Origin: Arenicella chitinivorans | Lineage (GTDB): Bacteria; Pseudomonadota; Gammaproteobacteria; Arenicellales; Arenicellaceae | Direction: 5' to 3' | Length of the DNA stretch: 64,000 nucleotides | Assembly (NCBI RefSeq): GCF_014651515.1 | Contig: NZ_BMXA01000001.1 | Coordinates: 558,001-622,000 of the forward strand | Shown here: piece after piece, positions 1 to 64,000 of the stretch | Numbering within the stretch: position 1 is the first letter of the stretch | Layout: each line of letters starts with the position of its first letter | Notes under the pieces: model-generated | What the model was told of the DNA's origin: nothing | Seen by the model: only the letters and a program-made list of their open reading frames with translations | Databases searched by the model: none | Position numbers and translations under genes: made by a program

Positions 1-72
1 CCAGTGCTAATCTACCCAGTACGGGGCATGGTAGATGAACTGTGTCGCGTACCAATCAGGAGAATTTCGACT

Positions 73-1503
73 ATGTCTAAGTTGATGTTGGTGTTTAAAA
101 ACAAGGCTGTATTTCGAATCCTGGCGCTAGGACTCTTACTGGTTTGCGCTAATGTTTACGCGGATTTGCCAAGTGGCATCGCGATGAGCGTGGATGTGGT
201 GCAAAGTAAAGTCAGTCCCAGTGAGCAAGCCTTGGTAAAAGTCACGTACACCAATGTCGGGTCGACACCCAAGCAACTCCTGCGCTGGGAGACCGCGTTC
301 GAGGGGCGGGTCGATGAAGATTTTTTGACCGTCACTCATGAAGGTCGCGTGTTGCCCTATATGGGGCGTCACTATAAGCGTGCTCCGGCGACTTCAGCCG
401 ATTACATCAGTTTAGCGCCGGGCGAAAGTCGCAGTCAGGTCGTCGATATTAATACAGGCTACCACCTCGATTACAAAGGGGAGTACCTTATTAGCCCTAA
501 GGGCGCTGCCGTGGCGCAAAAGTCACCGCCTGTCAAATTGATCTTGAGCAAGGATCGCCCAGTAAGTCTGAAACAAACGCCGATTATCAACAGTTGTGAT
601 GGTGATCGTCCAGATCAAATTGATTCCGCCTTGGGTGCCGCTGAGAGTTTGGCAAAACGTGCGCGCGATGACATGCGGGCAACGCCGGTCGCGTTTCGTC
701 GTTCGGTGCAACGCTACAAAGAATGGTTTGGGGCGTATACAGCGACCCGATGGAACGCTGTGCAACGAAATTTTGATCGTATTTTCTCAACGCTCAGCGG
801 CCGTACAATCACGTTCGAGTGTGACGACAGCGTGCCATATTTTGCTTACGTTTACCCTGGTCAACCTTACGATGTCTATCTGGGGCAAGCATTCTGGAGT
901 GCGCCGATGACTGGCACTGATTCCAAGGCGGGCACGATTATCCATGAGGTTAGTCACTTTAACGTGGTGGCGGCAACCGACGACATAGAATATGGGCAGT
1001 CGGCAGCTCGAAGCTTGGCGCGAACACGCCCTGCTGATGCGGTACGAAATGCAGATAGTCATGAGTATTTTGCGGAAAATACCCCGTCTTTGCCTATGTT
1101 CACCGCAACTGTCGATCTGGTTTCATCAATTACAGTGACAGAAGATCTGAAAACAGTAGTCGGTGGCAATGTGAGTCTCTCCGCGTCGGTGAGTAATGTG
1201 GGGAGCGCGGATGCACCGTCGACGACGGTTACCGTACGCGTGTCTGCTGATTCGGTGATATCACTTGCAGATCCCGTGGCTGGCAGTGCGCCTGTCATGG
1301 CGCTTGCCGGTGGTGAGGAGCTGGCTGTTGATTTGTCTTTTAAAGCGCCGCGTGAAGAGGGGCAATACTGGATTGGTGTGTGTGTCACTGAGGTCAACGG
1401 GGAGTCAGGTACCGACAATAACTGTTCTGGTGGTGTGCCACTTACCGTGCGCAAAATGTCATTACTGTCCGTTTTGATGCTGTTACTAAGCGACGATGAC
1501 TAG
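73..1503 (+). CDS. Secreted M35-like (aspzincin) metallopeptidase with CARDB domain
   Basis: Predicted secreted zinc endopeptidase of 476 aa. The start at 73 puts a signal peptide first (about residues 1-30, hydrophobic core ILALGLLLVC, then VYA/D); the frame is open further upstream but would bury it. An Ig-like N-terminal region precedes the catalytic part. HEVSH at about residues 291-295, followed by ATDDIEYG, fits the aspzincin pattern of HExxH plus a downstream Asp ligand, as in deuterolysin and peptidyl-Lys peptidases. After the catalytic region comes a beta-rich CARDB-like domain (about 345-455) with typical VSNVGSADAPSTTVTVRV sequence. The protein ends in a short hydrophobic run and three Asp. 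It stands alone, 250 bp before serC. The family assignment is firm; the substrate is unknown. Confidence 0.82.
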   Translation: MSKLMLVFKNKAVFRILALGLLLVCANVYADLPSGIAMSVDVVQSKVSPSEQALVKVTYTNVGSTPKQLLRWETAFEGRVDEDFLTVTHEGRVLPYMGRHYKRAPATSADYISLAPGESRSQVVDINTGYHLDYKGEYLISPKGAAVAQKSPPVKLILSKDRPVSLKQTPIINSCDGDRPDQIDSALGAAESLAKRARDDMRATPVAFRRSVQRYKEWFGAYTATRWNAVQRNFDRIFSTLSGRTITFECDDSVPYFAYVYPGQPYDVYLGQAFWSAPMTGTDSKAGTIIHEVSHFNVVAATDDIEYGQSAARSLARTRPADAVRNADSHEYFAENTPSLPMFTATVDLVSSITVTEDLKTVVGGNVSLSASVSNVGSADAPSTTVTVRVSADSVISLADPVAGSAPVMALAGGEELAVDLSFKAPREEGQYWIGVCVTEVNGESGTDNNCSGGVPLTVRKMSLLSVLMLLLSDDD

Positions 1504-1546
1504 TTTGGTTCGCCTCACCGTATAGATTTCTTGAATACCCAACATG

Positions 1547-1578
1547 GTTGGCCATAAAACCTAGTGATTATGGCCAAC
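1547..1578. other. Perfect 11-bp inverted repeat between the peptidase gene and serC
   Basis: GTTGGCCATAA is followed after 10 bp by its exact complement TTATGGCCAAC. It lies 44 bp after the peptidase stop. A run of five T follows 12 bp later (1591-1595), so it may end the peptidase transcript, though spacing is poor for an intrinsic terminator. An operator for the serC promoter is the alternative. Confidence 0.45.
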
Positions 1579-1752
1579 TAGTCATATGGATTTTTGTCTT
1601 CCTTGTGTAGAATACTCTGCTTATTCATGGCATTGACTGGCAGCGCTTCAAATTCTGCCATCTGCGGCCCGACATGACAGCGAATGAAGCCCAGCCGGTG
1701 GTGGTTGGTGTCTGATCGCAAGACAAGATTTTAACTTTCTTGGAGACTTATA

Positions 1753-2835
1753 ATGAGTCGTGTTTATAACTTCAGTGCAGGTCCAGCTGTACTGCCATTG
1801 GCTGTGCTTGAAGAAGTGCAAGCTGAGCTACTGGAATGGGGGCATACCGGTGCGTCGGTGATGGAAGTATCACATCGAGGTGGGCCCTTTATGCAGACTG
1901 CCGCACAAGCAGAACAGGATTTGCGCGATTTGATGGGCATCCCGGATAACTACAAAGTCCTGTTTCTGCAAGGTGGTGCCACGATGCAGTTCTCTGCAAT
2001 TCCACTAAACCTGGGTTTTGCCGGTAAACGTGCCGACTATGCACATACTGGGCATTGGAGTAAAAAGGCAATTGCGGACGCAAAGCGCTTTATTGATGTG
2101 AATGTGGTGTGTGACACGTCCGAAGAGGGTTACAAGCATGTGCCCGAGGCCAGCAGTTGGCAGCTCAGTGATGACGCTGCGTATGTGCACATTACCCCAA
2201 ATGAAACGATCGCGGGCGTTGAGTTTGACTGGCTACCTGAAACTCAGGCGCCAATTTGCGCCGACCTGTCGTCAACCATTCTTTCGCGTCCGATCGATGT
2301 GCGTAAATATGGGCTTATCTATGCGGGTGCACAGAAGAATATTGGCCCGGCAGGGTTAACGATCGTGATTGTGCGTGACGACCTGTTGGGCCACTTCCCT
2401 GCGGATGCACCACGACTATTGGATTACCAGGTCATGGCTGAGAGCGACAGTATGAATAATACCCCGCCAACCTTTGCTTGGTATCTGGCCGGTAAGGTGT
2501 TTGCTTGGTTAAAAGCCAATGGTGGTGTTGAGTCAATGGCGCAAACCAATCAGCAGAAAGCGAGTGCGTTGTACGACTACATTGATAATTCAAATGGTTT
2601 CTATACCAATCCGGTGGCCGTGGACAGCCGCTCGTGGATGAACGTGCCTTTTATCCTAGCTGATGATCAATTAGACGCATCTTTTCTGGCGGAGTCTCAC
2701 GCTGCTGGCTTACACGCCCTCAAAGGTCATCGCTCGGTCGGTGGAATGCGTGCCAGCATCTACAACGCCATGTCGGTAGATGGTGTTACCGCATTGATCG
2801 ACTTTATGGATCAGTTCAAAGCCAAGCACCAATAA
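1753..2835 (+). CDS. serC: Phosphoserine aminotransferase SerC
   Basis: Cytosolic PLP enzyme that transaminates 3-phosphohydroxypyruvate to phosphoserine, and also serves pyridoxine synthesis in gammaproteobacteria. At 360 aa it has the usual length and opens with the typical YNFSAGPA. The PLP-binding lysine is K195 in AGAQKNIGPAG, and HRGG near residue 41 is the conserved substrate region. An SD-like TTGGAGA lies just before the ATG. It leads a run of serine and aromatic biosynthesis genes, as serC does in Pseudomonas-type genomes, and the next gene encodes the preceding enzyme of the same pathway. Confidence 0.97.
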   Translation: MSRVYNFSAGPAVLPLAVLEEVQAELLEWGHTGASVMEVSHRGGPFMQTAAQAEQDLRDLMGIPDNYKVLFLQGGATMQFSAIPLNLGFAGKRADYAHTGHWSKKAIADAKRFIDVNVVCDTSEEGYKHVPEASSWQLSDDAAYVHITPNETIAGVEFDWLPETQAPICADLSSTILSRPIDVRKYGLIYAGAQKNIGPAGLTIVIVRDDLLGHFPADAPRLLDYQVMAESDSMNNTPPTFAWYLAGKVFAWLKANGGVESMAQTNQQKASALYDYIDNSNGFYTNPVAVDSRSWMNVPFILADDQLDASFLAESHAAGLHALKGHRSVGGMRASIYNAMSVDGVTALIDFMDQFKAKHQ

Positions 2836-2887
2836 CCAAATATTCCGATCGCGTGTCTGGTGGCGCGCGAGAGAGGCAGGACATAAC

Positions 2888-4057
2888 ATGTATCAAATTC
2901 TTACACTTAATAACATTTCAGCGGTCGGGCTCGAGAAGTTTCCGACTGATTTGTATCAGATTTCTGACGACGTGGCATCGCCGGATGCCATCATCTTGCG
3001 TTCATTTAAAATGCACGATATGCCGATTCCCGCCAGCCTCAAGGCGGTTGGGCGCGCCGGTGCAGGGGTCAATAACATTCCGTTGGATGCCATGAGTAAA
3101 GCCGGTATTCCGGTGTTCAATGCGCCAGGCGCAAACGCCAATGCGGTTAAGGAGTTAGTGATCGCATCCTTATTTTTGTCGGCGCGAAACATCAGTGAAG
3201 CCATCAAATACACCGAAGGGTTGCAAGGTGAAGATGCCGAGCTCGGCAAGTTGGTGGAAGCTGGCAAGAAAAAATACGCCGGTTTTGAATTGCCCGGTCG
3301 CACCATTGGTGTGGTCGGGTTGGGCGCGATTGGACGCATGGTCGCTAATACCTGTGTCAACCTAGGTATGAATGTCGTTGGTTTTGATCCAGGTTTAACC
3401 GTCGACGGTGCGTGGCAGTTATCAGCTCAGATTGAACGTGCTAACAGTGTTGATGAAATGTTATCAAAGGTTGATTTTCTAACCGTACATGTTCCCTTGA
3501 TTGATGCGACTCGTGATTTGATCAACGCTGACAATGTGCAGAAAATGAAGCCGACTGCGGTCGTTATTAACCTGGCGCGTGGCGGTATTATCAATGATGC
3601 CGCGGTGTGCGATGCCATAGATGCAGGCAAATTGGGTTGCTACGTCACCGATTTCCCCAATAATCGCACCAAGCAAACGCCGAAAGTGATTGGTCTGCCA
3701 CATTTAGGTGCATCGACCGGCGAAGCAGAAGACAACTGTGCGGTGATGGTGGCGAATCAGGTTCGAGACTATCTGGAAACAGGCAATATCACTAATTCGG
3801 TTAACTTCCCGAATGTGTCGATGCCGCGTGGTACCGATCATCGTTTGGTAGTCTGTAATCAGAACGTGCCAAACATGGTCGGTCAAATTTCGACTATTCT
3901 GGCCGATGCTAACTTAAATATTAACGACATGATCAACCAGTCGCGTGGTGATGTGGCTTACACGATCGTCGATGTCGACAGTGCCATTCCCAGCGATGTT
4001 ATTAGCACGATCAAACAGCTTGATGGTGTTATGATAGCTCGCACAATCCAAGCCTAG
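2888..4057 (+). CDS. serA: D-3-phosphoglycerate dehydrogenase
   Basis: NAD-dependent oxidation of 3-phosphoglycerate, the committed step of serine synthesis. The protein has 389 aa. The Rossmann motif GLGAIG is at residues 144-149, the catalytic Arg sits in NLARGG and the catalytic His in LPHLGAST. A C-terminal ACT domain (about 318-389) suggests serine feedback control as in other SerA proteins; this is inference. It is 52 bp after serC and 26 bp before pheA, so probably cotranscribed. Having serA inside the serC-pheA cluster is unusual and makes the locus a complete 3-phosphoglycerate-to-phosphoserine unit. Another 2-hydroxyacid dehydrogenase is unlikely given the ACT domain and neighbour. 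Confidence 0.93.
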   Translation: MYQILTLNNISAVGLEKFPTDLYQISDDVASPDAIILRSFKMHDMPIPASLKAVGRAGAGVNNIPLDAMSKAGIPVFNAPGANANAVKELVIASLFLSARNISEAIKYTEGLQGEDAELGKLVEAGKKKYAGFELPGRTIGVVGLGAIGRMVANTCVNLGMNVVGFDPGLTVDGAWQLSAQIERANSVDEMLSKVDFLTVHVPLIDATRDLINADNVQKMKPTAVVINLARGGIINDAAVCDAIDAGKLGCYVTDFPNNRTKQTPKVIGLPHLGASTGEAEDNCAVMVANQVRDYLETGNITNSVNFPNVSMPRGTDHRLVVCNQNVPNMVGQISTILADANLNINDMINQSRGDVAYTIVDVDSAIPSDVISTIKQLDGVMIARTIQA

Positions 4058-4083
4058 GCTTCGCACGATAATCGTAACGTCTC

Positions 4084-5205
4084 ATGGGTGATAAACCACA
4101 AACTGACTCCGACGAGCTGGTCGCATTGCGCGCAAAAATTGATGCTTTCGATCAGCAAATATTGCGGCTGATACAACAGCGCGTGCTAGTCGCGGCGGAT
4201 ATCGCCAAGGCCAAGGTCGCGAGTGATGCTGATGCATCGTTTTATCGCCCAGAGCGTGAAGCGCAGGTCTTGCGTCGGGTTCGCGAGCGCAATGCCGTGT
4301 TGCGCGAGGAGCTGCATGGGTTAGTGTCTGATGATGAAATGGTGCGCCTCATGCGCGAGATCATGTCGACATCACTGGCGGCTGAAATGCCGATGACGGT
4401 GGCCTATTTAGGGCCGGAAGGGACCTATACTCAAGCGGCGGTGGTTAAGCATTTTGGTCAAGCAGTGCGTAGTCTTGATGTAAAAACCATTCCGGATGTA
4501 TTCCGAGTCGTTGAGCAGCGCAAAGCGCATTTTGGCGTTGTGCCGGTGGAAAACTCAACAGAAGGTATTATCACGCACACTCTGGATTGCTTTTCTTCAT
4601 CCAATCTCAAGGTCTGTGGTGAGGTTCAATTGCCAATCAGTCATCAATTGTTGAGTAATGCTGATGGTCTGACAAATGTGCAGAAAGTGTATGCGCATCC
4701 TCAGGCGCTCGCGCAGTGTCGTGAGTGGTTGGAACGTTATTTGCCGGACGCCGAAATATTGACCGCCAGCAGTAATGCAGAGGCGGCGATTATTGCCTCT
4801 AAAGACCCGGCAGTGGCGGCCATTGCCAGTGACATTGCTGGGCGCTTATACAATATCAATATCCTAGCTTCCGGCATTGAGGATGAGCGCAACAATACCA
4901 CGCGGTTTTTGATTATCGGCACCGACAGCTATGCGGCTAGCGGTGAAGATAAAACCACCATTATGGTATCGGCACCGAATAAAGTGGGCAGCCTGTTTGA
5001 ACTATTAAAGCCTTTGTACGATGCCGGCGTCGATATGAGTCGAATTGAGTCTCGACCGAGTCGGCAAACCAATTGGGAGTATGTGTTTTTCATCGATCTC
5101 ATTGGGCATGTCGATGACCAAGGGGTGTCGGCCGCTCTGGAAGAGTTAAAGGCCAAATCCGCCTACTTTAAGCTAATTGGTTCTTACCCGGTCGGCGTTT
5201 TATAA
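4084..5205 (+). CDS. pheA: Bifunctional chorismate mutase / prephenate dehydratase
   Basis: P-protein that converts chorismate to prephenate and then to phenylpyruvate. It has 373 aa with an N-terminal AroQ-type mutase (about 10-95), a dehydratase domain starting at VAYLGPEGTYTQAA (about 104), the dehydratase motif NNTTRFL, and a C-terminal ACT domain (about 295-373) containing IESRPSR, the usual phenylalanine-sensing region. It lies 26 bp after serA and 24 bp before tyrA. No hisC is found between pheA and tyrA, unlike in Pseudomonas. Confidence 0.97.
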   Translation: MGDKPQTDSDELVALRAKIDAFDQQILRLIQQRVLVAADIAKAKVASDADASFYRPEREAQVLRRVRERNAVLREELHGLVSDDEMVRLMREIMSTSLAAEMPMTVAYLGPEGTYTQAAVVKHFGQAVRSLDVKTIPDVFRVVEQRKAHFGVVPVENSTEGIITHTLDCFSSSNLKVCGEVQLPISHQLLSNADGLTNVQKVYAHPQALAQCREWLERYLPDAEILTASSNAEAAIIASKDPAVAAIASDIAGRLYNINILASGIEDERNNTTRFLIIGTDSYAASGEDKTTIMVSAPNKVGSLFELLKPLYDAGVDMSRIESRPSRQTNWEYVFFIDLIGHVDDQGVSAALEELKAKSAYFKLIGSYPVGVL

Positions 5206-5229
5206 CCCCGGTCGTCGTTTCTTTTTCTT

Positions 5230-6123
5230 ATGTTTAATCAAGTCACGATTGTCGGAACAGGCTTGCTTGGTGGTTCGCTGGCACGTGACCTGCGTGAGCA
5301 GCGGTTGGCTAGGCTTCTTGTCGGTGTATGCCGATCAAGCGAAACCGCGCAAGAAACATTGGACGCAGGCGTTGTAGACGTGGTGCTGCCGCTCACTCAA
5401 GCGGTACAGGATGCTGACCTGGTGGTGCTTGCAACGCCGATGCAGGCGATGCTGTCCGTCATCACTGAGATGAGAACACATTTGCCGCCCGCTGCGATCA
5501 TAACCGACGTCGGTAGTGTTAAAACGGACCTTTATAACCAATTGAAGCAGCAGGTGCCGGATATTCTGCCGCAATTTGTTTTGGCTCACCCGATTGCAGG
5601 TGGCGAAAACTCTGGTGTATCGGCATCTAAGCTTAAGCTATTTCAAAATAAGCATGTGATCATCACGCAGACAACCGAAGTTGATGTGCAGATGACATCG
5701 ATAGTGGTGGACATGTGGCAGCGTTTGGGCGCTCACGTGTTATCCATGAGCTTGCAGGAACATGACGCAATTTTTGCCAAAACCAGTCACTTGCCACACG
5801 TGATTGCATTTAGTTTGGTTAATTTTTTGAGTCATCAGCCCGATCGTGAGCGATTATTTGACTTGGCCGCCGCAGGTTTTTACGATTTTACGCGCATCGC
5901 ATCAAGCAATGCTGAGATGTGGCGTGATATCTGTGTTACCAATCGTGAACAAGTTCTCGCCGCGCTCGATGGTTTTCATGCGCAAATTGAAGGCATTCGT
6001 GATCTGGTGGCCAACGCAGACCAGGCGGCCATCCTTGAGTATTTCGGCGCGGCGAAAGCGGCACGCGATGCCGGGCTGATAAAGCGCGCAGAGGCAATTG
6101 CGCAGGCTCAGGATACTGATTAA
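5230..6123 (+). CDS. tyrA: Prephenate / arogenate dehydrogenase
   Basis: Oxidative decarboxylation of prephenate (or arogenate) toward tyrosine. The 297-aa protein begins with a dinucleotide-binding motif GTGLLGGSLAR at about residues 10-20 and carries the HPIAGGENSG motif of the TyrA family. It has no chorismate mutase domain, so it is the cyclohexadienyl-dehydrogenase form and not the enteric fusion. It sits in line between pheA and aroA. Specificity for prephenate versus arogenate cannot be read from sequence here. Confidence 0.94.
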   Translation: MFNQVTIVGTGLLGGSLARDLREQRLARLLVGVCRSSETAQETLDAGVVDVVLPLTQAVQDADLVVLATPMQAMLSVITEMRTHLPPAAIITDVGSVKTDLYNQLKQQVPDILPQFVLAHPIAGGENSGVSASKLKLFQNKHVIITQTTEVDVQMTSIVVDMWQRLGAHVLSMSLQEHDAIFAKTSHLPHVIAFSLVNFLSHQPDRERLFDLAAAGFYDFTRIASSNAEMWRDICVTNREQVLAALDGFHAQIEGIRDLVANADQAAILEYFGAAKAARDAGLIKRAEAIAQAQDTD

Positions 6124-6173
6124 CGAGACAATTGAGACAGTGCGCCCAGCGCCAGAGAGAAGAGCGATTAACT

Positions 6174-7496
6174 ATGAGTGTGAATTCGACATTATCGTCT
6201 AAAAAGGCGGCGAATGCATTGAACGGTGCCTTGCGTGTACCCGGCGACAAGTCTATGTCTCACCGTGCAGTGATGTTTTCATCTTTGGCCGAGGGCACGA
6301 GTCATATTACTGGGTTGCTTGAAGGCGAGGATGTTATGGCCACTCTGGCAGCATTTCGTGCGATGGGCGTGCAAGCCGAAGGGCCAAATAACGGTGACCT
6401 GGTGATCCATGGGGTCGGTATGCGTGGACTTAACGCGCCTAAAGTGGATCTGGATATGGGTAATTCCGGTACCGCTATGCGATTGATGACCGGGATTCTT
6501 GCTGCACAAAGTTTTGCTTCCAAGCTGGTTGGTGATGCATCGCTGTCAAAACGGCCCATGCGTCGCGTCACAGTTCCGTTGACTTCAATGGGAGCGCGTT
6601 GTGCGACCGATGATAATGGTTGCCCACCAATTCATATCCGCGGTGTTGAGCGTTTGCAACCGATTAGCTACAAGTTGCCTATGGCGAGTGCACAGATTAA
6701 GTCTGCAGTGTTGTTGGCCGGTTTGTATGCCGATGGTGAAACCTCCGTCACGGAACCCGCGCCAACGCGTGACCATACCGAACGAATGTTAAAAGCATAC
6801 GGCTACGAATGTGACTCAGAAAAGGTCAATGACCAGGTCACCACGATTCGCTTATCTGGTGGTGGCAAGTTAACGGCCACGGATATTGATATTCCAGCCG
6901 ATATTTCGTCTGCTGCCTTTTTTATGGTGGCAGCATCCATCGTGCCGGGTTCATTAATTGTTTTGGAGCATGTGTGTATTAACCCAACTCGGACCGGAGT
7001 CATCGATATTCTTAAGGCCATGGGCGCGGACATTAAACTGTTGAACCCGCGTGCTATCGGTGGAGAGCCGGTAGCGGACATCCAAGTGAAGTACGTTGGG
7101 CTGAAAGGGTGTGAAATTGACCCTAATTTGGTGCCGCTCGCCATCGATGAGTTTCCCGTATTGTGCGTGGCTGCCGCATGTGCTGATGGTCAAACCGTGA
7201 TATCCGGTGCAGAAGAGTTACGACACAAAGAATCCGATCGTATTTCCAGCATGGTCGAAGGTTTGCGTAATATTGGTGTGGAAGTCGAAGAGCGCCGGGA
7301 TGGTATGTTGGTTCAGGGCGGTGCGATTCGCGGCGGCACGGTTGAGAGTTACCACGATCACCGTATTGCCATGTCGTTTGCGATTGCTGGCGGCGTTTGT
7401 ACTGATAAAATTGTTATCAATGGCGCGGAAACAGTAGCCACGTCGTTCCCAAATTTTGTAAAACTCGCTACGGCGGTAGGGTTGCGCATTGAGTAA
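6174..7496 (+). CDS. aroA: 3-phosphoshikimate 1-carboxyvinyltransferase (EPSP synthase)
   Basis: Sixth step of the shikimate pathway, joining PEP and shikimate-3-phosphate. The ATG at 6174 follows GAGAGAAGAG and gives 440 aa; an upstream in-frame TTG at 6132 is less likely. Conserved features are PGDKSMSHR near the N terminus, GNSGTAMRL, SKRPMRRV and the C-terminal DHRIAMSF. A glycine stands where glyphosate-sensitive enzymes have GNAGTAMR, here read GNSGTAMR, so residue 2 of the motif is Ser instead of Ala. Its last codons overlap cmk by 8 bp. Confidence 0.96.
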   Translation: MSVNSTLSSKKAANALNGALRVPGDKSMSHRAVMFSSLAEGTSHITGLLEGEDVMATLAAFRAMGVQAEGPNNGDLVIHGVGMRGLNAPKVDLDMGNSGTAMRLMTGILAAQSFASKLVGDASLSKRPMRRVTVPLTSMGARCATDDNGCPPIHIRGVERLQPISYKLPMASAQIKSAVLLAGLYADGETSVTEPAPTRDHTERMLKAYGYECDSEKVNDQVTTIRLSGGGKLTATDIDIPADISSAAFFMVAASIVPGSLIVLEHVCINPTRTGVIDILKAMGADIKLLNPRAIGGEPVADIQVKYVGLKGCEIDPNLVPLAIDEFPVLCVAAACADGQTVISGAEELRHKESDRISSMVEGLRNIGVEVEERRDGMLVQGGAIRGGTVESYHDHRIAMSFAIAGGVCTDKIVINGAETVATSFPNFVKLATAVGLRIE

Positions 7497-8172
7497 GACA
7501 ACACCTTTGCCGCCAGTGCTGGCGCTGGACGGACCGAGCGGTTCTGGAAAAGGAACCATTGGGCAAATATGTGCGTTAAAATTTGGTTGGCACTACTTAG
7601 ATAGTGGCGCGATTTATCGTGGACTGGCTTGGCTGGCGAACTCCAAATCCGTCGCTGCAGATGACGTTGCAGGTCTCGTGGCGCTTGCCGAGAGCATGTC
7701 TCTGGTGTGTCATGTGCAGACCGACGACGTGGCTCAAATCGAAATTAATGGGCGTATTGTCACAGACGATTTGCGCACAGAAGAGACCGGCGAAATGGCC
7801 AGTAAAATTGCGCCACTTGGGTCGGTCAGAGCAGCCTTGCTGGCAATGCAACGTCGGTGTCGACGCACGCCTGGTTTGGTCGCGGATGGCCGTGATATGG
7901 GCACGGTCGTGTTCCCTGATGCAGAATTTAAGGTGTTTTTGACCGCAAGCGCGGAAATTCGGGCACAAAGGCGTTTCGATCAGTTGAAATCAAAAGGTTT
8001 CGATGTTAACCTCGCGCGCCTGTTAGAGTCGATCCAGGCCCGTGACGTCCGAGATTCGAGCCGCGCAGAATCTCCGCTTAAACCTGCGGATGACGCGTAT
8101 GTGCTTGATACTTCAGCGCTGTCTATTGATGAAGTCGTTGCGTGTATAATGGATCATGTAAATCAACGCTGA
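7489..8172 (+). CDS. cmk: Cytidylate kinase
   Basis: Phosphorylates CMP and dCMP to the diphosphates with ATP. The 227-aa protein has its P-loop at GPSGSGKGT (about residues 15-23) and the RDMGTVVFPDA segment typical of Cmk. The start is a TTG that overlaps the end of aroA by 8 bp, which implies translational coupling. The aroA-cmk-rpsA order is standard. Weaker alternative starts inside would lose the P-loop context. Confidence 0.95.
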   Translation: MSKTTPLPPVLALDGPSGSGKGTIGQICALKFGWHYLDSGAIYRGLAWLANSKSVAADDVAGLVALAESMSLVCHVQTDDVAQIEINGRIVTDDLRTEETGEMASKIAPLGSVRAALLAMQRRCRRTPGLVADGRDMGTVVFPDAEFKVFLTASAEIRAQRRFDQLKSKGFDVNLARLLESIQARDVRDSSRAESPLKPADDAYVLDTSALSIDEVVACIMDHVNQR

Positions 8173-8249
8173 TCTTCGTTCGGACCGAATGTGACGCTAG
8201 ATAAGATGCCAGTTTCTGCAACGGAAGCCAGTATCGAAGGTAAGAAGTT

Positions 8250-9920
8250 ATGAGCGAATCATTCGCTGAAATGTTTGAAGAGAGCCTAAAGAACACCGTT
8301 ATGACCGTCGGTGAGGTGATCAAAGCTGAAGTTGTTTCTGTCGACGGCGATTATGTGACCGTCACTGCGGGCCTCAAGTCTGAAGCCGAAATTCCCCTTT
8401 CCCAGTTTGCTAAAATCGAAGGCGAGTACAATGTACACGCAGGCGACCTAGTAGAGGTTGCTATCGAGAGCGTCGAAGACGGTTACGGCCGTACCAAGTT
8501 GTCACACGATAAAGCACGTCGTGTCCGCGTATGGGCGGAGCTGGAGAAGGCACACGAAAACGAAGATATCGTGGTTGGTCAGATTACTGGCAAAGTAAAA
8601 GGTGGTTTCACCGTATCACTGCAAAACGTTCGTGCGTTCCTGCCGGGTTCATTGGTAGATGTGCGTCCTGTTAAAGATTCTGCGTATCTTGAAAATCGTG
8701 ACCTTGAGTTGAAGGTAATCAAGATCGATAAAGCACGTAACAACGTTGTTGTTTCTCGCCGCGCTGTGGTTGAGAACGAGTTGGGTGCTGAGCGTGAAGA
8801 GTTGCTGAAAACCATCGAAGAAGGTCAAATCGTTAAAGGTATCGTTAAGAACCTGACTGACTACGGTGCGTTTATCAATCTGGGTGGCATTGACGGTCTG
8901 TTGCACATCACAGATATGGCATGGAAACGTGTTAAGCATCCGTCTGAAATTTTGGAAGTTGGCCAAGATATCGAAGCACGCGTACTGAAGTTCGACAAAG
9001 AAAAAGCACGTGTTTCCTTGGGCATCAAGCAAATGGGTGATGACCCATGGAAAGATCTGGCACGTCGTTTCACCGTTGACTCGCGTCATTACGGTAAAGT
9101 GACTAACATCACTGACTACGGTGCCTTTGTTGAGCTGGAAGATGGTGTTGAAGGTTTGGTGCACGTGTCAGAAATGGACTGGACCAACAAAAACATTCAT
9201 CCAAGTAAAGTGTGCCAAGTTAATGACGAAGTCGAAGTTGTGGTGCTGGAGATCGATGCCGAGCGTCGTCGTATTTCACTGGGTATGAAGCAGTGCCGTG
9301 CGAACCCATGGGATAGCTTCGCCGCGACACACAAGAAAGGCGACAAAGTTGTTGGTAAGATCAAATCAATCACTGATTTCGGTGTGTTTATTGGTCTTGA
9401 GGGCAACATTGACGGTTTGATTCACCTTAGCGATCTGTCTTGGAACGAAGAAGGCGAAGACGTCATCCGCAACTACTCTAAAGGCGATGAGCTGGAAGCC
9501 GTTGTCTTGGCTGTAGATCCAGAGCGTGAGCGTATTTCATTGGGTGTCAAGCAAATTTCTGGTGACCCATTCAGTGACTTCGTTGCCGCCAACAATAAAG
9601 GCGCGGTTGTCACTGGTACCGTGAAAGAAGTCGATTCACGTGGTGTCACCATTGAATTAACTGAGGGCGTTGAGGGTTACCTGCGTGCGGGCGAGATCTC
9701 ACGTGACCACGTTGATGATGCTTCCAACCTGTTCAGTGTTGGCGATAAAGTTGAATCAAAAGTCACGTCAATCGACCGTAAGACTCGCCGAATTTCATTG
9801 TCCATTAAAGCATTGGAAGCGCAGCACGAAAGTGAGGCGATCCAAGAATATGCGCGTGGCAGCGATGAATCTGGTAGCAGCTTGCTGGCTGAGAAACTGA
9901 AAGAAAAATTGAATAAATAG
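8250..9920 (+). CDS. rpsA: 30S ribosomal protein S1
   Basis: The large mRNA-binding ribosomal protein that helps load structured messages onto the 30S subunit. At 556 aa it has the full gammaproteobacterial length with six S1 (OB-fold) repeats. Repeated [19 protein letters not shown]-type motifs are visible from about residue 190 on, and the first two divergent domains bind the ribosome. The ATG at 8250 follows AAGGTAAGAAG. A strong terminator follows the stop by 28 bp, so the aromatic/cmk/rpsA transcript probably ends here. Confidence 0.98.
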
Positions 9921-9948
9921 ACCTTTATTCAAGCATCTTTGAAAAGAG

Positions 9949-9983
9949 CCGCAGCCCGCCGATTCGGGGGCTGCGGTTTTTTT
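9949..9983 (+). terminator. Intrinsic terminator after rpsA
   Basis: CCGCAGCCC pairs with GGGCTGCGG around a short loop, followed by seven T. A clear Rho-independent terminator separating rpsA from ihfB. Confidence 0.92.
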
Positions 9984-10073
9984 ATGTCAGCCAGAACTTG
10001 GTGGTCAATCGTCAATTATGACGATAAATTTAGTAATATCAGTCACTTAGCCAGCTTTTTTGTTCTGGATTAG

Positions 10074-10102
10074 TTGCGTGGAACGCGGGGACTCTCTATA
10101 CT
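10074..10102 (+). promoter_or_regulatory. Sigma-70 promoter for ihfB
   Basis: TTGCGT at 10074-10079 and TATACT at 10097-10102 with 17 bp between them. The start site would be near 10109, about 28 bp before the ihfB ATG. Read by eye only. Confidence 0.6.
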
Positions 10103-10136
10103 TTCTCGGCTAAAAATTAATCAAAGGGTACAGGGT

Positions 10137-10442
10137 ATGATTAAAACACCAACAATGACGAGGTCGGAACTCATCGAGGTGCTAGTTGAAAAACAACCGC
10201 ATTTAGCGCATCGTGACGTCGAGCTGGCAGTTAAGGCTGTGCTTGAACGAATGGGTAACGCGTTCGAAGAGGGGGAGCGAATTGAGATTCGGGGGTTCGG
10301 TAGCTTTTCATTGCACTATCGTCCTGCGCGCGTCGGCCGAAATCCAAAAACTGGCGAATCGGTTTCAGTGGAAGACAAGTTTTCGCCGCATTTCAAGCCC
10401 GGCAAAGAGCTCAAGGAGCGAGTTGACTCAATCAATTCCTAA
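10137..10442 (+). CDS. ihfB: Integration host factor subunit beta
   Basis: DNA-bending nucleoid protein, partner of IhfA, whose gene is at 48829. The chosen ATG follows AAGGGTACAGGG and gives 101 aa; a second in-frame ATG at 10155 matches the shorter enteric N terminus (MTRSELIE) but has no SD. IhfB hallmarks are [17 protein letters not shown] and GRNPKTG, the DNA-intercalating arm. It follows rpsA as in most gammaproteobacteria, behind its own promoter and the rpsA terminator. IHF would also be expected to assist the sigma-54 promoter of glnK; that link is inference. Confidence 0.97.
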
Positions 10443-10529
10443 TTTTAAGCAACTCGCACAGCGAGTCGTCAAAAAAGGATTTATACTAAACTGATCACAG
10501 AGCCTGGTTTTGATGCCCAAATTTTTTGT

Positions 10530-10853
10530 ATGAAAAAGTTCATTGTCACTACGATTATATTTCTCCTTTTCGCGGTACTTGCGTTAACCATCAATATGCG
10601 CAATCCAGGCTCGATCACATTGAACTATTATTTTGGCTGGCAGGCGCAAGTAGACTTGTATGTCGTGCTAGTTGTGCCATTCCTCATTGGCTTGGTGTTG
10701 GGAGCGCTGTTAATGAGTATCTCAGTGTTTCGAAACAAGATGGCGGCAGGGCGTAGCAAGCGACAACTCGCTAAGGTTGAAAAAGAAGTCGAGAATCTCC
10801 GAGCCATGCCCGTGTCTTCTGGCCCTGCGTTACCAGGCTCTGATAATTCCTGA
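10530..10853 (+). CDS. lapA: Lipopolysaccharide assembly protein LapA
   Basis: Small inner-membrane protein of 107 aa with two TM helices (about 4-24 and 43-66) and a C-terminal cytoplasmic coiled-coil tail, matching the LapA (DUF1049) fold. In E. coli LapA works beside LapB in controlling LpxC turnover and LPS synthesis. The gene is immediately upstream of lapB, 33 bp apart, as expected. The family is identified from topology, NPGSITLNYYFG and context. Confidence 0.88.
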   Translation: MKKFIVTTIIFLLFAVLALTINMRNPGSITLNYYFGWQAQVDLYVVLVVPFLIGLVLGALLMSISVFRNKMAAGRSKRQLAKVEKEVENLRAMPVSSGPALPGSDNS

Positions 10854-10886
10854 TTCAGGCTGGCCTCGCAAACACGAGGTGATGTT

Positions 10887-12032
10887 TTGATTACGTCAAT
10901 GGATTGGCTCTGGCCAGTCTTGTTTGTCGTATTGTTGGTGGCGTTGTTTGCCAATCTGTGGTTCGGTTATCGGCGCTATCGCACCTCTGCACCACCGCTG
11001 GATTATTTGAGGGGCGTTAATTTCGTTCTAAACGAAGAGACTGATAAAGCCATCGACTTATTTTTAAAAGCCATCGAGGTTGATAAAGATACCGTCGAGT
11101 TGCATCTTGCGCTGGGCGGGTTGTTTCGAAAATCAGGGCAATTCGATCGCGCAACACGTATTCACCAAAACTTGATCGCTCGACCGCATCTAACCGATGC
11201 TCAGCGGGCGAATGCCGTCTATGAGTTGGCACAGGATTACCATAAGGTCGGTTGGCTGGATCGGGCAGAAAACTTGTATCGTGAGTTGCTTGATATCTCC
11301 GATTACCAAGTTTTGGCCACCGATGGCCTGGTGGCGATTTATCATCAAGAAAACGACTGGCAACAAGCCATCGAAAGCCTGCTTAGGTTGCCACAAAGTG
11401 AACAGCAGGCGAGGCGTAAATCAATCGCGAATTATTATTGTGAACTTGCCGAGCAGTTTATCGAGTTGCGGAAATTTACTCCAGCTCTATTGGCTCTTGA
11501 GTCGGCCCATAAACAGGGTGCCGGGATCGGGCGAGTAGATTATCTATTTGGTGCGCTGTATTTTGCACAAGGCGATTATCCGGCCGCACTGGAGGCATGG
11601 CATCGTGTGCGCAAAGTGCATCCGGCCTTGGCGCATAGGGTGATCGGGAATCTGGTCGAAGGGTATCAAGCGATGGGTAACGCCGACGGTCTCGCCCTGT
11701 ATTTACTGGAAGAGCGCAGTGTGCCGCGCGATAAATTATCCTTTGTGCTTTGGTCTGGCGCATTAAAGGATGTGCTGGGAGAGGCAAGCGCGATAACAAC
11801 CGTGTGTGATCGTGTGACCGAATTCGGTTACAGTGCGCCAGTCAGTGCATACCTGTTGCAAATGCTGAAACAAGCGGGGCTTTCTTCGGTGCATAAAGAT
11901 AGTTTGCTCACCAGTTTGTTGAATAGAGAAAAAAACCGTCAGATTGAGTATACTTGTAATGGGTGCGGTTTCGACACTAAAGCCATGTACTGGCATTGTC
12001 CAAACTGCGGGCAGTGGGAAAGCTTTCATTAG
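10887..12032 (+). CDS. lapB: Lipopolysaccharide assembly protein LapB (YciM)
   Basis: Inner-membrane-anchored TPR protein that, in E. coli, brings LpxC to FtsH for degradation. The 381-aa protein has one N-terminal TM helix (about 5-23), tandem TPR repeats across the middle and a C-terminal rubredoxin-like metal site, CNGCG and CPNCG. The TTG start is favoured because GAGGTG lies 5 bp upstream; an ATG at 10899 is in frame but too far from that SD. FtsH itself is encoded at 20654. Confidence 0.93.
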   Translation: MITSMDWLWPVLFVVLLVALFANLWFGYRRYRTSAPPLDYLRGVNFVLNEETDKAIDLFLKAIEVDKDTVELHLALGGLFRKSGQFDRATRIHQNLIARPHLTDAQRANAVYELAQDYHKVGWLDRAENLYRELLDISDYQVLATDGLVAIYHQENDWQQAIESLLRLPQSEQQARRKSIANYYCELAEQFIELRKFTPALLALESAHKQGAGIGRVDYLFGALYFAQGDYPAALEAWHRVRKVHPALAHRVIGNLVEGYQAMGNADGLALYLLEERSVPRDKLSFVLWSGALKDVLGEASAITTVCDRVTEFGYSAPVSAYLLQMLKQAGLSSVHKDSLLTSLLNREKNRQIEYTCNGCGFDTKAMYWHCPNCGQWESFH

Positions 12033-12106
12033 GTCGAGTGCCTTGGCTCAGTGCGTGCCGAACAAATGCTCGATCAATAACCTGTAATTATAATGAGACA
12101 CAGTCA

Positions 12107-13453
12107 GTGACCACCGAGATTAAACACCTTGTATTCAAAGGAATTGAGAAAAAAGAACAGATTCTTTTTAAATCGTTCCTCAATCTGGCGAAGAATGAAC
12201 TCACCTATCAAGTTGTCATACTGAAAGACGGTGATGACACCGAACCCGATATTGCCATCGTGGATGCCAGCTACCAGTTTGGTGATGCTGAAGATGAGGT
12301 TGCCGCCTTGCCATCGATTAAGGTAGGTAACAATGTCGAAGAAAGTGGCATCGGTTATCTTTCTCGACCTGTTCAATGGAGTGATTTTAAGACCGAGCTT
12401 ACACGATTGGAGTTTGGTGCTAACGGCGAAGCTCAGCCTGATGCTGAGCGTGTGCTGCCAGATGAAATGCAGTTCGTCATTGCCGAGATGGACGAAAAAA
12501 GCGAGTCGGATGTGCCCGCGTCGGAGGAGGCTGATTTCTCCGATGCTGCCGAATATGACTACGAACTCGACAACATGAGCGTCGATTACCACAGTTTCAC
12601 GAATAGTGAGTACATGAAGGTGGTCGACGACGTGCGAGGCTTTGCCGATGGCGACGAAGGCGTTGCGGAAGTCGAAACAGCCAAGAGCGTAGTGCTGACC
12701 ACCGACGACGAGAGTGGCTCTGCTAGCAGTGTGTTGGTGATTGAGACGAATACGCTCGACGCTTGGGAAATGTCCGAGTCTGAACTCGACGAAGACCATA
12801 CTGTCACTAACCTTATTCTTACCGATGAAGAAGAGGAGATCGAAGATGCTCCGGATAAACAAGCTGAGCAAGCGCTGACTGAGCGTTTGCTAACTGGCAC
12901 ACCGGTCAATCCAGGGGATGATTTTTGGGAATACGATTTAGAAATTTATTCTGAACGTGAAAGCCTGTTGTTTATTAAGCCTGGTCGCGACATGGTCTAT
13001 TCACACAAAGAGCCCGCTAAATGGGCTAAAGCGTTGAGTGTCGAGCAAGTTACTAAGATTCCGATCGGCAGTGACTGGCACCCAACCGAAGGACTGAAAG
13101 CCTACCCAACCAGTCGACTCATTTTTGCTCATACCCTTGCGACGCACACCAAATCACTAGCGCGCGGACTGGATGAGACCAGTGAGTACATACTCGAGCG
13201 ATGGCCCCAGTTTGATTTGCTGGAATTAGACAATGTGTTGCTCAAGTTGTGCACCTTGTTGTTTGTTAATCCAGAGAGTGCTTATAGTTTGATGCAGAAA
13301 TCGGGCTACAGTCGCCACGTGGTTTTTGGTTTGATGAACGCATGTCATAAACTCGGTATCCTGCGTCGCCCTGAAGACGTTAAGATTGAAGCGTTTTCGG
13401 AAGCGAGTAATGAAGACGGCATGTTCGGAAAAATTAAGGATGTGTTTCGTTAA
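12107..13453 (+). CDS. Uncharacterised acidic protein with receiver-like N terminus
   Basis: Not recognised as a named family. A GTG start at 12107 gives 448 aa; the frame is open further upstream into lapB but would overlap it. The N-terminal 110 residues look like a degenerate receiver (PDIAIVDAS strand, a later YLSRPVQWSDFKTEL helix resembling the KP motif), but no full acidic pocket is evident. Residues about 110-300 are strongly acidic and low in complexity. The C-terminal 120 residues are mostly helical and contain a VLLKLCTLLFV segment. It lies 74 bp after lapB and 37 bp before dapB. A role as an adaptor or signalling protein is a guess from composition only. Confidence 0.7.
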   Translation: MTTEIKHLVFKGIEKKEQILFKSFLNLAKNELTYQVVILKDGDDTEPDIAIVDASYQFGDAEDEVAALPSIKVGNNVEESGIGYLSRPVQWSDFKTELTRLEFGANGEAQPDAERVLPDEMQFVIAEMDEKSESDVPASEEADFSDAAEYDYELDNMSVDYHSFTNSEYMKVVDDVRGFADGDEGVAEVETAKSVVLTTDDESGSASSVLVIETNTLDAWEMSESELDEDHTVTNLILTDEEEEIEDAPDKQAEQALTERLLTGTPVNPGDDFWEYDLEIYSERESLLFIKPGRDMVYSHKEPAKWAKALSVEQVTKIPIGSDWHPTEGLKAYPTSRLIFAHTLATHTKSLARGLDETSEYILERWPQFDLLELDNVLLKLCTLLFVNPESAYSLMQKSGYSRHVVFGLMNACHKLGILRRPEDVKIEAFSEASNEDGMFGKIKDVFR

Positions 13454-13490
13454 TCTTCCATAGTCTATTTGATACGCATACGAGGTTGGT

Positions 13491-14303
13491 TTGTTGAAAA
13501 TTGCGGTAGCCGGTGCCACCGGCCGGATGGGGCGTGCCATTGTTCAGGCCCTGCAGGCTTCTAATGATGAAAAACTGGTTTTGACTGCAGCCATCCATCG
13601 CCCGGACAGCAGTTTGCTGAACGCGGATGTTGGCGAAGTGGCCGGCGTAGGCAAAGTTGATGTGCCCATCGTGTCCCGTATTGAGCGGGCCGAGTTTGAT
13701 GTGCTGATTGATTTCAGCCCCATTGAGCCTTGTTTGCGTAATTTGCGTTACTGTGTCGCGAATCAGAAGTCCGCTGTTATTGGCACTACCGGATTTGAGC
13801 GTGCTCAGGAAGCTGAAATACATGCGGCAGGTACTACGATTCCGTTGGTGTTTGCCGCCAATATGAGCGTTGGTATGACGCTCTGTTTTCATTTAGTCCA
13901 GCAAATGGCACCAATTCTGGCAGCCGATTCCGATATCGAAATTATTGAAACGCATCACCGGCATAAGGTGGACTCGCCTTCCGGCACGGCTATGCGGCTT
14001 GGTGAGTTGATAGCGCAGTCTTTAGGGCGCGACTTGGATGCGTGTGCCGTGTATGGGCGACAAGGGATTTCCGAACCGCGAGATCGGGACACCATCGGCT
14101 TTGCGACCGTGCGTGCAGGAGACGTGGTTGGCGATCATACGGTACTGTTCGCCAGTGAGGGTGAGCGGATCGAATTGACACACAAGGCCTCTTCGCGGAT
14201 GACCTTTGCCAAAGGTGCGGTGCGAGCGGCGGGCTGGCTCGGTGGGCAGGCGCCCGGCTTGTACGATATGCACGATGTGCTGGGATTGCGAGACTTAACC
14301 TGA
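13491..14303 (+). CDS. dapB: 4-hydroxy-tetrahydrodipicolinate reductase
   Basis: NAD(P)H-dependent step of the diaminopimelate/lysine pathway, supplying peptidoglycan precursor. The 270-aa protein starts with the dinucleotide motif [10 protein letters not shown], has the catalytic [15 protein letters not shown] region and the FAANMSVG motif. It begins with two consecutive TTG codons (13491, 13494), either of which could be used; AGG lies just upstream. The dapB-carA-carB order is standard for many gammaproteobacteria. Confidence 0.96.
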
Positions 14304-14348
14304 ATGCGTGATGCAGGAAACTAATTACATTTTTAGCGTCTAATCACA

Positions 14349-14378
14349 TTGCAAGCCGCTCATTGCTTCGGCTAAAAT
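14349..14378 (+). promoter_or_regulatory. Candidate sigma-70 promoter for the carAB leader
   Basis: TTGCAA at 14349-14354 and TAAAAT at 14373-14378 with 18 bp between. Transcription would start near 14385, just ahead of the short leader frame and the terminator hairpin before carA. Assigned by eye. Confidence 0.5.
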
Positions 14379-14386
14379 ACCGCGCG

Positions 14387-14419
14387 ATGAAAAGGCCACC
14401 ACAAAAGCCGAAAAAGTAA
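14387..14419 (+). CDS. Possible 10-codon leader peptide upstream of carA
   Basis: An ATG-to-TAA frame reading MKRPPQKPKK lies between the candidate promoter and a terminator hairpin that begins 3 bp after its stop. Position is what one expects of an attenuator leader, and the Pro-rich run could slow ribosomes. No SD is visible, and the predicted start site is only about two bases upstream, so the message would be nearly leaderless. A chance frame is quite possible. Confidence 0.25.
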   Translation: MKRPPQKPKK

Positions 14420-14422
14420 CCC

Positions 14423-14462
14423 AAAAAGGGAGAAGCCACCAATAGGGCTTCTCCCTTTTTTT
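14423..14462 (+). terminator. Intrinsic terminator or attenuator between dapB and carA
   Basis: An arm with GGGAGAAGCC pairs with GGCTTCTCCC across a short loop, then seven T. It either ends the dapB transcript or, since a promoter is predicted upstream of it, acts as a carAB attenuator. It is 48 bp before the carA ATG. Confidence 0.88.
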
Positions 14463-14510
14463 AAGCAAATTTTGAGTTACATATGTAATTCAACATGACC
14501 AGGGCACCCA

Positions 14511-15659
14511 ATGAAACACAGCGCATTATTGGCATTAGCAGATGGAACTTTGTTTTGGGGGCAGTCGATTGGCGCCACCGGGCAAACTGTCGGTGAGGTT
14601 GTTTTCAATACCGCAATGACCGGCTACCAGGAAATTCTGACTGACCCTTCCTATTCCAAACAATTGGTCACATTGACCTATCCACACATTGGCAACACCG
14701 GCACGAATGGCGAAGACATCGAGTCCGACTCAGTCAGTGCAGCAGGACTTATCATTCGTGATCTGCCGCGCATGGCCAATAATTGGCGAAACTCGCAAAA
14801 CCTAGACGAGTATCTGGCAGAAAATAATTTGGTTGCTATCGCTGACATTGATACGCGTCAGTTAACGCGAATGCTGCGTGAGAAAGGTGCTCAGAATGGG
14901 TGTATTGTGGCGGGCGACGATATTGACCCTGAACAGGCGATCGCGGCGGCGCAAGGTTTCCCAGGCTTGAAGGGGATGGACCTAGCTAAAGAAGTCACCA
15001 CCGATGAAGCGTACGAATGGTCGCAATCGGTGTGGTCACTGACGCAAGGTTATCAACAGCAGGCGAAGTCTGACTATAAAGTTGTTGCCTATGATTTTGG
15101 GGTCAAGCATAACATCCTGCGCATTCTGGTTGACTTAGGTTGCGATGTCACCGTTGTGCCAGCGCAGACCCCTGCGGCAGAAGTGTTGGCAATGCACCCG
15201 GACGGTGTGTTTTTGTCCAACGGCCCCGGTGACCCGGAACCATGTGATTATGCCATCGACGCGACTCAAGCCATTATTGAAGCCGGTAAACCAATTTTTG
15301 GAATCTGTCTAGGTCATCAGATTCTGGCGCTGGCATCGGGGGCACAGACCGAGAAAATGAAGTTTGGTCATCATGGCGCTAACCACCCGGTCCAGGACCT
15401 GGCCAGTAAAAAGGTCATGATTACCAGTCAAAATCATGGTTTTGCGGTAGCGGAAAACAGCCTGCCAGACACACTCACAGTGACACATAGGTCGTTGTTT
15501 GATAACACTATTCAAGGTATTCGTAGAACCGATGTGCCTGCGTTTTCGTTTCAAGGTCATCCCGAAGCGAGTCCCGGACCGCGCGATGTCGCCCCTTTGT
15601 TTGAACAATTTATCCAGATGATGCAGGCACAAAAGGCCAGCGTAGCCGAGGAGAACTAA
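14511..15659 (+). CDS. carA: Carbamoyl-phosphate synthase small subunit
   Basis: Glutaminase subunit that hydrolyses glutamine and channels ammonia to CarB, feeding arginine and pyrimidine synthesis. The 382-aa protein has the CarA-specific N-terminal domain and a class I amidotransferase domain with the nucleophile Cys in GICLGHQ and the His/Glu pair in GHPEASPGP. Two bases separate its stop from the carB ATG, so the two are translationally linked. Confidence 0.98.
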
Positions 15660-15661
15660 GC

Positions 15662-18600
15662 ATGCCCAAACGCAGTGATATTCAAACCGTACTGATTATT
15701 GGTGCCGGCCCGATTATTATCGGTCAGGCATGTGAATTTGATTATTCCGGTGTGCAGGCGTGTAAAGCGCTAAAAGAGGAAGGCTTTCGTGTGGTGCTGG
15801 TCAATTCGAATCCCGCCACCATTATGACTGACCCCGGTTTCGCTGATGCGACCTATATTGAACCGATTAGCTGGCAAGCGGTAGAAAAGATTATCGAGGC
15901 TGAGAAGCCCGATGTGTTGCTGCCAACGATGGGGGGGCAAACCGCGCTGAACTGTGCGCTGGATCTGGAGCGCGAAGGCGTACTGGCCAAGCATGGCGTC
16001 GAGATGATTGGGGCAACCAAAGAAGCCATCGACAAAGCCGAAGACCGTGAGAAGTTTAAATCGGCGATGACGAAGATCGGCCTGGAGACAGTGCGGGGCG
16101 ATATTGCACACAGTATGGATCAGGCCTTTGAAATTCTTGAAGACTTAGGTCTGCCGGTCATTATTCGTCCGTCGTTCACCATGGGAGGCACCGGCGGTGG
16201 TATTGCGTATAACAAAGCAGAGTTCGTTGAAATCTGTCAGCGCGGCTTGGATGCGTCACCAACCAATGAATTATTGATCGAAGAGTGCATCTTTGGCTGG
16301 AAAGAGTATGAGATGGAAGTGGTGCGTGACCGTGAGGACAACTGCATCATTATCTGTTCCATTGAGAACTTCGATGCCATGGGTGTACACACCGGTGACT
16401 CCATCACGGTCGCGCCGGCGCAGACCTTGACAGATAAAGAATACCAGATCATGCGCGATGCCAGTTTGGCGGTACTGCGCGAGATTGGTGTCGACACCGG
16501 TGGTTCCAACGTGCAGTTCGCGGTCGACCCCAAAACCGGTCGCATGATCATTATTGAAATGAATCCTCGTGTATCACGTTCGTCGGCACTGGCTTCCAAA
16601 GCGACTGGTTTCCCAATCGCTAAAGTGGCCGCAAAGCTGGCGGTTGGCTATACGCTGGATGAACTACGCAACGAAATCACTGGCGGGTTAACACCGGCAT
16701 CGTTTGAGCCAAGCATTGATTACGTGGTAACCAAAATTCCACGCTTTGATTTTGTCAAGTTTCCGCAAGCTGACGACACCCTGACCACGCAGATGAAGTC
16801 GGTTGGTGAGGCAATGGCGATTGGTCGAACTTTCCAAGAATCACTGCAAAAAGCCATGCGTAGTCTGGAAATTGGAAGTCATGGTTTTGAGCCGCAGCTC
16901 GGCGACCTCGAGGGCACCATGCGTGAGACACGCTTAAGTCAGGCGCTGCGTGTGCCAAAGGCTGAGCGCTTATGGTACATCGGTGATGCGTTCCGTGAAG
17001 GCATGAGCGTTCAAGCGGTGCACGAAGCCACTGGCATTGAACCATGGTTTTTGGCGGAAATTGCTGATTTAATGCAAACTGAGACTGACGTCGCTGAGGC
17101 AACGCTGGCTGAACTGACCAAGGAGCAAGTATTCTCTTGGAAGCGCAAAGGATTTTCCGATGTCCGCTTAAGTCAGTTGCTGGCTTGTAGCGAGGATGAT
17201 TTCCGCGCGCAGCGACACGCTTTATCTGTTCGACCAGTTTATAAGCGGGTCGATTCCTGCGCAGCCGAGTTTGCCACGGCAACGGCCTATATGTATTCAA
17301 GTTACGAGCAGGAGTGTGAGGCTGAACCCGTAACCACGGATAAAATTATGGTGTTGGGGGGCGGTCCAAACCGAATTGGCCAGGGGATTGAGTTTGACTA
17401 TTGTTGTGTGCACGCGGCCATGGCGTTACGTGACAACGGCTATCAAACCATCATGGTTAACTGCAACCCGGAGACCGTATCCACTGATTACGACACCTCA
17501 GATCGGTTGTATTTCGAGCCCCTAACGTTGGAAGACGTGCTCGAGATCGTACACAAAGAGAATCCTACGGGTGTTATTGTGCAGTACGGCGGACAGACGC
17601 CATTAAAACTGGCACGTCCACTGGAAGCGCAAGGCACACCGATCATCGGTACGTCTCCAACAGCGATTCACGATGCGGAAGACCGAGAACAATTTCAAGC
17701 CTTGCTTAATCGATTGAACCTAAAGCAGCCACCTAATCGTATTGCTTCGAGCGAAGAAGATGCGCTCGAGATGGCCGAAGAAGTTGGTTACCCCTTGGTC
17801 GTGCGCCCCTCTTATGTATTAGGCGGTCGTGCCATGGAGATTGTGCACGATACGGCAGCGTTGAAAAACTATATGGCGTCAGCGATTCAAGTGTCCAATG
17901 AGTCGCCAGTATTGTTGGATCGGTTCCTCAATGATGCGATCGAAGTCGACGTGGATGCAATTTGCGACGGAGAACAGGTCGTTATCGGTGGTATCATGGA
18001 GCATATCGAGCAGGCCGGTGTGCACTCAGGTGATTCAGCGTGTTCGTTGCCCCCATTTAGCCTTACGGAAGCCATCAAGGCGGATCTGCGTGAACAGACT
18101 GCAAAAATGGCGCTCGCCCTGAATGTGGTTGGTCTGATGAATGTGCAATTCGCGATCAAAGGTGAGGACATATTTGTACTGGAAGTGAATCCTCGCGCAT
18201 CACGTACGGTGCCATTCGTATCTAAAGCGACATCTCGCCCATTGGCTAAGGTGGCGGCATTATGCATGGCGGGCAAATCGTTGGCAGAGCAGGGCATTCA
18301 GGGAGAAATTATTCCGGAGTACTATTCTGTCAAAGAGGCAGTATTCCCTTTCGTCAAGTTCCCTGGTGTCGACACGTTGTTGGGTCCAGAGATGAAATCT
18401 ACGGGCGAGGTGATGGGCGTCGGGCGTAGCTTTGGCGAGGCTTACGATAAGGCCCAGCAAGGTACGGGCTCCAATATTCCCCATACTGGGACGGTCTTGT
18501 TCAGCGTCCGCAACAGCGATAAAAAGATTGCAACTGAGTTAGCAAGCTATCTCTCGGGTGCGGGGTTTGATATTGTTGCTACTCGAGGAACAGCACAAGT

Positions 18601-18889
18601 GTTCCGCGACGCGGGCATTGAAACCAAAGTAGTGAATAAGGTGAAAGAAGGCCGTCCGCACATCGTGGACATGATCATCGACGGTCAGGCAAACTTGGTT
18701 ATCAATACCACCTCAAGCAATGACACCGTGAAGGATTCCTACACTATCCGACGCGAAGCGTTGATGCACAAAGTGACGTATTTCACTAATATCTCATCAG
18801 CTCGTGCCATGGTTGCAGCGCACAAAGCACATTCAGAAATGAGTGTCAGCAAGCTGCAAGATTTGCATAAACTAATAAAACATAATTAA
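15662..18889 (+). CDS. carB: Carbamoyl-phosphate synthase large subunit
   Basis: Makes carbamoyl phosphate from bicarbonate, ammonia and two ATP. At 1075 aa it has the usual length, with two homologous ATP-grasp halves (carboxyphosphate half about 1-400, carbamoyl-phosphate half about 555-935), an oligomerisation region between them and a C-terminal MGS-like regulatory domain (about 936-1075) that binds UMP or ornithine in E. coli. Typical motifs include GGQTALN in the first half and YGGQTPLK in the second. Confidence 0.98.
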
Positions 18890-18903
18890 CCAGACATAAC
18901 AAA

Positions 18904-19383
18904 ATGGATCGAGTACTACTGACCAAAAAAGGCGCAGAAGCGTTGCAGGCAGAACTAAAAAATTTAAAGAGTGTTGAGCGCCCGAAGGTAATCGAGGCGA
19001 TTGCTGAAGCGCGATCGCACGGCGATCTCTCTGAAAATGCAGAGTACGACGCGGCTAAAGAGCAACAAGGCTTTGTCGAAGGTCGAATCAAAGAGCTAGA
19101 GAGCCACCTCAGTATCGCTGAAGTCATTGACCCGAGTAAGTTGAATGTTCAGGGCAAGGTCGTGTTTGGAACACGGGTAACCTTGTACGACATTGACGCT
19201 GCTAAAGAAGTTTCGTATCAAATTGTCGGTGATCTGGAAGCTGATATTGATCAGGGTCAGATATCGCTTAGCTCGCCGATCGGTCGCGCTTTGATCGGTA
19301 AGTCTGAAGGTGATGAATTTACGTTTGAAGCACCAAGCGGCGAAAAAACATATGAAGTGGTCAGCGTGAGTTACGACGTATAG
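18904..19383 (+). CDS. greA: Transcription elongation factor GreA
   Basis: Rescues backtracked RNA polymerase by stimulating transcript cleavage. The 159-aa protein has the N-terminal antiparallel coiled coil (about 1-75) with the acidic tip in [14 protein letters not shown] and a C-terminal FKBP-like domain ending in SGEKTYEV. It follows carB by 14 bp, the usual arrangement. Confidence 0.97.
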
Positions 19384-19440
19384 TCGACAGCGCTGTCAAT
19401 TGAGGGTTATCGTGCGCCGCGCGTAACCTACCGGTACGCT

Positions 19441-19461
19441 GGCCTGCTGGTTACGCAGGCC
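19441..19461. other. Hairpin between convergent greA and yhbY
   Basis: GGCCTGC and GCAGGCC form a perfect 7-bp stem with a 7-base loop in the gap where greA and yhbY meet. There is no T tract on either side, so it could be a Rho-assisted end or simple structure. Confidence 0.35.
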
Positions 19462-19471
19462 ACACACCAAA

Positions 19472-19768
19472 TCAGATGCTAGGTATTGACAGCTTTGGTT
19501 CCGTCGCAGGCCGGTAAACAACACCAACGCGACCGATTAACTGCACCGGTTCGCTGGCTGAGCGCGCGGTGATTTGGGCAAGTAACGCTACTTTCTCTGC
19601 TTTTTCGTTACTCGGCAGTTTGATTTTGATTAATTCGTGCTGTTCCAGCGCCAGCTCAATTTCACTCATGACAGCATCAGTTAGTCCTTTGCTGCCAATC
19701 ATTACCACTGGGTTAAGGCCGTGAGCCACACCACGTAGGTAATTTTTTTGTTTTCCAGTCAGTGTCAT
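19472..19768 (-). CDS. yhbY: Ribosome assembly RNA-binding protein YhbY
   Basis: A 98-aa CRM-domain (CRS1-YhbY) RNA-binding protein associated with the pre-50S subunit in E. coli. Typical features are the N-terminal LTGKQKNYLRGVAHGLNPVV and the GxxG-like MIGSKGLTD loop. It is transcribed away from rlmE, with 131 bp between their starts, as in E. coli. Confidence 0.95.
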   Translation of the reverse strand: MTLTGKQKNYLRGVAHGLNPVVMIGSKGLTDAVMSEIELALEQHELIKIKLPSNEKAEKVALLAQITARSASEPVQLIGRVGVVYRPATEPKLSIPSI

Positions 19769-19899
19769 GTATAAGTGCGTGCATATAATGCGATTATTAA
19801 CAGTGTCTGAGCCACAGCAATCGGTTGCTGCAAGTTGAGTCGGTATTCCGGTGGCGCAGACGCGAGATTCTACCTAAACTTAGGAAAAATACACCTAAA

Positions 19900-20526
19900 A
19901 TGGCACGAAAAGGCAACAAAACTGGTGAGTGGGTCCGTCGGCATGTCAACGATCCGTACGTCAAGAAGGCCACCAGTCAAGGGTATCGCTCCAGAGCGGT
20001 CTATAAATTTAAAGAAATTGATGACCAGGATAAACTGGTCAAGAGCGGGATGGTAGTCGTGGATTTGGGCTGTGCTCCGGGTGGCTGGTCGCAATATATA
20101 GCGCGTAAGTTTGGTGGCTCAGTGACGGTGATTGGTGTTGATTTACTGCCCATGGACCCGATTGATAACGTCACCTTTATCCAGGGTGATTTTCAGGACC
20201 CCGACATACTGGCGCGAATTGACGAAATCTTGGATGGGCGCGACATTGACCTTGTAATTTCTGACATGGCCCCCAACATTACAGGTGTAAGAAGCGTTGA
20301 CGAAGCCCAATATGAAGGCTTGTTAGATTCTGTATTGTACTTTTGTGATCAGCGCTTAAAAGCAGGTAATCATTTGTTGGTGAAGTTGTTCGAGGGCAGT
20401 GCTGCGCACTACTATCGACGTGAGGTTAAATCACGGTTCAAGTCCGGTGTGGTCAGAAAACCAGGTGCATCGCGTGCAAAGAGTCGCGAATACTACTTTT
20501 TGGCTAAACATCGAATTGCACAGTAG
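19900..20526 (+). CDS. rlmE: 23S rRNA 2'-O-ribose U2552 methyltransferase RlmE (FtsJ)
   Basis: SAM-dependent methylation of U2552 in the A-loop during 50S maturation. The ATG at 19900 gives 208 aa and the family N terminus MARKGNKTGEW; the frame extends 25 codons upstream without a convincing start. The SAM-binding motif DLGCAPGGWSQ and the catalytic Asp in SDMAPN are visible, with the Lys in LVKLFEG. FtsH follows 127 bp later, the usual rlmE-ftsH order. Confidence 0.96.
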   Translation: MARKGNKTGEWVRRHVNDPYVKKATSQGYRSRAVYKFKEIDDQDKLVKSGMVVVDLGCAPGGWSQYIARKFGGSVTVIGVDLLPMDPIDNVTFIQGDFQDPDILARIDEILDGRDIDLVISDMAPNITGVRSVDEAQYEGLLDSVLYFCDQRLKAGNHLLVKLFEGSAAHYYRREVKSRFKSGVVRKPGASRAKSREYYFLAKHRIAQ

Positions 20527-20653
20527 TGGTCTGATTTCTACGACTATGCGCGCTAAGACTATGGTCATAAGTGTGTACGGTGCCTCACAAATGCCGTGTG
20601 CTTACTGGTAAACTAAACATCGTAATTTTGTAACCTTAAACAGGTGTATCGAA

Positions 20654-22564
20654 TTGAACAGAATCACCAATATCGTCATCGTCGGTCTCATTCTTCTTGT
20701 TGCAGCCTCTTGGATAGCTGACAGCAAGTCACCGGGCGCTCGACTGCCGGATGAAAAGACTTATTCAGAATTCAATGAACTGATCGTCAATGGCTCAGTT
20801 GATGACGTGATTCTGAATGAAGAAGAGCTGAAAATTTACGGAACGGATAGCTCGGGCAAGCAAGTTTGGGCGACCATGTCGCGTTTGGATGACAAGCTGG
20901 TTGATACCCTCATCGACCGTGGCATCAATTTCAAAGTCATACAGCCTGAGAAGCCCTCGGCACTGGCAAGTTTTCTGGTCAGCATTTTGCCCTTTGTGTT
21001 GTTTATTGGTGTGTGGATCTATTTGATGCGCCAGATGCAAGGTGGTGCTGGGAAAGGCGCAATGAGTTTCGGCAAGAGTAAAGCGCGATTGCTAAACCAA
21101 GACAACAATCGCGTCACTTTCGACGATGTCGCGGGCGTTGAAGAGTCAAAAGAGGAAGTACAAGAAATTGTCGAGTTTCTCCGTGATCCTTCACGCTTTC
21201 AGAAATTGGGTGGCCGCATGCCGAGCGGAATCTTGATGACTGGTAGTCCTGGTACGGGTAAAACGCTGTTGGCTAAAGCCATTGCCGGCGAGGCACAGGT
21301 GCCGTTCTTTTCGATCTCAGGCTCTGACTTTGTCGAGATGTTTGTCGGCGTAGGTGCTTCTCGCGTGCGCGACATGTTCGATCAGGCTAAGAAAAATGCA
21401 CCGTGTATCATTTTTATCGATGAGATTGATGCAGTAGGGCGTCATCGTGGTGCCGGTATTGGTGGTGGCAATGACGAGCGTGAACAGACACTAAACCAGC
21501 TGCTGGTCGAAATGGACGGCTTTGAAGGCGGCGAAGGTATTATTGTGATTGCTGCGACCAACCGACCCGACGTGTTAGACCCGGCGCTTTTGCGTCCTGG
21601 TCGCTTCGACCGTCAGGTTGTGGTGCCCTTGCCAGACATTCGCGGCCGCGAGCAAATTCTCAAAGTCCATATGCGAAAAGTGCCAATCGGCAAGAGTGTA
21701 GACCCGGCTGTGATTGCCCGTGGAACCCCGGGTTTTTCTGGCGCTGATATCGCCAATCTGGTGAATGAGGCGGCATTATTCGCTGCGCGCGGGGCCAAAA
21801 AACTGGTTGAGATGGAAGATTTTGAATTTGCTAAAGACAAAGTCATGATGGGTGCGGAACGACGCTCAATCGTGATGCCAGAAAAAGAGCGGCTTAATAC
21901 TGCATATCACGAATCCGGTCATGCCGTAGTCGGTGCCGTGTTGAAGGATATTTACGATCCCGTGCATAAAGTTACGATCATTCCTCGCGGAAGAGCGCTG
22001 GGCTTAACATTTTACTTGCCTGAGGAAGATCGTTTTGGCTACGACAGAGAGTTCCTCCTGGCACGTATTGCGGTTGCACTCGGTGGCCGAATCGCGGAAG
22101 AATTGTTTATGAATCAAATGACCACGGGCGCTTCGAGTGATTTTGAAAGTGCGACCGAAATGGCGCACAACATGGTTGCCCGCTGGGGCATGAGTGATGT
22201 GCTTGGCACTCGGGTGTATGGTAATAGTCAGCCTGAAGGTGGTCTTGGTGGTAATACCAGCGCCAATATGAGCGACACCACGGCTAATCTAATTGACACC
22301 GAAGTCACGCGTATTCTTGATGAGCAGTACCACCGTGCTAAACAAATTCTGGAAGAAAATCGCGATAAAGTCGAAGTGATGGCCAAGGCGTTGATGGAGT
22401 TTGAAACCCTAGACGCAGCGCAAATCGCTGAGATTATGGAAGGTAAAAAGCCAACACCGCCTGCGGATCTGCCAACACCGCGCGGTAAGGGCGACTCTGG
22501 TGATGATGAAAAAGGTAAGCCAGCAGTAAAGCCACAGCTCGACAATCCGGCGAGCGAAACGTAA
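20654..22564 (+). CDS. ftsH: ATP-dependent zinc metalloprotease FtsH
   Basis: Membrane-bound AAA protease that degrades LpxC, sigma-32 and damaged membrane proteins in relatives. The 636-aa protein has TM helices at about 5-22 and 101-122 around a periplasmic segment, Walker A GSPGTGKT, Walker [10 protein letters not shown], and the zinc site HESGH. The start is TTG, with AGGTG 8 bp upstream. No heat-shock promoter was recognised in the 127 bp before it. Confidence 0.97.
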
Positions 22565-22591
22565 ACCAAGTCATCGGCGGAAGTCTGCGCG

Positions 22592-23458
22592 ATGACGTCT
22601 AATAAAAAGCTCGGCAGCCCAGGCGCTGCCACTTTGCGCGGCCTTCTTTGTGGAAGGCCCGCAGTGCTTATGGGCATCGTAAACGTGACCCCGGACTCCT
22701 TCTCAGACGGGGGTTGCTACGAGAATACTGCGAGTGCGGTTGATCACGCGTTGTCTCTGTTAGAAGACGGTGCTGATATGCTGGATATCGGTGGTGAGTC
22801 TACTAGGCCTGGCGCGGATCCGGTCTCCTTGCAAGAGGAATTAGATCGGGTTATTCCCGTGATCGAGGGGATACGAACGCACACCAATGCGCCGATTTCT
22901 ATCGACACCTATAAACCTGAGGTGATGCGAGCATCAGCCGCTGTCGGCGCGGATATGATCAATGACATCAATGCTTTGCAAGCGGAAGGGGCTGTGCAAA
23001 CGGCGGCTGAATCAGGGTTGTTTTTGTGTCTCATGCACAAGCAGGGTACGCCTAAAACAATGCAAACTGCCCCTAACTACGAACACGTTGAAGATGACGT
23101 TGTCGATTTTTTAAACCAGCGCATCGCGATATGTCGGCAAGCCGGAATACCACAGAGCAAGATCACCATCGACCCAGGAATTGGGTTCGGCAAGTCTTTG
23201 TCACATAATTTGCAATTGCTCAATGCGATTGACAGCCTGCGTACACGCACCGCAAGTGAGGTGTTGATCGGTGTTTCGCGCAAATCATTGATTGATAAGC
23301 TGCTGACGCGTGCTGTCGATGAGCGTTTGCCGGCGAGCCTCGGATTGGCGGTGCAGGCAGCGCTAAATGGCGCTAGAATACTGCGCATCCACGATGTTAG
23401 AGCGACGTATGATGCGGTACGCAGCGTTGAAGCGGTACGCGATCAGCTCGCAGACTAG
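22592..23458 (+). CDS. folP: Dihydropteroate synthase
   Basis: Condenses p-aminobenzoate with hydroxymethyl-dihydropterin pyrophosphate in folate synthesis and is the sulfonamide target. The 288-aa TIM-barrel protein has both signature regions: GIVNVTPDSFSDGG and IGGESTRPGA. The ATG at 22592 follows GGAAG. It lies 27 bp after ftsH and 13 bp before glmM, the conserved order. Confidence 0.97.
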   Translation: MTSNKKLGSPGAATLRGLLCGRPAVLMGIVNVTPDSFSDGGCYENTASAVDHALSLLEDGADMLDIGGESTRPGADPVSLQEELDRVIPVIEGIRTHTNAPISIDTYKPEVMRASAAVGADMINDINALQAEGAVQTAAESGLFLCLMHKQGTPKTMQTAPNYEHVEDDVVDFLNQRIAICRQAGIPQSKITIDPGIGFGKSLSHNLQLLNAIDSLRTRTASEVLIGVSRKSLIDKLLTRAVDERLPASLGLAVQAALNGARILRIHDVRATYDAVRSVEAVRDQLAD

Positions 23459-23471
23459 AATAAGAATAATT

Positions 23472-24818
23472 ATGGCAAAATCATTTTTCGGTACAGATGG
23501 TGTGCGCGGCCCAGTAGGAAGTGAGCCGATTACGCCGAAGACCATTGTTCATTTGGGTTGGGCGCTGGGCTCCGTCATTAAAAAGCATTACGGTAAAGGC
23601 AGCGTACTGGTTGGCAAAGATACACGCGTTTCCGGTTATCTGTTGGAGTCTGCGATGGAGGCCGGCCTGTCTTCTGCGGGTATGGATGTGGTGATGTTGG
23701 GACCCTTGCCAACACCAGCGATTGCATACCTTACGCAAACAGCCCGCGCGAACGCGGGGGTTGTTATCAGTGCGTCCCACAACCCGTATTCCGACAACGG
23801 CATTAAGTTTTTCTCGGCCAACGGCAGCAAGATCTCAGACCAAATCCAAACCGAGATCGAGCAACTCATGGATGTCCCGATTGAGGTCGTGGCGTCGGAA
23901 GATCTTGGTAAGGCGTTTCGCATGGACGATGCGGTTGGTCGATATGTCGAGTTTTGTAAGGGCACGATTCCACGCAGAATGAATTTTCGCGGGCTGAAAG
24001 TGGCGTTGGATTGTGCCAATGGCGCAGCCTACCAATCAGCTCCGGCGGTATTCCACGAGCTGGGTGCGGAGATCGAGGTCATCAATAACAAACCCAATGG
24101 TTACAATATCAATGAACAGTGCGGTTCCACGCATATTGCAGGCCTTCAGAAATTGGTACTAGACGCTGAGTGCGATATTGGTATCGCGTTTGACGGTGAC
24201 GCCGATCGGGTCATGATGGTGGATCGTCAGGGCAATGTTGTGGATGGTGATCAGTTATTATTCGTGCTGGCAGATAGCCTGCACAAACAGGGGCGACTCA
24301 AAGGTGGTGTCGTCGGCACACAGATGAGTAATTTCGGCATGCAGAAAGCCTTGGAATCCCGCGGTATACCTTTTGTCCGCGCGAAAGTTGGCGATCGTTA
24401 TGTGATGCAGGAGTTGCATACGCGCGATTGGGCTCTCGGCGGCGAGTCGTCGGGCCATATCATCTGTTTGGATAAAACTACCACCGGAGATGGTTTGGTG
24501 TCCGCATTGCAGGTCGTAACGCAAATGACGTTCATGCAAAAACCATTGCACGAGTTAGCCTCGCAAATGCAGATGTATCCGCAAACTATGATCAATGTGC
24601 GCTTAAAACCGGGCTCAAGTGCTGCGGATGTGCTCGCACGTGCCGAGGTTCAGGCCAGTGTGAATGAGAAAGAGGCACAGCTTCAAGGGCGGGGCCGGAT
24701 CCTGTTACGCGCGTCTGGTACGGAACCGTTGATACGCGTCATGGTCGAGGGCGATGACGAGGCCGAGGTTGCGAGTTGTTGTCAGCATATTGCTGCTGTG
24801 GTGGAAAAACAAGTTTGA
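23472..24818 (+). CDS. glmM: Phosphoglucosamine mutase
   Basis: Interconverts glucosamine-6-phosphate and glucosamine-1-phosphate for UDP-GlcNAc, hence peptidoglycan and LPS. The start at 23472 gives 448 aa opening with FFGTDGVRG. The phosphoserine loop is ISASHNPYSDNG, the metal site DGDADRV and the phosphate-binding tail RASGTEPLIRVM. The open frame extends back into folP, but that overlap would be unusual. The SD is weak. Confidence 0.97.
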   Translation: MAKSFFGTDGVRGPVGSEPITPKTIVHLGWALGSVIKKHYGKGSVLVGKDTRVSGYLLESAMEAGLSSAGMDVVMLGPLPTPAIAYLTQTARANAGVVISASHNPYSDNGIKFFSANGSKISDQIQTEIEQLMDVPIEVVASEDLGKAFRMDDAVGRYVEFCKGTIPRRMNFRGLKVALDCANGAAYQSAPAVFHELGAEIEVINNKPNGYNINEQCGSTHIAGLQKLVLDAECDIGIAFDGDADRVMMVDRQGNVVDGDQLLFVLADSLHKQGRLKGGVVGTQMSNFGMQKALESRGIPFVRAKVGDRYVMQELHTRDWALGGESSGHIICLDKTTTGDGLVSALQVVTQMTFMQKPLHELASQMQMYPQTMINVRLKPGSSAADVLARAEVQASVNEKEAQLQGRGRILLRASGTEPLIRVMVEGDDEAEVASCCQHIAAVVEKQV

Positions 24819-24909
24819 GACTGGGTGAAAATTTAGCCGTAAGTTCTAGTGCTCGGCATAGTGCTATGCTAATATCCGCGCTCACTAAATCCCAAGCACA
24901 GAGGCGTAT

Positions 24910-25710
24910 ATGAGACGATTCTTGGTAGCAGGAAATTGGAAGATGCATGGCAGTCTAGAAATGACTTCTGAGCTGATCTCCGGCATTTCTCGCTCTGTGC
25001 TTGAAATGGCGTCACTCAGTGAACAGCGCGCCTTAGCGTATGACATCTTAGTTTGCCCGCCGACGGTGTATTTGCAACACGCAGTGGGCATAGCAGAGGG
25101 TCAGCCGCTGGTAATTGGCGCGCAAAATGTTAACGCACACGAGAACGGCGCGTACACCGGCGAAATTGCACTGCCCATGTTAGCGGAAATTGGCTGCTCA
25201 TATGTGCTGATAGGGCATTCAGAACGACGCGCGTTGTTTTATGAAACTGACCAGCAGGTTGCCGAGAAATTTGCGGCCTGTGTGGCTGAGGAACAACAGG
25301 TTACGCCGATCTTGTGTGTCGGTGAGACGCTGGACGAGCGTAAGCAGGGTGCGACTGAGCAGGTCGTAGGCCAACAGCTTGACGCGGTCCTTGATAAGGT
25401 CGGGATTCAGCGCATGCAGCAATCGGTGATTGCGTACGAGCCGGTCTGGGCGATTGGAACTGGCGAAACTGCGAGTCCCGAACAAGCGCAGAATGTGCAC
25501 GCATTTATTCGTGCACGTCTGGCACAGCATAATACAGGCATCGCAGAATCGATGCGTATTTTATACGGCGGCAGCGTGAAAGCCGGCAATGCAGAACTGC
25601 TATTCGCTCAACCGGATATCGACGGTGGACTGATCGGCGGGGCTGCGTTGAAGATAGAGAGTTTTGTAGGTATATGTCGTGCGGCGCAAAAGTTAGCGGC
25701 GCAGACTTGA
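24910..25710 (+). CDS. tpiA: Triose-phosphate isomerase
   Basis: Glycolytic isomerase linking DHAP and glyceraldehyde-3-phosphate. The 266-aa TIM barrel has the N-terminal GNWKMHG with the catalytic Lys, the electrophilic His in IGHSERR and the catalytic Glu in AYEPVWAIGTG. A 14-bp near-palindrome (GCATAG-TG-CTATGC, 24856-24869) lies in the 91-bp gap after glmM, close to where its promoter should be. Confidence 0.97.
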   Translation: MRRFLVAGNWKMHGSLEMTSELISGISRSVLEMASLSEQRALAYDILVCPPTVYLQHAVGIAEGQPLVIGAQNVNAHENGAYTGEIALPMLAEIGCSYVLIGHSERRALFYETDQQVAEKFAACVAEEQQVTPILCVGETLDERKQGATEQVVGQQLDAVLDKVGIQRMQQSVIAYEPVWAIGTGETASPEQAQNVHAFIRARLAQHNTGIAESMRILYGGSVKAGNAELLFAQPDIDGGLIGGAALKIESFVGICRAAQKLAAQT

Positions 25711-25791
25711 TATTGAGGATTTCGGGCTTAGGTTAGCTGAAATCATGAATGTAGATGCAGCGGTAGATTCGCGGCACAACAGAGTTAACAA

Positions 25792-26307
25792 ATGAACGGT
25801 ACTACTTTTTTAATTATCATTAGCGTATTCGCCGCCGTGGCGATTATCGCGCTGGTGTTGATGCAAAACAGCAAGAGTGACATGGGTTCGGCCTTTGGTG
25901 GCGGTGGCTCGCAAAGTATGTTTGGCAGTCGTGGTTCAGCAAACTTCTTAAGTCGCACCACGTCCATCATGGTGACCGTGTTGTTTCTGAGTTGTCTGAC
26001 TCTGGCTTATATCTACGCAAAACGAAACGCGCAAGCTGATGTGGTTGAGCCTTTGATTATTCAACAGGATTCTGAGGTGCCCGTTATTGAAACCTCTACA
26101 GTAGAGCTATCAGTCGATGCAGGCGATATTCCGGCTATTCCGAATGGTGGTACGGTAACCGAGAAAGCAGTTAATGATACTGAACAAGCTGTTCAAAATA
26201 CGGGTGACATAGTGGAGGAAGCGGCATCTGACGGCGTCGAAGCGGTCGATGAAGCGACCGATGCCGCGGTAGACGAGGCGCAATCTGCGGTAGACGAAGC
26301 GCAGTAG
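25792..26307 (+). CDS. secG: Preprotein translocase subunit SecG
   Basis: Accessory subunit of the SecYEG channel. It has two TM helices (about 3-22 and 58-79) around the conserved loop with FGGGGSQSMFGSRGSANFLSR. At 171 aa it is longer than enteric SecG (about 110) because of an acidic C-terminal tail ending in short VDEA-type repeats. It sits between tpiA and tRNA-Leu as in other gammaproteobacteria. Confidence 0.95.
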   Translation: MNGTTFLIIISVFAAVAIIALVLMQNSKSDMGSAFGGGGSQSMFGSRGSANFLSRTTSIMVTVLFLSCLTLAYIYAKRNAQADVVEPLIIQQDSEVPVIETSTVELSVDAGDIPAIPNGGTVTEKAVNDTEQAVQNTGDIVEEAASDGVEAVDEATDAAVDEAQSAVDEAQ

Positions 26308-26338
26308 TAATTCTTGCACGTCAAATTGAAAGATTATT

Positions 26339-26423
26339 GCCCAGGTGGTGAAATTGGTAGACACGCTATCTTGAGGGGGTAGTAGCGCAAGCTGTGCCGG
26401 TTCAAGTCCGGCCCTGGGCACCA
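26339..26423 (+). tRNA. tRNA-Leu (anticodon GAG)
   Basis: An 85-base tRNA with encoded CCA. The acceptor stem GCCCAGG pairs with CCTGGGC, the anticodon loop TTGAGGG carries GAG, and the long variable arm is that of a class II leucine tRNA. It lies 31 bp after secG, the conserved site for this tRNA. Confidence 0.96.
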
Positions 26424-26429
26424 TTTTAG

Positions 26430-26462
26430 AAAACCCAGTCTGTTATTCAGATTGGGTTTTTT
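26430..26462 (+). terminator. Intrinsic terminator after tRNA-Leu
   Basis: AAAACCCAGTCTG pairs with CAGATTGGGTTTT (one G-T pair) around a five-base loop, and the T run extends to six. It ends the secG/tRNA-Leu transcript; rimP-nusA, which usually follow, are absent. Confidence 0.92.
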
Positions 26463-26580
26463 AGTATTCGGGAGTGTCTCGTCAGTCGACGGCTCCTGGA
26501 ACCTTCGGCTACACCGCGGAGACTAATCAATCGGGTCTATGGTGGTAGAAACAACAATAAATCCAGACGGTACAGATACT

Positions 26581-26901
26581 ATGCCACACATCACATTTAT
26601 TGACTTTGAGGGAACACAACGAACCGTAGATGCCAATGTTGGCGATACGCTAATGGAGGCAGCGACAAGTAACGACATTCCAGGAATTGATGCGGACTGT
26701 GGTGGTGCCTGTGCTTGTGCAACCTGTCACGTATATATTGATTCTAACTGGCAGGACGAAGTCGGCGCAGCGGAGGATTTGGAAACCGAGATGCTGGAAG
26801 TTGCGGAAGAGGTCAAGTCAAACTCACGTTTGAGCTGTCAGGTAGTGGTCACCGACTCGATGGATGGTCTGGTTGTAACAACACCTGAAAGCCAATATTG
26901 A
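26581..26901 (+). CDS. [2Fe-2S] adrenodoxin-type ferredoxin
   Basis: Small electron carrier, 106 aa from the ATG at 26581; another in-frame ATG at 26539 would add 14 residues not typical of the family. The cluster ligands are the three Cys in DCGGACACATCH (spacing C-x5-C-x2-C) and a fourth in LSCQVVV. This matches adrenodoxin/terpredoxin/Fdx-type proteins used with P450s or in Fe-S assembly. There is no isc or P450 gene nearby, so the partner is unknown. The nitroreductase gene converges on it, 15 bp apart. Confidence 0.9.
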   Translation: MPHITFIDFEGTQRTVDANVGDTLMEAATSNDIPGIDADCGGACACATCHVYIDSNWQDEVGAAEDLETEMLEVAEEVKSNSRLSCQVVVTDSMDGLVVTTPESQY

Positions 26902-26916
26902 AAAGACTGTTTTGCT

Positions 26917-27477
26917 TCAGCCGTTCCATCGGCTGAGGAAATCGTTGGGGCTTAATTCGGGTACTGGTTTGCTGACCTTGGGTGTGCCGAGGTACAGAAA
27001 TCCGACCAATTCCTGATTTTCTGTCAAACCGAGTTCGCGATGCAGGCCGCGTTCGAACATTAGGGCACCCGAGCGCCATATAGCACCGATCCCTTGAGCG
27101 AAAGCGGCTGTCATCATCATTTGAGCGCTCGCACCGGCAGACAGTAATTGTTCGATTTTGGGTACGCTTGGGTTTTCAGTAATGTGTGCCACCACTGCAA
27201 TAATCGTCGGTGCACGTAATGGTTTTTTCTCTATTTTATCTCGGGTGATTGGATCCAGTGGCGCGTTATCGAGCGTCTCCTTTGCGTTCGATAGCAAGTT
27301 ACCAAGCTTATTACGAGCTTCTCCCTCGATAAGTAGGTAACGCCAAGGACGTAAGTTCTTGTGGTCGCAAGCGCGTAGCCCGGCGCGGACGATGTTGTCA
27401 ATTTGCGCAGTGTTTGGGCCAGGTTCTTCGAGCAGGTTGACTGAAATTCGAGAGTGAAGTGCGTCTAGTGCATCCAT
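26917..27477 (-). CDS. Nitroreductase family protein (YdjA-like)
   Basis: FMN-dependent NAD(P)H oxidoreductase of the small YdjA branch, 186 aa from the ATG at 27477. The family signs are the N-terminal RISVNLLEEPGP region (RRS-type FMN phosphate contact, here RIS), GLRACDHKNLRPW, and the FLYLGTPK tail. The frame is open to 27600 but the extra N-terminal residues do not look like the family. Substrate unknown. It faces the ferredoxin gene tail to tail. Confidence 0.9.
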   Translation of the reverse strand: MDALDALHSRISVNLLEEPGPNTAQIDNIVRAGLRACDHKNLRPWRYLLIEGEARNKLGNLLSNAKETLDNAPLDPITRDKIEKKPLRAPTIIAVVAHITENPSVPKIEQLLSAGASAQMMMTAAFAQGIGAIWRSGALMFERGLHRELGLTENQELVGFLYLGTPKVSKPVPELSPNDFLSRWNG

Positions 27478-27756
27478 GATGTGCGTGAATAGTGATAAAC
27501 GGGTAGTGGTGAAACGAATCGTGATGGTAGCATTTCTTTGTGACGCCGCCTTTAATTTTCGAACGTGACTTTGGTGCCTCAGAATTGGAGTGATGTTCAA
27601 GGCGCTCGAAATGGAGATCTGACTATTAAACAGAAAGTCAGGCAGCTATCTGTTTGGTTTATTTGAGTAAATTATTTAACATAATGCCCAAATATAAAGG
27701 AATGACGAAAAAAAAACAGGGTTTGGGCTAGGCAAAAGCGTCAGGTGTGTTATCTT

Positions 27757-27949
27757 TGAGTTGCATATGTTTGACCCTCATATGCGACTTCGGTTTGCAG
27801 GCATTGTCTCCCAACCCGGTGCCGGTGAACCAACAGGCCCCTCGTAGCAGCTCACGGAAGGTTGCTTGGGGGTTAGGAAGGCATTCTCATGGGGGGACAG
27901 CCTTCCAATTGAGGCTCTTGAGTGTTCGGCTCAAGGGCCTCTCTTATTT
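27757..27949 (+). ncRNA. Candidate structured non-coding RNA, family unknown
   Basis: A chain of hairpins ends in an intrinsic terminator. The first is AGTTGCATATG (27759-27769) paired with CATATGCGACT (27779-27789); the second is GGAAGGC (27876-27882) with GCCTTCC (27900-27906); the last is the terminator at 27911. An extended -10 (TG-T-TATCTT, 27748-27756) lies just upstream, although its start site would fall inside the first stem. Unpaired GGA motifs (ACGGA, TAGGA) recall Csr/Rsm-binding RNAs, but there are only a few. No SRP, 6S or tmRNA signature fits. Confidence 0.4.
27911..27949 (+). terminator. Strong terminator in the gene-poor segment
   Basis: GAGGCTCTTGAG pairs with CTCAAGGGCCTC, 12 bp with one G-T pair and a seven-base loop, then TCTTATTT. 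There is no upstream gene on this strand that it could serve, which supports a small transcript ending here. Confidence 0.75.
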
Positions 27950-28262
27950 GTGAGTCCGAGAACTATTGTGAGCCCGAAAACTCATTTCCAGTCATCACAC
28001 TTGTCCGATCTCAGTTACAACAATCGTTTACAAACATCGTTTATAAGCACCCAAGCCTGCAACACACGTCTTTCTACCTTTGCATGCGCTTACGCAAATC
28101 TTTACGACTCGCCGACGGACGCAACGTTAGACACGATGTGTTAGTCACGATGTTGGCTCAACAATATTGGTAACGATGGACTCAATGTGCAGCGCAAAAT
28201 GTATCCATGACATATTTTGACACCGTCGCAGTGAGCACAATCGGACCACTTAGCAAGGACAT

Positions 28263-28281
28263 CGCCCTAGATTCTAGGGCG
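28263..28281. other. Perfect 8-bp inverted repeat
   Basis: CGCCCTAG, ATT, CTAGGGCG. A run of five T occurs about 12 bp downstream. Possibly a weak terminator or a protein-binding site; no gene adjoins it. Confidence 0.45.
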
Positions 28282-28302
28282 TAGTCCCCTTTGGTTTTTA
28301 TC

Positions 28303-28334
28303 TTGTTCTTCTTATTATTTGTTCTTCTTATTAT
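28303..28334. repeat. Exact tandem duplication of 16 bp
   Basis: TTGTTCTTCTTATTAT occurs twice with no gap in otherwise unremarkable AT-rich DNA. Confidence 0.85.
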
Positions 28335-28755
28335 AAGTACTACTTAAACCGTCGTTTCGTTCGACCCTTCTTAGACTTCGGTTTGTTGCTCTGTCGTGCT
28401 GACGCTGCTCTGACGCCGTCTCAGGCGCTTTATTACAGTGGTCAGCGCTCTGGAGCTAAGATTCATTGGTTAGTGTTAACCAAGCTTTTACCCCACTTAA
28501 ATAACAGCCGTTGAGCGCATGCTCACATCAGGTTTCGTATCAAGGTCGCAGTTGATCACTCTTGCTGGTTCCAAATCTTCTGCCTGATGTCTAAATTCAT
28601 TATTACTTTGAAAACGCAATTTCTTAGTAACGAAACCATTTTTACCTTAAATTTGTTTATTCGTTCAACTGTCTATTTTTCATAATCGCCCAAATCCGGG
28701 TTTTTATGGGTCAAAACTCCCGTCGTAAATCTAGACACATACTTTGGAGTACGTT

Positions 28756-29781
28756 ATGCATCATTCATTAATAAGCAAGGTTAAAATTTGTTCAAGTGGC
28801 GTTTACTTTCCTGATGAAATCGTAAAATCAGACGACCTTTTCGCTGAGATCAACTCGGACTCTCAGTACGATATTCCCCGTAACTGGATGTCGAGTGTGA
28901 TGGGGATTTCGGAGCGTCGAATGGCTCCGGATTCAGCTAAGCCGTCAGATTTGGCGATACCCGCAGCGCGTCAAGCGCTGGCTAGTGCCGCTGAGGTCGA
29001 TTCGCAAGATATTGATTTGGTTATTTTTTGTGGAATAGAACGCGACCAGTCCGAGCCCGCGACTGCCCATACCATCCAAAACGCATTAGGTTTGAATGCG
29101 CGTTATACCTTTGACATTGCAAATGCTTGTTTTGGCTTTGTTGATGCCATGCAGATCGCGACAAATTACATCCGCTGTGGTATCGTAAGGAACGCATTAG
29201 TTACGACTGGCGAAGTGCCGACTCGTGTTCTCAAAGCCGCTGTCAAGCAGTTAAAAGGCGGTGTTGATATTAAGACAGCACGAAATATTATCGGGGCATT
29301 GTCGGTTGGTGATGCAGGCGGGGCGGTTGTTTTGGGTGCGACACCCAAAAACAGTAAATCTGGCTTTGAACTGTTTAATACAGTTTCTTACAGTAGTCAC
29401 GTCGATAAATGCATTTACAAACAACGTGAAGACGGTTCAATTGAGGGGCAGATGTTAATGGGTTTGATTGCCGGCGCCATTGTAAGGTCCCATTTTGGAC
29501 TCATCAATGACACGCTTAAGCAATTGGGCTGGAGCGAGTTTGACTGGTTGCTGAGCCATCAAATCGGTCAGCGCCCGTTTGATAAGCTATCGCGTCTTGA
29601 AGGTGTTCAACCGAACAAGATGGTCAAAACGTTGGATAAGTTTGGCAATATTACCTCGGCGACTTTCCCAGTGAATTTTCACAAACTGGCAGAGTCAGGA
29701 GAAGTAAAGCGAGGTGATCGAGTCGGTGGTTGTTTTGCCGGATCAGGGTTGGTTATAGGTCAGTTCGGTTACACCTATTAA
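28756..29781 (+). CDS. FabH-like 3-oxoacyl-ACP synthase III family protein
   Basis: Thiolase-fold ketosynthase of 341 aa; the ATG at 28756 follows GGAG by 7 bp. The FabH triad is complete: Cys125 in NACFGF, His268 in SHQIG and Asn298 in GNITSATFP. It should therefore condense an acyl thioester with a malonyl unit or a similar acceptor. It does not lie in a fab cluster: there is no plsX, fabD or acpP nearby, so it is unlikely to be the housekeeping FabH. Proteins of this kind also make secondary products and acyl-derived signals (PqsD, DarB and PpyS types). The gene downstream encodes a seven-TM protein with a DNA-binding tail, 219 bp away. Confidence 0.85.
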   Translation: MHHSLISKVKICSSGVYFPDEIVKSDDLFAEINSDSQYDIPRNWMSSVMGISERRMAPDSAKPSDLAIPAARQALASAAEVDSQDIDLVIFCGIERDQSEPATAHTIQNALGLNARYTFDIANACFGFVDAMQIATNYIRCGIVRNALVTTGEVPTRVLKAAVKQLKGGVDIKTARNIIGALSVGDAGGAVVLGATPKNSKSGFELFNTVSYSSHVDKCIYKQREDGSIEGQMLMGLIAGAIVRSHFGLINDTLKQLGWSEFDWLLSHQIGQRPFDKLSRLEGVQPNKMVKTLDKFGNITSATFPVNFHKLAESGEVKRGDRVGGCFAGSGLVIGQFGYTY

Positions 29782-30000
29782 CTATTAACGTATCTGGCAG
29801 ATCCGCGAGCTAGTCGAATAAATGGCGACAAGTACCGCGCTTTGTAGTCCATTGCTGACACTCAAATTTCTCTGTAGGTGCGTGGATCCAGCTTAGACTG
29901 TGATTCACGTACTTAGAACAGCAACGGTGTTTGGGTGTAAGTGATGTTTTGCCGGCGTCTCTGTGTTGCCAATGTGAGCGAACTTGAGAGGGGACGTATT

Positions 30001-30906
30001 ATGAATTTATATATTCTGCCAGCTTTGATCGCCTTACTGATCAAAGTTGGGGTACTGGTGGTTGCACATCGTAGTGAAAAACATTCGCCAGCTTTTATAA
30101 AGTTGGTGTTGGTGTTTGCCTTGCACAATTTGTGCGAAGTGTTGTTGTTTATCGAATTCTTCCTCGCAGGCAATAATGATTTGACCCTGCGGGCATATTA
30201 CGTCAGTTCGGTCTGGGGTTTAGTGTTTGTGTTGCTGTATGGGATGGAGGTCGCTCACTATAAACAACAGGCTATTCGCACAGCTGCTCTCGGTGCCGCA
30301 ACCTTATTGTCAGTTGTCATACTCGGTAGTGGTTACATCGTCGCTGGCAGTCATGCCATCGGTTACGTTTTTACGGCAACCAAAGGACCACTTTATTTGC
30401 TGTTTCAGGCTTACTCCATGGTCACTATGATGGCTGTGTTTGCGATACTGATTTATGGGTATCGACGCGCTAAGTCGCATATGGCAGAGATTCAATGTTT
30501 GTCCACGGTCACGTCATTTTTGCCCCTAATTGTGTTGAGTGTGCTGATCATGACACTAATGAATTTAGGCTACCAAATAAACGCCACGGCCATCTTACCG
30601 ATTGCGACTTCAGCTTTCTTGTGCATTCTTTTATTGACTGAATCGCACCACCGTTTAACTGATATTCGACGCTATCTTCCTGGTTCACCGGAACGTCGAA
30701 CATCGAATGAAATAATGGAGATATTTTCCCGTTATTCGAGAGACGACATGGAGTATCGTGCAGCAGTGAGTGAAATTGAGAAGATGTTGGTATTACACAA
30801 GTATCAGAAGAACAATCGCAACGCGAGTGCCACGGCGCAGCTGATGGGCATGCCACGCTCATCACTGTATTCGATTTTTAACCGACTCAAGATCGAAGAT
30901 AAGTAA
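30001..30906 (+). CDS. Seven-TM membrane protein with C-terminal Fis-type HTH
   Basis: From the ATG at 30001, which follows GAGAGGGGAC, the protein has 301 aa. Seven hydrophobic helices fill about residues 4-215 in an arrangement resembling sensor 7TM domains of histidine kinases. A charged cytoplasmic linker follows, and the last 28 residues (ATAQLMGMPRSSLYSIFNRL) form a Fis/HTH_8-type helix-turn-helix. No kinase or receiver is present, so it would be a membrane-bound one-component regulator. It follows the FabH-like gene on the same strand. Its ligand and targets are unknown; the ketosynthase product is a candidate signal by context only. Confidence 0.75.
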   Translation: MNLYILPALIALLIKVGVLVVAHRSEKHSPAFIKLVLVFALHNLCEVLLFIEFFLAGNNDLTLRAYYVSSVWGLVFVLLYGMEVAHYKQQAIRTAALGAATLLSVVILGSGYIVAGSHAIGYVFTATKGPLYLLFQAYSMVTMMAVFAILIYGYRRAKSHMAEIQCLSTVTSFLPLIVLSVLIMTLMNLGYQINATAILPIATSAFLCILLLTESHHRLTDIRRYLPGSPERRTSNEIMEIFSRYSRDDMEYRAAVSEIEKMLVLHKYQKNNRNASATAQLMGMPRSSLYSIFNRLKIEDK

Positions 30907-31168
30907 CTCACAGATCCAGTTGTGCGCCGTGTGCAGCAGAGCCTGAGTTGTATTGCTGAGGCTAAAAGCTGCGCGTCGGTCGAGATGCGCGGTGGCTATG
31001 TTGAGTTGTTTCCGTCCCAGCCCGAACGTTCCCGTGTTTGAGTTAGTCTTTCCCGACTTCTGTAACGTGCATTGAGCAATTTTACTCGTGCTTAGCGGGT
31101 CAACAGTTTTGTTGTGTCCAATGAATTTGGTGGTCAGCCGGTGCGAGACACGCTGGTGACTTTGCGTT

Positions 31169-31202
31169 GGGGAGTGTTGAATTACGGTGGGGAATGTTGA
31201 AT
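31169..31202. repeat. Imperfect direct repeat, 14 bp, period 20
   Basis: GGGGAGTGTTGAAT and GGGGAATGTTGAAT, one mismatch, end at the 3' side of tRNA-Asn. The 295 bp between the HTH gene and the tRNA show nothing else. Confidence 0.6.
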
Positions 31203-31277
31203 GGCTCCCCGAGCTGGACTCGAACCAGCGACCCAATGATTAACAGTCATTTGCTCTACCAACTGAGCTATCGGGGA
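31202..31277 (-). tRNA. tRNA-Asn (anticodon GTT)
   Basis: A 76-base tRNA on the minus strand with encoded CCA. The acceptor stem TCCCCGA pairs with TCGGGGA, the anticodon loop reads CTGTTAA with GTT, and the T loop TTCGAGT is standard. Confidence 0.97.
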
Positions 31278-31297
31278 ACGTTTTTCAACGAAGGCGA

Positions 31298-31326
31298 ATC
31301 GTACTGACTCCGCCCTAAATGGTCAA
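31298..31326 (-). promoter_or_regulatory. Sigma-70 promoter of tRNA-Asn
   Basis: On the minus strand TTGACC (31326-31321) and TACGAT (31303-31298) are separated by 17 bp. The start would be near 31291, about 14 bp before the mature tRNA. Confidence 0.75.
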
Positions 31327-31390
31327 GTAATTTCCCCGAATTTTTTCGTATTATTTTGCCTTCGTTCTGGTTGGCCACCATGCCTAAAAT

Positions 31391-31963
31391 CTAACTCGAA
31401 CTGAGGCAGCGAGAACGCTGTTTTTTGTTCAGTTTTCTACTCGTTCTCGCGCGCCCAGTATGCAGTAGTCGAATGTAGGCCTCTTTTTCGCTGTTCGCGC
31501 TACACACGTAAAACCCAGCGCTGCGCGCATGACCATCGGCAAAAAAGCGGAGGCGTCCACGCTGGTTGAAGGTTACTCTCACGCCGTCGTCGCCATCATA
31601 CGTACGAATCAGTTGATCTGAGCTGTCTAGGCGGTTGTTCCCGTTGGCATCTGCATACAGAATCCATCCGTAGCGCCAATTCATGTTTGCGTGGCGGTTC
31701 GGTTCGCATTCAGTCATGCTGGCGTCGGCCGCAGCGCATACCGTAACGATCTCATGATGCGTGATCGCGTGCGTGCGTGCCTGGTACAACGCCGTATGCA
31801 ACGCACTGGCTTTGGTGCTAATGCGCGTATTTGTTATTAAGGTGCCGAAACTGGGGACTGCAATCGTAGTGACGACGCCAACTAGAGCGACCGTGATCAT
31901 TAATTCCAGCAATGTGAATCCACGTAGCCTGATCGCACGCGTACGAGTGTGTGGTATAAGCAT
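31391..31963 (-). CDS. FimT/GspH-type pseudopilin
   Basis: A 190-aa type IV prepilin-like protein. The class III signal has Gly15/Phe16 as the cleavage junction, Glu20 at position +5 (FTLLELMITV) and a hydrophobic helix to about residue 36; the C-terminal part is the GspH-type beta domain with paired cysteines. Such minor pilins prime type IV pili or type II secretion pseudopili. It is a single gene here, with no other pil or gsp gene, transcribed away from uvrB. It may contribute to DNA uptake, as FimT does in some gammaproteobacteria, but this is inference. Confidence 0.88.
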   Translation of the reverse strand: MLIPHTRTRAIRLRGFTLLELMITVALVGVVTTIAVPSFGTLITNTRISTKASALHTALYQARTHAITHHEIVTVCAAADASMTECEPNRHANMNWRYGWILYADANGNNRLDSSDQLIRTYDGDDGVRVTFNQRGRLRFFADGHARSAGFYVCSANSEKEAYIRLLHTGRARTSRKLNKKQRSRCLSSS

Positions 31964-32129
31964 AACGTTTCCTCCGTGAAACGAATTGTTTGAATAGCGT
32001 CATTCCCTGACACCTGTCCCCACTCTAGACCATATTTTTCGTGAACTCAAGCGCCATCTCGGTATCGTGTTGCATATCGCCTTGCGGTGTGTTGATTTAT
32101 ACTACCGGGCCGAGGAACAGTGGTCTGAA

Positions 32130-34136
32130 ATGAGTATGAAACGCGAATTTAAGTTGGTCAGTGAATATACGCCATCCGGTGATCAGCCCGGTGCGATTGC
32201 CGCCCTAATAGAGGGCTTGAATAATGGCGAGGCGTTTCAAACTTTGCTCGGGGTCACCGGGTCAGGTAAAACCTTTACCATGGCAAATGTGATTCAAGCC
32301 GTACAGCGCCCTACCATCTTAATGGCGCCGAATAAAACACTGGCCGCGCAGTTGTATTCCGAGATGCGCGATTTCTTCCCGCACAACGCGGTGGAATATT
32401 TTGTCTCGTATTATGACTACTATCAACCCGAGGCTTACGTACCAAGTTCCGATACGTTTATCGAGAAAGATGCCTCGATTAATGAACATATCGACCAAAT
32501 GCGTCTCTCTGCTACCAAGGCGATACTAGAGCGTGAAGACGTTATCATCGTTGCTACCGTGTCGGCGATCTACGGTTTAGGTGACCCAAGCGCGTATCAT
32601 GAAATGATCCTGCACTTAAGTGTTGGCGATATCATGGATCAGCGTGCCATCCTCAAGCGACTGGCAGAACTTCAATACACACGCAACGATACAGAGCTTA
32701 AGCGGGCAACGTTTCGGGTTCGCGGTGATGTCATTGATATTTTTCCAGCGGAATCCGAGCGCTATGCCATTCGGGTTGAGTTGTTCGGGGATGACGTGGA
32801 GAAAATTTCGCGGTTTGATCCGTTGACTGGCGCTATAGAGGAAGAGCTCAAACGCGTGACCGTGTTTCCAAAGTCGCATTATGTGACACCTCGTTCGCGT
32901 GTGTTGGCCGCCTGTGAACAGATTCGCGAAGAGTTGCGCGAGCGCTTAAGCCAGTTGCGAGAATTGGACAAACTAGTCGAGGCCCAACGTCTAGAGCAAC
33001 GCACACTGTTTGACCTAGAAATGATGCAAGAGTTGGGCTATTGCAATGGAATCGAGAATTATTCACGTTATCTATCCGGCGCTCAACCAGGTGAGCCGCC
33101 GCCAACATTGATTAACTATTTGCCACCCAATGCAATGATGATTTTAGATGAAAGTCATGTGTTGGTGCCGCAATTGGGTGCGATGTACAAAGGCGACCGT
33201 TCGCGTAAGGAGACCTTGGTTGAGTATGGGTTTCGTTTGCCATCCGCGATGGATAATCGGCCACTTAAGTTTGCGGAGTTTCGACAACTCATGCCGCAAA
33301 CGGTCTTTGTGTCCGCCACGCCTGGCGACTATGAACTGGAACAAAACCCAGACACTATTGACCAAGTGGTGCGCCCGACTGGGTTAGTCGATCCAGAGAT
33401 CGAAATACGTCCGGTAGCAACCCAAGTGGACGACGTGTTATCTGAAATCAATTTGCGTGTCGAGCTTAACGAACGGGTATTGATCACGACATTAACCAAA
33501 CGCATGTCGGAGGATCTGACTGATTACCTGACCGACGCAGGCGTCAAGGTTCGGTATCTACATTCCGATATCGATACTGTGGAGCGCGTCGAGATTATTC
33601 GCGACCTGCGCGCTGGCGAATTCGATGTGCTGGTCGGGATCAATCTGCTAAGAGAGGGCTTGGACATGCCTGAGGTCTCATTGGTGGCGATTCTGGACGC
33701 AGATAAAGAAGGCTTTTTGCGTTCGACGCGCTCGTTGATTCAAACGATTGGCCGCGCAGCTCGTAATCTAAACGGGAGGGCGATTCTGTATGCGGATCGG
33801 ATCACCCGGTCGATGAAAATCGCGATAGATGAAACTGAGCGACGGCGCAAGAAACAAGAAGCTCACAACAAAAAATATGGCATTGTGCCAAAGAGTGTGT
33901 CCAAGGCGGTGCGCGACATTATTGACGGTGCCACCAGCGATGCCGCGAATGAATTAGCCAAGATAAGGCAGCCCCAGTCGTCGATTGGTGTGGTAACCGA
34001 TCCACAGGAGTTCAAACGGTTAATGCAATCGCTCGAAAAAGAGATGTATGAATTTGCCGAGAATCTGGAATTTGAGAAAGCAGCACAAACGCGTGATCGC
34101 ATCGAAGAGTTACGCGCTGGATACCTCAAAGGCTGA
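32130..34136 (+). CDS. uvrB: Excinuclease ABC subunit B
   Basis: Damage-verifying helicase-like subunit of nucleotide excision repair. From the ATG at 32130 (another at 32136), preceded by GAGGAACAG, it has 668 aa. It shows the P-loop [10 protein letters not shown], the beta-hairpin [12 protein letters not shown], the helicase motif DESHV, the motif VI region QTIGRAARN and a C-terminal UVR domain (about 630-668). No LexA box was recognised in the short upstream region. Confidence 0.97.
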
Positions 34137-34235
34137 TGCAGCGGTGATATTTTTTTCATTTTAAGTAGGGGAAAGTCGACGTCTTATGCTCAATGTTATT
34201 AGAAACCTAACCTATAGCCCGGAGTACCACACCCA

Positions 34236-34997
34236 ATGATGGAGACCGTTGAGTTATCGATGATATCGATTCTGGTGCTCGTGCTGATTGCGGTCGTGGC
34301 CGGTTATATCGATACGCTGGTTGGCGGCGGCGGGTTGATTACCATTCCGGCGTTGTTGGCGGCAGGCATTCCACCAATAGTTGCATTGGGCACCAATAAG
34401 TTGCAGGCCGTGGCTGGTAGCGGTACCGCATCGCTGACCTTATTGCTTAAAGGAAAAGTGCAGTTCTCTGAGGTGCGCTGGTGGATGTTGGCTGCGTTTA
34501 TAGGGTCCGCGATTGGTTCGGTTGCGGTCCAATTTATTGACAGCGGTGCGTTACGGGTGATTATCCCAGTCGTCCTAGTGGGGATCGCAATCTATTTTTT
34601 GTTTATGCCGCGAAATATCGAACCAGACCGAAAGCCGCGGCTAAATCGCACGGCCTATGGATTAAGCGCCGTGCCTGGTGTTGGCTTTTACGATGGCATG
34701 TTTGGTCCTGGTACCGGGTCGTTTTTTGTGTGGGCTGGCGTCGCCTTACGCGGCCAGACCATGGTGCCGGCCACGATCGTTGCCAAAACGCTGAATTTTG
34801 CCACCAATGTCGCTTCGCTCTTGGTGTTTGTTGCCTTTGGCAAAGTGTTGTGGTTGGTCGGTGGTGCCATGATCGTAGGTCAGTTTATTGGCGCCAGTCT
34901 CGGTGCGCGGACCTTGCTCAAAATTGATCCCTCGGTGCTGCGCTATTTGGTTATCCTAATGTGTGGAATTATTCTCTTGGCATGGTGGCGCCAATGA
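34236..34997 (+). CDS. TSUP/TauE-SafE family membrane permease (YfcA-like)
   Basis: A 253-aa integral membrane protein with about eight TM helices and the two half-repeats of the sulfite exporter TauE/SafE family (DTLVGGGGLITIPALL in the first, DGMFGPGTGSFF in the second). It is expected to move a sulfur-containing or carboxylated anion; the substrate is not readable. Two ATG codons begin the frame. It ends 22 bp before the ECF sigma gene, so cotranscription is possible. Confidence 0.9.
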   Translation: MMETVELSMISILVLVLIAVVAGYIDTLVGGGGLITIPALLAAGIPPIVALGTNKLQAVAGSGTASLTLLLKGKVQFSEVRWWMLAAFIGSAIGSVAVQFIDSGALRVIIPVVLVGIAIYFLFMPRNIEPDRKPRLNRTAYGLSAVPGVGFYDGMFGPGTGSFFVWAGVALRGQTMVPATIVAKTLNFATNVASLLVFVAFGKVLWLVGGAMIVGQFIGASLGARTLLKIDPSVLRYLVILMCGIILLAWWRQ

Positions 34998-35019
34998 GTG
35001 GTTTGCACCGCAGGACCGC

Positions 35020-35631
35020 ATGGGGCGCACTGGTTTGACTGATCAAATCGCATCCGAGTTTTTAAAGTATCGTCGAGTGATTGCATCGCTTTTGCGCAAG
35101 TTGCGTCCGCGCGCCAGTGTACAGGACATCGAGGATATTCTGCAGGAAACCTACATCAACACCTACCAGTCATCATTGAAGCAGGACATAGCGTTTCCTA
35201 AGGCATTTATGGTGAAAACGGCTATCCGGCTGGCCAATCGACATATCTCAGTCGCGCAGCGGGTTGATTGCGATGAAATGATTGAGGAACGTTCAGATGA
35301 ACATGGTCTGCTGTTTAATGCACAACAGTTTGCCAGTCAAACTGAGCAAGAAGTTTTGAGTCGAGAAGAGTTTGGTTTCCTGTGTGAGGCGGTCAGTGAG
35401 TTGCCGACACAGTGTCGTAAAGTTTTTATTTTAAAAAAAGTGTACGGCTTATCACAGCGTGAAATAGCCAAACGACTGGGGATCAGTGAAAGCACGGTTG
35501 AGAAACACGTAGCAAAAGGTTTGTTGAGAACCATACAAAGCTATAACGCACAACACATGGAGGCGGGCGACGCGAGTCCAGCACCCGTGTACGATTTAAG
35601 CGCGGCCAAAGGCGGTCGCGGACAAAGGTAG
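35020..35631 (+). CDS. ECF-type RNA polymerase sigma factor (FecI-like)
   Basis: Alternative sigma factor of 203 aa from the ATG at 35020; AGGA lies only 4 bp upstream, so the start is uncertain, and a longer frame overlaps the permease gene. Region 2 includes DIEDILQETYINTY and region 4 the HTH KKVYGLSQREIAKRLGISES. The C-terminal tail (PAPVYDLSAAKG) is outside the sigma fold. The following genes encode a FecR protein and an STN-TonB receptor, so this is the sigma factor of a cell-surface signalling system. Confidence 0.93.
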   Translation: MGRTGLTDQIASEFLKYRRVIASLLRKLRPRASVQDIEDILQETYINTYQSSLKQDIAFPKAFMVKTAIRLANRHISVAQRVDCDEMIEERSDEHGLLFNAQQFASQTEQEVLSREEFGFLCEAVSELPTQCRKVFILKKVYGLSQREIAKRLGISESTVEKHVAKGLLRTIQSYNAQHMEAGDASPAPVYDLSAAKGGRGQR

Positions 35632-35636
35632 AACGC

Positions 35637-36677
35637 ATGCAGACGTTATTATTTCCAAACCAAGAGGCAGTTATTAGTCGCGCCACGAACTGGATTGCCA
35701 AAATAGATCGCGGCTTGAACGCTGAGGAACAGCGTTCGCTGGCCCAGTGGCTGGAAGAGTCACCGCACCACGGTGACGCGCTTGTTCAGTGTGCCTCGAT
35801 GTGGGATATGCTGGATATCTTGCAGCCGATCTCTAAGTTGATGCCGATGCGGGATTTTCAACTCGAAGCGGACGTAGCCGTGGGGAGTAGATTCAGGTTC
35901 GGTCGTGTGCTAGGTGTTGCACTCGCGGCGTCGGTGGCCGTCGTCACTGCGGTGAGCGTGATTGCATTTTTACCACAGTCACAGACCTATCATGTGCCCG
36001 AGACTGCGCATACGGCGCCCCGAATTATTCAGCATTACCAAACGGGTGTTGGCGAGACCACGGTGTTCGCACTCAGTGACGGGAGTCTGATGCAGTTAAA
36101 TACCGACTCCAAAGTGGCGGTTGAATACACGTCGAGCGCACGTAATATCACTTTGTTGCAGGGCGAAGTCTATGTGGATGTGGCGAAAGATGCCAGTAAA
36201 CCGTTTACGGTGGAGTCAGGGGTAGATAGGGTCACCGCCATTGGGACTGCATTCAGCGTCGATCGACGTGGCGACGATGAGACTGAAGTTATTGTCACCG
36301 AGGGTACGGTGCGTGTGAATCGACGTGCGGATGCGCCGAGTCAGCGGTACGACGATTTATATTTAACCCCCGGGCAGCGATTGTTGGTTGGTGAAGCCCG
36401 CCCTCGGTTGTCGGTAGATGATGATCCAGAAAGTGCCCTGGCTTGGCGTGAGGGCATGATTGTATTTCGCGGCGAGCCGCTGCGTGAGGCGATCCGTGAA
36501 ATTGATCGCTACACGCCATTGTCCTTTGAAATCGCCGATCCACAGCTGGCGGAGATTCCGGTAGGTGGGTATTTTAAGACTGGTGATCTAGATCAATTGC
36601 TGGCAATTCTAGAACAAAACTTCGGCGTGGCACATACCCGGCACGGCACTCGGGTTATGCTGGCTCGCGCATATTAA
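35637..36677 (+). CDS. FecR-family anti-sigma regulator
   Basis: Single-pass inner-membrane signal relay of 346 aa. The N-terminal cytoplasmic part carries the DUF4880-like WIAKIDRGLNAEEQRSLAQWLEES motif, a TM helix lies at about 88-108, the FecR beta domain spans about 125-225 (LLQGEVYVDVAKDASKPF), and the C-terminal secretin-like domain ends the protein. It begins 5 bp after the sigma factor stop. By analogy with FecR it would hold or activate the sigma factor on receiving a signal from the receptor plug. Confidence 0.93.
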   Translation: MQTLLFPNQEAVISRATNWIAKIDRGLNAEEQRSLAQWLEESPHHGDALVQCASMWDMLDILQPISKLMPMRDFQLEADVAVGSRFRFGRVLGVALAASVAVVTAVSVIAFLPQSQTYHVPETAHTAPRIIQHYQTGVGETTVFALSDGSLMQLNTDSKVAVEYTSSARNITLLQGEVYVDVAKDASKPFTVESGVDRVTAIGTAFSVDRRGDDETEVIVTEGTVRVNRRADAPSQRYDDLYLTPGQRLLVGEARPRLSVDDDPESALAWREGMIVFRGEPLREAIREIDRYTPLSFEIADPQLAEIPVGGYFKTGDLDQLLAILEQNFGVAHTRHGTRVMLARAY

Positions 36678-36789
36678 GGCACTGATTACGCCTTTCGTTT
36701 GGGACTATTCTAGCCGCGCACAGAGGAATCGTTGGGCGGAACGCCAGCGTAAAGTAGCACAGTTGGGTGATACTGCGTAAAATCGCCAG

Positions 36790-39540
36790 ATGGTCCGAAA
36801 TTCCAGCATCCTTGGTTGGGTATTTTTGTTGGTGGTTTGTATTGCGTCGAGCAAAGCCTTTGCTGCTGAACGAGACGTGCAACAACAGTTCTACTTTAAT
36901 ATCCCGCGTTTATCCGCCGACAAAGCGCTAACTCGCTTTGCCCGCCAGGCCGATCTCACGCTGCTGTTTCCGTATCAGTTGGTAAAAAAGTATCAGACTC
37001 GCGCACTGTATGGCCGTTACACAATACGTGATGGTCTGGAAATCATGTTGTCAGGTACAGACATCCAGATCAGTACGGGGTTCGAATCTTCTGAACCAGA
37101 TATCGATCTGATGCTAGACGAAAACGGAGCGGAGCCGCCGCCAATTTCTAGCGACCGTCAGGGCGACCTGACCGCCAGCGTCATTACCCTAACGGTTGCC
37201 TCAGAGAAGGTGGATGCAGAAGACGTTACGACGCCGCAGACCGAACCAATCGAAGAGATGGTGGTGGTCGGTAGCCGACGACTGGTTGCGCGCTCGGTGA
37301 GTGAGTCGCCAGTGCCGGTCGATATCATCAGTGCTGAACAGCTGGCGTTTCTCGGCAATGGCGCAGACTTGACGGACAGTTTGCGCACGCTCGTACCCTC
37401 GTACATCGCAACCCCAGCAACAGGCGACGCCAGTGCGTTTGTTCGGCCAACTTCATTGCGTGGGATGTCGCCGGATCAAACCCTGGTGCTGGTGAATGGC
37501 AAACGGCGACACCGGTCCGCGGTGGTGCATTTCTTTGCGCCCGCGGCTGGGAACGGCTCACACGGTGTGGATGTGGGGATGGTGCCAACCATTGCGATTA
37601 AAAATGTACAGATTTTACGCGACGGTGCGGCGGCACAATACGGCTCCGATGCAATTGCAGGAGTGATTAACATTGAGCTGAACGACGCAAGTCAAGGCGG
37701 CGAGATTCGCGCTGCCTATGGTCAGTTTTATGATGGCGAATCGAGTATCCAGGTGGCTGCCAACCTGGGATTGTCCCTAGGCGGTTACGGATTTTTAAAT
37801 CTGAGTCTGGAGGCGACCGATAATGATGCTCTGTCGCGGGGGATTATTCGGCCGGATGCTCAGGCATTGATCGATGCTGGGGTGCCTGGCGTTGGCGCAG
37901 ATTCACCTTTTGGTGATGCGCCGTTTACCCAGACTTGGGGGCGTCCAGAGACTGCGGGTCAACGATTTTACTTTAATAGTGAATACGATGTGAGCCCAAG
38001 AGTGACGTGGTATGCGTTCGGAAATTATGCGGACACAGAGGGCCGGTACCGCTTTTTCTATCGTGAGCCAAATCACCCGAGCATCACACAGCAGGGGCTC
38101 GCCACCCTGTTTCCGGCTGGCTATACCCCCTACCTTGATGGGTATCAGTCCGATTTCAGTGTTATTAGCGGTCTACTTGGCGGCTTTAGTGATGGTACGA
38201 ACTACGACGTAAGCGTGGCCTACGGACAAAACGAACTCGACTACTATTTGTTCAATACGCTTAATCCAAGTTTGCCGGTCTTGGGCAATGGTGAACCGGT
38301 GATGAACTTCGATGTCGGAGCGTACCGACAGGAGGAGTTTAATTTTAATGTTGATTTATCACGTCAACTTAACGACAGCCTGTACTTATCTTACGGGCTC
38401 GAGCATCGGCATGAAACATTTACGCTGTTAATTGGCGATGAAAATGCCCGCGTCGGTGAGGGGCCTAGTGGATTCGCGTCGCCAAACGAATTCAATGCGG
38501 GTGCATTTAGTCGCGACAATCTAGCGTTATACCTCGACCTTGAGCATGATCTGTCTGCGCAATGGCTAATTCAGTATGCACTCCGTCATGAAGACTACTC
38601 CGATTTTGGCAGCACCACGAACGTTAAAATTGCAAGCCGTTATACCCTGACTGAGGGCTTTGCGCTGCGCGGTGCGCTCTCCACCGGATTCCACGCCCCA
38701 ACTCCGGGGCAGTCTAATATTTCCTCCACCATTACCACCTTTGATGGGCAATCCGGGATTCAGGTGGAGGAAGGGCTAGTGCCAGCAAACTCGAGTCTGG
38801 CACGCGGCGCTGGCGGCACGGAGCTAAAAGAAGAAGAGTCGGTGAATTTAAGTTTCGGTTTTACCCGTACGCTGGGTGTCAATTGGGATCTGACTCTGGA
38901 TTTTTACCGTGTGGATGTTCAGGATCGGATTTATCGCACGGGGGATATTCCCGTGCCCAACGCTGAGCAGCGTACCTTGTCTTTTTACACGAATGCGCTT
39001 GATGTCAGTCATCGCGGGTTTGATTTGGTGGTCAATGGCCGCTTTGACTGGGGCCGTGATTTACACACCCAAGTTACATTGGCTGCGGCTCACAATGAGG
39101 TGAATGTAACTGGCCAGACACCGGTGGCCGGCATCAACCCGGTCAGCGCAGCGACGATCGAAGATATTGAGTCGAACTACCCCAAGAACCGTGTCACTTT
39201 ATCAACTCGAACTGATCTAAGCGATGACGTGAATCTGCTACTGAGAGCCACCTATTATGGTTCGCATTTCGATGAGCGTGGCACAATCGACGGTGAGCCA
39301 GGCAATCGCAGTGCGCGAATACAGCCGATTACCTATATTGACGCTGAGCTTGGTTGGCAGGCAACGGATCAATTGCGCGTCGTGATGGGATTCTCCAATA
39401 TATTTGATACTTATGTTGATGAAATTCAGGATGACGGTGTCTTTGCCAATCGACAGGCAGTAGGACTGCAATACCCGCGGCGAACCGCCGCAAACTATGA
39501 AGGCGGATCATGGTATTTACGTGGAGTTTACCGGTTTTAA
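36790..39540 (+). CDS. TonB-dependent receptor with STN signalling domain
   Basis: Outer-membrane transducer of 916 aa. It has a signal peptide (about 1-25, ending AFA), an STN domain (about 30-110, FNIPRLSADKALTRFARQAD), a long acidic linker, a TonB box region near EEMVVVGSR, a plug domain with LRGMSPDQTLVLVNGKRRHR and a 22-strand-type barrel ending in the C-terminal aromatic motif VYRF. The STN domain would contact FecR. No Fur box was seen upstream, and the plug resembles receptors for organic substrates as much as siderophore receptors, so the ligand is open. A 112-bp gap separates it from the fecR-like gene. Confidence 0.94.
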   Translation: MVRNSSILGWVFLLVVCIASSKAFAAERDVQQQFYFNIPRLSADKALTRFARQADLTLLFPYQLVKKYQTRALYGRYTIRDGLEIMLSGTDIQISTGFESSEPDIDLMLDENGAEPPPISSDRQGDLTASVITLTVASEKVDAEDVTTPQTEPIEEMVVVGSRRLVARSVSESPVPVDIISAEQLAFLGNGADLTDSLRTLVPSYIATPATGDASAFVRPTSLRGMSPDQTLVLVNGKRRHRSAVVHFFAPAAGNGSHGVDVGMVPTIAIKNVQILRDGAAAQYGSDAIAGVINIELNDASQGGEIRAAYGQFYDGESSIQVAANLGLSLGGYGFLNLSLEATDNDALSRGIIRPDAQALIDAGVPGVGADSPFGDAPFTQTWGRPETAGQRFYFNSEYDVSPRVTWYAFGNYADTEGRYRFFYREPNHPSITQQGLATLFPAGYTPYLDGYQSDFSVISGLLGGFSDGTNYDVSVAYGQNELDYYLFNTLNPSLPVLGNGEPVMNFDVGAYRQEEFNFNVDLSRQLNDSLYLSYGLEHRHETFTLLIGDENARVGEGPSGFASPNEFNAGAFSRDNLALYLDLEHDLSAQWLIQYALRHEDYSDFGSTTNVKIASRYTLTEGFALRGALSTGFHAPTPGQSNISSTITTFDGQSGIQVEEGLVPANSSLARGAGGTELKEEESVNLSFGFTRTLGVNWDLTLDFYRVDVQDRIYRTGDIPVPNAEQRTLSFYTNALDVSHRGFDLVVNGRFDWGRDLHTQVTLAAAHNEVNVTGQTPVAGINPVSAATIEDIESNYPKNRVTLSTRTDLSDDVNLLLRATYYGSHFDERGTIDGEPGNRSARIQPITYIDAELGWQATDQLRVVMGFSNIFDTYVDEIQDDGVFANRQAVGLQYPRRTAANYEGGSWYLRGVYRF

Positions 39541-39771
39541 GCTGCGCGCGAGCTTGCCGAATTGTGCATCATGGATGAAATCTGGACAGCGCGGATGATA
39601 ACGTCGGTTTAACAAAATTTTGCTTGTAACTAACACGGTTTGAGGATAAAAGGCATATGTCCAAAGGTGGATCGTGGTAAGTGGTTTTCAGCAGTTCGTA
39701 CACATTATTCACGTTACACTGAGTGGCAAACTTATCCACGAAACATAAAAAAACTCCGTCCAGGAGGACAA

Positions 39772-41178
39772 ATGAATACACGTAACCAGGACTTTCTTTC
39801 CTCGGTTGAAAGAATGTTTGATCAAGCCGCCGAGTTGGTAGGCATTCCGGATGATCTTCGCCACAAAATTAAGGTGGCAAATTCAACGTACACGGTCCGT
39901 TTTGGTGTGCGCTTACGCAATAAGCTGTTCACCTTTGTTGGGTACCGGTCTGTGCACTCGGAGCACCGCGAACCGGTTAAAGGCGGAATTCGATATTCAC
40001 CCTATGCGGACCAAGATGAGGTCGAAGCGTTGGCGGCGTTGATGACGTACAAGTGTGCTTTGGTTGAGGCGCCATTTGGTGGCTCAAAGGGCGCGCTGGT
40101 GATTGACCCTACGGAATGGGAACCTCACGAACTTGAGCGTATTACGCGACGTTTTACCCAAGAGTTGGCAAAGCGTGATTTGATCAGTCCGGCACAAAAC
40201 GTGCCCGCGCCGGACATGGGTACCGGCGAACGCGAGATGGCGTGGATGGCCGACGAGTACAAGCGACTGAATCCAAATGAGTTAAATACCTGGGCTTGTG
40301 TTACCGGTAAACCGGTTAGCAAAGGCGGTATCCGTGGTCGAGTCGAAGCCACGGGACGTGGTGTTCAATATGCACTGCGAGAGGCGTTTCGCCATACGCG
40401 TGATATCGAGTTTGCTGGCTTGAGCGGTAACTTGTCCGGCAAGCGTGTGGTGGTCCAGGGGCTTGGCAATGTGGGGTATCATGCTGCGCAGTTTCTGTCT
40501 CAGGAAGACGACGCGATTATCATTGGCGTGATGGAGCGCGATGGCGCCGTTTACGATGAAAGCGGCATCGATATTGATGGCCTCCATCGGCATATCCATG
40601 AGACCGGTGGCGTCAAAGGTTATAAGGGCTTCACGAATGACTCACAGCAGGTGTTGACGTGTGACTGTGATATATTCATCCCAGCTGCGCTCGAGGGTGT
40701 CATTACCACAGCGAACGCGGACGACATCAAAGCCAGAATCATTATCGAAGCTGCGAACGGGCCGATTACCTTTACCGCGAACGAAATGCTGCGTGATCGC
40801 GGGGTGCTGATTATTCCAGATTTATACGCTAATGCGGGTGGTGTGACAGTGTCCTATTTCGAATGGGTAAAAAACATTGGTCACATTCGTTTTGGGCGCA
40901 TGCAACGCCGTCAGCACGAACGCCAAACCATTGATATGGTTGAAGCAATCGAAGCCATGACCGGTCAGAAGTTCCCTGAACAGCTGCTACACAAAATTAT
41001 TCAAGGCCCAACGGAGCTCGACTTGGTACGTTCTGGTCTCGATGATGTCATGCGCGAGGGCTATCAGGTAATCAGTGAGAAATGGCATAGTGACCAGCGC
41101 ATTCCAGATCTGCGGACAGCGGCAATGATGATTGCGATTGAGCGTATTCGAGACTCGTATTCGTCGCTTGGTATCTAA
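39772..41178 (+). CDS. Glutamate dehydrogenase (Glu/Leu/Phe/Val family)
   Basis: Interconverts glutamate with 2-oxoglutarate and ammonia. The ATG at 39772 follows a perfect AGGAGG and gives 468 aa; an upstream in-frame extension has no comparable SD. The catalytic lysine is in APFGGSKGAL, the NVPAPDMGTGEREMAW motif follows, and the Rossmann motif is VQGLGNVG. NAD versus NADP use cannot be decided here. The transporter gene convergent with it is probably for acidic amino acids, which fits glutamate use. The same shared terminator serves both. Confidence 0.93.
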   Translation: MNTRNQDFLSSVERMFDQAAELVGIPDDLRHKIKVANSTYTVRFGVRLRNKLFTFVGYRSVHSEHREPVKGGIRYSPYADQDEVEALAALMTYKCALVEAPFGGSKGALVIDPTEWEPHELERITRRFTQELAKRDLISPAQNVPAPDMGTGEREMAWMADEYKRLNPNELNTWACVTGKPVSKGGIRGRVEATGRGVQYALREAFRHTRDIEFAGLSGNLSGKRVVVQGLGNVGYHAAQFLSQEDDAIIIGVMERDGAVYDESGIDIDGLHRHIHETGGVKGYKGFTNDSQQVLTCDCDIFIPAALEGVITTANADDIKARIIIEAANGPITFTANEMLRDRGVLIIPDLYANAGGVTVSYFEWVKNIGHIRFGRMQRRQHERQTIDMVEAIEAMTGQKFPEQLLHKIIQGPTELDLVRSGLDDVMREGYQVISEKWHSDQRIPDLRTAAMMIAIERIRDSYSSLGI

Positions 41179-41217
41179 CGCAGTCGAAGGTTTTAGCGCA
41201 GTTTGCACTGAAGACAC

Positions 41218-41258
41218 AAAAAAAGCCGTCATCCTCAGTTGGGATGGCGGCTTTTTTG
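41218..41258. terminator. Bidirectional terminator between gdh and the DAACS gene
   Basis: AAAGCCGTCATCC pairs with GGGATGGCGGCTTT (with a G-T pair), flanked by an A run on one side and six T on the other. It can end both convergent transcripts. Confidence 0.9.
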
Positions 41259-41273
41259 TGCGTGTTAGGCAGC

Positions 41274-42575
41274 TCAGGACTTCGTCGGGTGATTCATATC
41301 CTCAAGGTGTACTTCGTGGACCTCACCGGCATTGGGGTCGTTGAAGGTGTCTATGTCCATTTTCCCTTCGCTTTTCGCCACAATAGTGGTGACTACAGCA
41401 TCACCGGTTACGTTCACTGCGGTGCGCGTCATATCCACGATCCGGTCAATGCCCAGAATGATGCCAATGGCTTCGATTGGTAATCCAACTTGTTTAAATA
41501 CCATGGTCAGCATAACCAAGCCAACAGCTGGCACCGCAGCGGTACCAATTGATGCCAGCACCGCCGTCACGACGATCGTTACGTAACCACCAAGGGTGAG
41601 TTCTATGCCATACAAATTCGCGACAAATACGGTTGCTACACCTTGCATTATGGCGGTGCCATCCATGTTGATGGTTGCGCCAAAGGGCACCGTGAATGAG
41701 GACACCGCGCGGTCGATACCAAACCGTTCCTGCATGGTTCTGAGCGTGACTGGAATCGTGGCGCCGGAGCTGGATGTGCTGAATGCAAATATCTGCACTG
41801 CTCGGATCTTACTTAAGAACGTTTTGATGCTTAGCCCGGTAAATGCTTTCATGATGAGCATTTGCGTTACAAAGGCATGCACAATTAAAGCGAGCATCAC
41901 CGTGGTGAAGTAACCGCCAAGTTTTAATATGATATCTAGGCCTAGATCAGCCACCGCTTTGGCAACCAAGCAAAATACCGCATAAGGTGCAAACCACATT
42001 ACCATCTCAACCATTTGCATAATGATGCGGTTAAGTTGTTCTATCAGGTTCACCAGTTCACGGGATTGCTCCAATTTGATCAACAGGGCGATGCCAAAGA
42101 AAATAGCAAAGAAGATGATCGCCAGCATCTCGCCGTTGGCCATGGCGCTGATCAAGTTCTTGGGTACGATACCAATGATAACTTCAACGAAATTGCGAGC
42201 GGCTTCTTTGCCTGCGAAGTCATCGCCAGCCGGGATCTCCATACCCTGACCAATGCCTAAGGCTGACGCTAGGGTAATCCCCAATGTGATCGCTATTGCG
42301 GTAGTGGCAACATACAGCGCGAACGACTTGGTCCCAACCTTGCCGAGAAGTCGGATGTCGCCAATACCAACAATCCCTGGTATCAGAGAAAATAGAACCA
42401 AGGGGACCACTAACATTTGCAGGGCATTAAAGAACAGCTTACCTGCGACCAAAAACACACCGTTGACTAGGTAGGTGTCGACCCAAGGCACCGCGTTTGC
42501 GCCCGTCAGATTGATTACAATGCCGGCGCCGATACCCAGCGCCAGCGCGATTAAAACCTTATTCGCAAGATTCAT
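41274..42575 (-). CDS. Dicarboxylate/amino acid:cation symporter (DAACS)
   Basis: Secondary transporter of the GltP/DctA/EAAT family, 433 aa from the ATG at 42575, which follows GGGAA; an upstream ATG at 42599 lacks an SD. The serine-rich loop AFSTSSSGATIPVT and the NMDGTAIMQG motif are diagnostic. The neighbouring glutamate dehydrogenase suggests glutamate or aspartate uptake, but C4-dicarboxylates remain possible. Confidence 0.94.
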   Translation of the reverse strand: MNLANKVLIALALGIGAGIVINLTGANAVPWVDTYLVNGVFLVAGKLFFNALQMLVVPLVLFSLIPGIVGIGDIRLLGKVGTKSFALYVATTAIAITLGITLASALGIGQGMEIPAGDDFAGKEAARNFVEVIIGIVPKNLISAMANGEMLAIIFFAIFFGIALLIKLEQSRELVNLIEQLNRIIMQMVEMVMWFAPYAVFCLVAKAVADLGLDIILKLGGYFTTVMLALIVHAFVTQMLIMKAFTGLSIKTFLSKIRAVQIFAFSTSSSGATIPVTLRTMQERFGIDRAVSSFTVPFGATINMDGTAIMQGVATVFVANLYGIELTLGGYVTIVVTAVLASIGTAAVPAVGLVMLTMVFKQVGLPIEAIGIILGIDRIVDMTRTAVNVTGDAVVTTIVAKSEGKMDIDTFNDPNAGEVHEVHLEDMNHPTKS

Positions 42576-42773
42576 AGTGGTTCCCAGTGTCGAAGTCATG
42601 AGCCGATTCGTGTTGATTATTATCAGGCTCGATAATGTGTGAAGTCTAAACTATAAGAAACATCAGCGCGAACTATCCACTATTGGGGTGGCCACCTGGC
42701 GCTCGATGGACTCGATTGTCTTATTATTAAAGAAGATGCAGCTTGAGTCTGCTGGTTTTGAACGAGGGGAAGA

Positions 42774-42868
42774 GAGAGGGCTTAGGGAGGCTTAGAGAGG
42801 GCTTAGAGAGGGCTTAGAGAGGGCTTAGAGAGGGCTTAGAGAGGGCTTAGAGAGGGCTTAGAGAGGGT
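42774..42868. repeat. 11-bp tandem repeat, about eight units
   Basis: The unit GAGAGGGCTTA recurs from 42774: one copy, one shortened 10-bp variant (GGGAGGCTTA), six exact copies and a partial one. It lies about 200-290 bp upstream of the symporter start. Such arrays change copy number by slippage. Confidence 0.95.
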
Positions 42869-42897
42869 TGCGACCCGCCCCGGACAGGCAGGTCGCA
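42869..42897. other. Hairpin abutting the tandem repeat
   Basis: TGCGACC pairs with GGTCGCA, and inner GCC with GGC after a mismatch. It immediately follows the repeat array and is 16 bp after the YidB-like stop (minus strand). No T tract, so a simple intrinsic terminator is unlikely unless the repeat region contributes. Confidence 0.5.
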
Positions 42898-42913
42898 TAA
42901 AGCAGTGTGGTGC

Positions 42914-43336
42914 TTACTTCAAAAACTTGCTTGCCATGCTGGCTAATCCACTCAGACCGCCAACTGAATCCAACAGGCTGCCGCCGCTAGAAGATTTGTC
43001 AACGACTTGTGGCAGCATATCTTGCAGGCCTTTGAGCAGATCCCCTTGGTCTGCGCCGAGTTGTTGTGCCGCTTGTGCCAGTTTGTCGGAACCAAAGATG
43101 TTCTCAATCTGAGAGGTGGAAATAGCGTCATTGGAACCATCGCCCAACCAAGAGGCGGCCAGTTCCCCCAAGCCGCTGTTTTGTAGGTTTCCAACCAGCG
43201 CACCTAGGTCGATACCTTGGCCGCCTGAACCGCCCAGCAAATTTTGAATCACGGTTTTGACCAAGTCATTATCCGCCCCAGCCGAATTCCCGAGTTTAGA
43301 GCCAAGCAAGTCAGTTGCTAGATCCATTATATCCAT
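42914..43336 (-). CDS. YidB-like (DUF937) protein
   Basis: A 140-aa soluble protein rich in Gly, Ser and Leu with repeated amphipathic helices. The pattern ELAASWLGDGSNDAISTSQIENIFGSDKLAQ matches the YidB/DUF937 family, whose function is not established. An SD-like GAGGTAAT precedes the ATG. Single gene. Confidence 0.85.
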   Translation of the reverse strand: MDIMDLATDLLGSKLGNSAGADNDLVKTVIQNLLGGSGGQGIDLGALVGNLQNSGLGELAASWLGDGSNDAISTSQIENIFGSDKLAQAAQQLGADQGDLLKGLQDMLPQVVDKSSSGGSLLDSVGGLSGLASMASKFLK

Positions 43337-43537
43337 AGTTATTACCTCACATTGTGTTCTATAGAGAGGCCTATATTATACCGTAGATTGATGTTTTTTT
43401 GATATTTGATGCTGAAGTATCAAGAAACTGTGCAGATTGTCAGCTTTTGCCGAACTTACTGCATTTTTGTTCGATAGGGGCTGAATTTTATGTTGTTTCC
43501 AGTGAATAAATTTGGATGATAAGTTTGATTAAAATTG

Positions 43538-43566
43538 TTGAAACACGAGCCGCGGTTTGATATTGT
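43538..43566 (+). promoter_or_regulatory. Sigma-70 promoter of tRNA-Val
   Basis: TTGAAA at 43538-43543 and TATTGT at 43561-43566 with 17 bp between. The start would be near 43573, about 11 bp before the mature tRNA. Confidence 0.7.
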
Positions 43567-43583
43567 CGCGCTCCTGAAAATTC

Positions 43584-43660
43584 AGACGCGTAGCTCAGTT
43601 GGTTAGAGCACCACCTTGACATGGTGGGGGTCGTTGGTTCGAATCCAATCGCGTCTACCA
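43584..43660 (+). tRNA. tRNA-Val (anticodon GAC)
   Basis: A 77-base tRNA with encoded CCA. AGACGCG pairs with CGCGTCT in the acceptor stem, the loop TTGACAT carries GAC, and the body closely resembles the enteric tRNA-Val(GAC). It stands where thrS often lies upstream of infC. Confidence 0.96.
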
Positions 43661-43669
43661 GATTTGTAA

Positions 43670-43706
43670 AATAATGGCAGGCTGGCTTGGTCTGCCATTA
43701 TTTTTT
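43670..43706 (+). terminator. Intrinsic terminator after tRNA-Val
   Basis: AATAATGGCAG pairs with CTGCCATTATT around an 11-base loop, with six T. Isolates the tRNA from infC. Confidence 0.9.
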
Positions 43707-43904
43707 GGCCATTGTTGGCCTGAGGCGCTCATTTTTCTACGTGCATGCCAAGGTTTTTGCTTTTCAAAGGCCTATTTTGTGCTTTTTAGTCGCGTCGGCT
43801 ATTGAGGATGATAGACTTACATTTTAAAATTCGCGCCCTAACTAGTTGAAATTTCCAACTTTTGTGGTGGAAGTTTAATTATTAACGTATTTTGAGGTAT
43901 CACC

Positions 43905-44423
43905 ATAGTCACTAAAAAAAAGCAGCGCCTGAATGACAGCATTACGGCGCCATCCGTCCGATTGATCGACCAGAACGGTGAGCAGGCCGGAATTGTTGAT
44001 CGTGCTACTGCGTTAGAAATGGCCGAAAAAGTTGGTCTGGACCTGGTGGAGATTTCACCAAACGCAGATCCGCCAGTATGTCGGATCATGGATTACGGCA
44101 AGTTTTTGTACGAAGATAGCAAGCGTAAAGCGGCTGCGCGGAAAAACCAGAAACAGACCCAGGTTAAGGAAATTAAATTCCGTCCGGGCACCGATATTGG
44201 CGATTACAATATCAAGGTCGGTAAGCTCAAGCAGTTTTTAGAGAACGGTGATAAGACCAAAGTGACAATCCGATTCCGTGGGCGTGAAATGGCGCACAAG
44301 GATTTGGGTATGAAGTTACTTAAACGTGTCGAGCAAGACTTGGTCGAGGTCGGTGCGGTTGAGCAGTACCCCAAGCTGGAAGGGCGTCAGATGATTATGG
44401 TGTTGGGGCCAGTCAAAAAATAG
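43905..44423 (+). CDS. infC: Translation initiation factor IF-3
   Basis: Prevents subunit joining and checks start codons on the 30S. No ATG, GTG or TTG start suits the family N terminus; the first in-frame TTG (43962) would remove it. GAGG at 43894-43897 lies 7 bp before an in-frame ATA at 43905, giving 172 aa with the typical [18 protein letters not shown] opening. infC classically uses rare AUU-type starts to autoregulate. The two domains are joined by the basic linker ([15 protein letters not shown]). It heads infC-rpmI-rplT-pheST-ihfA, with thrS missing upstream. Confidence 0.93.
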
Positions 44424-44614
44424 TTTTGTTTGCGTGTTTTTCACGCACACACCCGGGCCGCTTAGCCAATACCGATTTAGGCTAAGTGTGAGCTCACTAG
44501 CGTCTTCGGTACCGCGATTGGTCAGCGAAGACAATGGGGTAGATTAGAGTCGACTTTTAAACTCTTCTCTACTGAAGTTAATACGGCAACGGTGTTGTTA
44601 CACCTGGAGTTATC
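44424..44614 (+). promoter_or_regulatory. Structured leader between infC and rpmI
   Basis: 191 bp with several hairpins: TGCGTG/CACGCA just after the infC stop, CTTAGCC (44461-44467) with GGCTAAG (44480-44486), and GTCTTCG (44502-44508) with CGAAGAC (44526-44532). In E. coli this gap carries the L20 autorepression site; a comparable role is likely here but not proven. GGAG precedes the rpmI ATG. Confidence 0.5.
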
Positions 44615-44812
44615 ATGCCAAAAATTAAAAGTAATAGCGGCGCAGCTAAGCGCTTCAAAAAAACGGGTAGCGGCAAATTCAAACGCTCTCAATCTCACTT
44701 GCGTCATATTCTGACCAAGAAATCTACCAAGCGTAAACGTCATTTGCGTCACGGCACCACTGCCGAGTCATGCGATGCAAAATTGATCCAGCGCATGTTG
44801 CCTTACGCATAA
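44615..44812 (+). CDS. rpmI: 50S ribosomal protein L35
   Basis: 65-aa basic ribosomal protein with the standard [15 protein letters not shown] start and HRHLL-type tail replaced by [14 protein letters not shown] sits upstream. Between infC and rplT as usual. Confidence 0.98.
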
Positions 44813-44904
44813 GTCTCGTTACTTTGCGAATTTCCCAAGCTTATTTCAGCTTAGATTATTTGAGATTTTAAAAGAGCAGATACGCTCTTTTTTGGAGAAA
44901 GAAA

Positions 44905-45264
44905 ATGCCAAGAGTTAAACGTGGCGTGACCGCCCGAGCTAAACATAAAAAAGTTATCAGCCAAGCAAAAGGCTACCGTGGACGTAATAAAAACGTATTC
45001 CGCGTAGCCAAACAGGCTGTTACACGAGCGGGCCAGTACGAATACCGAGATCGTCGTCAACGCAAGCGTCAGTTCCGTCGTTTGTGGATTACACGTATCT
45101 CAGCAGCGGCTAAAGTGAACGGCATGAACTACAGCCGATTCATCAACGGATTGAGCAAAGCTGGCATCGAGTTGGACCGTAAAGTTCTGGCTGATATCGC
45201 AGTGCATGACGCAGCTGCATTTGCCCAGCTTGCAGAGAAAGCAAAAACTGCACTGGCCGCATAA
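44905..45264 (+). CDS. rplT: 50S ribosomal protein L20
   Basis: 119-aa RNA-binding ribosomal protein that starts 50S assembly and, in E. coli, represses its own operon. It opens [17 protein letters not shown] and has [19 protein letters not shown] lies before the ATG. An intrinsic terminator follows 31 bp after the stop. Confidence 0.98.
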
Positions 45265-45295
45265 ATTCTGTTTAATTACAGAACTGAGTCCCTAT

Positions 45296-48794
<3,499 letters not shown>

Positions 48795-48828
48795 CATTGC
48801 GCAGCGTGCCAAACGTGTGAGTGATTTT

Positions 48829-49140
48829 ATGGCAATTACGAAAGCAGAACTGGCAGTGTCGCTCCATGAGGAGCTAGGACTCAATAAGCGTGAGTCGAAA
48901 GAGTTCGTGGAGCAATTTTTTGAATCTATTAAAGCAGCGTTGGAAGAAGGGTCTTCGGTAAAACTGTCTGGTTTTGGTAATTTTGGATTGCGTGACAAGC
49001 CTGCGAGACCAGGCAGAAACCCAAAAACCGGTGAAGAAATTCCAATTTCTGCGCGGCGCGTGGTGACCTTCAAAGCCAGCCAGAAACTGAAAGAAGCAAT
49101 CGAGACAAATGCCGCTAACTTACAGCAATTGTTTAAATAG
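48829..49140 (+). CDS. ihfA: Integration host factor subunit alpha
   Basis: Partner of IhfB (10137). The ATG at 48829 gives 103 aa starting MAITKAELA; the frame is open upstream inside pheT, and a GTG at 48817 is a possible alternative. The DNA arm [12 protein letters not shown] and [13 protein letters not shown] are typical of IhfA. It lies 34 bp after pheT in the standard position. Confidence 0.97.
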
Positions 49141-49283
49141 AGCCGTAGTGAACCGCGCTGTCGTCAGCGCTTAAACGCCCCTTACCACGCAGTTTGACGC
49201 GGGAGTACGGATGCCGCGCATTGCGATAAACTTGATTAATAAAGCTCAGTAAATTCCAGTAATTTAAAGAAAAATAATTAGAA

Positions 49284-49315
49284 ACCGGCGTTTGCACTGT
49301 ACGGACAACGCCGGT
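49284..49315. other. 9-bp inverted repeat between ihfA and the merR-like gene
   Basis: ACCGGCGTT and AACGCCGGT are separated by 14 bases. No T tract follows. It may be an operator for the regulator 52 bp downstream or a weak terminator for ihfA. Confidence 0.4.
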
Positions 49316-49367
49316 AACTGATAAACTAACGATATAAGAACAACTCGGCCATATTGGAAAAGCAATA

Positions 49368-49733
49368 ATGTTAGACCAAGGAGATAACGCAACTCTTCCC
49401 CCGATTCCAAGTAAGCGGTATTTCACTATTGGCGAGGTGAGTGAGTTGTGCATGGTCAAACCGCATGTATTGCGTTACTGGGAGCAGGAGTTCGCGCAAC
49501 TCAATCCAGTAAAACGTCGAGGGAATAGACGCTACTATCAACGGCATGAAGTCCAACTGATTCGACGCATTCGTAGTTTGTTATATATCGAAGGTTTCAC
49601 CATTAGTGGTGCTAAGAACCAGATTGAAATGGAAGCGGGTGGACAGTCTACACCAACCACACAGGTAAAGCGTCAGGTGGTTGCTGAACTGATCTCTGAA
49701 ATCGACGAAGTCGTCTCTATCCTATCTGAGTAA
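49368..49733 (+). CDS. MerR-family transcriptional regulator
   Basis: 121-aa DNA-binding protein with the MerR winged helix (YFTIGEVSELCMVKPHVLRYWEQEF, then RRGNRRYYQRHEV) at about residues 15-82 and a short C-terminal helix. The effector part is too short for a metal or drug site and no conserved Cys pair is visible. Downstream of ihfA in many gammaproteobacteria; role unknown. Confidence 0.92.
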   Translation: MLDQGDNATLPPIPSKRYFTIGEVSELCMVKPHVLRYWEQEFAQLNPVKRRGNRRYYQRHEVQLIRRIRSLLYIEGFTISGAKNQIEMEAGGQSTPTTQVKRQVVAELISEIDEVVSILSE

Positions 49734-49921
49734 TTAGTTCTTTTTGCAAGAAATTCCTATCTTACTTTGCATCGTGTATCCACGATCATTCCAGTTCTGA
49801 TTTACACGGTTTCACCGTCTGCAGACTCCCTGCGCCATCCTGTGCGCGGTCCTGTGCAACTTAGCGCAAGCGTCGAGTCTGCAACCGCGATGTAAGTTGT
49901 GATTTTTCCCTATGAGAGCAT

Positions 49922-49950
49922 AAAAAAAGGCCGCAGTGTGCGGCCTTTTT
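49922..49950. terminator. Intrinsic terminator between merR-like and torF-like genes
   Basis: GGCCGC pairs with GCGGCC, with seven A on one side and five T on the other. It can end transcripts from both convergent genes. Confidence 0.88.
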
Positions 49951-49976
49951 CGATGATTTTTTTGGTCTGAGGTCAA

Positions 49977-50624
49977 TTAGAATGATTTGGAAATAGTGAA
50001 AACCACTCGATCGTCTGTATCTGGAATGTCGTCCACTGCTTCGGTGTCGGTTGTGTAGTACGTCAGATCTAAGCCAATTCCGCCGACTTCCATTGAGCCA
50101 CCAATTGACATGTATTGGTAGTCGTCTCCGAGAGTGTAGTCACCGTAGGCCGCCGCCAACGAGAGTCCGTTTTCAAAGTCGTAGCCATAGCTGACTTCCC
50201 ATTGATCATCTAGCTCATCGCCAACCGAATAGATGGCACCAAAGCCCGCGTAGCTGATACCAGCGTAATACTCAGTAAAATTCAGATCGCTCGCAACATC
50301 GCTACCGTGATAAGTGTATTCGATGATACCAAAATCAAGTCCTAAGCCACTTTCTAACTCGGTCGACCAACCTGCATAGATATCCAGTTCCGTACTGGCA
50401 CCACCGAAATTAACGTTAGAACCCCAAGTGCCGACGTAAAAACCTGACTCGTGCGCGTAGTCAAAGCCACCTTGCAATGCGGGGTCTTCTTGGTTTTGCG
50501 AAACACCGCGCCAAACGTAGTCAGACGTGAGAGCAACATTGGCGGAAATTTCTGCTTGAGCTGTGGGGGTGAGCATTGCGGCCGCCAAGATAGATGCGGA
50601 AACTGCTTTCAGTGAGTTTTTCAT
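49977..50624 (-). CDS. TorF-family putative outer-membrane porin
   Basis: 215 aa. A signal peptide (about 1-24, ending AQA) precedes a beta-rich acidic body with the family motif NVALTSDYVWRGVSQNQEDPALQGGFDY, alternating aromatic strands and a C-terminal Phe after ISKS. This matches the TIGR02001/TorF group of predicted outer-membrane proteins; channel activity is not established. The SD AGAGGAC precedes the ATG. It is transcribed away from glnK. Confidence 0.9.
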   Translation of the reverse strand: MKNSLKAVSASILAAAMLTPTAQAEISANVALTSDYVWRGVSQNQEDPALQGGFDYAHESGFYVGTWGSNVNFGGASTELDIYAGWSTELESGLGLDFGIIEYTYHGSDVASDLNFTEYYAGISYAGFGAIYSVGDELDDQWEVSYGYDFENGLSLAAAYGDYTLGDDYQYMSIGGSMEVGGIGLDLTYYTTDTEAVDDIPDTDDRVVFTISKSF

Positions 50625-50803
50625 GTAGTCCTCTCGATTTCTTCTAGGAGAAAAGATTTGTTAATTTAAGTCGCACGCAAAACGCTGGACAACCCAGTCA
50701 TAGCAAAAGCCGTGCCAAAAAAAATAGTGCTGCCGGCTGGCCCTTATTAAATAGGCACCGAGGCGCATTAGTATTCTGTAACTGACGTTAGTTGTCCCTG
50801 AAA

Positions 50804-50820
50804 TGCACCAACATTGAGCA
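50804..50820 (+). promoter_or_regulatory. NtrC binding site 1
   Basis: TGCACCAACATTGAGCA matches TGCACYNNNNTGGTGCA at all but two informative positions. It is about 155 bp upstream of the predicted start. Confidence 0.7.
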
Positions 50821-50834
50821 TGCGATGTTGTGAT

Positions 50835-50851
50835 GGCACTATGATGGTGCG
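50835..50851 (+). promoter_or_regulatory. NtrC binding site 2
   Basis: GGCACTATGATGGTGCG fits GCACY-N4-TGGTGC in the core, differing at the two outer bases. It lies 31 bp (three helical turns) from site 1, a spacing like the paired glnA enhancer of E. coli. Confidence 0.75.
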
Positions 50852-50932
50852 TTGGTTTTCGTGCTGGGGGTGGTTTTTAGGTGAGAACGCCACTCTAAGC
50901 GCGGAATCCGTTAATTTACGGCGTTGGTTAGA

Positions 50933-50949
50933 TTGGCACGGGTTTTGCT
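50933..50949 (+). promoter_or_regulatory. Sigma-54 promoter of glnK-amtB
   Basis: TTGGCACGGGTTTTGCT: the -24 GG (50935-50936) and -12 GC (50947-50948) are spaced correctly and TGGCACG-N4-TTGCT is full consensus. Start expected near 50960. Confidence 0.92.
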
Positions 50950-51143
50950 AAACCACCGACAACAGCATCACGCGCTGGTGTTGGGGCAATGCTCCAAATG
51001 TACTTAATTAGGTGCATCTGCAGCAGTGTTAGGCGGTGAGGTAGACACACTCGTGTGCTGGCTCAACAGACAATCTGAGCTTTTCGATACCTGTTTTGGT
51101 TTACGGGACAAAAGCGGATCAATAAACAAACTACTTAAGGTGA

Positions 51144-51488
<345 letters not shown>

Positions 51489-51530
51489 AGTCCCCCAAAT
51501 TTCTAACTCTTAAGATAGAGAGACAACATC

Positions 51531-52772
51531 ATGGAAAACCAAATTTTTCAACTTTCTTATGCATTAGATACCTTTTACTTTTTGGTATGTGGTGCACTCG
51601 TAATGTGGATGGCCGCGGGTTTCGCAATGCTCGAAGCGGGCCTGGTTCGTGCCAAGAACACCACAGAAATCCTAACTAAAAACGTTGCCTTATTCGCAGT
51701 TGCCTGCACCATGTATATGGTCTGCGGTTACTCAATTATGTACGGTGGTGATGAGTTCAAATGGCTATTGAGCGGCATCGTCGGTGATGGTGTTGCTGGC
51801 GCTGAGGAGCCAGCGACTTACGCGCCGTCCGCAGACTTTTTCTTCCAGGTGGTGTTCGTTGCAACGGCGATGTCAATCGTGTCAGGTGCGGTGGCTGAGC
51901 GTATGAAGCTGTGGGCATTTCTTGTTTTCGCTGTCGTGATGACTGGTTTCATCTACCCAATGGAAGGTGCTTGGACTTGGGGTGGTGAGGCTGTTTTTGG
52001 ACTGTACACACTCGGTGATCTTGGATTCTCTGACTTTGCCGGTTCCGGTATTGTGCACATGGCAGGTGCCGCTGCTGCATTGGCGGGTGTTCTACTATTA
52101 GGCCCTCGTGCTGGCAAGTACTCAGCAGATGGCAAGCCAAAAGCGATTCCAGGTGCAAACCTGCCACTGGCCACTTTGGGTACATTCATCCTATGGTTAG
52201 GTTGGTTTGGTTTCAACGGTGGTTCAGTTTTAGCGACTGCCACGGTTGAAAATGCCAACGCGGTAGCTGTGGTATTCATGAACACCAACGCTGCGGCCGC
52301 GGGTGGCTTGATCGCCGCACTATTGGTTGCGCGCGTATTGTTTGGTAAAGCGGATTTGACCATGGCCTTAAATGGCGCCTTGGCGGGTCTAGTTGCGATT
52401 ACTGCCGAGCCATCAACGCCGACGCCCGCGTTAGCAACGTTGTTTGGCGCCATCGGTGGTACTCTGGTTGTGTTCTCGATCTTGACGCTGGACAAGCTGA
52501 AAATCGATGATCCTGTTGGCGCGATCTCTGTGCATGGTGTTGTTGGCCTGTTGGGGCTGCTTCTGGTACCGTTTACCAACGGTGAAAACGCGAGCTTCTC
52601 TGGTCAATTGATTGGTGCTGCGACTATCTTTGTTTGGGTTTTTGTAACCAGTTTGGTTGCGTGGGGCTTAATCAAAGTTATCATGGGTCTGCGAGTAACA
52701 GAAGAAGAGGAATTCGAAGGTGTCGATATGTCAGAGTGTGGCATGGAAGCGTACCCAGAATTCACCAACTAA
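51531..52772 (+). CDS. amtB: Ammonium transporter AmtB
   Basis: Trimeric inner-membrane channel for ammonium. The 413-aa protein has 11 predicted TM helices and the pore twin histidines in GSGIVHMAG and SVHGVVGLL. There is no N-terminal cleavable signal like that of E. coli AmtB; the chain starts close to the first helix. The cytosolic tail (EEEFEGVDMSECGMEAYPEF) is the GlnK-contact end typical of the family. Cotranscribed with glnK and ended by a strong terminator. Confidence 0.97.
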   Translation: MENQIFQLSYALDTFYFLVCGALVMWMAAGFAMLEAGLVRAKNTTEILTKNVALFAVACTMYMVCGYSIMYGGDEFKWLLSGIVGDGVAGAEEPATYAPSADFFFQVVFVATAMSIVSGAVAERMKLWAFLVFAVVMTGFIYPMEGAWTWGGEAVFGLYTLGDLGFSDFAGSGIVHMAGAAAALAGVLLLGPRAGKYSADGKPKAIPGANLPLATLGTFILWLGWFGFNGGSVLATATVENANAVAVVFMNTNAAAAGGLIAALLVARVLFGKADLTMALNGALAGLVAITAEPSTPTPALATLFGAIGGTLVVFSILTLDKLKIDDPVGAISVHGVVGLLGLLLVPFTNGENASFSGQLIGAATIFVWVFVTSLVAWGLIKVIMGLRVTEEEEFEGVDMSECGMEAYPEFTN

Positions 52773-52792
52773 CTCCTGATTCAATTGTCAAC

Positions 52793-52829
52793 AAAAGCGG
52801 CTCAGTGTATTGACTGAGCCGCTTTTTTT
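52793..52829 (+). terminator. Intrinsic terminator after amtB
   Basis: AAAGCGGCTCAGT pairs with ACTGAGCCGCTTT around a six-base loop, with seven T in all. Confidence 0.93.
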
Positions 52830-52918
52830 ATTCACTGAAAATTATCCGAGTGGGAGTATTCCAACTGGGGCGCACTAACTAGATAACCGTAAAATGTCGT
52901 ATCAGTGCGAGAGTCACC

Positions 52919-53113
52919 ATGCCGACAAAGATGAAACAGAACCATTGGCTAATTCTGGTAACGCTCACCAGCGTGGTATTCGCGATTGTGGTAAACCATA
53001 CAAAATCAGGCAACGAGCAGTCGATGAATCAATCCAAACCTTTATCGTTATCTGCCGAGACCGGGCATCAACATGCCGAACAGCTGAAGCAGAATGTCGC
53101 TCACGGTGACTGA
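52919..53113 (+). CDS. Small single-TM protein, unknown
   Basis: 64 aa with one N-terminal hydrophobic helix (about 9-26, WLILVTLTSVVFAIVV) and a polar His- and Gln-containing tail. GAGAG lies 8 bp upstream of the ATG. No family recognised. It lies between amtB and a LysR gene, same strand. A chance open frame is possible; an overlapping frame from 52894 exists but looks non-biological. Confidence 0.45.
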   Translation: MPTKMKQNHWLILVTLTSVVFAIVVNHTKSGNEQSMNQSKPLSLSAETGHQHAEQLKQNVAHGD

Positions 53114-53178
53114 AAAGCTTGGCGATAAAATAAACATGGGTTATGATTAAATTTAAATCATTCACGCCATGAATATCA

Positions 53179-54135
53179 TTGAATTTATCTAATATCGATT
53201 TAAACCTGCTGGTCTATTTTAGTGTGCTACTGCGCGAGGGAAACGTCACCAAGGCCGCTGAGCATCTTGGCTTGAGCCAGCCCGCGATGAGCAATGGTTT
53301 ACGGCGTTTGCGCAAGGTGTTCAACGACCCACTTTTGGTGCGCACCAGTAATGGCATGATGCCAACAGATAAGGCTAAGGAATTACAGCCACTGGTACAG
53401 AATGTGTTATCGCAGATTGAGTTGTTTGTACAGCCAACCATTGAGTTCGACCCAACTAACAGTAAGCGGCTATTCCGCGTCATGGCCAGTGACTACGCCG
53501 AAACCACGCTTTTACCGCGCGTACGGACACGCATGGCGGAAGAAGCACCAGATACCGCGTTGGATATTCTGACACCCAGCGATGTGACCTTTCAGGATAT
53601 CGAGCTGGGTAATGTTGATTTGGTGATGAACCGTTTCGATCAGTTACCCCAGTCTCTGCACTTGTCAGTTCTGTGGCAGGATAACTTTTCCTGCGTGATG
53701 CGTGAAGACAATCCGTTGCGTAAGAACTTTGATTTCGATAAATATCTCAAAGGCAATCATGTTTGGGTAAACAAAACCGGTATGGGCGTTGCAACGGGGG
53801 TAAACCCAGATGACATCCAAAAACTTGGTTGGGTGGATATCGCGTTAGACAATTTAGGCAAACGCCGCAAAATCGCGGTCTACACTCGTCATTACATATC
53901 CGCAATTCAGCTGACTCAGCAGCAGGATTTGATTGCCACAGTCGCTACCCGTTCGACACATTTGGTGGATCACTTTGATAATTTGGCGATCATGCCAGCG
54001 CCGTTCGAAATCCCGAAAATTGAACTGCACATGGTGTGGAGTCCGTTATTGCATCACAATATTGCTCATAAGTGGTTTCGCAACGTTATTCGTGAGGTCG
54101 CAAATGAAATTCAAGCAGAAGAGGCCGCTAAGTAA
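53179..54135 (+). CDS. LysR-family transcriptional regulator
   Basis: 318 aa from a TTG at 53179. The N-terminal winged HTH (about 1-65) has the form LNLLVYFSVLLREGNVTKAAEHLGLSQPAMSNGLRRLRKVF, as in NodD/NahR-like members, then a periplasmic-binding-like effector domain. The SD is poor. No obvious divergently transcribed target gene: the neighbours on both sides run in the same direction. Effector unknown. Confidence 0.93.
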   Translation: MNLSNIDLNLLVYFSVLLREGNVTKAAEHLGLSQPAMSNGLRRLRKVFNDPLLVRTSNGMMPTDKAKELQPLVQNVLSQIELFVQPTIEFDPTNSKRLFRVMASDYAETTLLPRVRTRMAEEAPDTALDILTPSDVTFQDIELGNVDLVMNRFDQLPQSLHLSVLWQDNFSCVMREDNPLRKNFDFDKYLKGNHVWVNKTGMGVATGVNPDDIQKLGWVDIALDNLGKRRKIAVYTRHYISAIQLTQQQDLIATVATRSTHLVDHFDNLAIMPAPFEIPKIELHMVWSPLLHHNIAHKWFRNVIREVANEIQAEEAAK

Positions 54136-54190
54136 CAGCGCAGACAGTTTCGAATTGATCCGGAATGCGTTAGTATAAACAGATAAACAC

Positions 54191-54214
54191 CGATTTTGAT
54201 TTCGGTCAAAATCG
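54191..54214. other. 9-bp inverted repeat before comM
   Basis: CGATTTTGA and TCAAAATCG surround TTTCGG. Perfect and AT-rich, without a following T tract; it lies between the LysR gene and comM, and could be a LysR-type or other operator, or a weak terminator. Confidence 0.4.
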
Positions 54215-54265
54215 ACGCAGGAAGCGCTGTGTTTGACGTAACTCACAATTTACAAGGAGAGTAAA

Positions 54266-55813
54266 ATGAATCAGATGCCGTCTGAAGTGCAGCCGTCGGG
54301 CAGCACTAAGTCACTTGCTATGCTAAGTACGCGTGCGGTCGTTGGTGTCGAAGCCGTTGCGGTGACCGTCGAGGTGCATTTGGCCAATGGCTTGCCGAGC
54401 TTTTCTACAGTTGGGTTGCCGGAAACCGCCGTCAAAGAAAGTAAAGATCGGGTCCGCGGAGCAATCTTGAACAGTGGTTTTGAGTTCCCAGCTAAGCGCA
54501 TCACCGTTAACCTCGCGCCCGCTGATCTACCAAAGTCTGGCGGCCGATTTGACTTGCCCATAGCCCTTGGTATTTTGCTCGCTTCTGGTCAGTTACCGGG
54601 TGCGCGTATAGAAGGTTCTGAGTTTATCGGAGAGTTGGCTCTCGACGGAGGATTGCGCAAAGTGCCTGGAGTTTTGCCCACCGCGCTCGCGTGCGGGCGC
54701 GCCAGACATCGCTTATTTCTCCCCCGGGTGAACGCAGCCGAAGCAAGCCTGGCTGAGCATACTGAGAGTCTACCAGCAGCACACCTACTTGAACTCTGCG
54801 CCCATCTAACCGGCCAGCAGCGATTAGTGCCAGCACTGTGTGAGAAACACGCTGAGTCGGAGTTGAGCAATGGGTTGGATTTGAGTGATGTGCGGGGCCA
54901 ACTTCATGCCAAGCGGGCGCTTGAGATAGCGGCAGCTGGAAACCATAGTTTGCTGTTTGTTGGGCCTCCGGGCACGGGTAAAAGTATGTTGGCTAGCCGA
55001 TTGCCAACATTGCTTCCGGCCATGCAATCGGATGAAGCACTGCAAGCCGCGGCTATACAATCCGTTGCGAACGGAGAATTTGTAATATCTGACTGGCGAC
55101 GACGACCATATCGTGCACCACACCATTCAGCGTCGGCGGCAGCATTGGTGGGCGGTGGCTCGGTGCCACGGCCGGGCGAAATTTCACGTGCTCATCATGG
55201 CGTGTTGTTCCTGGACGAGTTGACGGAGTTTTCACGCTCGACCTTAGAACAATTACGGGAGCCGCTGGAGACCGGTGAAGTCAATATTGCACGTGCGTCG
55301 CACTCGGTGTGTTACCCAGCAAAGTTTTTATTGGTTGCTGCCTGCAATCCTTGTAAATGTGGTTTTCTCGGTGATGGTACGGATCGTTGTCAGTGTACTG
55401 CAGCCAGCATCGAACAATATCGGGGCAAGCTTTCCGGCCCGTTGATCGATCGAATCGATATGCACCTGCATTTACCCCGGGTATCTATAAAGGAACTTCA
55501 GTCGAATCAAGAGCGCGGAGAAAGTTCGTCGCAAATACGAGCAAGAGTCGATGAAGTGAGAGCGCGGCAACGCTCTCGGCAAGGTTGTCTTAATAGCCAG
55601 TTCACCAGTCTACAACTTGAACGCTATTGTGCGTTGGATGCAGAAGCAGCGGGATTTCTTGAAGTGGTTTGCGAACGATTGAATATGTCAGCGCGGGCAT
55701 ATCATCGGATTTTGAAGTTGGCCCGGACTATCGCTGATATGAACAGAGACGCTGAAATCAGCAAAGTACATTTATCTGAGGCTATTGGGTTTCGGTGTCT
55801 GGACCGAAATTGA
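54266..55813 (+). CDS. comM: ComM / YifB-type AAA ATPase (Mg-chelatase-like)
   Basis: Hexameric branch-migration helicase which promotes integration of incoming DNA in natural transformation in Vibrio and Acinetobacter. The ATG at 54266 follows AAGGAGAG and gives 515 aa. It has an N-terminal Lon-like domain (about 15-190), the Walker A motif GPPGTGKS, Walker B FLDELTEF, a Cys-rich CNPCKCGFLG segment and a C-terminal Mg-chelatase helical domain. Widespread even in organisms not known to be competent. The lone pseudopilin at 31391 could belong to the same process. Confidence 0.95.
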   Translation: MNQMPSEVQPSGSTKSLAMLSTRAVVGVEAVAVTVEVHLANGLPSFSTVGLPETAVKESKDRVRGAILNSGFEFPAKRITVNLAPADLPKSGGRFDLPIALGILLASGQLPGARIEGSEFIGELALDGGLRKVPGVLPTALACGRARHRLFLPRVNAAEASLAEHTESLPAAHLLELCAHLTGQQRLVPALCEKHAESELSNGLDLSDVRGQLHAKRALEIAAAGNHSLLFVGPPGTGKSMLASRLPTLLPAMQSDEALQAAAIQSVANGEFVISDWRRRPYRAPHHSASAAALVGGGSVPRPGEISRAHHGVLFLDELTEFSRSTLEQLREPLETGEVNIARASHSVCYPAKFLLVAACNPCKCGFLGDGTDRCQCTAASIEQYRGKLSGPLIDRIDMHLHLPRVSIKELQSNQERGESSSQIRARVDEVRARQRSRQGCLNSQFTSLQLERYCALDAEAAGFLEVVCERLNMSARAYHRILKLARTIADMNRDAEISKVHLSEAIGFRCLDRN

Positions 55814-55853
55814 AGTGGGTTGTTCGTATTCGCTTAGAGTTTACGACAAGCAC

Positions 55854-55884
55854 AAAAAAAGCCTCGTTTGCACGAGGCTTTTCA
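55854..55884. terminator. Terminator between comM and the cold-shock gene
   Basis: AAAAGCCTCG pairs with CGAGGCTTTT around a six-base loop, with seven A upstream. The T run is short (four) for comM but the A run gives a seven-T tract for the minus-strand transcript. Confidence 0.85.
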
Positions 55885-55928
55885 GGATCAGTTGCTGCGC
55901 TGGTTAGCCAGCATTCCGATCTTAGTAA

Positions 55929-56135
55929 TTACAGCAAAACGATGTTTTCAGCTTGTGGGCCTTTTTCACCTTGCTTGATATCGAATTCAACTTTCTGGCC
56001 TTCAGCCAGAGTTTTGAAGCCGCCGCCACTGATGGCGCTGTAATGTGCGAATACGTCAGGGCCGCCGTCTTGCTCAATGAAGCCGAAGCCTTTTGTTTCA
56101 TTGAACCACTTAACTGTACCTGTAGATGTTGCCAT
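55929..56135 (-). CDS. CspA-family cold-shock protein
   Basis: 68-aa single OB-fold RNA chaperone with RNP1 KGFGFI and RNP2 VFAHY (usual VFVHF). The SD AGGAAT precedes the ATG on the minus strand. Whether it is cold-induced or constitutive cannot be told. A long AT-rich stretch lies upstream. Confidence 0.96.
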
Positions 56136-56641
56136 GATAAAAATTCCTGGATATTAATTGTCGGTTTTTCCAGTTAGTTCTCGATGTGCGAGACGCTAGA
56201 CCGGAGGTTTAACTATAAAGGCTTAGCTCTGCTAATAATTTGCAGGTTTCGGCCAGTTGATACGTGAAATGAAGCGGGTAGATATTAAAAACCGAATTAC
56301 TCAGGAAACACTGAGGTTGAAAACCTTTAGGTTTCGCGCGGGGTGGTACCGTCTTTGGCAAAACCCAACAGACCTAAGCGTGTAAAACAAGGCAGTCAGC
56401 TGTGCATAAAATCAATCGCACTTTCAAGTGAACTTAATTATAGAGCGAATTGTACCTGCATGGAAAGAATAATTAGCTAACAGTCGGATTTTTATGACGA
56501 AAACGGTACGCTTTTGTTAAAAAATGTGATCATTCGGAAATTTGAGCTCGAATTTGGCGTGGCAGGAAAAAGCCAAGCACAAGCCAGTAAGCCACGACTC
56601 TTAATCTGGATGTGCTTGGCGTTGAGCTGGAGATTCACTTT
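56136..56641. other. Intergenic region upstream of the cold-shock gene
   Basis: 506 bp with no gene on either strand. On the minus strand it must contain the cold-shock promoter and probably a long 5' leader, as such mRNAs often have; no cold-box could be fixed by eye. Confidence 0.5.
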
Positions 56642-56899
56642 TTAGCGTGATTGCGCAACCCGGTAAAAAAGGAGTTTTGATTTCTTGGTACCAGAAAGCT
56701 GTGCCACCCAATCTTCTCCGGCATGTTCCATAAATGTGCGGATCATTTTCTTGAGTGCTTGGTTGTCGGATTCTCGGTAGAGCGCGACGAGACGTTCACC
56801 AACATCGGGTGCCGCGATCTTCATGTCTTCGCGTTTTTCAAACGGGCTGTTGCGTTTGATTTCAAAAAACAGCCGGGCCATGGGTCGGTCAATATGCAT
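56642..56899 (-). CDS. Small hypothetical protein
   Basis: 85 aa, mostly helical and charged (FFEIKRNSPFEKREDMKIAAPDVGERLVALY), no signal peptide or TM helix. It is real by its signal: AGGAGG sits 5 bp before the ATG on the minus strand. No family recognised. It lies upstream of the cold-shock gene on the same strand, but 506 bp away. Confidence 0.65.
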   Translation of the reverse strand: MHIDRPMARLFFEIKRNSPFEKREDMKIAAPDVGERLVALYRESDNQALKKMIRTFMEHAGEDWVAQLSGTKKSKLLFYRVAQSR

Positions 56900-57512
56900 G
56901 AGTCCTCCTGGTGTGAGTCAAGGGTGTCGGGTCTTGGTTACAGATCAAAGACACAACGGTTTGGTCGTGCGAACGCAGGCGTATTGGCGTTGGCAAGACG
57001 TTGTATTGGAGGGGAGGCTGAAGCCGAACAGGAGTGGTTGGAATACTCAGTGTTGAGGCATCAGGGGTAATCCAAGTACCCGCCAATCGTGTTTTGTTGA
57101 TCAGCAATGCTGCGTGCGACTAAACTGAAAAACCACGTTGTTACCAGTGGTTCAATTCAGTCGTGCGTACAAAATCTACACACTGCTGATAAATCTACCT
57201 CAACCCATTGAGTTACAATTAATTTTTACCAAACCAGTAGTTGGCATGCAAGTTAATTCGTCGTTCCTGACGGATACGTAATTTTACACCAGTTATGGGC
57301 CAGTGCGAATTAAGCAAAATTTGAAGTTTAAGCTTAGACCTTAAGCAAAACTTGTTGTAGAATCGCGAGCCACTTGGTGTTGGGTCTTGGATTCCAACAC
57401 CTTTTCATTTTTTTGTATGTACCAAAAAGTTGGGTGCATACTGGCTTTTCGGTCGCCGATTCTAGCCGCCGGATTGACTAAAACCGTTAAAACTCATCAT
57501 TGAGAGATCGAC
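56900..57512. other. Intergenic region upstream of the EF-G gene
   Basis: 613 bp without a supported gene. At 57124-57161 a compound hairpin is formed by ACTGAA/TTCAGT and AACCAC/GTGGTT. The EF-G -10 (TAGAAT, 57358-57363) and leader hairpin lie at the 3' end. Confidence 0.5.
57376..57414 (+). terminator. Terminator-like hairpin in the EF-G leader
   Basis: GGTGTTGG pairs perfectly with CCAACACC (loop of 10), then TTTTCATTTTTTT. It begins about 10 bp downstream of the probable transcription start (TAGAAT at 57358-57363) and ends 98 bp before the ATG, so it would stop most transcripts unless overcome. Confidence 0.65.
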
Positions 57513-59600
57513 ATGGCTGACCTATCGAAATACAGAAATATTGGTATCTTCGCGCACGTAGACGCGGGGAAGACAACCACCACTGAGCGTATCTTAAGCC
57601 TGACCGGCAAGATTCATAAAATCGGTGAAGTACATGATGGTGAGGCGACAACTGACTTCATGGAGCAAGAACAGGAGCGTGGTATCACGATTCAGTCGGC
57701 TGCCACCAGCTGTGAGTGGGCCGGACATCGCTTCAACATCATTGACACGCCAGGCCACGTTGACTTCACTGTGGAAGTTTATCGTTCACTGAAAGTACTG
57801 GACGGCGGTATTGGTGTGTTCTGTGGATCGGGTGGTGTTGAGCCTCAGTCAGAGACTAACTGGCGTTATGCGAACGAATCAGAAGTCGCTCGTGTGATCT
57901 TTGTCAACAAGCTGGACCGTATGGGGGCAGACTTCTATCGCGTGGTTGATCAGATCGAAAACGTGTTGGCTGCAACACCGCTGGTGATGGTTCTGCCAAT
58001 TGGTATTGAGGATGACTTCGTTGGTGTGGTTGACCTGTTGGAGCGTAAGTCTTACGTATGGGACAACTCAGGCGACCCGACGAAATACGAAGTTGGTGAA
58101 GTACCGGCGGATATGGTCGACAAAGTTGAAGAGTTTCGTGAGAAGCTCATCGAAACTGCGGTTGAAGCCGATGACGATGTAATGGAAGCTTACCTTGAAG
58201 GTGAGGAGCCAAGCATCGAGCAGATTAAAGCGTGTATCCGCAAAGGTACGAACAAGCTGCTGTTCTTCCCAACATACTGTGGCTCAGCCTTCAAGAACAA
58301 AGGCGTTCAGCTGGTACTGAATGCGGTGGTGGATTATCTGCCAAGCCCAACTGAAGTTGAGGCGCAACCGATTGTGGATGAAGAAGGTAATGAAACAGGC
58401 CGTGTTGCAACGGTTGATGCGGCTGAGACATTCAAAGCGCTGGCATTCAAAATTATGGATGACCGCTTTGGTGCACTGACTTTCGTGCGCATCTACTCAG
58501 GTAAGCTAAACAAAGGTGACACCATTTTGAACTCGTTTACGGGTAAAACCGAGCGTGTTGGCCGTATGGTGGAAATGCACGCGGACGATCGAATCGAGCT
58601 GAGCTCGGCACAGGCTGGCGATATCATCGCTATCGTTGGCATGAAAAACGTGCAAACCGGCCACACATTGTGCGACCCAAAAGACCCAGTGACCTTGGAA
58701 CCAATGGTGTTCCCAGACCCTGTTATCTCGATGGCGGTGTTCCCGAAAGATAAAGCGGCGACTGAAAAAATGGGTATTGCGCTAGGTAAGATGGTCGCAG
58801 AAGACCCTTCCTTTGTGGTCGAGACTGATCAAGAATCAGGCGAAACTATTCTGCGAGGTATGGGTGAGCTGCACTTAGATATTAAAGTTGACATCCTGAA
58901 GCGAACGCACGGTGTTGAGTGTACGGTTGGCGCGCCACAAGTGGCCTACCGTGAGTCGATTACGCAGCGCGTGGAAGATAGCTACACACACAAGAAGCAA
59001 TCGGGTGGTTCCGGACAATTCGGTAAAATCGATTACGTGGTCGAGCCAAATGAGCCGGGTGGCGGCTTTGTCTTCGAGTCGAAGGTAACGGGTGGTAACG
59101 TACCTCGTGAGTTCTGGCCTGCGGTAGAAAAAGGCTTTAGTTTGTCAATGGAGAAAGGTGTTTTGGCTGGCTTCCCGACAGAAGACGTGAAAGTGACGTT
59201 GATGGACGGGGCCTTCCACGCAGTTGACTCCTCAGCGGTGGCGTTTGAGATTGCCGCTAAGGGTGCCTATCGTCAGACATTGCCAAAAGCTGGACCTCAA
59301 ATCATTGAGCCAATCATGAAAGTTGACGTGTTCTCTCCAGAGGACAACGTAGGTGACGTAATTGGTGACTTGAACCGTCGTCGTGGCATGATCAAGTCGC
59401 AAGATTTGACCCCAACCGGAGTACGTATCAAAGCGGACGTGCCACTGGCTGAAATGTTTGGCTACATTGGTGATCTGCGCACCATGACTTCAGGTCGTGG
59501 CCAGTTCTCAATGGAGTTTGCGCACTACATGCCTTGCCCACGCAACGTGGCGGATGAAGTTATCGCCGCTCAAAAGGAGCGTGATGCAGCAAAAGCATAA
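57513..59600 (+). CDS. fusA2: Elongation factor G, second type (FusA2-like)
   Basis: Translocase GTPase of 695 aa with P-loop [25 protein letters not shown] and domains II-V. It is not in a str operon (no rpsL, rpsG or tuf) and differs from the canonical EF-G at conserved places, for example [19 protein letters not shown] where enterics have VMVYCAVGGVQPQSETVW. It is therefore probably the paralogue found in many gammaproteobacteria beside a str-operon fusA, which is outside this window. Roles of such paralogues vary (translocation or recycling). Terminator follows. Confidence 0.88.
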
Positions 59601-59634
59601 CGGCTTGCGTGTGAGTTAGCACAAGTCTCGTCAC

Positions 59635-59666
59635 AAAGCCTCACCGGATTCGGTGAGGCTTTTTTT
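59635..59666 (+). terminator. Intrinsic terminator after the EF-G gene
   Basis: GCCTCACCG and CGGTGAGGC form a perfect 9-bp stem with a GATT loop and seven T. Confidence 0.94.
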
Positions 59667-59770
59667 ATGCCTACACACTAAGTCTCCGGTAACCGCAAGA
59701 CTGGCGTGTGAACCCAGGTTCTGCTAGATTTTTTACTTCGAAACAAATCAACCTAGAATAAATCAGCAGT

Positions 59771-60160
59771 ATGTCTAGAACCCGTTGCTCCTCTCTTTTA
59801 AGTGTTATTCTGCTGGTCAGCGCATGCTCAATAGATGAGCCGCCTGATAATTCAACAGAATATCCTGAATCTGCGCCGGTTGAGCATGAAGCCATCGATC
59901 CAGCGTTCACCTCACAATTAGAACAGTCTTTGCGCCAGTCCACGTTGAGCGTAAGTTCAGCCCAAGATACCGAGCACGACGCGATGATTAACTCCGATTT
60001 CGAAACTCGGTCCGAGCAGCATCGCGTCGATTTTATCGATGAGGTGTTGGCCGAGTCCGCGACGGAGTCAGAACAGGATGCGGCGTCGCTAGCAGAGAAA
60101 TTTGAGAAGCTCAAATCCATTGAGCATGCACCGTTGGATGGCAATGCCGATCTAAACTGA
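59771..60160 (+). CDS. Small acidic lipoprotein, unknown
   Basis: 129 aa with a lipoprotein signal: MSRTRCSSLLSVILLVSAC, lipobox LVSAC with Cys19 as the modified residue. The mature part is acidic, Ser/Glu/Asp-rich and helical, probably disordered in part. No Asp at +2 (Ser follows Cys), so outer-membrane sorting is expected by the Lol rule. SD not evident. It lies 195 bp before the H-NOX operon. No family recognised. Confidence 0.72.
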   Translation: MSRTRCSSLLSVILLVSACSIDEPPDNSTEYPESAPVEHEAIDPAFTSQLEQSLRQSTLSVSSAQDTEHDAMINSDFETRSEQHRVDFIDEVLAESATESEQDAASLAEKFEKLKSIEHAPLDGNADLN

Positions 60161-60310
60161 GTTGATCGTTGTGTCACGCGGGGTGGATCCAGAGGGTCTC
60201 ACCATTCGAAAAAACGTCATCGCGCTGAGGTATCTGCGAATAGTGATAAAAGTGTCACTTTCGTAAAAAAAATGAATTAATTACAATCGAAGCTTGCATT
60301 ATTTAGTTAA

Positions 60311-60352
60311 AATGATAAAAATGAAAAAACCTACTCTATTATATTTATCATT
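60311..60352 (+). promoter_or_regulatory. Inverted repeat and -10 at the start of the H-NOX operon
   Basis: AATGATAAA (60311-60319) and TTTATCATT (60344-60352) are exact complements 24 bp apart and bracket a possible -10, TATTAT (60337-60342). The right half ends 3 bp before the ATG of the HTH-receiver gene. It could be an autoregulatory operator. No SD is visible there, so the mRNA may be nearly leaderless. Confidence 0.45.
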
Positions 60353-60355
60353 AAA

Positions 60356-60973
60356 ATGAGCAACCAAAACGAAAAAGAGTTTTACACCACCATTGAAGCA
60401 GCTAAATTACTCGGTGTTTCTGTGCGAACGGTGCAATTATGGGTGGAGAACGGTTCACTTGAGGCGTGGAAGACAGCTGGCGGACATCGTCGAATCGTGG
60501 CTAAATCCGTCGCCGACCGGGTGGCAGGCAAGCCGAGTCTGGATGTTGTGCAGAATTACGCAAAGAAGAAAAAACGTATTCTGGTGGTCGAAGACAATCC
60601 TACTGTGGCAAAATTTTACCAAGCCGTTATCGATTCTTGGCAGCAACCAATTGAGGTTGTCGTGAAGCATGATGGGTTCGAAGGTTTGGTTGAAATCGGT
60701 AAGGCGTTACCAGACTTACTTATTTCAGACATTTACATGCCCGGAATGGATGGACTGCAGATGATTCGCTCGCTGTACAAGTCTCAGCTCTTATCCAGCG
60801 ACAAAATTATCGTCATCAGCGGCCTCTCCAGTGACAGCATTGCGGAGCGGGGTGGGATCCCTGCGGAAGTGGCTTATTTTAAGAAGCCAGTCAACGTTGA
60901 CGAGCTGAGGAATACCGTTTTTGAACGACTTGAACTGGCGTCGACAACGTCAAAATCTGCAGTAGCTACTTAG
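60356..60973 (+). CDS. Response regulator: excisionase-type HTH fused to receiver
   Basis: 205 aa. The N-terminal domain (about 8-55) is a MerR/excisionase-type winged HTH (YTTIEAAKLLGVSVRTVQLWVENG, then WKTAGGHRRI). A lysine-rich linker leads to a receiver (about 72-195) with acidic pair ED79-80, phosphoacceptor D125 in LLISDIYMPGMDG and the KKP lysine. This order, DNA-binding domain first and receiver second, is the reverse of OmpR/NarL regulators. It is the first gene of the set with H-NOX and the hybrid kinase, and is the likely DNA-binding output. Confidence 0.9.
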   Translation: MSNQNEKEFYTTIEAAKLLGVSVRTVQLWVENGSLEAWKTAGGHRRIVAKSVADRVAGKPSLDVVQNYAKKKKRILVVEDNPTVAKFYQAVIDSWQQPIEVVVKHDGFEGLVEIGKALPDLLISDIYMPGMDGLQMIRSLYKSQLLSSDKIIVISGLSSDSIAERGGIPAEVAYFKKPVNVDELRNTVFERLELASTTSKSAVAT

Positions 60974-60988
60974 ATCTTAGGGGGAAAA

Positions 60989-61525
60989 ATGAAGGGGATA
61001 ATTTTGTCAGAGTTTGTTGAGTTTCTGGAGGATACTGTCGGTCCAGAGCAGGCGCAGGCTATTATTGATAACAGTGGAGTGTCATCGGGCGGTGCGTACT
61101 CGCGAGTAGGTCAGTACGATTACCAAGAACTGATTCAATTGCTGACTCAGGCGGTCACGGATACAGAGCACGAGACGTCTTTCTTGCTGCAAGCGTTTTC
61201 AGATCATTTGTTTGGGGTGTTTAAACGTGACTATCAGGTGTTCTTTGACGGTGTATCTTCTGCTGCCCAAATGTTGTCTCAGATTGATAACCATATCCAT
61301 GTGGAGGTAAAAAAGCTGTACCCAGACGCGGAACTGCCAAAGTTTGAATACCAGACAGACGGCAAGCAGTTTACACTGGACTATCAATCACCAAGGCCGC
61401 TGGCGGCGGTGGCGCAAGCGCTGGTGAATGCTTGTATTAAATATTTTGGAAATAGGGAAGAGTTGGTCTCGTGTGAAATTGCTGAGGATCAATGTGCAGC
61501 AAAATTTGTGATTCAGCTAATCTGA
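60989..61525 (+). CDS. H-NOX heme nitric-oxide sensor
   Basis: 178-aa heme domain of the H-NOX (HNOB) family, which binds NO and, in facultative species, regulates a partner kinase. It begins MKGIILSEFVEFLED, as the family does. The proximal heme ligand is His104 in HIHVEVKKLYPDAELPKF, and the heme-propionate motif YxSxR is Y132/S134/R136 in DYQSPRP. There is no obvious distal-pocket Tyr as in O2-binding forms, so NO is the likely ligand; this is inference. It starts 15 bp after the HTH-receiver gene and ends 41 bp before the kinase gene. Confidence 0.93.
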   Translation: MKGIILSEFVEFLEDTVGPEQAQAIIDNSGVSSGGAYSRVGQYDYQELIQLLTQAVTDTEHETSFLLQAFSDHLFGVFKRDYQVFFDGVSSAAQMLSQIDNHIHVEVKKLYPDAELPKFEYQTDGKQFTLDYQSPRPLAAVAQALVNACIKYFGNREELVSCEIAEDQCAAKFVIQLI

Positions 61526-61566
61526 GCTGAATTAGTCAAGCCTTTACTCGGGGGGAATATAAGGCA

Positions 61567-63291
61567 ATGTCTAACGATCTGGATAATCAATTACGGTTGG
61601 CGCGTTCGCGCGCGGAACGGCTGAAAGCGGCACGGGATCAAGCTGAAACCTTGCTGGAGAAGAAGTCCCGAGAATTGTATGAGCTGAATCAACAACTGGA
61701 GTTAGCACATAAAGGTCTGGAAGACGAAGTGAAGCAGGCGACCTACGAGCTATCAATCAGTAATCAGCGCTTGCAAAAAACACTAAATGAACGCCTGCGC
61801 TTTATTGGCCAGATGAGCCACGAGGTGCGAACGCCACTAAACGCCATCACTGGATTGTCCGAACTGCTACTCAAGACCGACTTGTCGACCTCGCAATACG
61901 ACTATGTGGATACCATTAACAGCGCCGCCAGGTCCTTGATCGTACTGCTCAATGACATGCTGGATATCACTAAGATAGAAGCCGGTAAATTAGTGTTGCA
62001 ACCGGTGGATGTCGACACGGCGCGACTTCATCGTAACTTAGTGGCCATGTTTCAGCTAGAAGCTGATCAAAAGGGTTTGGATCTACGATTGGAACTCGAC
62101 CCTTCTCTGCCGTCATTTGTGCGCTTGGACAAGGGCCGCTATCGGCAAATTCTTAATAACCTCGTTTCCAATGCAATCAAGAACACGGAGTCGGGTTCGG
62201 TGCGCATTAAACTGTCGTTCATTCCCAACCCTAACGGCGCGCAAACAGGTGAGCTTTGTATTGATGTGGTTGACACGGGTGTGGGGATACCACCCGAACA
62301 AATTGAAAAAATTTTTAATGCGTATGAACAATTGGGCGAGCCGCAGTGCGGTGTTGGGCTTGGTTTAGCCATCTGTTCTCAGTTGTGCGCATTGATGCAC
62401 GGCAGTATCCGATGTCGCAGCCAAGTTGGTCATGGCAGTGTCTTTGAGGTGCGATTACCAACGGACGTGTCCAGCGCTAATGTGGCTGATGCGCAAGCGG
62501 CGGTTACGTTTGCTGATCCGGCCAAGGCCCCTAAGCCACGTATCCTGGTGGCAGAAGATAATCCGATTAATCAAAAGGTATTAGCAGCCCAACTGGCACA
62601 GCTGGGTCAACATGCTGACATGGTAGACAACGGCGCAGAAGCGCTACAGCGATTACAAACCCATGATTATGATTTGGTTTTGATGGACATCATCATGCCG
62701 ATCATGGACGGAGAGCAAACAATCAAGGCAATTCGTGAGGCAGAGCCTCGCATTGCTGGCCATTATTGCGTAGCACTAACCGCATCCAATTACCAAGATC
62801 AAAAACAACGATTGCTGGATATGGGATTCGATGAGTTTCTCGGCAAACCGCTGAGTTTAAACGAATTGGCAAACATGTTGGCACAGGTCCCGATGCCGCA
62901 GGGTGCTTTGGCGTCAAGCGACCGCGGCCATCAAAGCGCGTTCGACTCAAGTTACTTTAAAACTCAGTTTGGCGATATTTGGGAAACCGTATTTGTCGAA
63001 ATTGCGGATACCTTTCTTGCTCACACAAGCGCCAGCTTAGTTGCCTTGCAGGCCGCCATCGAGGCGGGTGAGTCTGATTCGATTTCGAAAATAGGTCATT
63101 CGCTGAAAGGTGCTGCCGCCAGTATGGGGGAATCAACACTGTCGGCCTTGTTTGAGCAGGTAGAGCGTGAACCAGACTCGATCCAGCTCACCGACTGGCA
63201 GGAGGAAATCGAGGCTCAATGGGCTCTAGTCTCATCCGTAATTCGGGAAGAGGTAGCGCGGATTACAAGGAAACAACAGGCGGTAGGTTGA
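61567..63291 (+). CDS. Hybrid histidine kinase with receiver and Hpt domain
   Basis: 574 aa, no TM helix, hence cytosolic. An N-terminal coiled coil (about 5-78) leads to HisKA with His85 in MSHEVRTPLNAI, a HATPase domain (about 190-298, N box LNNLVSNAIKNT, G boxes DTGVGIPPEQIEKIF and GVGLGLAI), a receiver (about 325-440, phosphoacceptor Asp374 in LVLMDIIMPIMDG) and a C-terminal Hpt with His511 in IGHSLKGAAASMG. It has no sensor of its own; H-NOX encoded next door is the expected input, and the Hpt would pass phosphate to the HTH-receiver protein. Confidence 0.95.
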   Translation: MSNDLDNQLRLARSRAERLKAARDQAETLLEKKSRELYELNQQLELAHKGLEDEVKQATYELSISNQRLQKTLNERLRFIGQMSHEVRTPLNAITGLSELLLKTDLSTSQYDYVDTINSAARSLIVLLNDMLDITKIEAGKLVLQPVDVDTARLHRNLVAMFQLEADQKGLDLRLELDPSLPSFVRLDKGRYRQILNNLVSNAIKNTESGSVRIKLSFIPNPNGAQTGELCIDVVDTGVGIPPEQIEKIFNAYEQLGEPQCGVGLGLAICSQLCALMHGSIRCRSQVGHGSVFEVRLPTDVSSANVADAQAAVTFADPAKAPKPRILVAEDNPINQKVLAAQLAQLGQHADMVDNGAEALQRLQTHDYDLVLMDIIMPIMDGEQTIKAIREAEPRIAGHYCVALTASNYQDQKQRLLDMGFDEFLGKPLSLNELANMLAQVPMPQGALASSDRGHQSAFDSSYFKTQFGDIWETVFVEIADTFLAHTSASLVALQAAIEAGESDSISKIGHSLKGAAASMGESTLSALFEQVEREPDSIQLTDWQEEIEAQWALVSSVIREEVARITRKQQAVG

Positions 63292-63294
63292 ATT

Positions 63295-64000
63295 ATGGGC
63301 TGGATTAAATCACTGCAGACGCGGGTGGCAAACAACGTCTTTCTGACCAATTTAGGTTGGCTTGGGGCGAGTGAAGTCGTCGTGCGTGCAACGCGGTTAA
63401 TCACCGCCGTGGTGTTGGCAAGAATGTTGGATCCGCTCGCATTTGGACTGGCTGCGCTGGTGCTCACGGTCAATGAGCTCATTCGGGTGTTTAGCCGTAA
63501 TGGTATTGGTGCCAAAATTGTGCAATGCGATGAGAGTCAATTGGACGAGGTGTGTAACACCGCATATCGGCTGAATCTGCTGTTTTGCTTCAGTCTGTTT
63601 GTGTTTCAGGTATTGATAGCGTATCCGCTGGCCGATTGGTATGACGCACCAAGTTTGGTGCCAATGTTACAAATTCTGGCACTGACCTACTTATTAATGC
63701 CGTTTGGTATGGTGCATGCGGCGTTAGTACAACGGCAACAACGGCTTAAATCCGTTGCCATGATTGATGGTGGGCAGGTAGCCACAGATAATCTGATTAC
63801 CGCTATCTTAGCGCTCTGTGGTCTGGGGGCATGGGCGATTGTGTTACCGAAATTTCTCACTACCCCAATTTGGTTAATTGGCTATCGGCGTGCAATTGTT
63901 TGGCGGCCGAGTGGGGCGGTGTTGAGCTTACCGCTGTGGCGTGAGGTGCTGGAGTTCGGACGTTATTTCCTAAGCATCGAGGTGCTTAAAACCGCACGTC
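63295..64000 (+). CDS. Polysaccharide/oligosaccharide flippase, 3' end outside window
   Basis: The ATG at 63295 is 3 bp after the kinase stop and the frame stays open to the window edge (235 codons seen). Hydrophobic helices alternate with short basic loops from residue 20 on, and the N terminus (NLGWLGASEVVVRATRLITAVVLARMLDPLAFGLAALVL) matches the lipopolysaccharide-biosynthesis/MOP flippase (WzxC, polysaccharide_synt_3) family. It should move lipid-linked sugar across the inner membrane. Its tight spacing suggests it is in the H-NOX operon or that an exopolysaccharide cluster begins here. Confidence 0.85.
   Translation, partial: MGWIKSLQTRVANNVFLTNLGWLGASEVVVRATRLITAVVLARMLDPLAFGLAALVLTVNELIRVFSRNGIGAKIVQCDESQLDEVCNTAYRLNLLFCFSLFVFQVLIAYPLADWYDAPSLVPMLQILALTYLLMPFGMVHAALVQRQQRLKSVAMIDGGQVATDNLITAILALCGLGAWAIVLPKFLTTPIWLIGYRRAIVWRPSGAVLSLPLWREVLEFGRYFLSIEVLKTAR

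Follow-up and report, generated by a model that had tools for sequence, protein, structure and literature searches.

A ketosynthase gene beside the gene of a seven-helix membrane regulator with a DNA-binding domain: a candidate module for making and sensing a lipid message in Arenicella chitinivorans

Can two neighbouring genes, one for a ketosynthase (KS) and one for a DNA-binding protein embedded in the membrane, form a system that makes a lipid message and senses it? This question is raised by a locus in a 64,000-nucleotide stretch of the Arenicella chitinivorans genome (contig NZ_BMXA01000001.1; the whole analysed stretch is referred to as the window). The original prediction had proposed a FabH-like enzyme producing a signal and, next to it, a transmembrane (TM) protein acting both as receptor and as transcription factor. 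The following features are considered:

28666..28686, + strand: conserved 21-bp promoter box CAAC-TGTCTATTTTTCATAAT, 70-90 bp before the KS start; candidate operator
28721..28737, + strand: imperfect second half-site pair (CGTC...AGACA), tentative, at the position of the relatives' inverted repeat
28756..29781, + strand: ketosynthase of the OleA/PpyS (Glu) type, 341 aa (ATG 28756, stop 29781), catalytic C125, H268, N298 and E100
30001..30906, + strand: membrane-embedded regulator, 301 aa (ATG 30001, stop 30906), with seven TM helices (residues 6-217), linker and helix-turn-helix (HTH)
30016..30651, + strand: seven-helix domain (residues 6-217), candidate sensor, with intramembrane polar residues K15, N43, E46, Y66 and Y132 in the structure model
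30754..30903, + strand: C-terminal HTH of the Fis/NtrC type (residues 252-301), from family profiles and structure model

The predicted complete C-H-N ketosynthase was borne out: both Pfam domains, ACP_syn_III (43.6 bits) and ACP_syn_III_C (56.4 bits), exceeded their cut-offs, and the triad C125/H268/N298 was conserved among 76 aligned sequences including that of the window (C and N in 76/76, H in 75/76). Position 100 was Glu in all 76 KSs and Phe in 15/15 aligned controls from the FabH clade (seven of these score above the FabH cut-off, and the others cluster with those seven in the tree). With 149.7 bits against the FabH model TIGR00747, the window KS failed the curated cut-off of 292.1. The closest solved sequence match was OleA (E = 4.9 × 10−54), which also came top in the Foldseek search, and E100 aligned with OleA E117, the equivalent of PpyS E105. 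In PpyS, this Glu is essential to photopyrone formation (PMC4578411). In a tree computed without PpyS, the lineages linked to a 7TM gene formed one clade of 71 rows (support 99/98), with a long-branched OleA-like row as its neighbour. With the extra catalytic Glu of OleA and PpyS, the enzyme is likely to couple two acyl chains head to head. Of the enzymes invoked in the original prediction, likeness to FabH and PqsD was not upheld at the key residue E100, which is that of the OleA/PpyS type.

The AlphaFold2 model of the regulator (pLDDT 90.6, pTM 0.79) has seven long helices spanning residues 6-217, with a hairpin of two strands between helices 4 and 5, and ends in an HTH (residues 252-301). 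The polar residues of the seven-helix part were strongly conserved in 56 sequences including the window's (E46 in 56, Y66 and Y132 in 52 each, K15 in 51, N43 in 50). The Pfam model HisKA_7TM (PF16927) matched the window regulator with 26.5 bits (E = 6.9 × 10−6), below the gathering cut-off of 28.6; matches at E ≤ 0.01 were obtained for 22/56 family sequences, and two relatives exceeded the cut-off (L152 with 35.2 bits and the second regulator of L165 with 33.5 bits). Across the whole genome, the window regulator was the sole match, the second regulator being too distant for the model. Profile searches detected no kinase or receiver domain in the window regulator at E ≤ 1. Taken singly, the window protein gave a weak HTH match (E 0.04-0.07); HTH_8 was found in 44/56 short-form regulators, the other 12 having no HTH_8 match, and the family profile matched solved DNA-binding domains of the NtrC family and of Fis. 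Judged by these profiles, the HTH of the family is of the Fis/NtrC type. Model, domain scans and family profiles together agree with the earlier description of seven TM helices, no kinase or receiver and a terminal Fis-type HTH.

The same 7TM part occurred beside KS genes in proteins of both 300 aa and ~870 aa. The long form carried HTH_8 in 5/5 scanned proteins, and in one protein sigma-54 activator profiles matched the C-terminal part alone. A GAF domain was considered for these long regulators and rejected, as no Pfam GAF match was obtained at E ≤ 0.01. When the fold was compared with solved GPCRs, Foldseek gave no match at E ≤ 0.001; in VIA-align, Z reached 17.9 at most, with 222 residues aligned at an rmsd of 3.6 and ~10% identity.

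Linkage of the two genes was analyzed in 61 genomes, i.e. the window's own and 60 relatives. Each of the clade's 33 KS genes adjoined a gene for a 7TM-Fis protein, with a single ORF intervening in one case, and in a wider collection of species genomes (best 80 of 243 matches) such a neighbour was found at 71/72 testable KS loci, compared with 0/23 control loci. We therefore reject chance adjacency, and the pairing that the original prediction had proposed to examine lies far above chance; co-occurrence at the level of genomes was likewise significant (Fisher p = 8.5 × 10−12, uncorrected for phylogeny). The one KS without a 7TM neighbour within 5 kb on either side belongs to a genome that encodes such a protein on another contig (L159). 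Within Arenicellaceae, the pair sits in ~16 different genomic contexts, and the Arenicella genome contains another, diverged pair at a different place. Among 69 measured pairs, 66 were co-oriented; the three on opposite strands (two convergent, one divergent with an intervening ORF) indicate that linkage is not merely operon inertia. Divergence of KS and regulator was correlated over 70 pairs (r = 0.75, mirror-tree test), which is evidence of co-inheritance only, because linked genes diverge jointly without functional contact.

The distribution of the components is uneven. Some genomes contain two or three diverged pairs and others none; nine loci in the 61 genomes have regulators without a KS, and at five loci (L163, L165, L168, L177 and L181) two regulators flank one KS. 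In a phylum-level sample, the clade was detected at E ≤ 1e-70 in 1/398 genomes, namely the window's own, and is therefore rare in even sampling. A class-level sample yielded 7/369 genomes at E ≤ 1e-55, four of them outside the genus; three of these have a 7TM neighbour, and the fourth (G424), with an OleA-like KS, has none.

In the window, the neighbouring genes encode a ferredoxin, a nitroreductase and a GspH-like pilin, next to what is presumably uvrB. Near the Arenicella genes, raw counts gave nine locus records with short-chain dehydrogenases (SDRs), including two control KS loci, and five with acyl-CoA dehydrogenases. Upstream of the KS at L076 and L082 (scanned for L076) lie genes for an acyl-CoA dehydrogenase, two SDRs, an APH-type kinase and a phosphatase as well as an 89-aa ORF, the latter without a Pfam match in L076. 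This possible biosynthetic operon was left uncounted, the full set occurring in L076/L082 only, with SDR and acyl-CoA dehydrogenase relatives recurring elsewhere. No single third gene accompanied most pairs, and the remaining recurrent neighbours resemble positional orthologues inside a lineage. A composite transposon around the pair, considered for duplicated flanking families at L095 and L094, was also rejected: the scanned members were a LysR regulator and a flavoprotein.

The search for an HTH site upstream of the KS, a check that the original prediction had suggested, revealed an operator-like candidate. At a matching position, 10/11 upstream regions from the KS clade of the window share a 21-bp box, with pairwise identity of 86% inside the box versus 32% on both flanks (10 sequences). 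The best upstream 16-mer had 11 mismatches in total over nine sequences, compared with 41.7 ± 1.3 in 30 re-optimised shuffles, and nowhere in the genome except at the window KS promoter did the 17-base core match without mismatch. Searching at high stringency returned no targets beyond the module itself. A recognisable box was also read by eye upstream of one regulator that lacks a KS (L075). The box probably overlaps the -35 region and is a candidate operator of the membrane regulator, although a different regulator could bind it. Several relatives have, directly before the ribosome-binding site, an inverted repeat TGTCT-N6-AGACA, perfect in L082 and L076 and with one to two mismatches in L068, L072 and L065; the window does not match this pattern. 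KS promoters of relatives show an extended -10 and no good -35; the -10 is poorer in the window, where a scan with the sigma-70 consensus found no site upstream of the KS. Three other lineages combine different boxes with different HTHs, box type and HTH clade being phylogenetically confounded. For KS-locus groups, delimited by eye from tree and contexts, upstream blocks did not rise above shuffles in groups C and H, and group B had too few sequences for comparison.

These observations suggest a two-gene module in which a lipid synthase is paired with a one-component receptor, embedded in the membrane and acting on the promoter of the synthase, a reading to which we assign a probability of roughly 0.6. 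In such a module, the KS would condense two acyl thioesters head to head via C125-H268-N298, with E100, contributed across the dimer, as the base activating the alpha-carbon. The product would be a small lipid, i.e. a beta-keto acid, ketone or alpha-pyrone, and would partition into the inner membrane, where the near-invariable linkage suggests that the neighbour's seven-helix domain binds it. The regulator would have its N-terminus outside and its HTH inside, and binding of the ligand may alter an HTH dimer on the box before the KS gene. The extended -10 and the lack of a good -35 in the relatives' promoters make activation, with positive feedback, the more probable sign of control. Regulators without a KS may sense the same product or that of a neighbour. 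More tentatively, and with slightly less than even weight, the pairs may represent a widespread self-signalling family, in which a Glu-type KS makes a lipid autoinducer, the seven-helix receptor, its helices arranged much as in GPCRs, senses this autoinducer within the membrane and is itself the transcription factor, and solo receptors and lineage-specific boxes complete the picture.

Other explanations have to be weighed against this module. The KS might substitute for a lost fabH as fatty-acid starter, with the regulator tuning it to the state of the membrane. The genome's fab cluster indeed lacks a KS III, TIGR00747 matches nothing in the genome but the two paired KSs, and no FabH above the cut-off was found among 19 Arenicellaceae genomes. 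However, the clade KS is absent from G015, a congener at 99% completeness, and from G019, a member of the family at 97%, whereas other genomes have two or three, and position 100 is Glu rather than Phe. Moreover, 12 of the 19 genomes have another, more distant KS III below the cut-off, and a 631-aa protein of the KS I/II type near the fab cluster, which we take to be FabY-like, is a better starter candidate. In view of TIGR00747 score, key residue, genome distribution and cluster, FabH replacement was rejected and is given almost no credence. That the KS is probably no normal initiator, and that it lies outside any fatty-acid cluster, accords with the original prediction: it is dispensable in the genus (missing in G015), scores under the FabH cut-off and is remote from the fab cluster, which is on a separate contig.

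A non-diffusing lipid feedback loop and a pathway-specific regulator would each leave much of the trace that a signalling module leaves. For the loop, in which the KS makes a membrane lipid or ketone for its own cell and the 7TM-HTH protein senses the acyl content of the membrane or the KS product only to set KS expression, with nothing exported, one can cite that the only conserved targets at high stringency are the module's own promoters, that the predicted product would be very lipophilic, and that most pairs are close and co-oriented (66/69). Regulators without a KS are common, though, and a KS without adjacent regulator is nearly absent; these solo regulators, like the pairs of regulators around one KS, fit receivers better than homeostasis, and the presence of two or three diverged pairs in some genomes and none in others also speaks against the loop, which we regard as rather unlikely. 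A secondary-metabolite module, with the KS making an alpha-pyrone-like antibiotic and the 7TM-HTH protein as pathway-specific regulator or self-protection sensor, would accord with the patchy distribution in many contexts, with PyrS belonging to the closest enzyme class, and with the raw counts of dehydrogenases recurring near Arenicella genes. Yet most pairs lack a common third gene (most neighbours being unannotated, so that transport or resistance genes are possible) and solo regulators suit signalling better, leaving the antibiotic reading quite improbable.

The KS and 7TM-HTH pair looks like an undescribed system for making and sensing a lipid message; no description of it was found in the open-licence PMC literature, which is weak evidence of absence. 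It is present in Arenicella, Pseudohongiella, Marinomonas, Exilibacterium and SAR86-labelled bins, groups in which, to our knowledge, little is known of cell-cell signalling; Marinomonas transparens C1424 and Exilibacterium tricleocarpae R142 are named isolates with the pair. If the reading is true, it would constitute a new Gram-negative signalling architecture, combining a lipid synthase with a single receptor protein that links a membrane ligand to DNA and needs neither a kinase nor a receiver nor a LuxR-type sensor in the cytosol. With the promoter box, the catalytic residues and named strains already available, the module can be tested directly.

Parts of this arrangement have counterparts in known systems. 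OleA of Xanthomonas campestris, an enzyme of olefin biosynthesis, shares the thiolase fold, the C-H-N triad and the aligned Glu with the window KS. The OleA gene accompanies OleBCD; the window KS is paired with a 7TM-HTH regulator instead, and OleB, OleC and OleD were not among the window neighbours. PpyS and PyrS are Glu-type head-to-head ketosynthases, as the window KS is predicted to be; PyrS makes pseudopyronines, and the photopyrones made by PpyS in Photorhabdus are signals with PluR, a LuxR-like protein, as receptor (PMC4578411). Unlike PluR, the candidate receptor spans the membrane several times, has a Fis HTH and is encoded beside the synthase.

A trait of synthase-receptor systems, linkage of the synthase gene to the regulator gene, was found for the pair (33/33 and 71/72 loci), whose regulator would be the cognate receptor. 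In CqsA/CqsS and LqsA/LqsS, the synthase of a lipidic autoinducer is likewise encoded next to a membrane receptor; those synthases belong to another family and the receptors are histidine kinases, whereas no kinase or receiver was found here. Histidine kinases with HisKA_7TM (PF16927) have a similar 7TM part, which in the window regulator is joined to an HTH rather than to a kinase. CadC and ToxR likewise combine a sensor with a DNA-binding domain in a single membrane protein, but they have just one TM helix and their winged HTH is N-terminal, in contrast to the seven helices and C-terminal Fis HTH of the window regulator.

The ketosynthase gene (KS) and the gene of a membrane regulator ending in a Fis-type helix-turn-helix (HTH) lie 219 bp apart on the same strand of the window, and a scan of the gap revealed no terminator-like site on the + strand. 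The host genome (4.03 Mb, 99.6% complete) contains a second such pair.

28756-29781, + strand: KS (window)
30001-30906, + strand: membrane regulator (window)
C3:90393-91391: second KS of the genome, 54% identical to the window KS
C3:91425-92312: second regulator, adjoining the second KS, 37% identical to the window regulator

Co-transcription is probably the rule, since the 69 pairs measured elsewhere had a short median gap (87 bp), 66 of them were on the same strand and three overlapped by 22 bp. Downstream, a lone GspH/type IV pilin-like gene (31391-31963) sits between the pair and a gene which we take to be uvrB. At 34963-36677, an ECF sigma factor gene is followed by one for a FecR-type anti-sigma protein; a 916-aa ORF comes next.

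Among 61 genomes (the window's own and 60 relatives), 33 KS genes of the window's clade were counted at E <= 2e-59, one of them split over two contigs. A gene for a seven-helix protein with a Fis-type HTH (7TM-HTH) adjoined KS in all 33 loci, in G057 with a single ORF between. Both genes were present in 20 genomes, the regulator only in five, KS only in none, and neither in 36 (Fisher p 8.5e-12, uncorrected for phylogeny). A genome matching the HTH alone (G023) was excluded from the regulator count, and one with a 94-aa KS remnant beside an intact regulator (G004) was counted as regulator-only. A scan of a species-genome collection gave 243 relatives; the analysis covered the 80 best loci. These included five actinobacterial outgroup KSs without regulator; three of the other 75 ended at a contig edge (L138, L158, L190), leaving 72 testable loci. 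A 7TM domain protein was found near KS in 71 of these 72, cut by the contig end in L143 and separated from KS by one ORF in L164. The 33/33 and 71/72 counts are not independent, because many loci are common to both sets (Arenicella L117-L137, also L161, L164, L171, L173-L175 and L177). The sole exception, L159, had no 7TM protein near KS; its genome encodes one regulator, on another contig. The best 80 loci also carried the genus labels Marinomonas, Motiliproteus, Exilibacterium and Pseudohongiella, as well as unnamed Pseudomonadales, SAR86 bins, Acidiferrobacteraceae, and one Nitrospirae bin (L158). No 7TM match was detected in 23 control KS loci (15 FabH-clade, L105, L106, the OleA-like L112, and five actinobacterial; flanks of 1.5 kb, save for the actinobacterial loci, L105 and L106). 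The original prediction had joined the two genes by context only; their co-occurrence exceeds chance, and the pairing is not accidental, a conclusion about as firm as sequence data allow.

KSs of the 7TM-linked lineages formed one clade (71 rows of a 96-row tree, support 99/98), with L159 nested inside. This clade is rare in even samples, occurring in 7 of 369 genomes at class level and in 1 of 398, the window's own, at phylum level. In Arenicellaceae, 28 locus records fell into 16 contexts defined by common flanking genes (15 when the split KS gene is taken once; L071 is a remnant). Judging by these comparisons, KS and regulator form a conserved, repeatedly relocated two-gene module. Pairs were convergent on opposite strands in L127 and L131, and two regulators surrounded one KS in L163, L165, L168, L177, and L181. 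Extra 7TM-HTH genes also occur around one KS in L187 and L156, and some of these seven loci are divergently transcribed. In Motiliproteus sp. MSK22-1 (L189 4941-8033), a KS frame broken in two precedes two intact tandem 7TM-HTH genes. Upstream of the KSs nearest to the window's (L076 998-6242 and L082) lie genes for two SDRs and an acyl-CoA dehydrogenase, along with an APH-family kinase and a phosphatase (domains scanned in L076), which may supply acyl-CoA substrates; relatives of the SDRs and the acyl-CoA dehydrogenase reappear near other loci.

In G005 and G013, the pair occupies the slot that it has in the window, between a nitroreductase gene and the GspH-like pilin gene. In G007 (L075), this slot contains the regulator alone with a recognizable promoter box upstream. 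In G003 (L222, C41:20204), where the slot was identified by eye from its neighbors, only the box is kept, and no KS or regulator match was found at E <= 1e-3; L222 looks like a relic switch that has apparently lost both genes.

This box, a candidate operator (window 28666-28686) with consensus CAACTGTCTATTTTTCRTAAT, starts 90-92 bp 5′ of the KS start codon in 10 of 11 regions from the window's clade (group A), with a weaker match in L089 at -102. The original prediction proposed looking for an HTH binding site upstream of KS, and a conserved block exists there: pairwise identity was 86% in the box versus 32% on either side (10 sequences, L089 excluded). Group A boxes had 11 mismatches compared with 41.7 ± 1.3 (minimum 39) in 30 re-optimized shuffles (nine sequences, including L123, the equivalent of L089). 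The only exact site for the 17-base core in the window's genome was the KS promoter; two one-mismatch sites lay inside ORFs, and a reversed control pattern had one hit. In 15 other genomes, 13 core sites were found versus one for the control: nine at group-A KS promoters (9 of 10, with none in G014), one in the empty slot of G003, and three elsewhere. The box is almost confined to the KS-regulator module. An activator would fit, because in most relatives the box is followed, as read by eye, by an extended -10 (TTGCTAATATG-like), with no good -35; the -10 of the window is poorer. Other groups of KS loci had blocks of their own: (i) group D, ATTTCATTTTTGAAAT, 35 mismatches versus 60.1 ± 1.8 in shuffles; (ii) group E, TAAATCGATGTTTTAC, 9 versus 29.4 ± 1.6, adjoining the palindrome TTTCATTAATGAAA; and (iii) group F, TCAATATTTTGAACTA, 12 versus 34.7 ± 1.1. 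For 7 of 12 loci in group D, 6 of 7 in group E, and 7 of 7 in group F, identity was 86-90% in these boxes versus 33-69% in 30-bp flanks; group E is conserved 3′ of its box as well (69%). Groups C and H had no upstream block above shuffles. The shuffles are uncorrected for shared ancestry, for which the flank comparison corrects in part, best for group A. HTH sequences also differ among groups with differing boxes.

The regulator is a seven-helix protein with a Fis-type HTH; in its model, a hairpin separates helix 4 from helix 5. At E <= 0.01, Pfam HTH_8 matched 44 and HisKA_7TM 22 of 56 regulator sequences. E46 in helix 2 is invariant (56/56), and K15, N43, Y66, and Y132 are kept in 50-52 of 56; together they plausibly form an intramembrane polar cluster serving as ligand site. 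Some lineages have regulators of ~830-890 aa (L097-L100, L102, L161, L169, L171, L173-L175, L180, L182, L184, L186) that begin and end like the short ones, in a 7TM part and a Fis part, and have, in those scanned, no Pfam match in the long middle part. Because the long form shares both ends and its C-terminal part matches sigma-54 activators, in a remnant-like manner (one protein scanned), the form of 300 aa may have arisen from it by shortening.

The KS was predicted to be FabH-like, which holds for the fold and fails at the key residue. It scored 149.7 bits against the FabH model (cut-off 292.1). By profile, its best solved relative was OleA of Xanthomonas campestris (E 4.9e-54), ahead of FabH (best E 4.6e-47) and PqsD (E 6.3e-31). 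With the structure model (pLDDT 95.3), OleA reached TM 0.87-0.91 by query length versus 0.81-0.84 for FabH among the 50 matches listed, in which FabH entries interleave with OleA from rank 3 when ordered by E-value. According to PMC4578411, OleA and PpyS are set apart from FabH by a Glu that extends into the adjoining subunit and takes a proton from the bound acyl chain, and PpyS E105A yields no photopyrone. KS E100 aligns with OleA E117 (Glu in wild-type OleA, Asp in the E117D entry 5vxh); all 76 aligned sequences, including the window's and five actinobacterial ones, have Glu at this position, versus Phe in 15 of 15 FabH-clade controls. The KS thus carries an OleA/PpyS-type catalytic set.

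Alternatively, the KS could start fatty-acid synthesis, for which the best argument is that the host genome has no KS III beyond the two pairs. Canonical FabH has apparently been lost from Arenicellaceae: no genome among the 19 examined passed the TIGR00747 cut-off, compared with 10 of 12 other genomes, and 12 of the 19 have another KS III below it. As predicted, the KS lies outside any fatty-acid cluster; the host fab cluster (presumably plsX, fabD, and fabG, with a FabF-type gene) includes no KS III. However, ~5 kb beyond plsX (L208, G000 C6:1-20000 region) lies a gene for a 631-aa KS I/II-type protein, which we take to be FabY-like and which may be the starter, and the window's KS clade is absent from G015 (99% complete) and G019 (97%). 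Together with the FabH score and the key residue, these points led to rejection of the starter role.

We infer instead that the KS makes a lipid product and that the 7TM-HTH protein binds a ligand; the module would regulate itself, with a sign suggested by its promoters, and could serve communication between cells. A KS + 7TM-HTH pair was not described in the portions of open-licence papers covered by our search. Among solved structures, the enzyme comes closest to OleA. For the regulator model, Foldseek gave no match at E <= 0.001, and the weaker matches listed were all GPCRs (VIA-align Z up to 17.9 over 222 residues, ~10% identity), with which it has the helix arrangement in common, a likeness that is no evidence of kinship. 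Regulators without KS were found at nine loci in the 61 genomes (L070, L075, L079, L081, L083, L093, L096, L103, L104), some of them on short contigs. Receivers that outnumber makers are also known in the form of LuxR solos.
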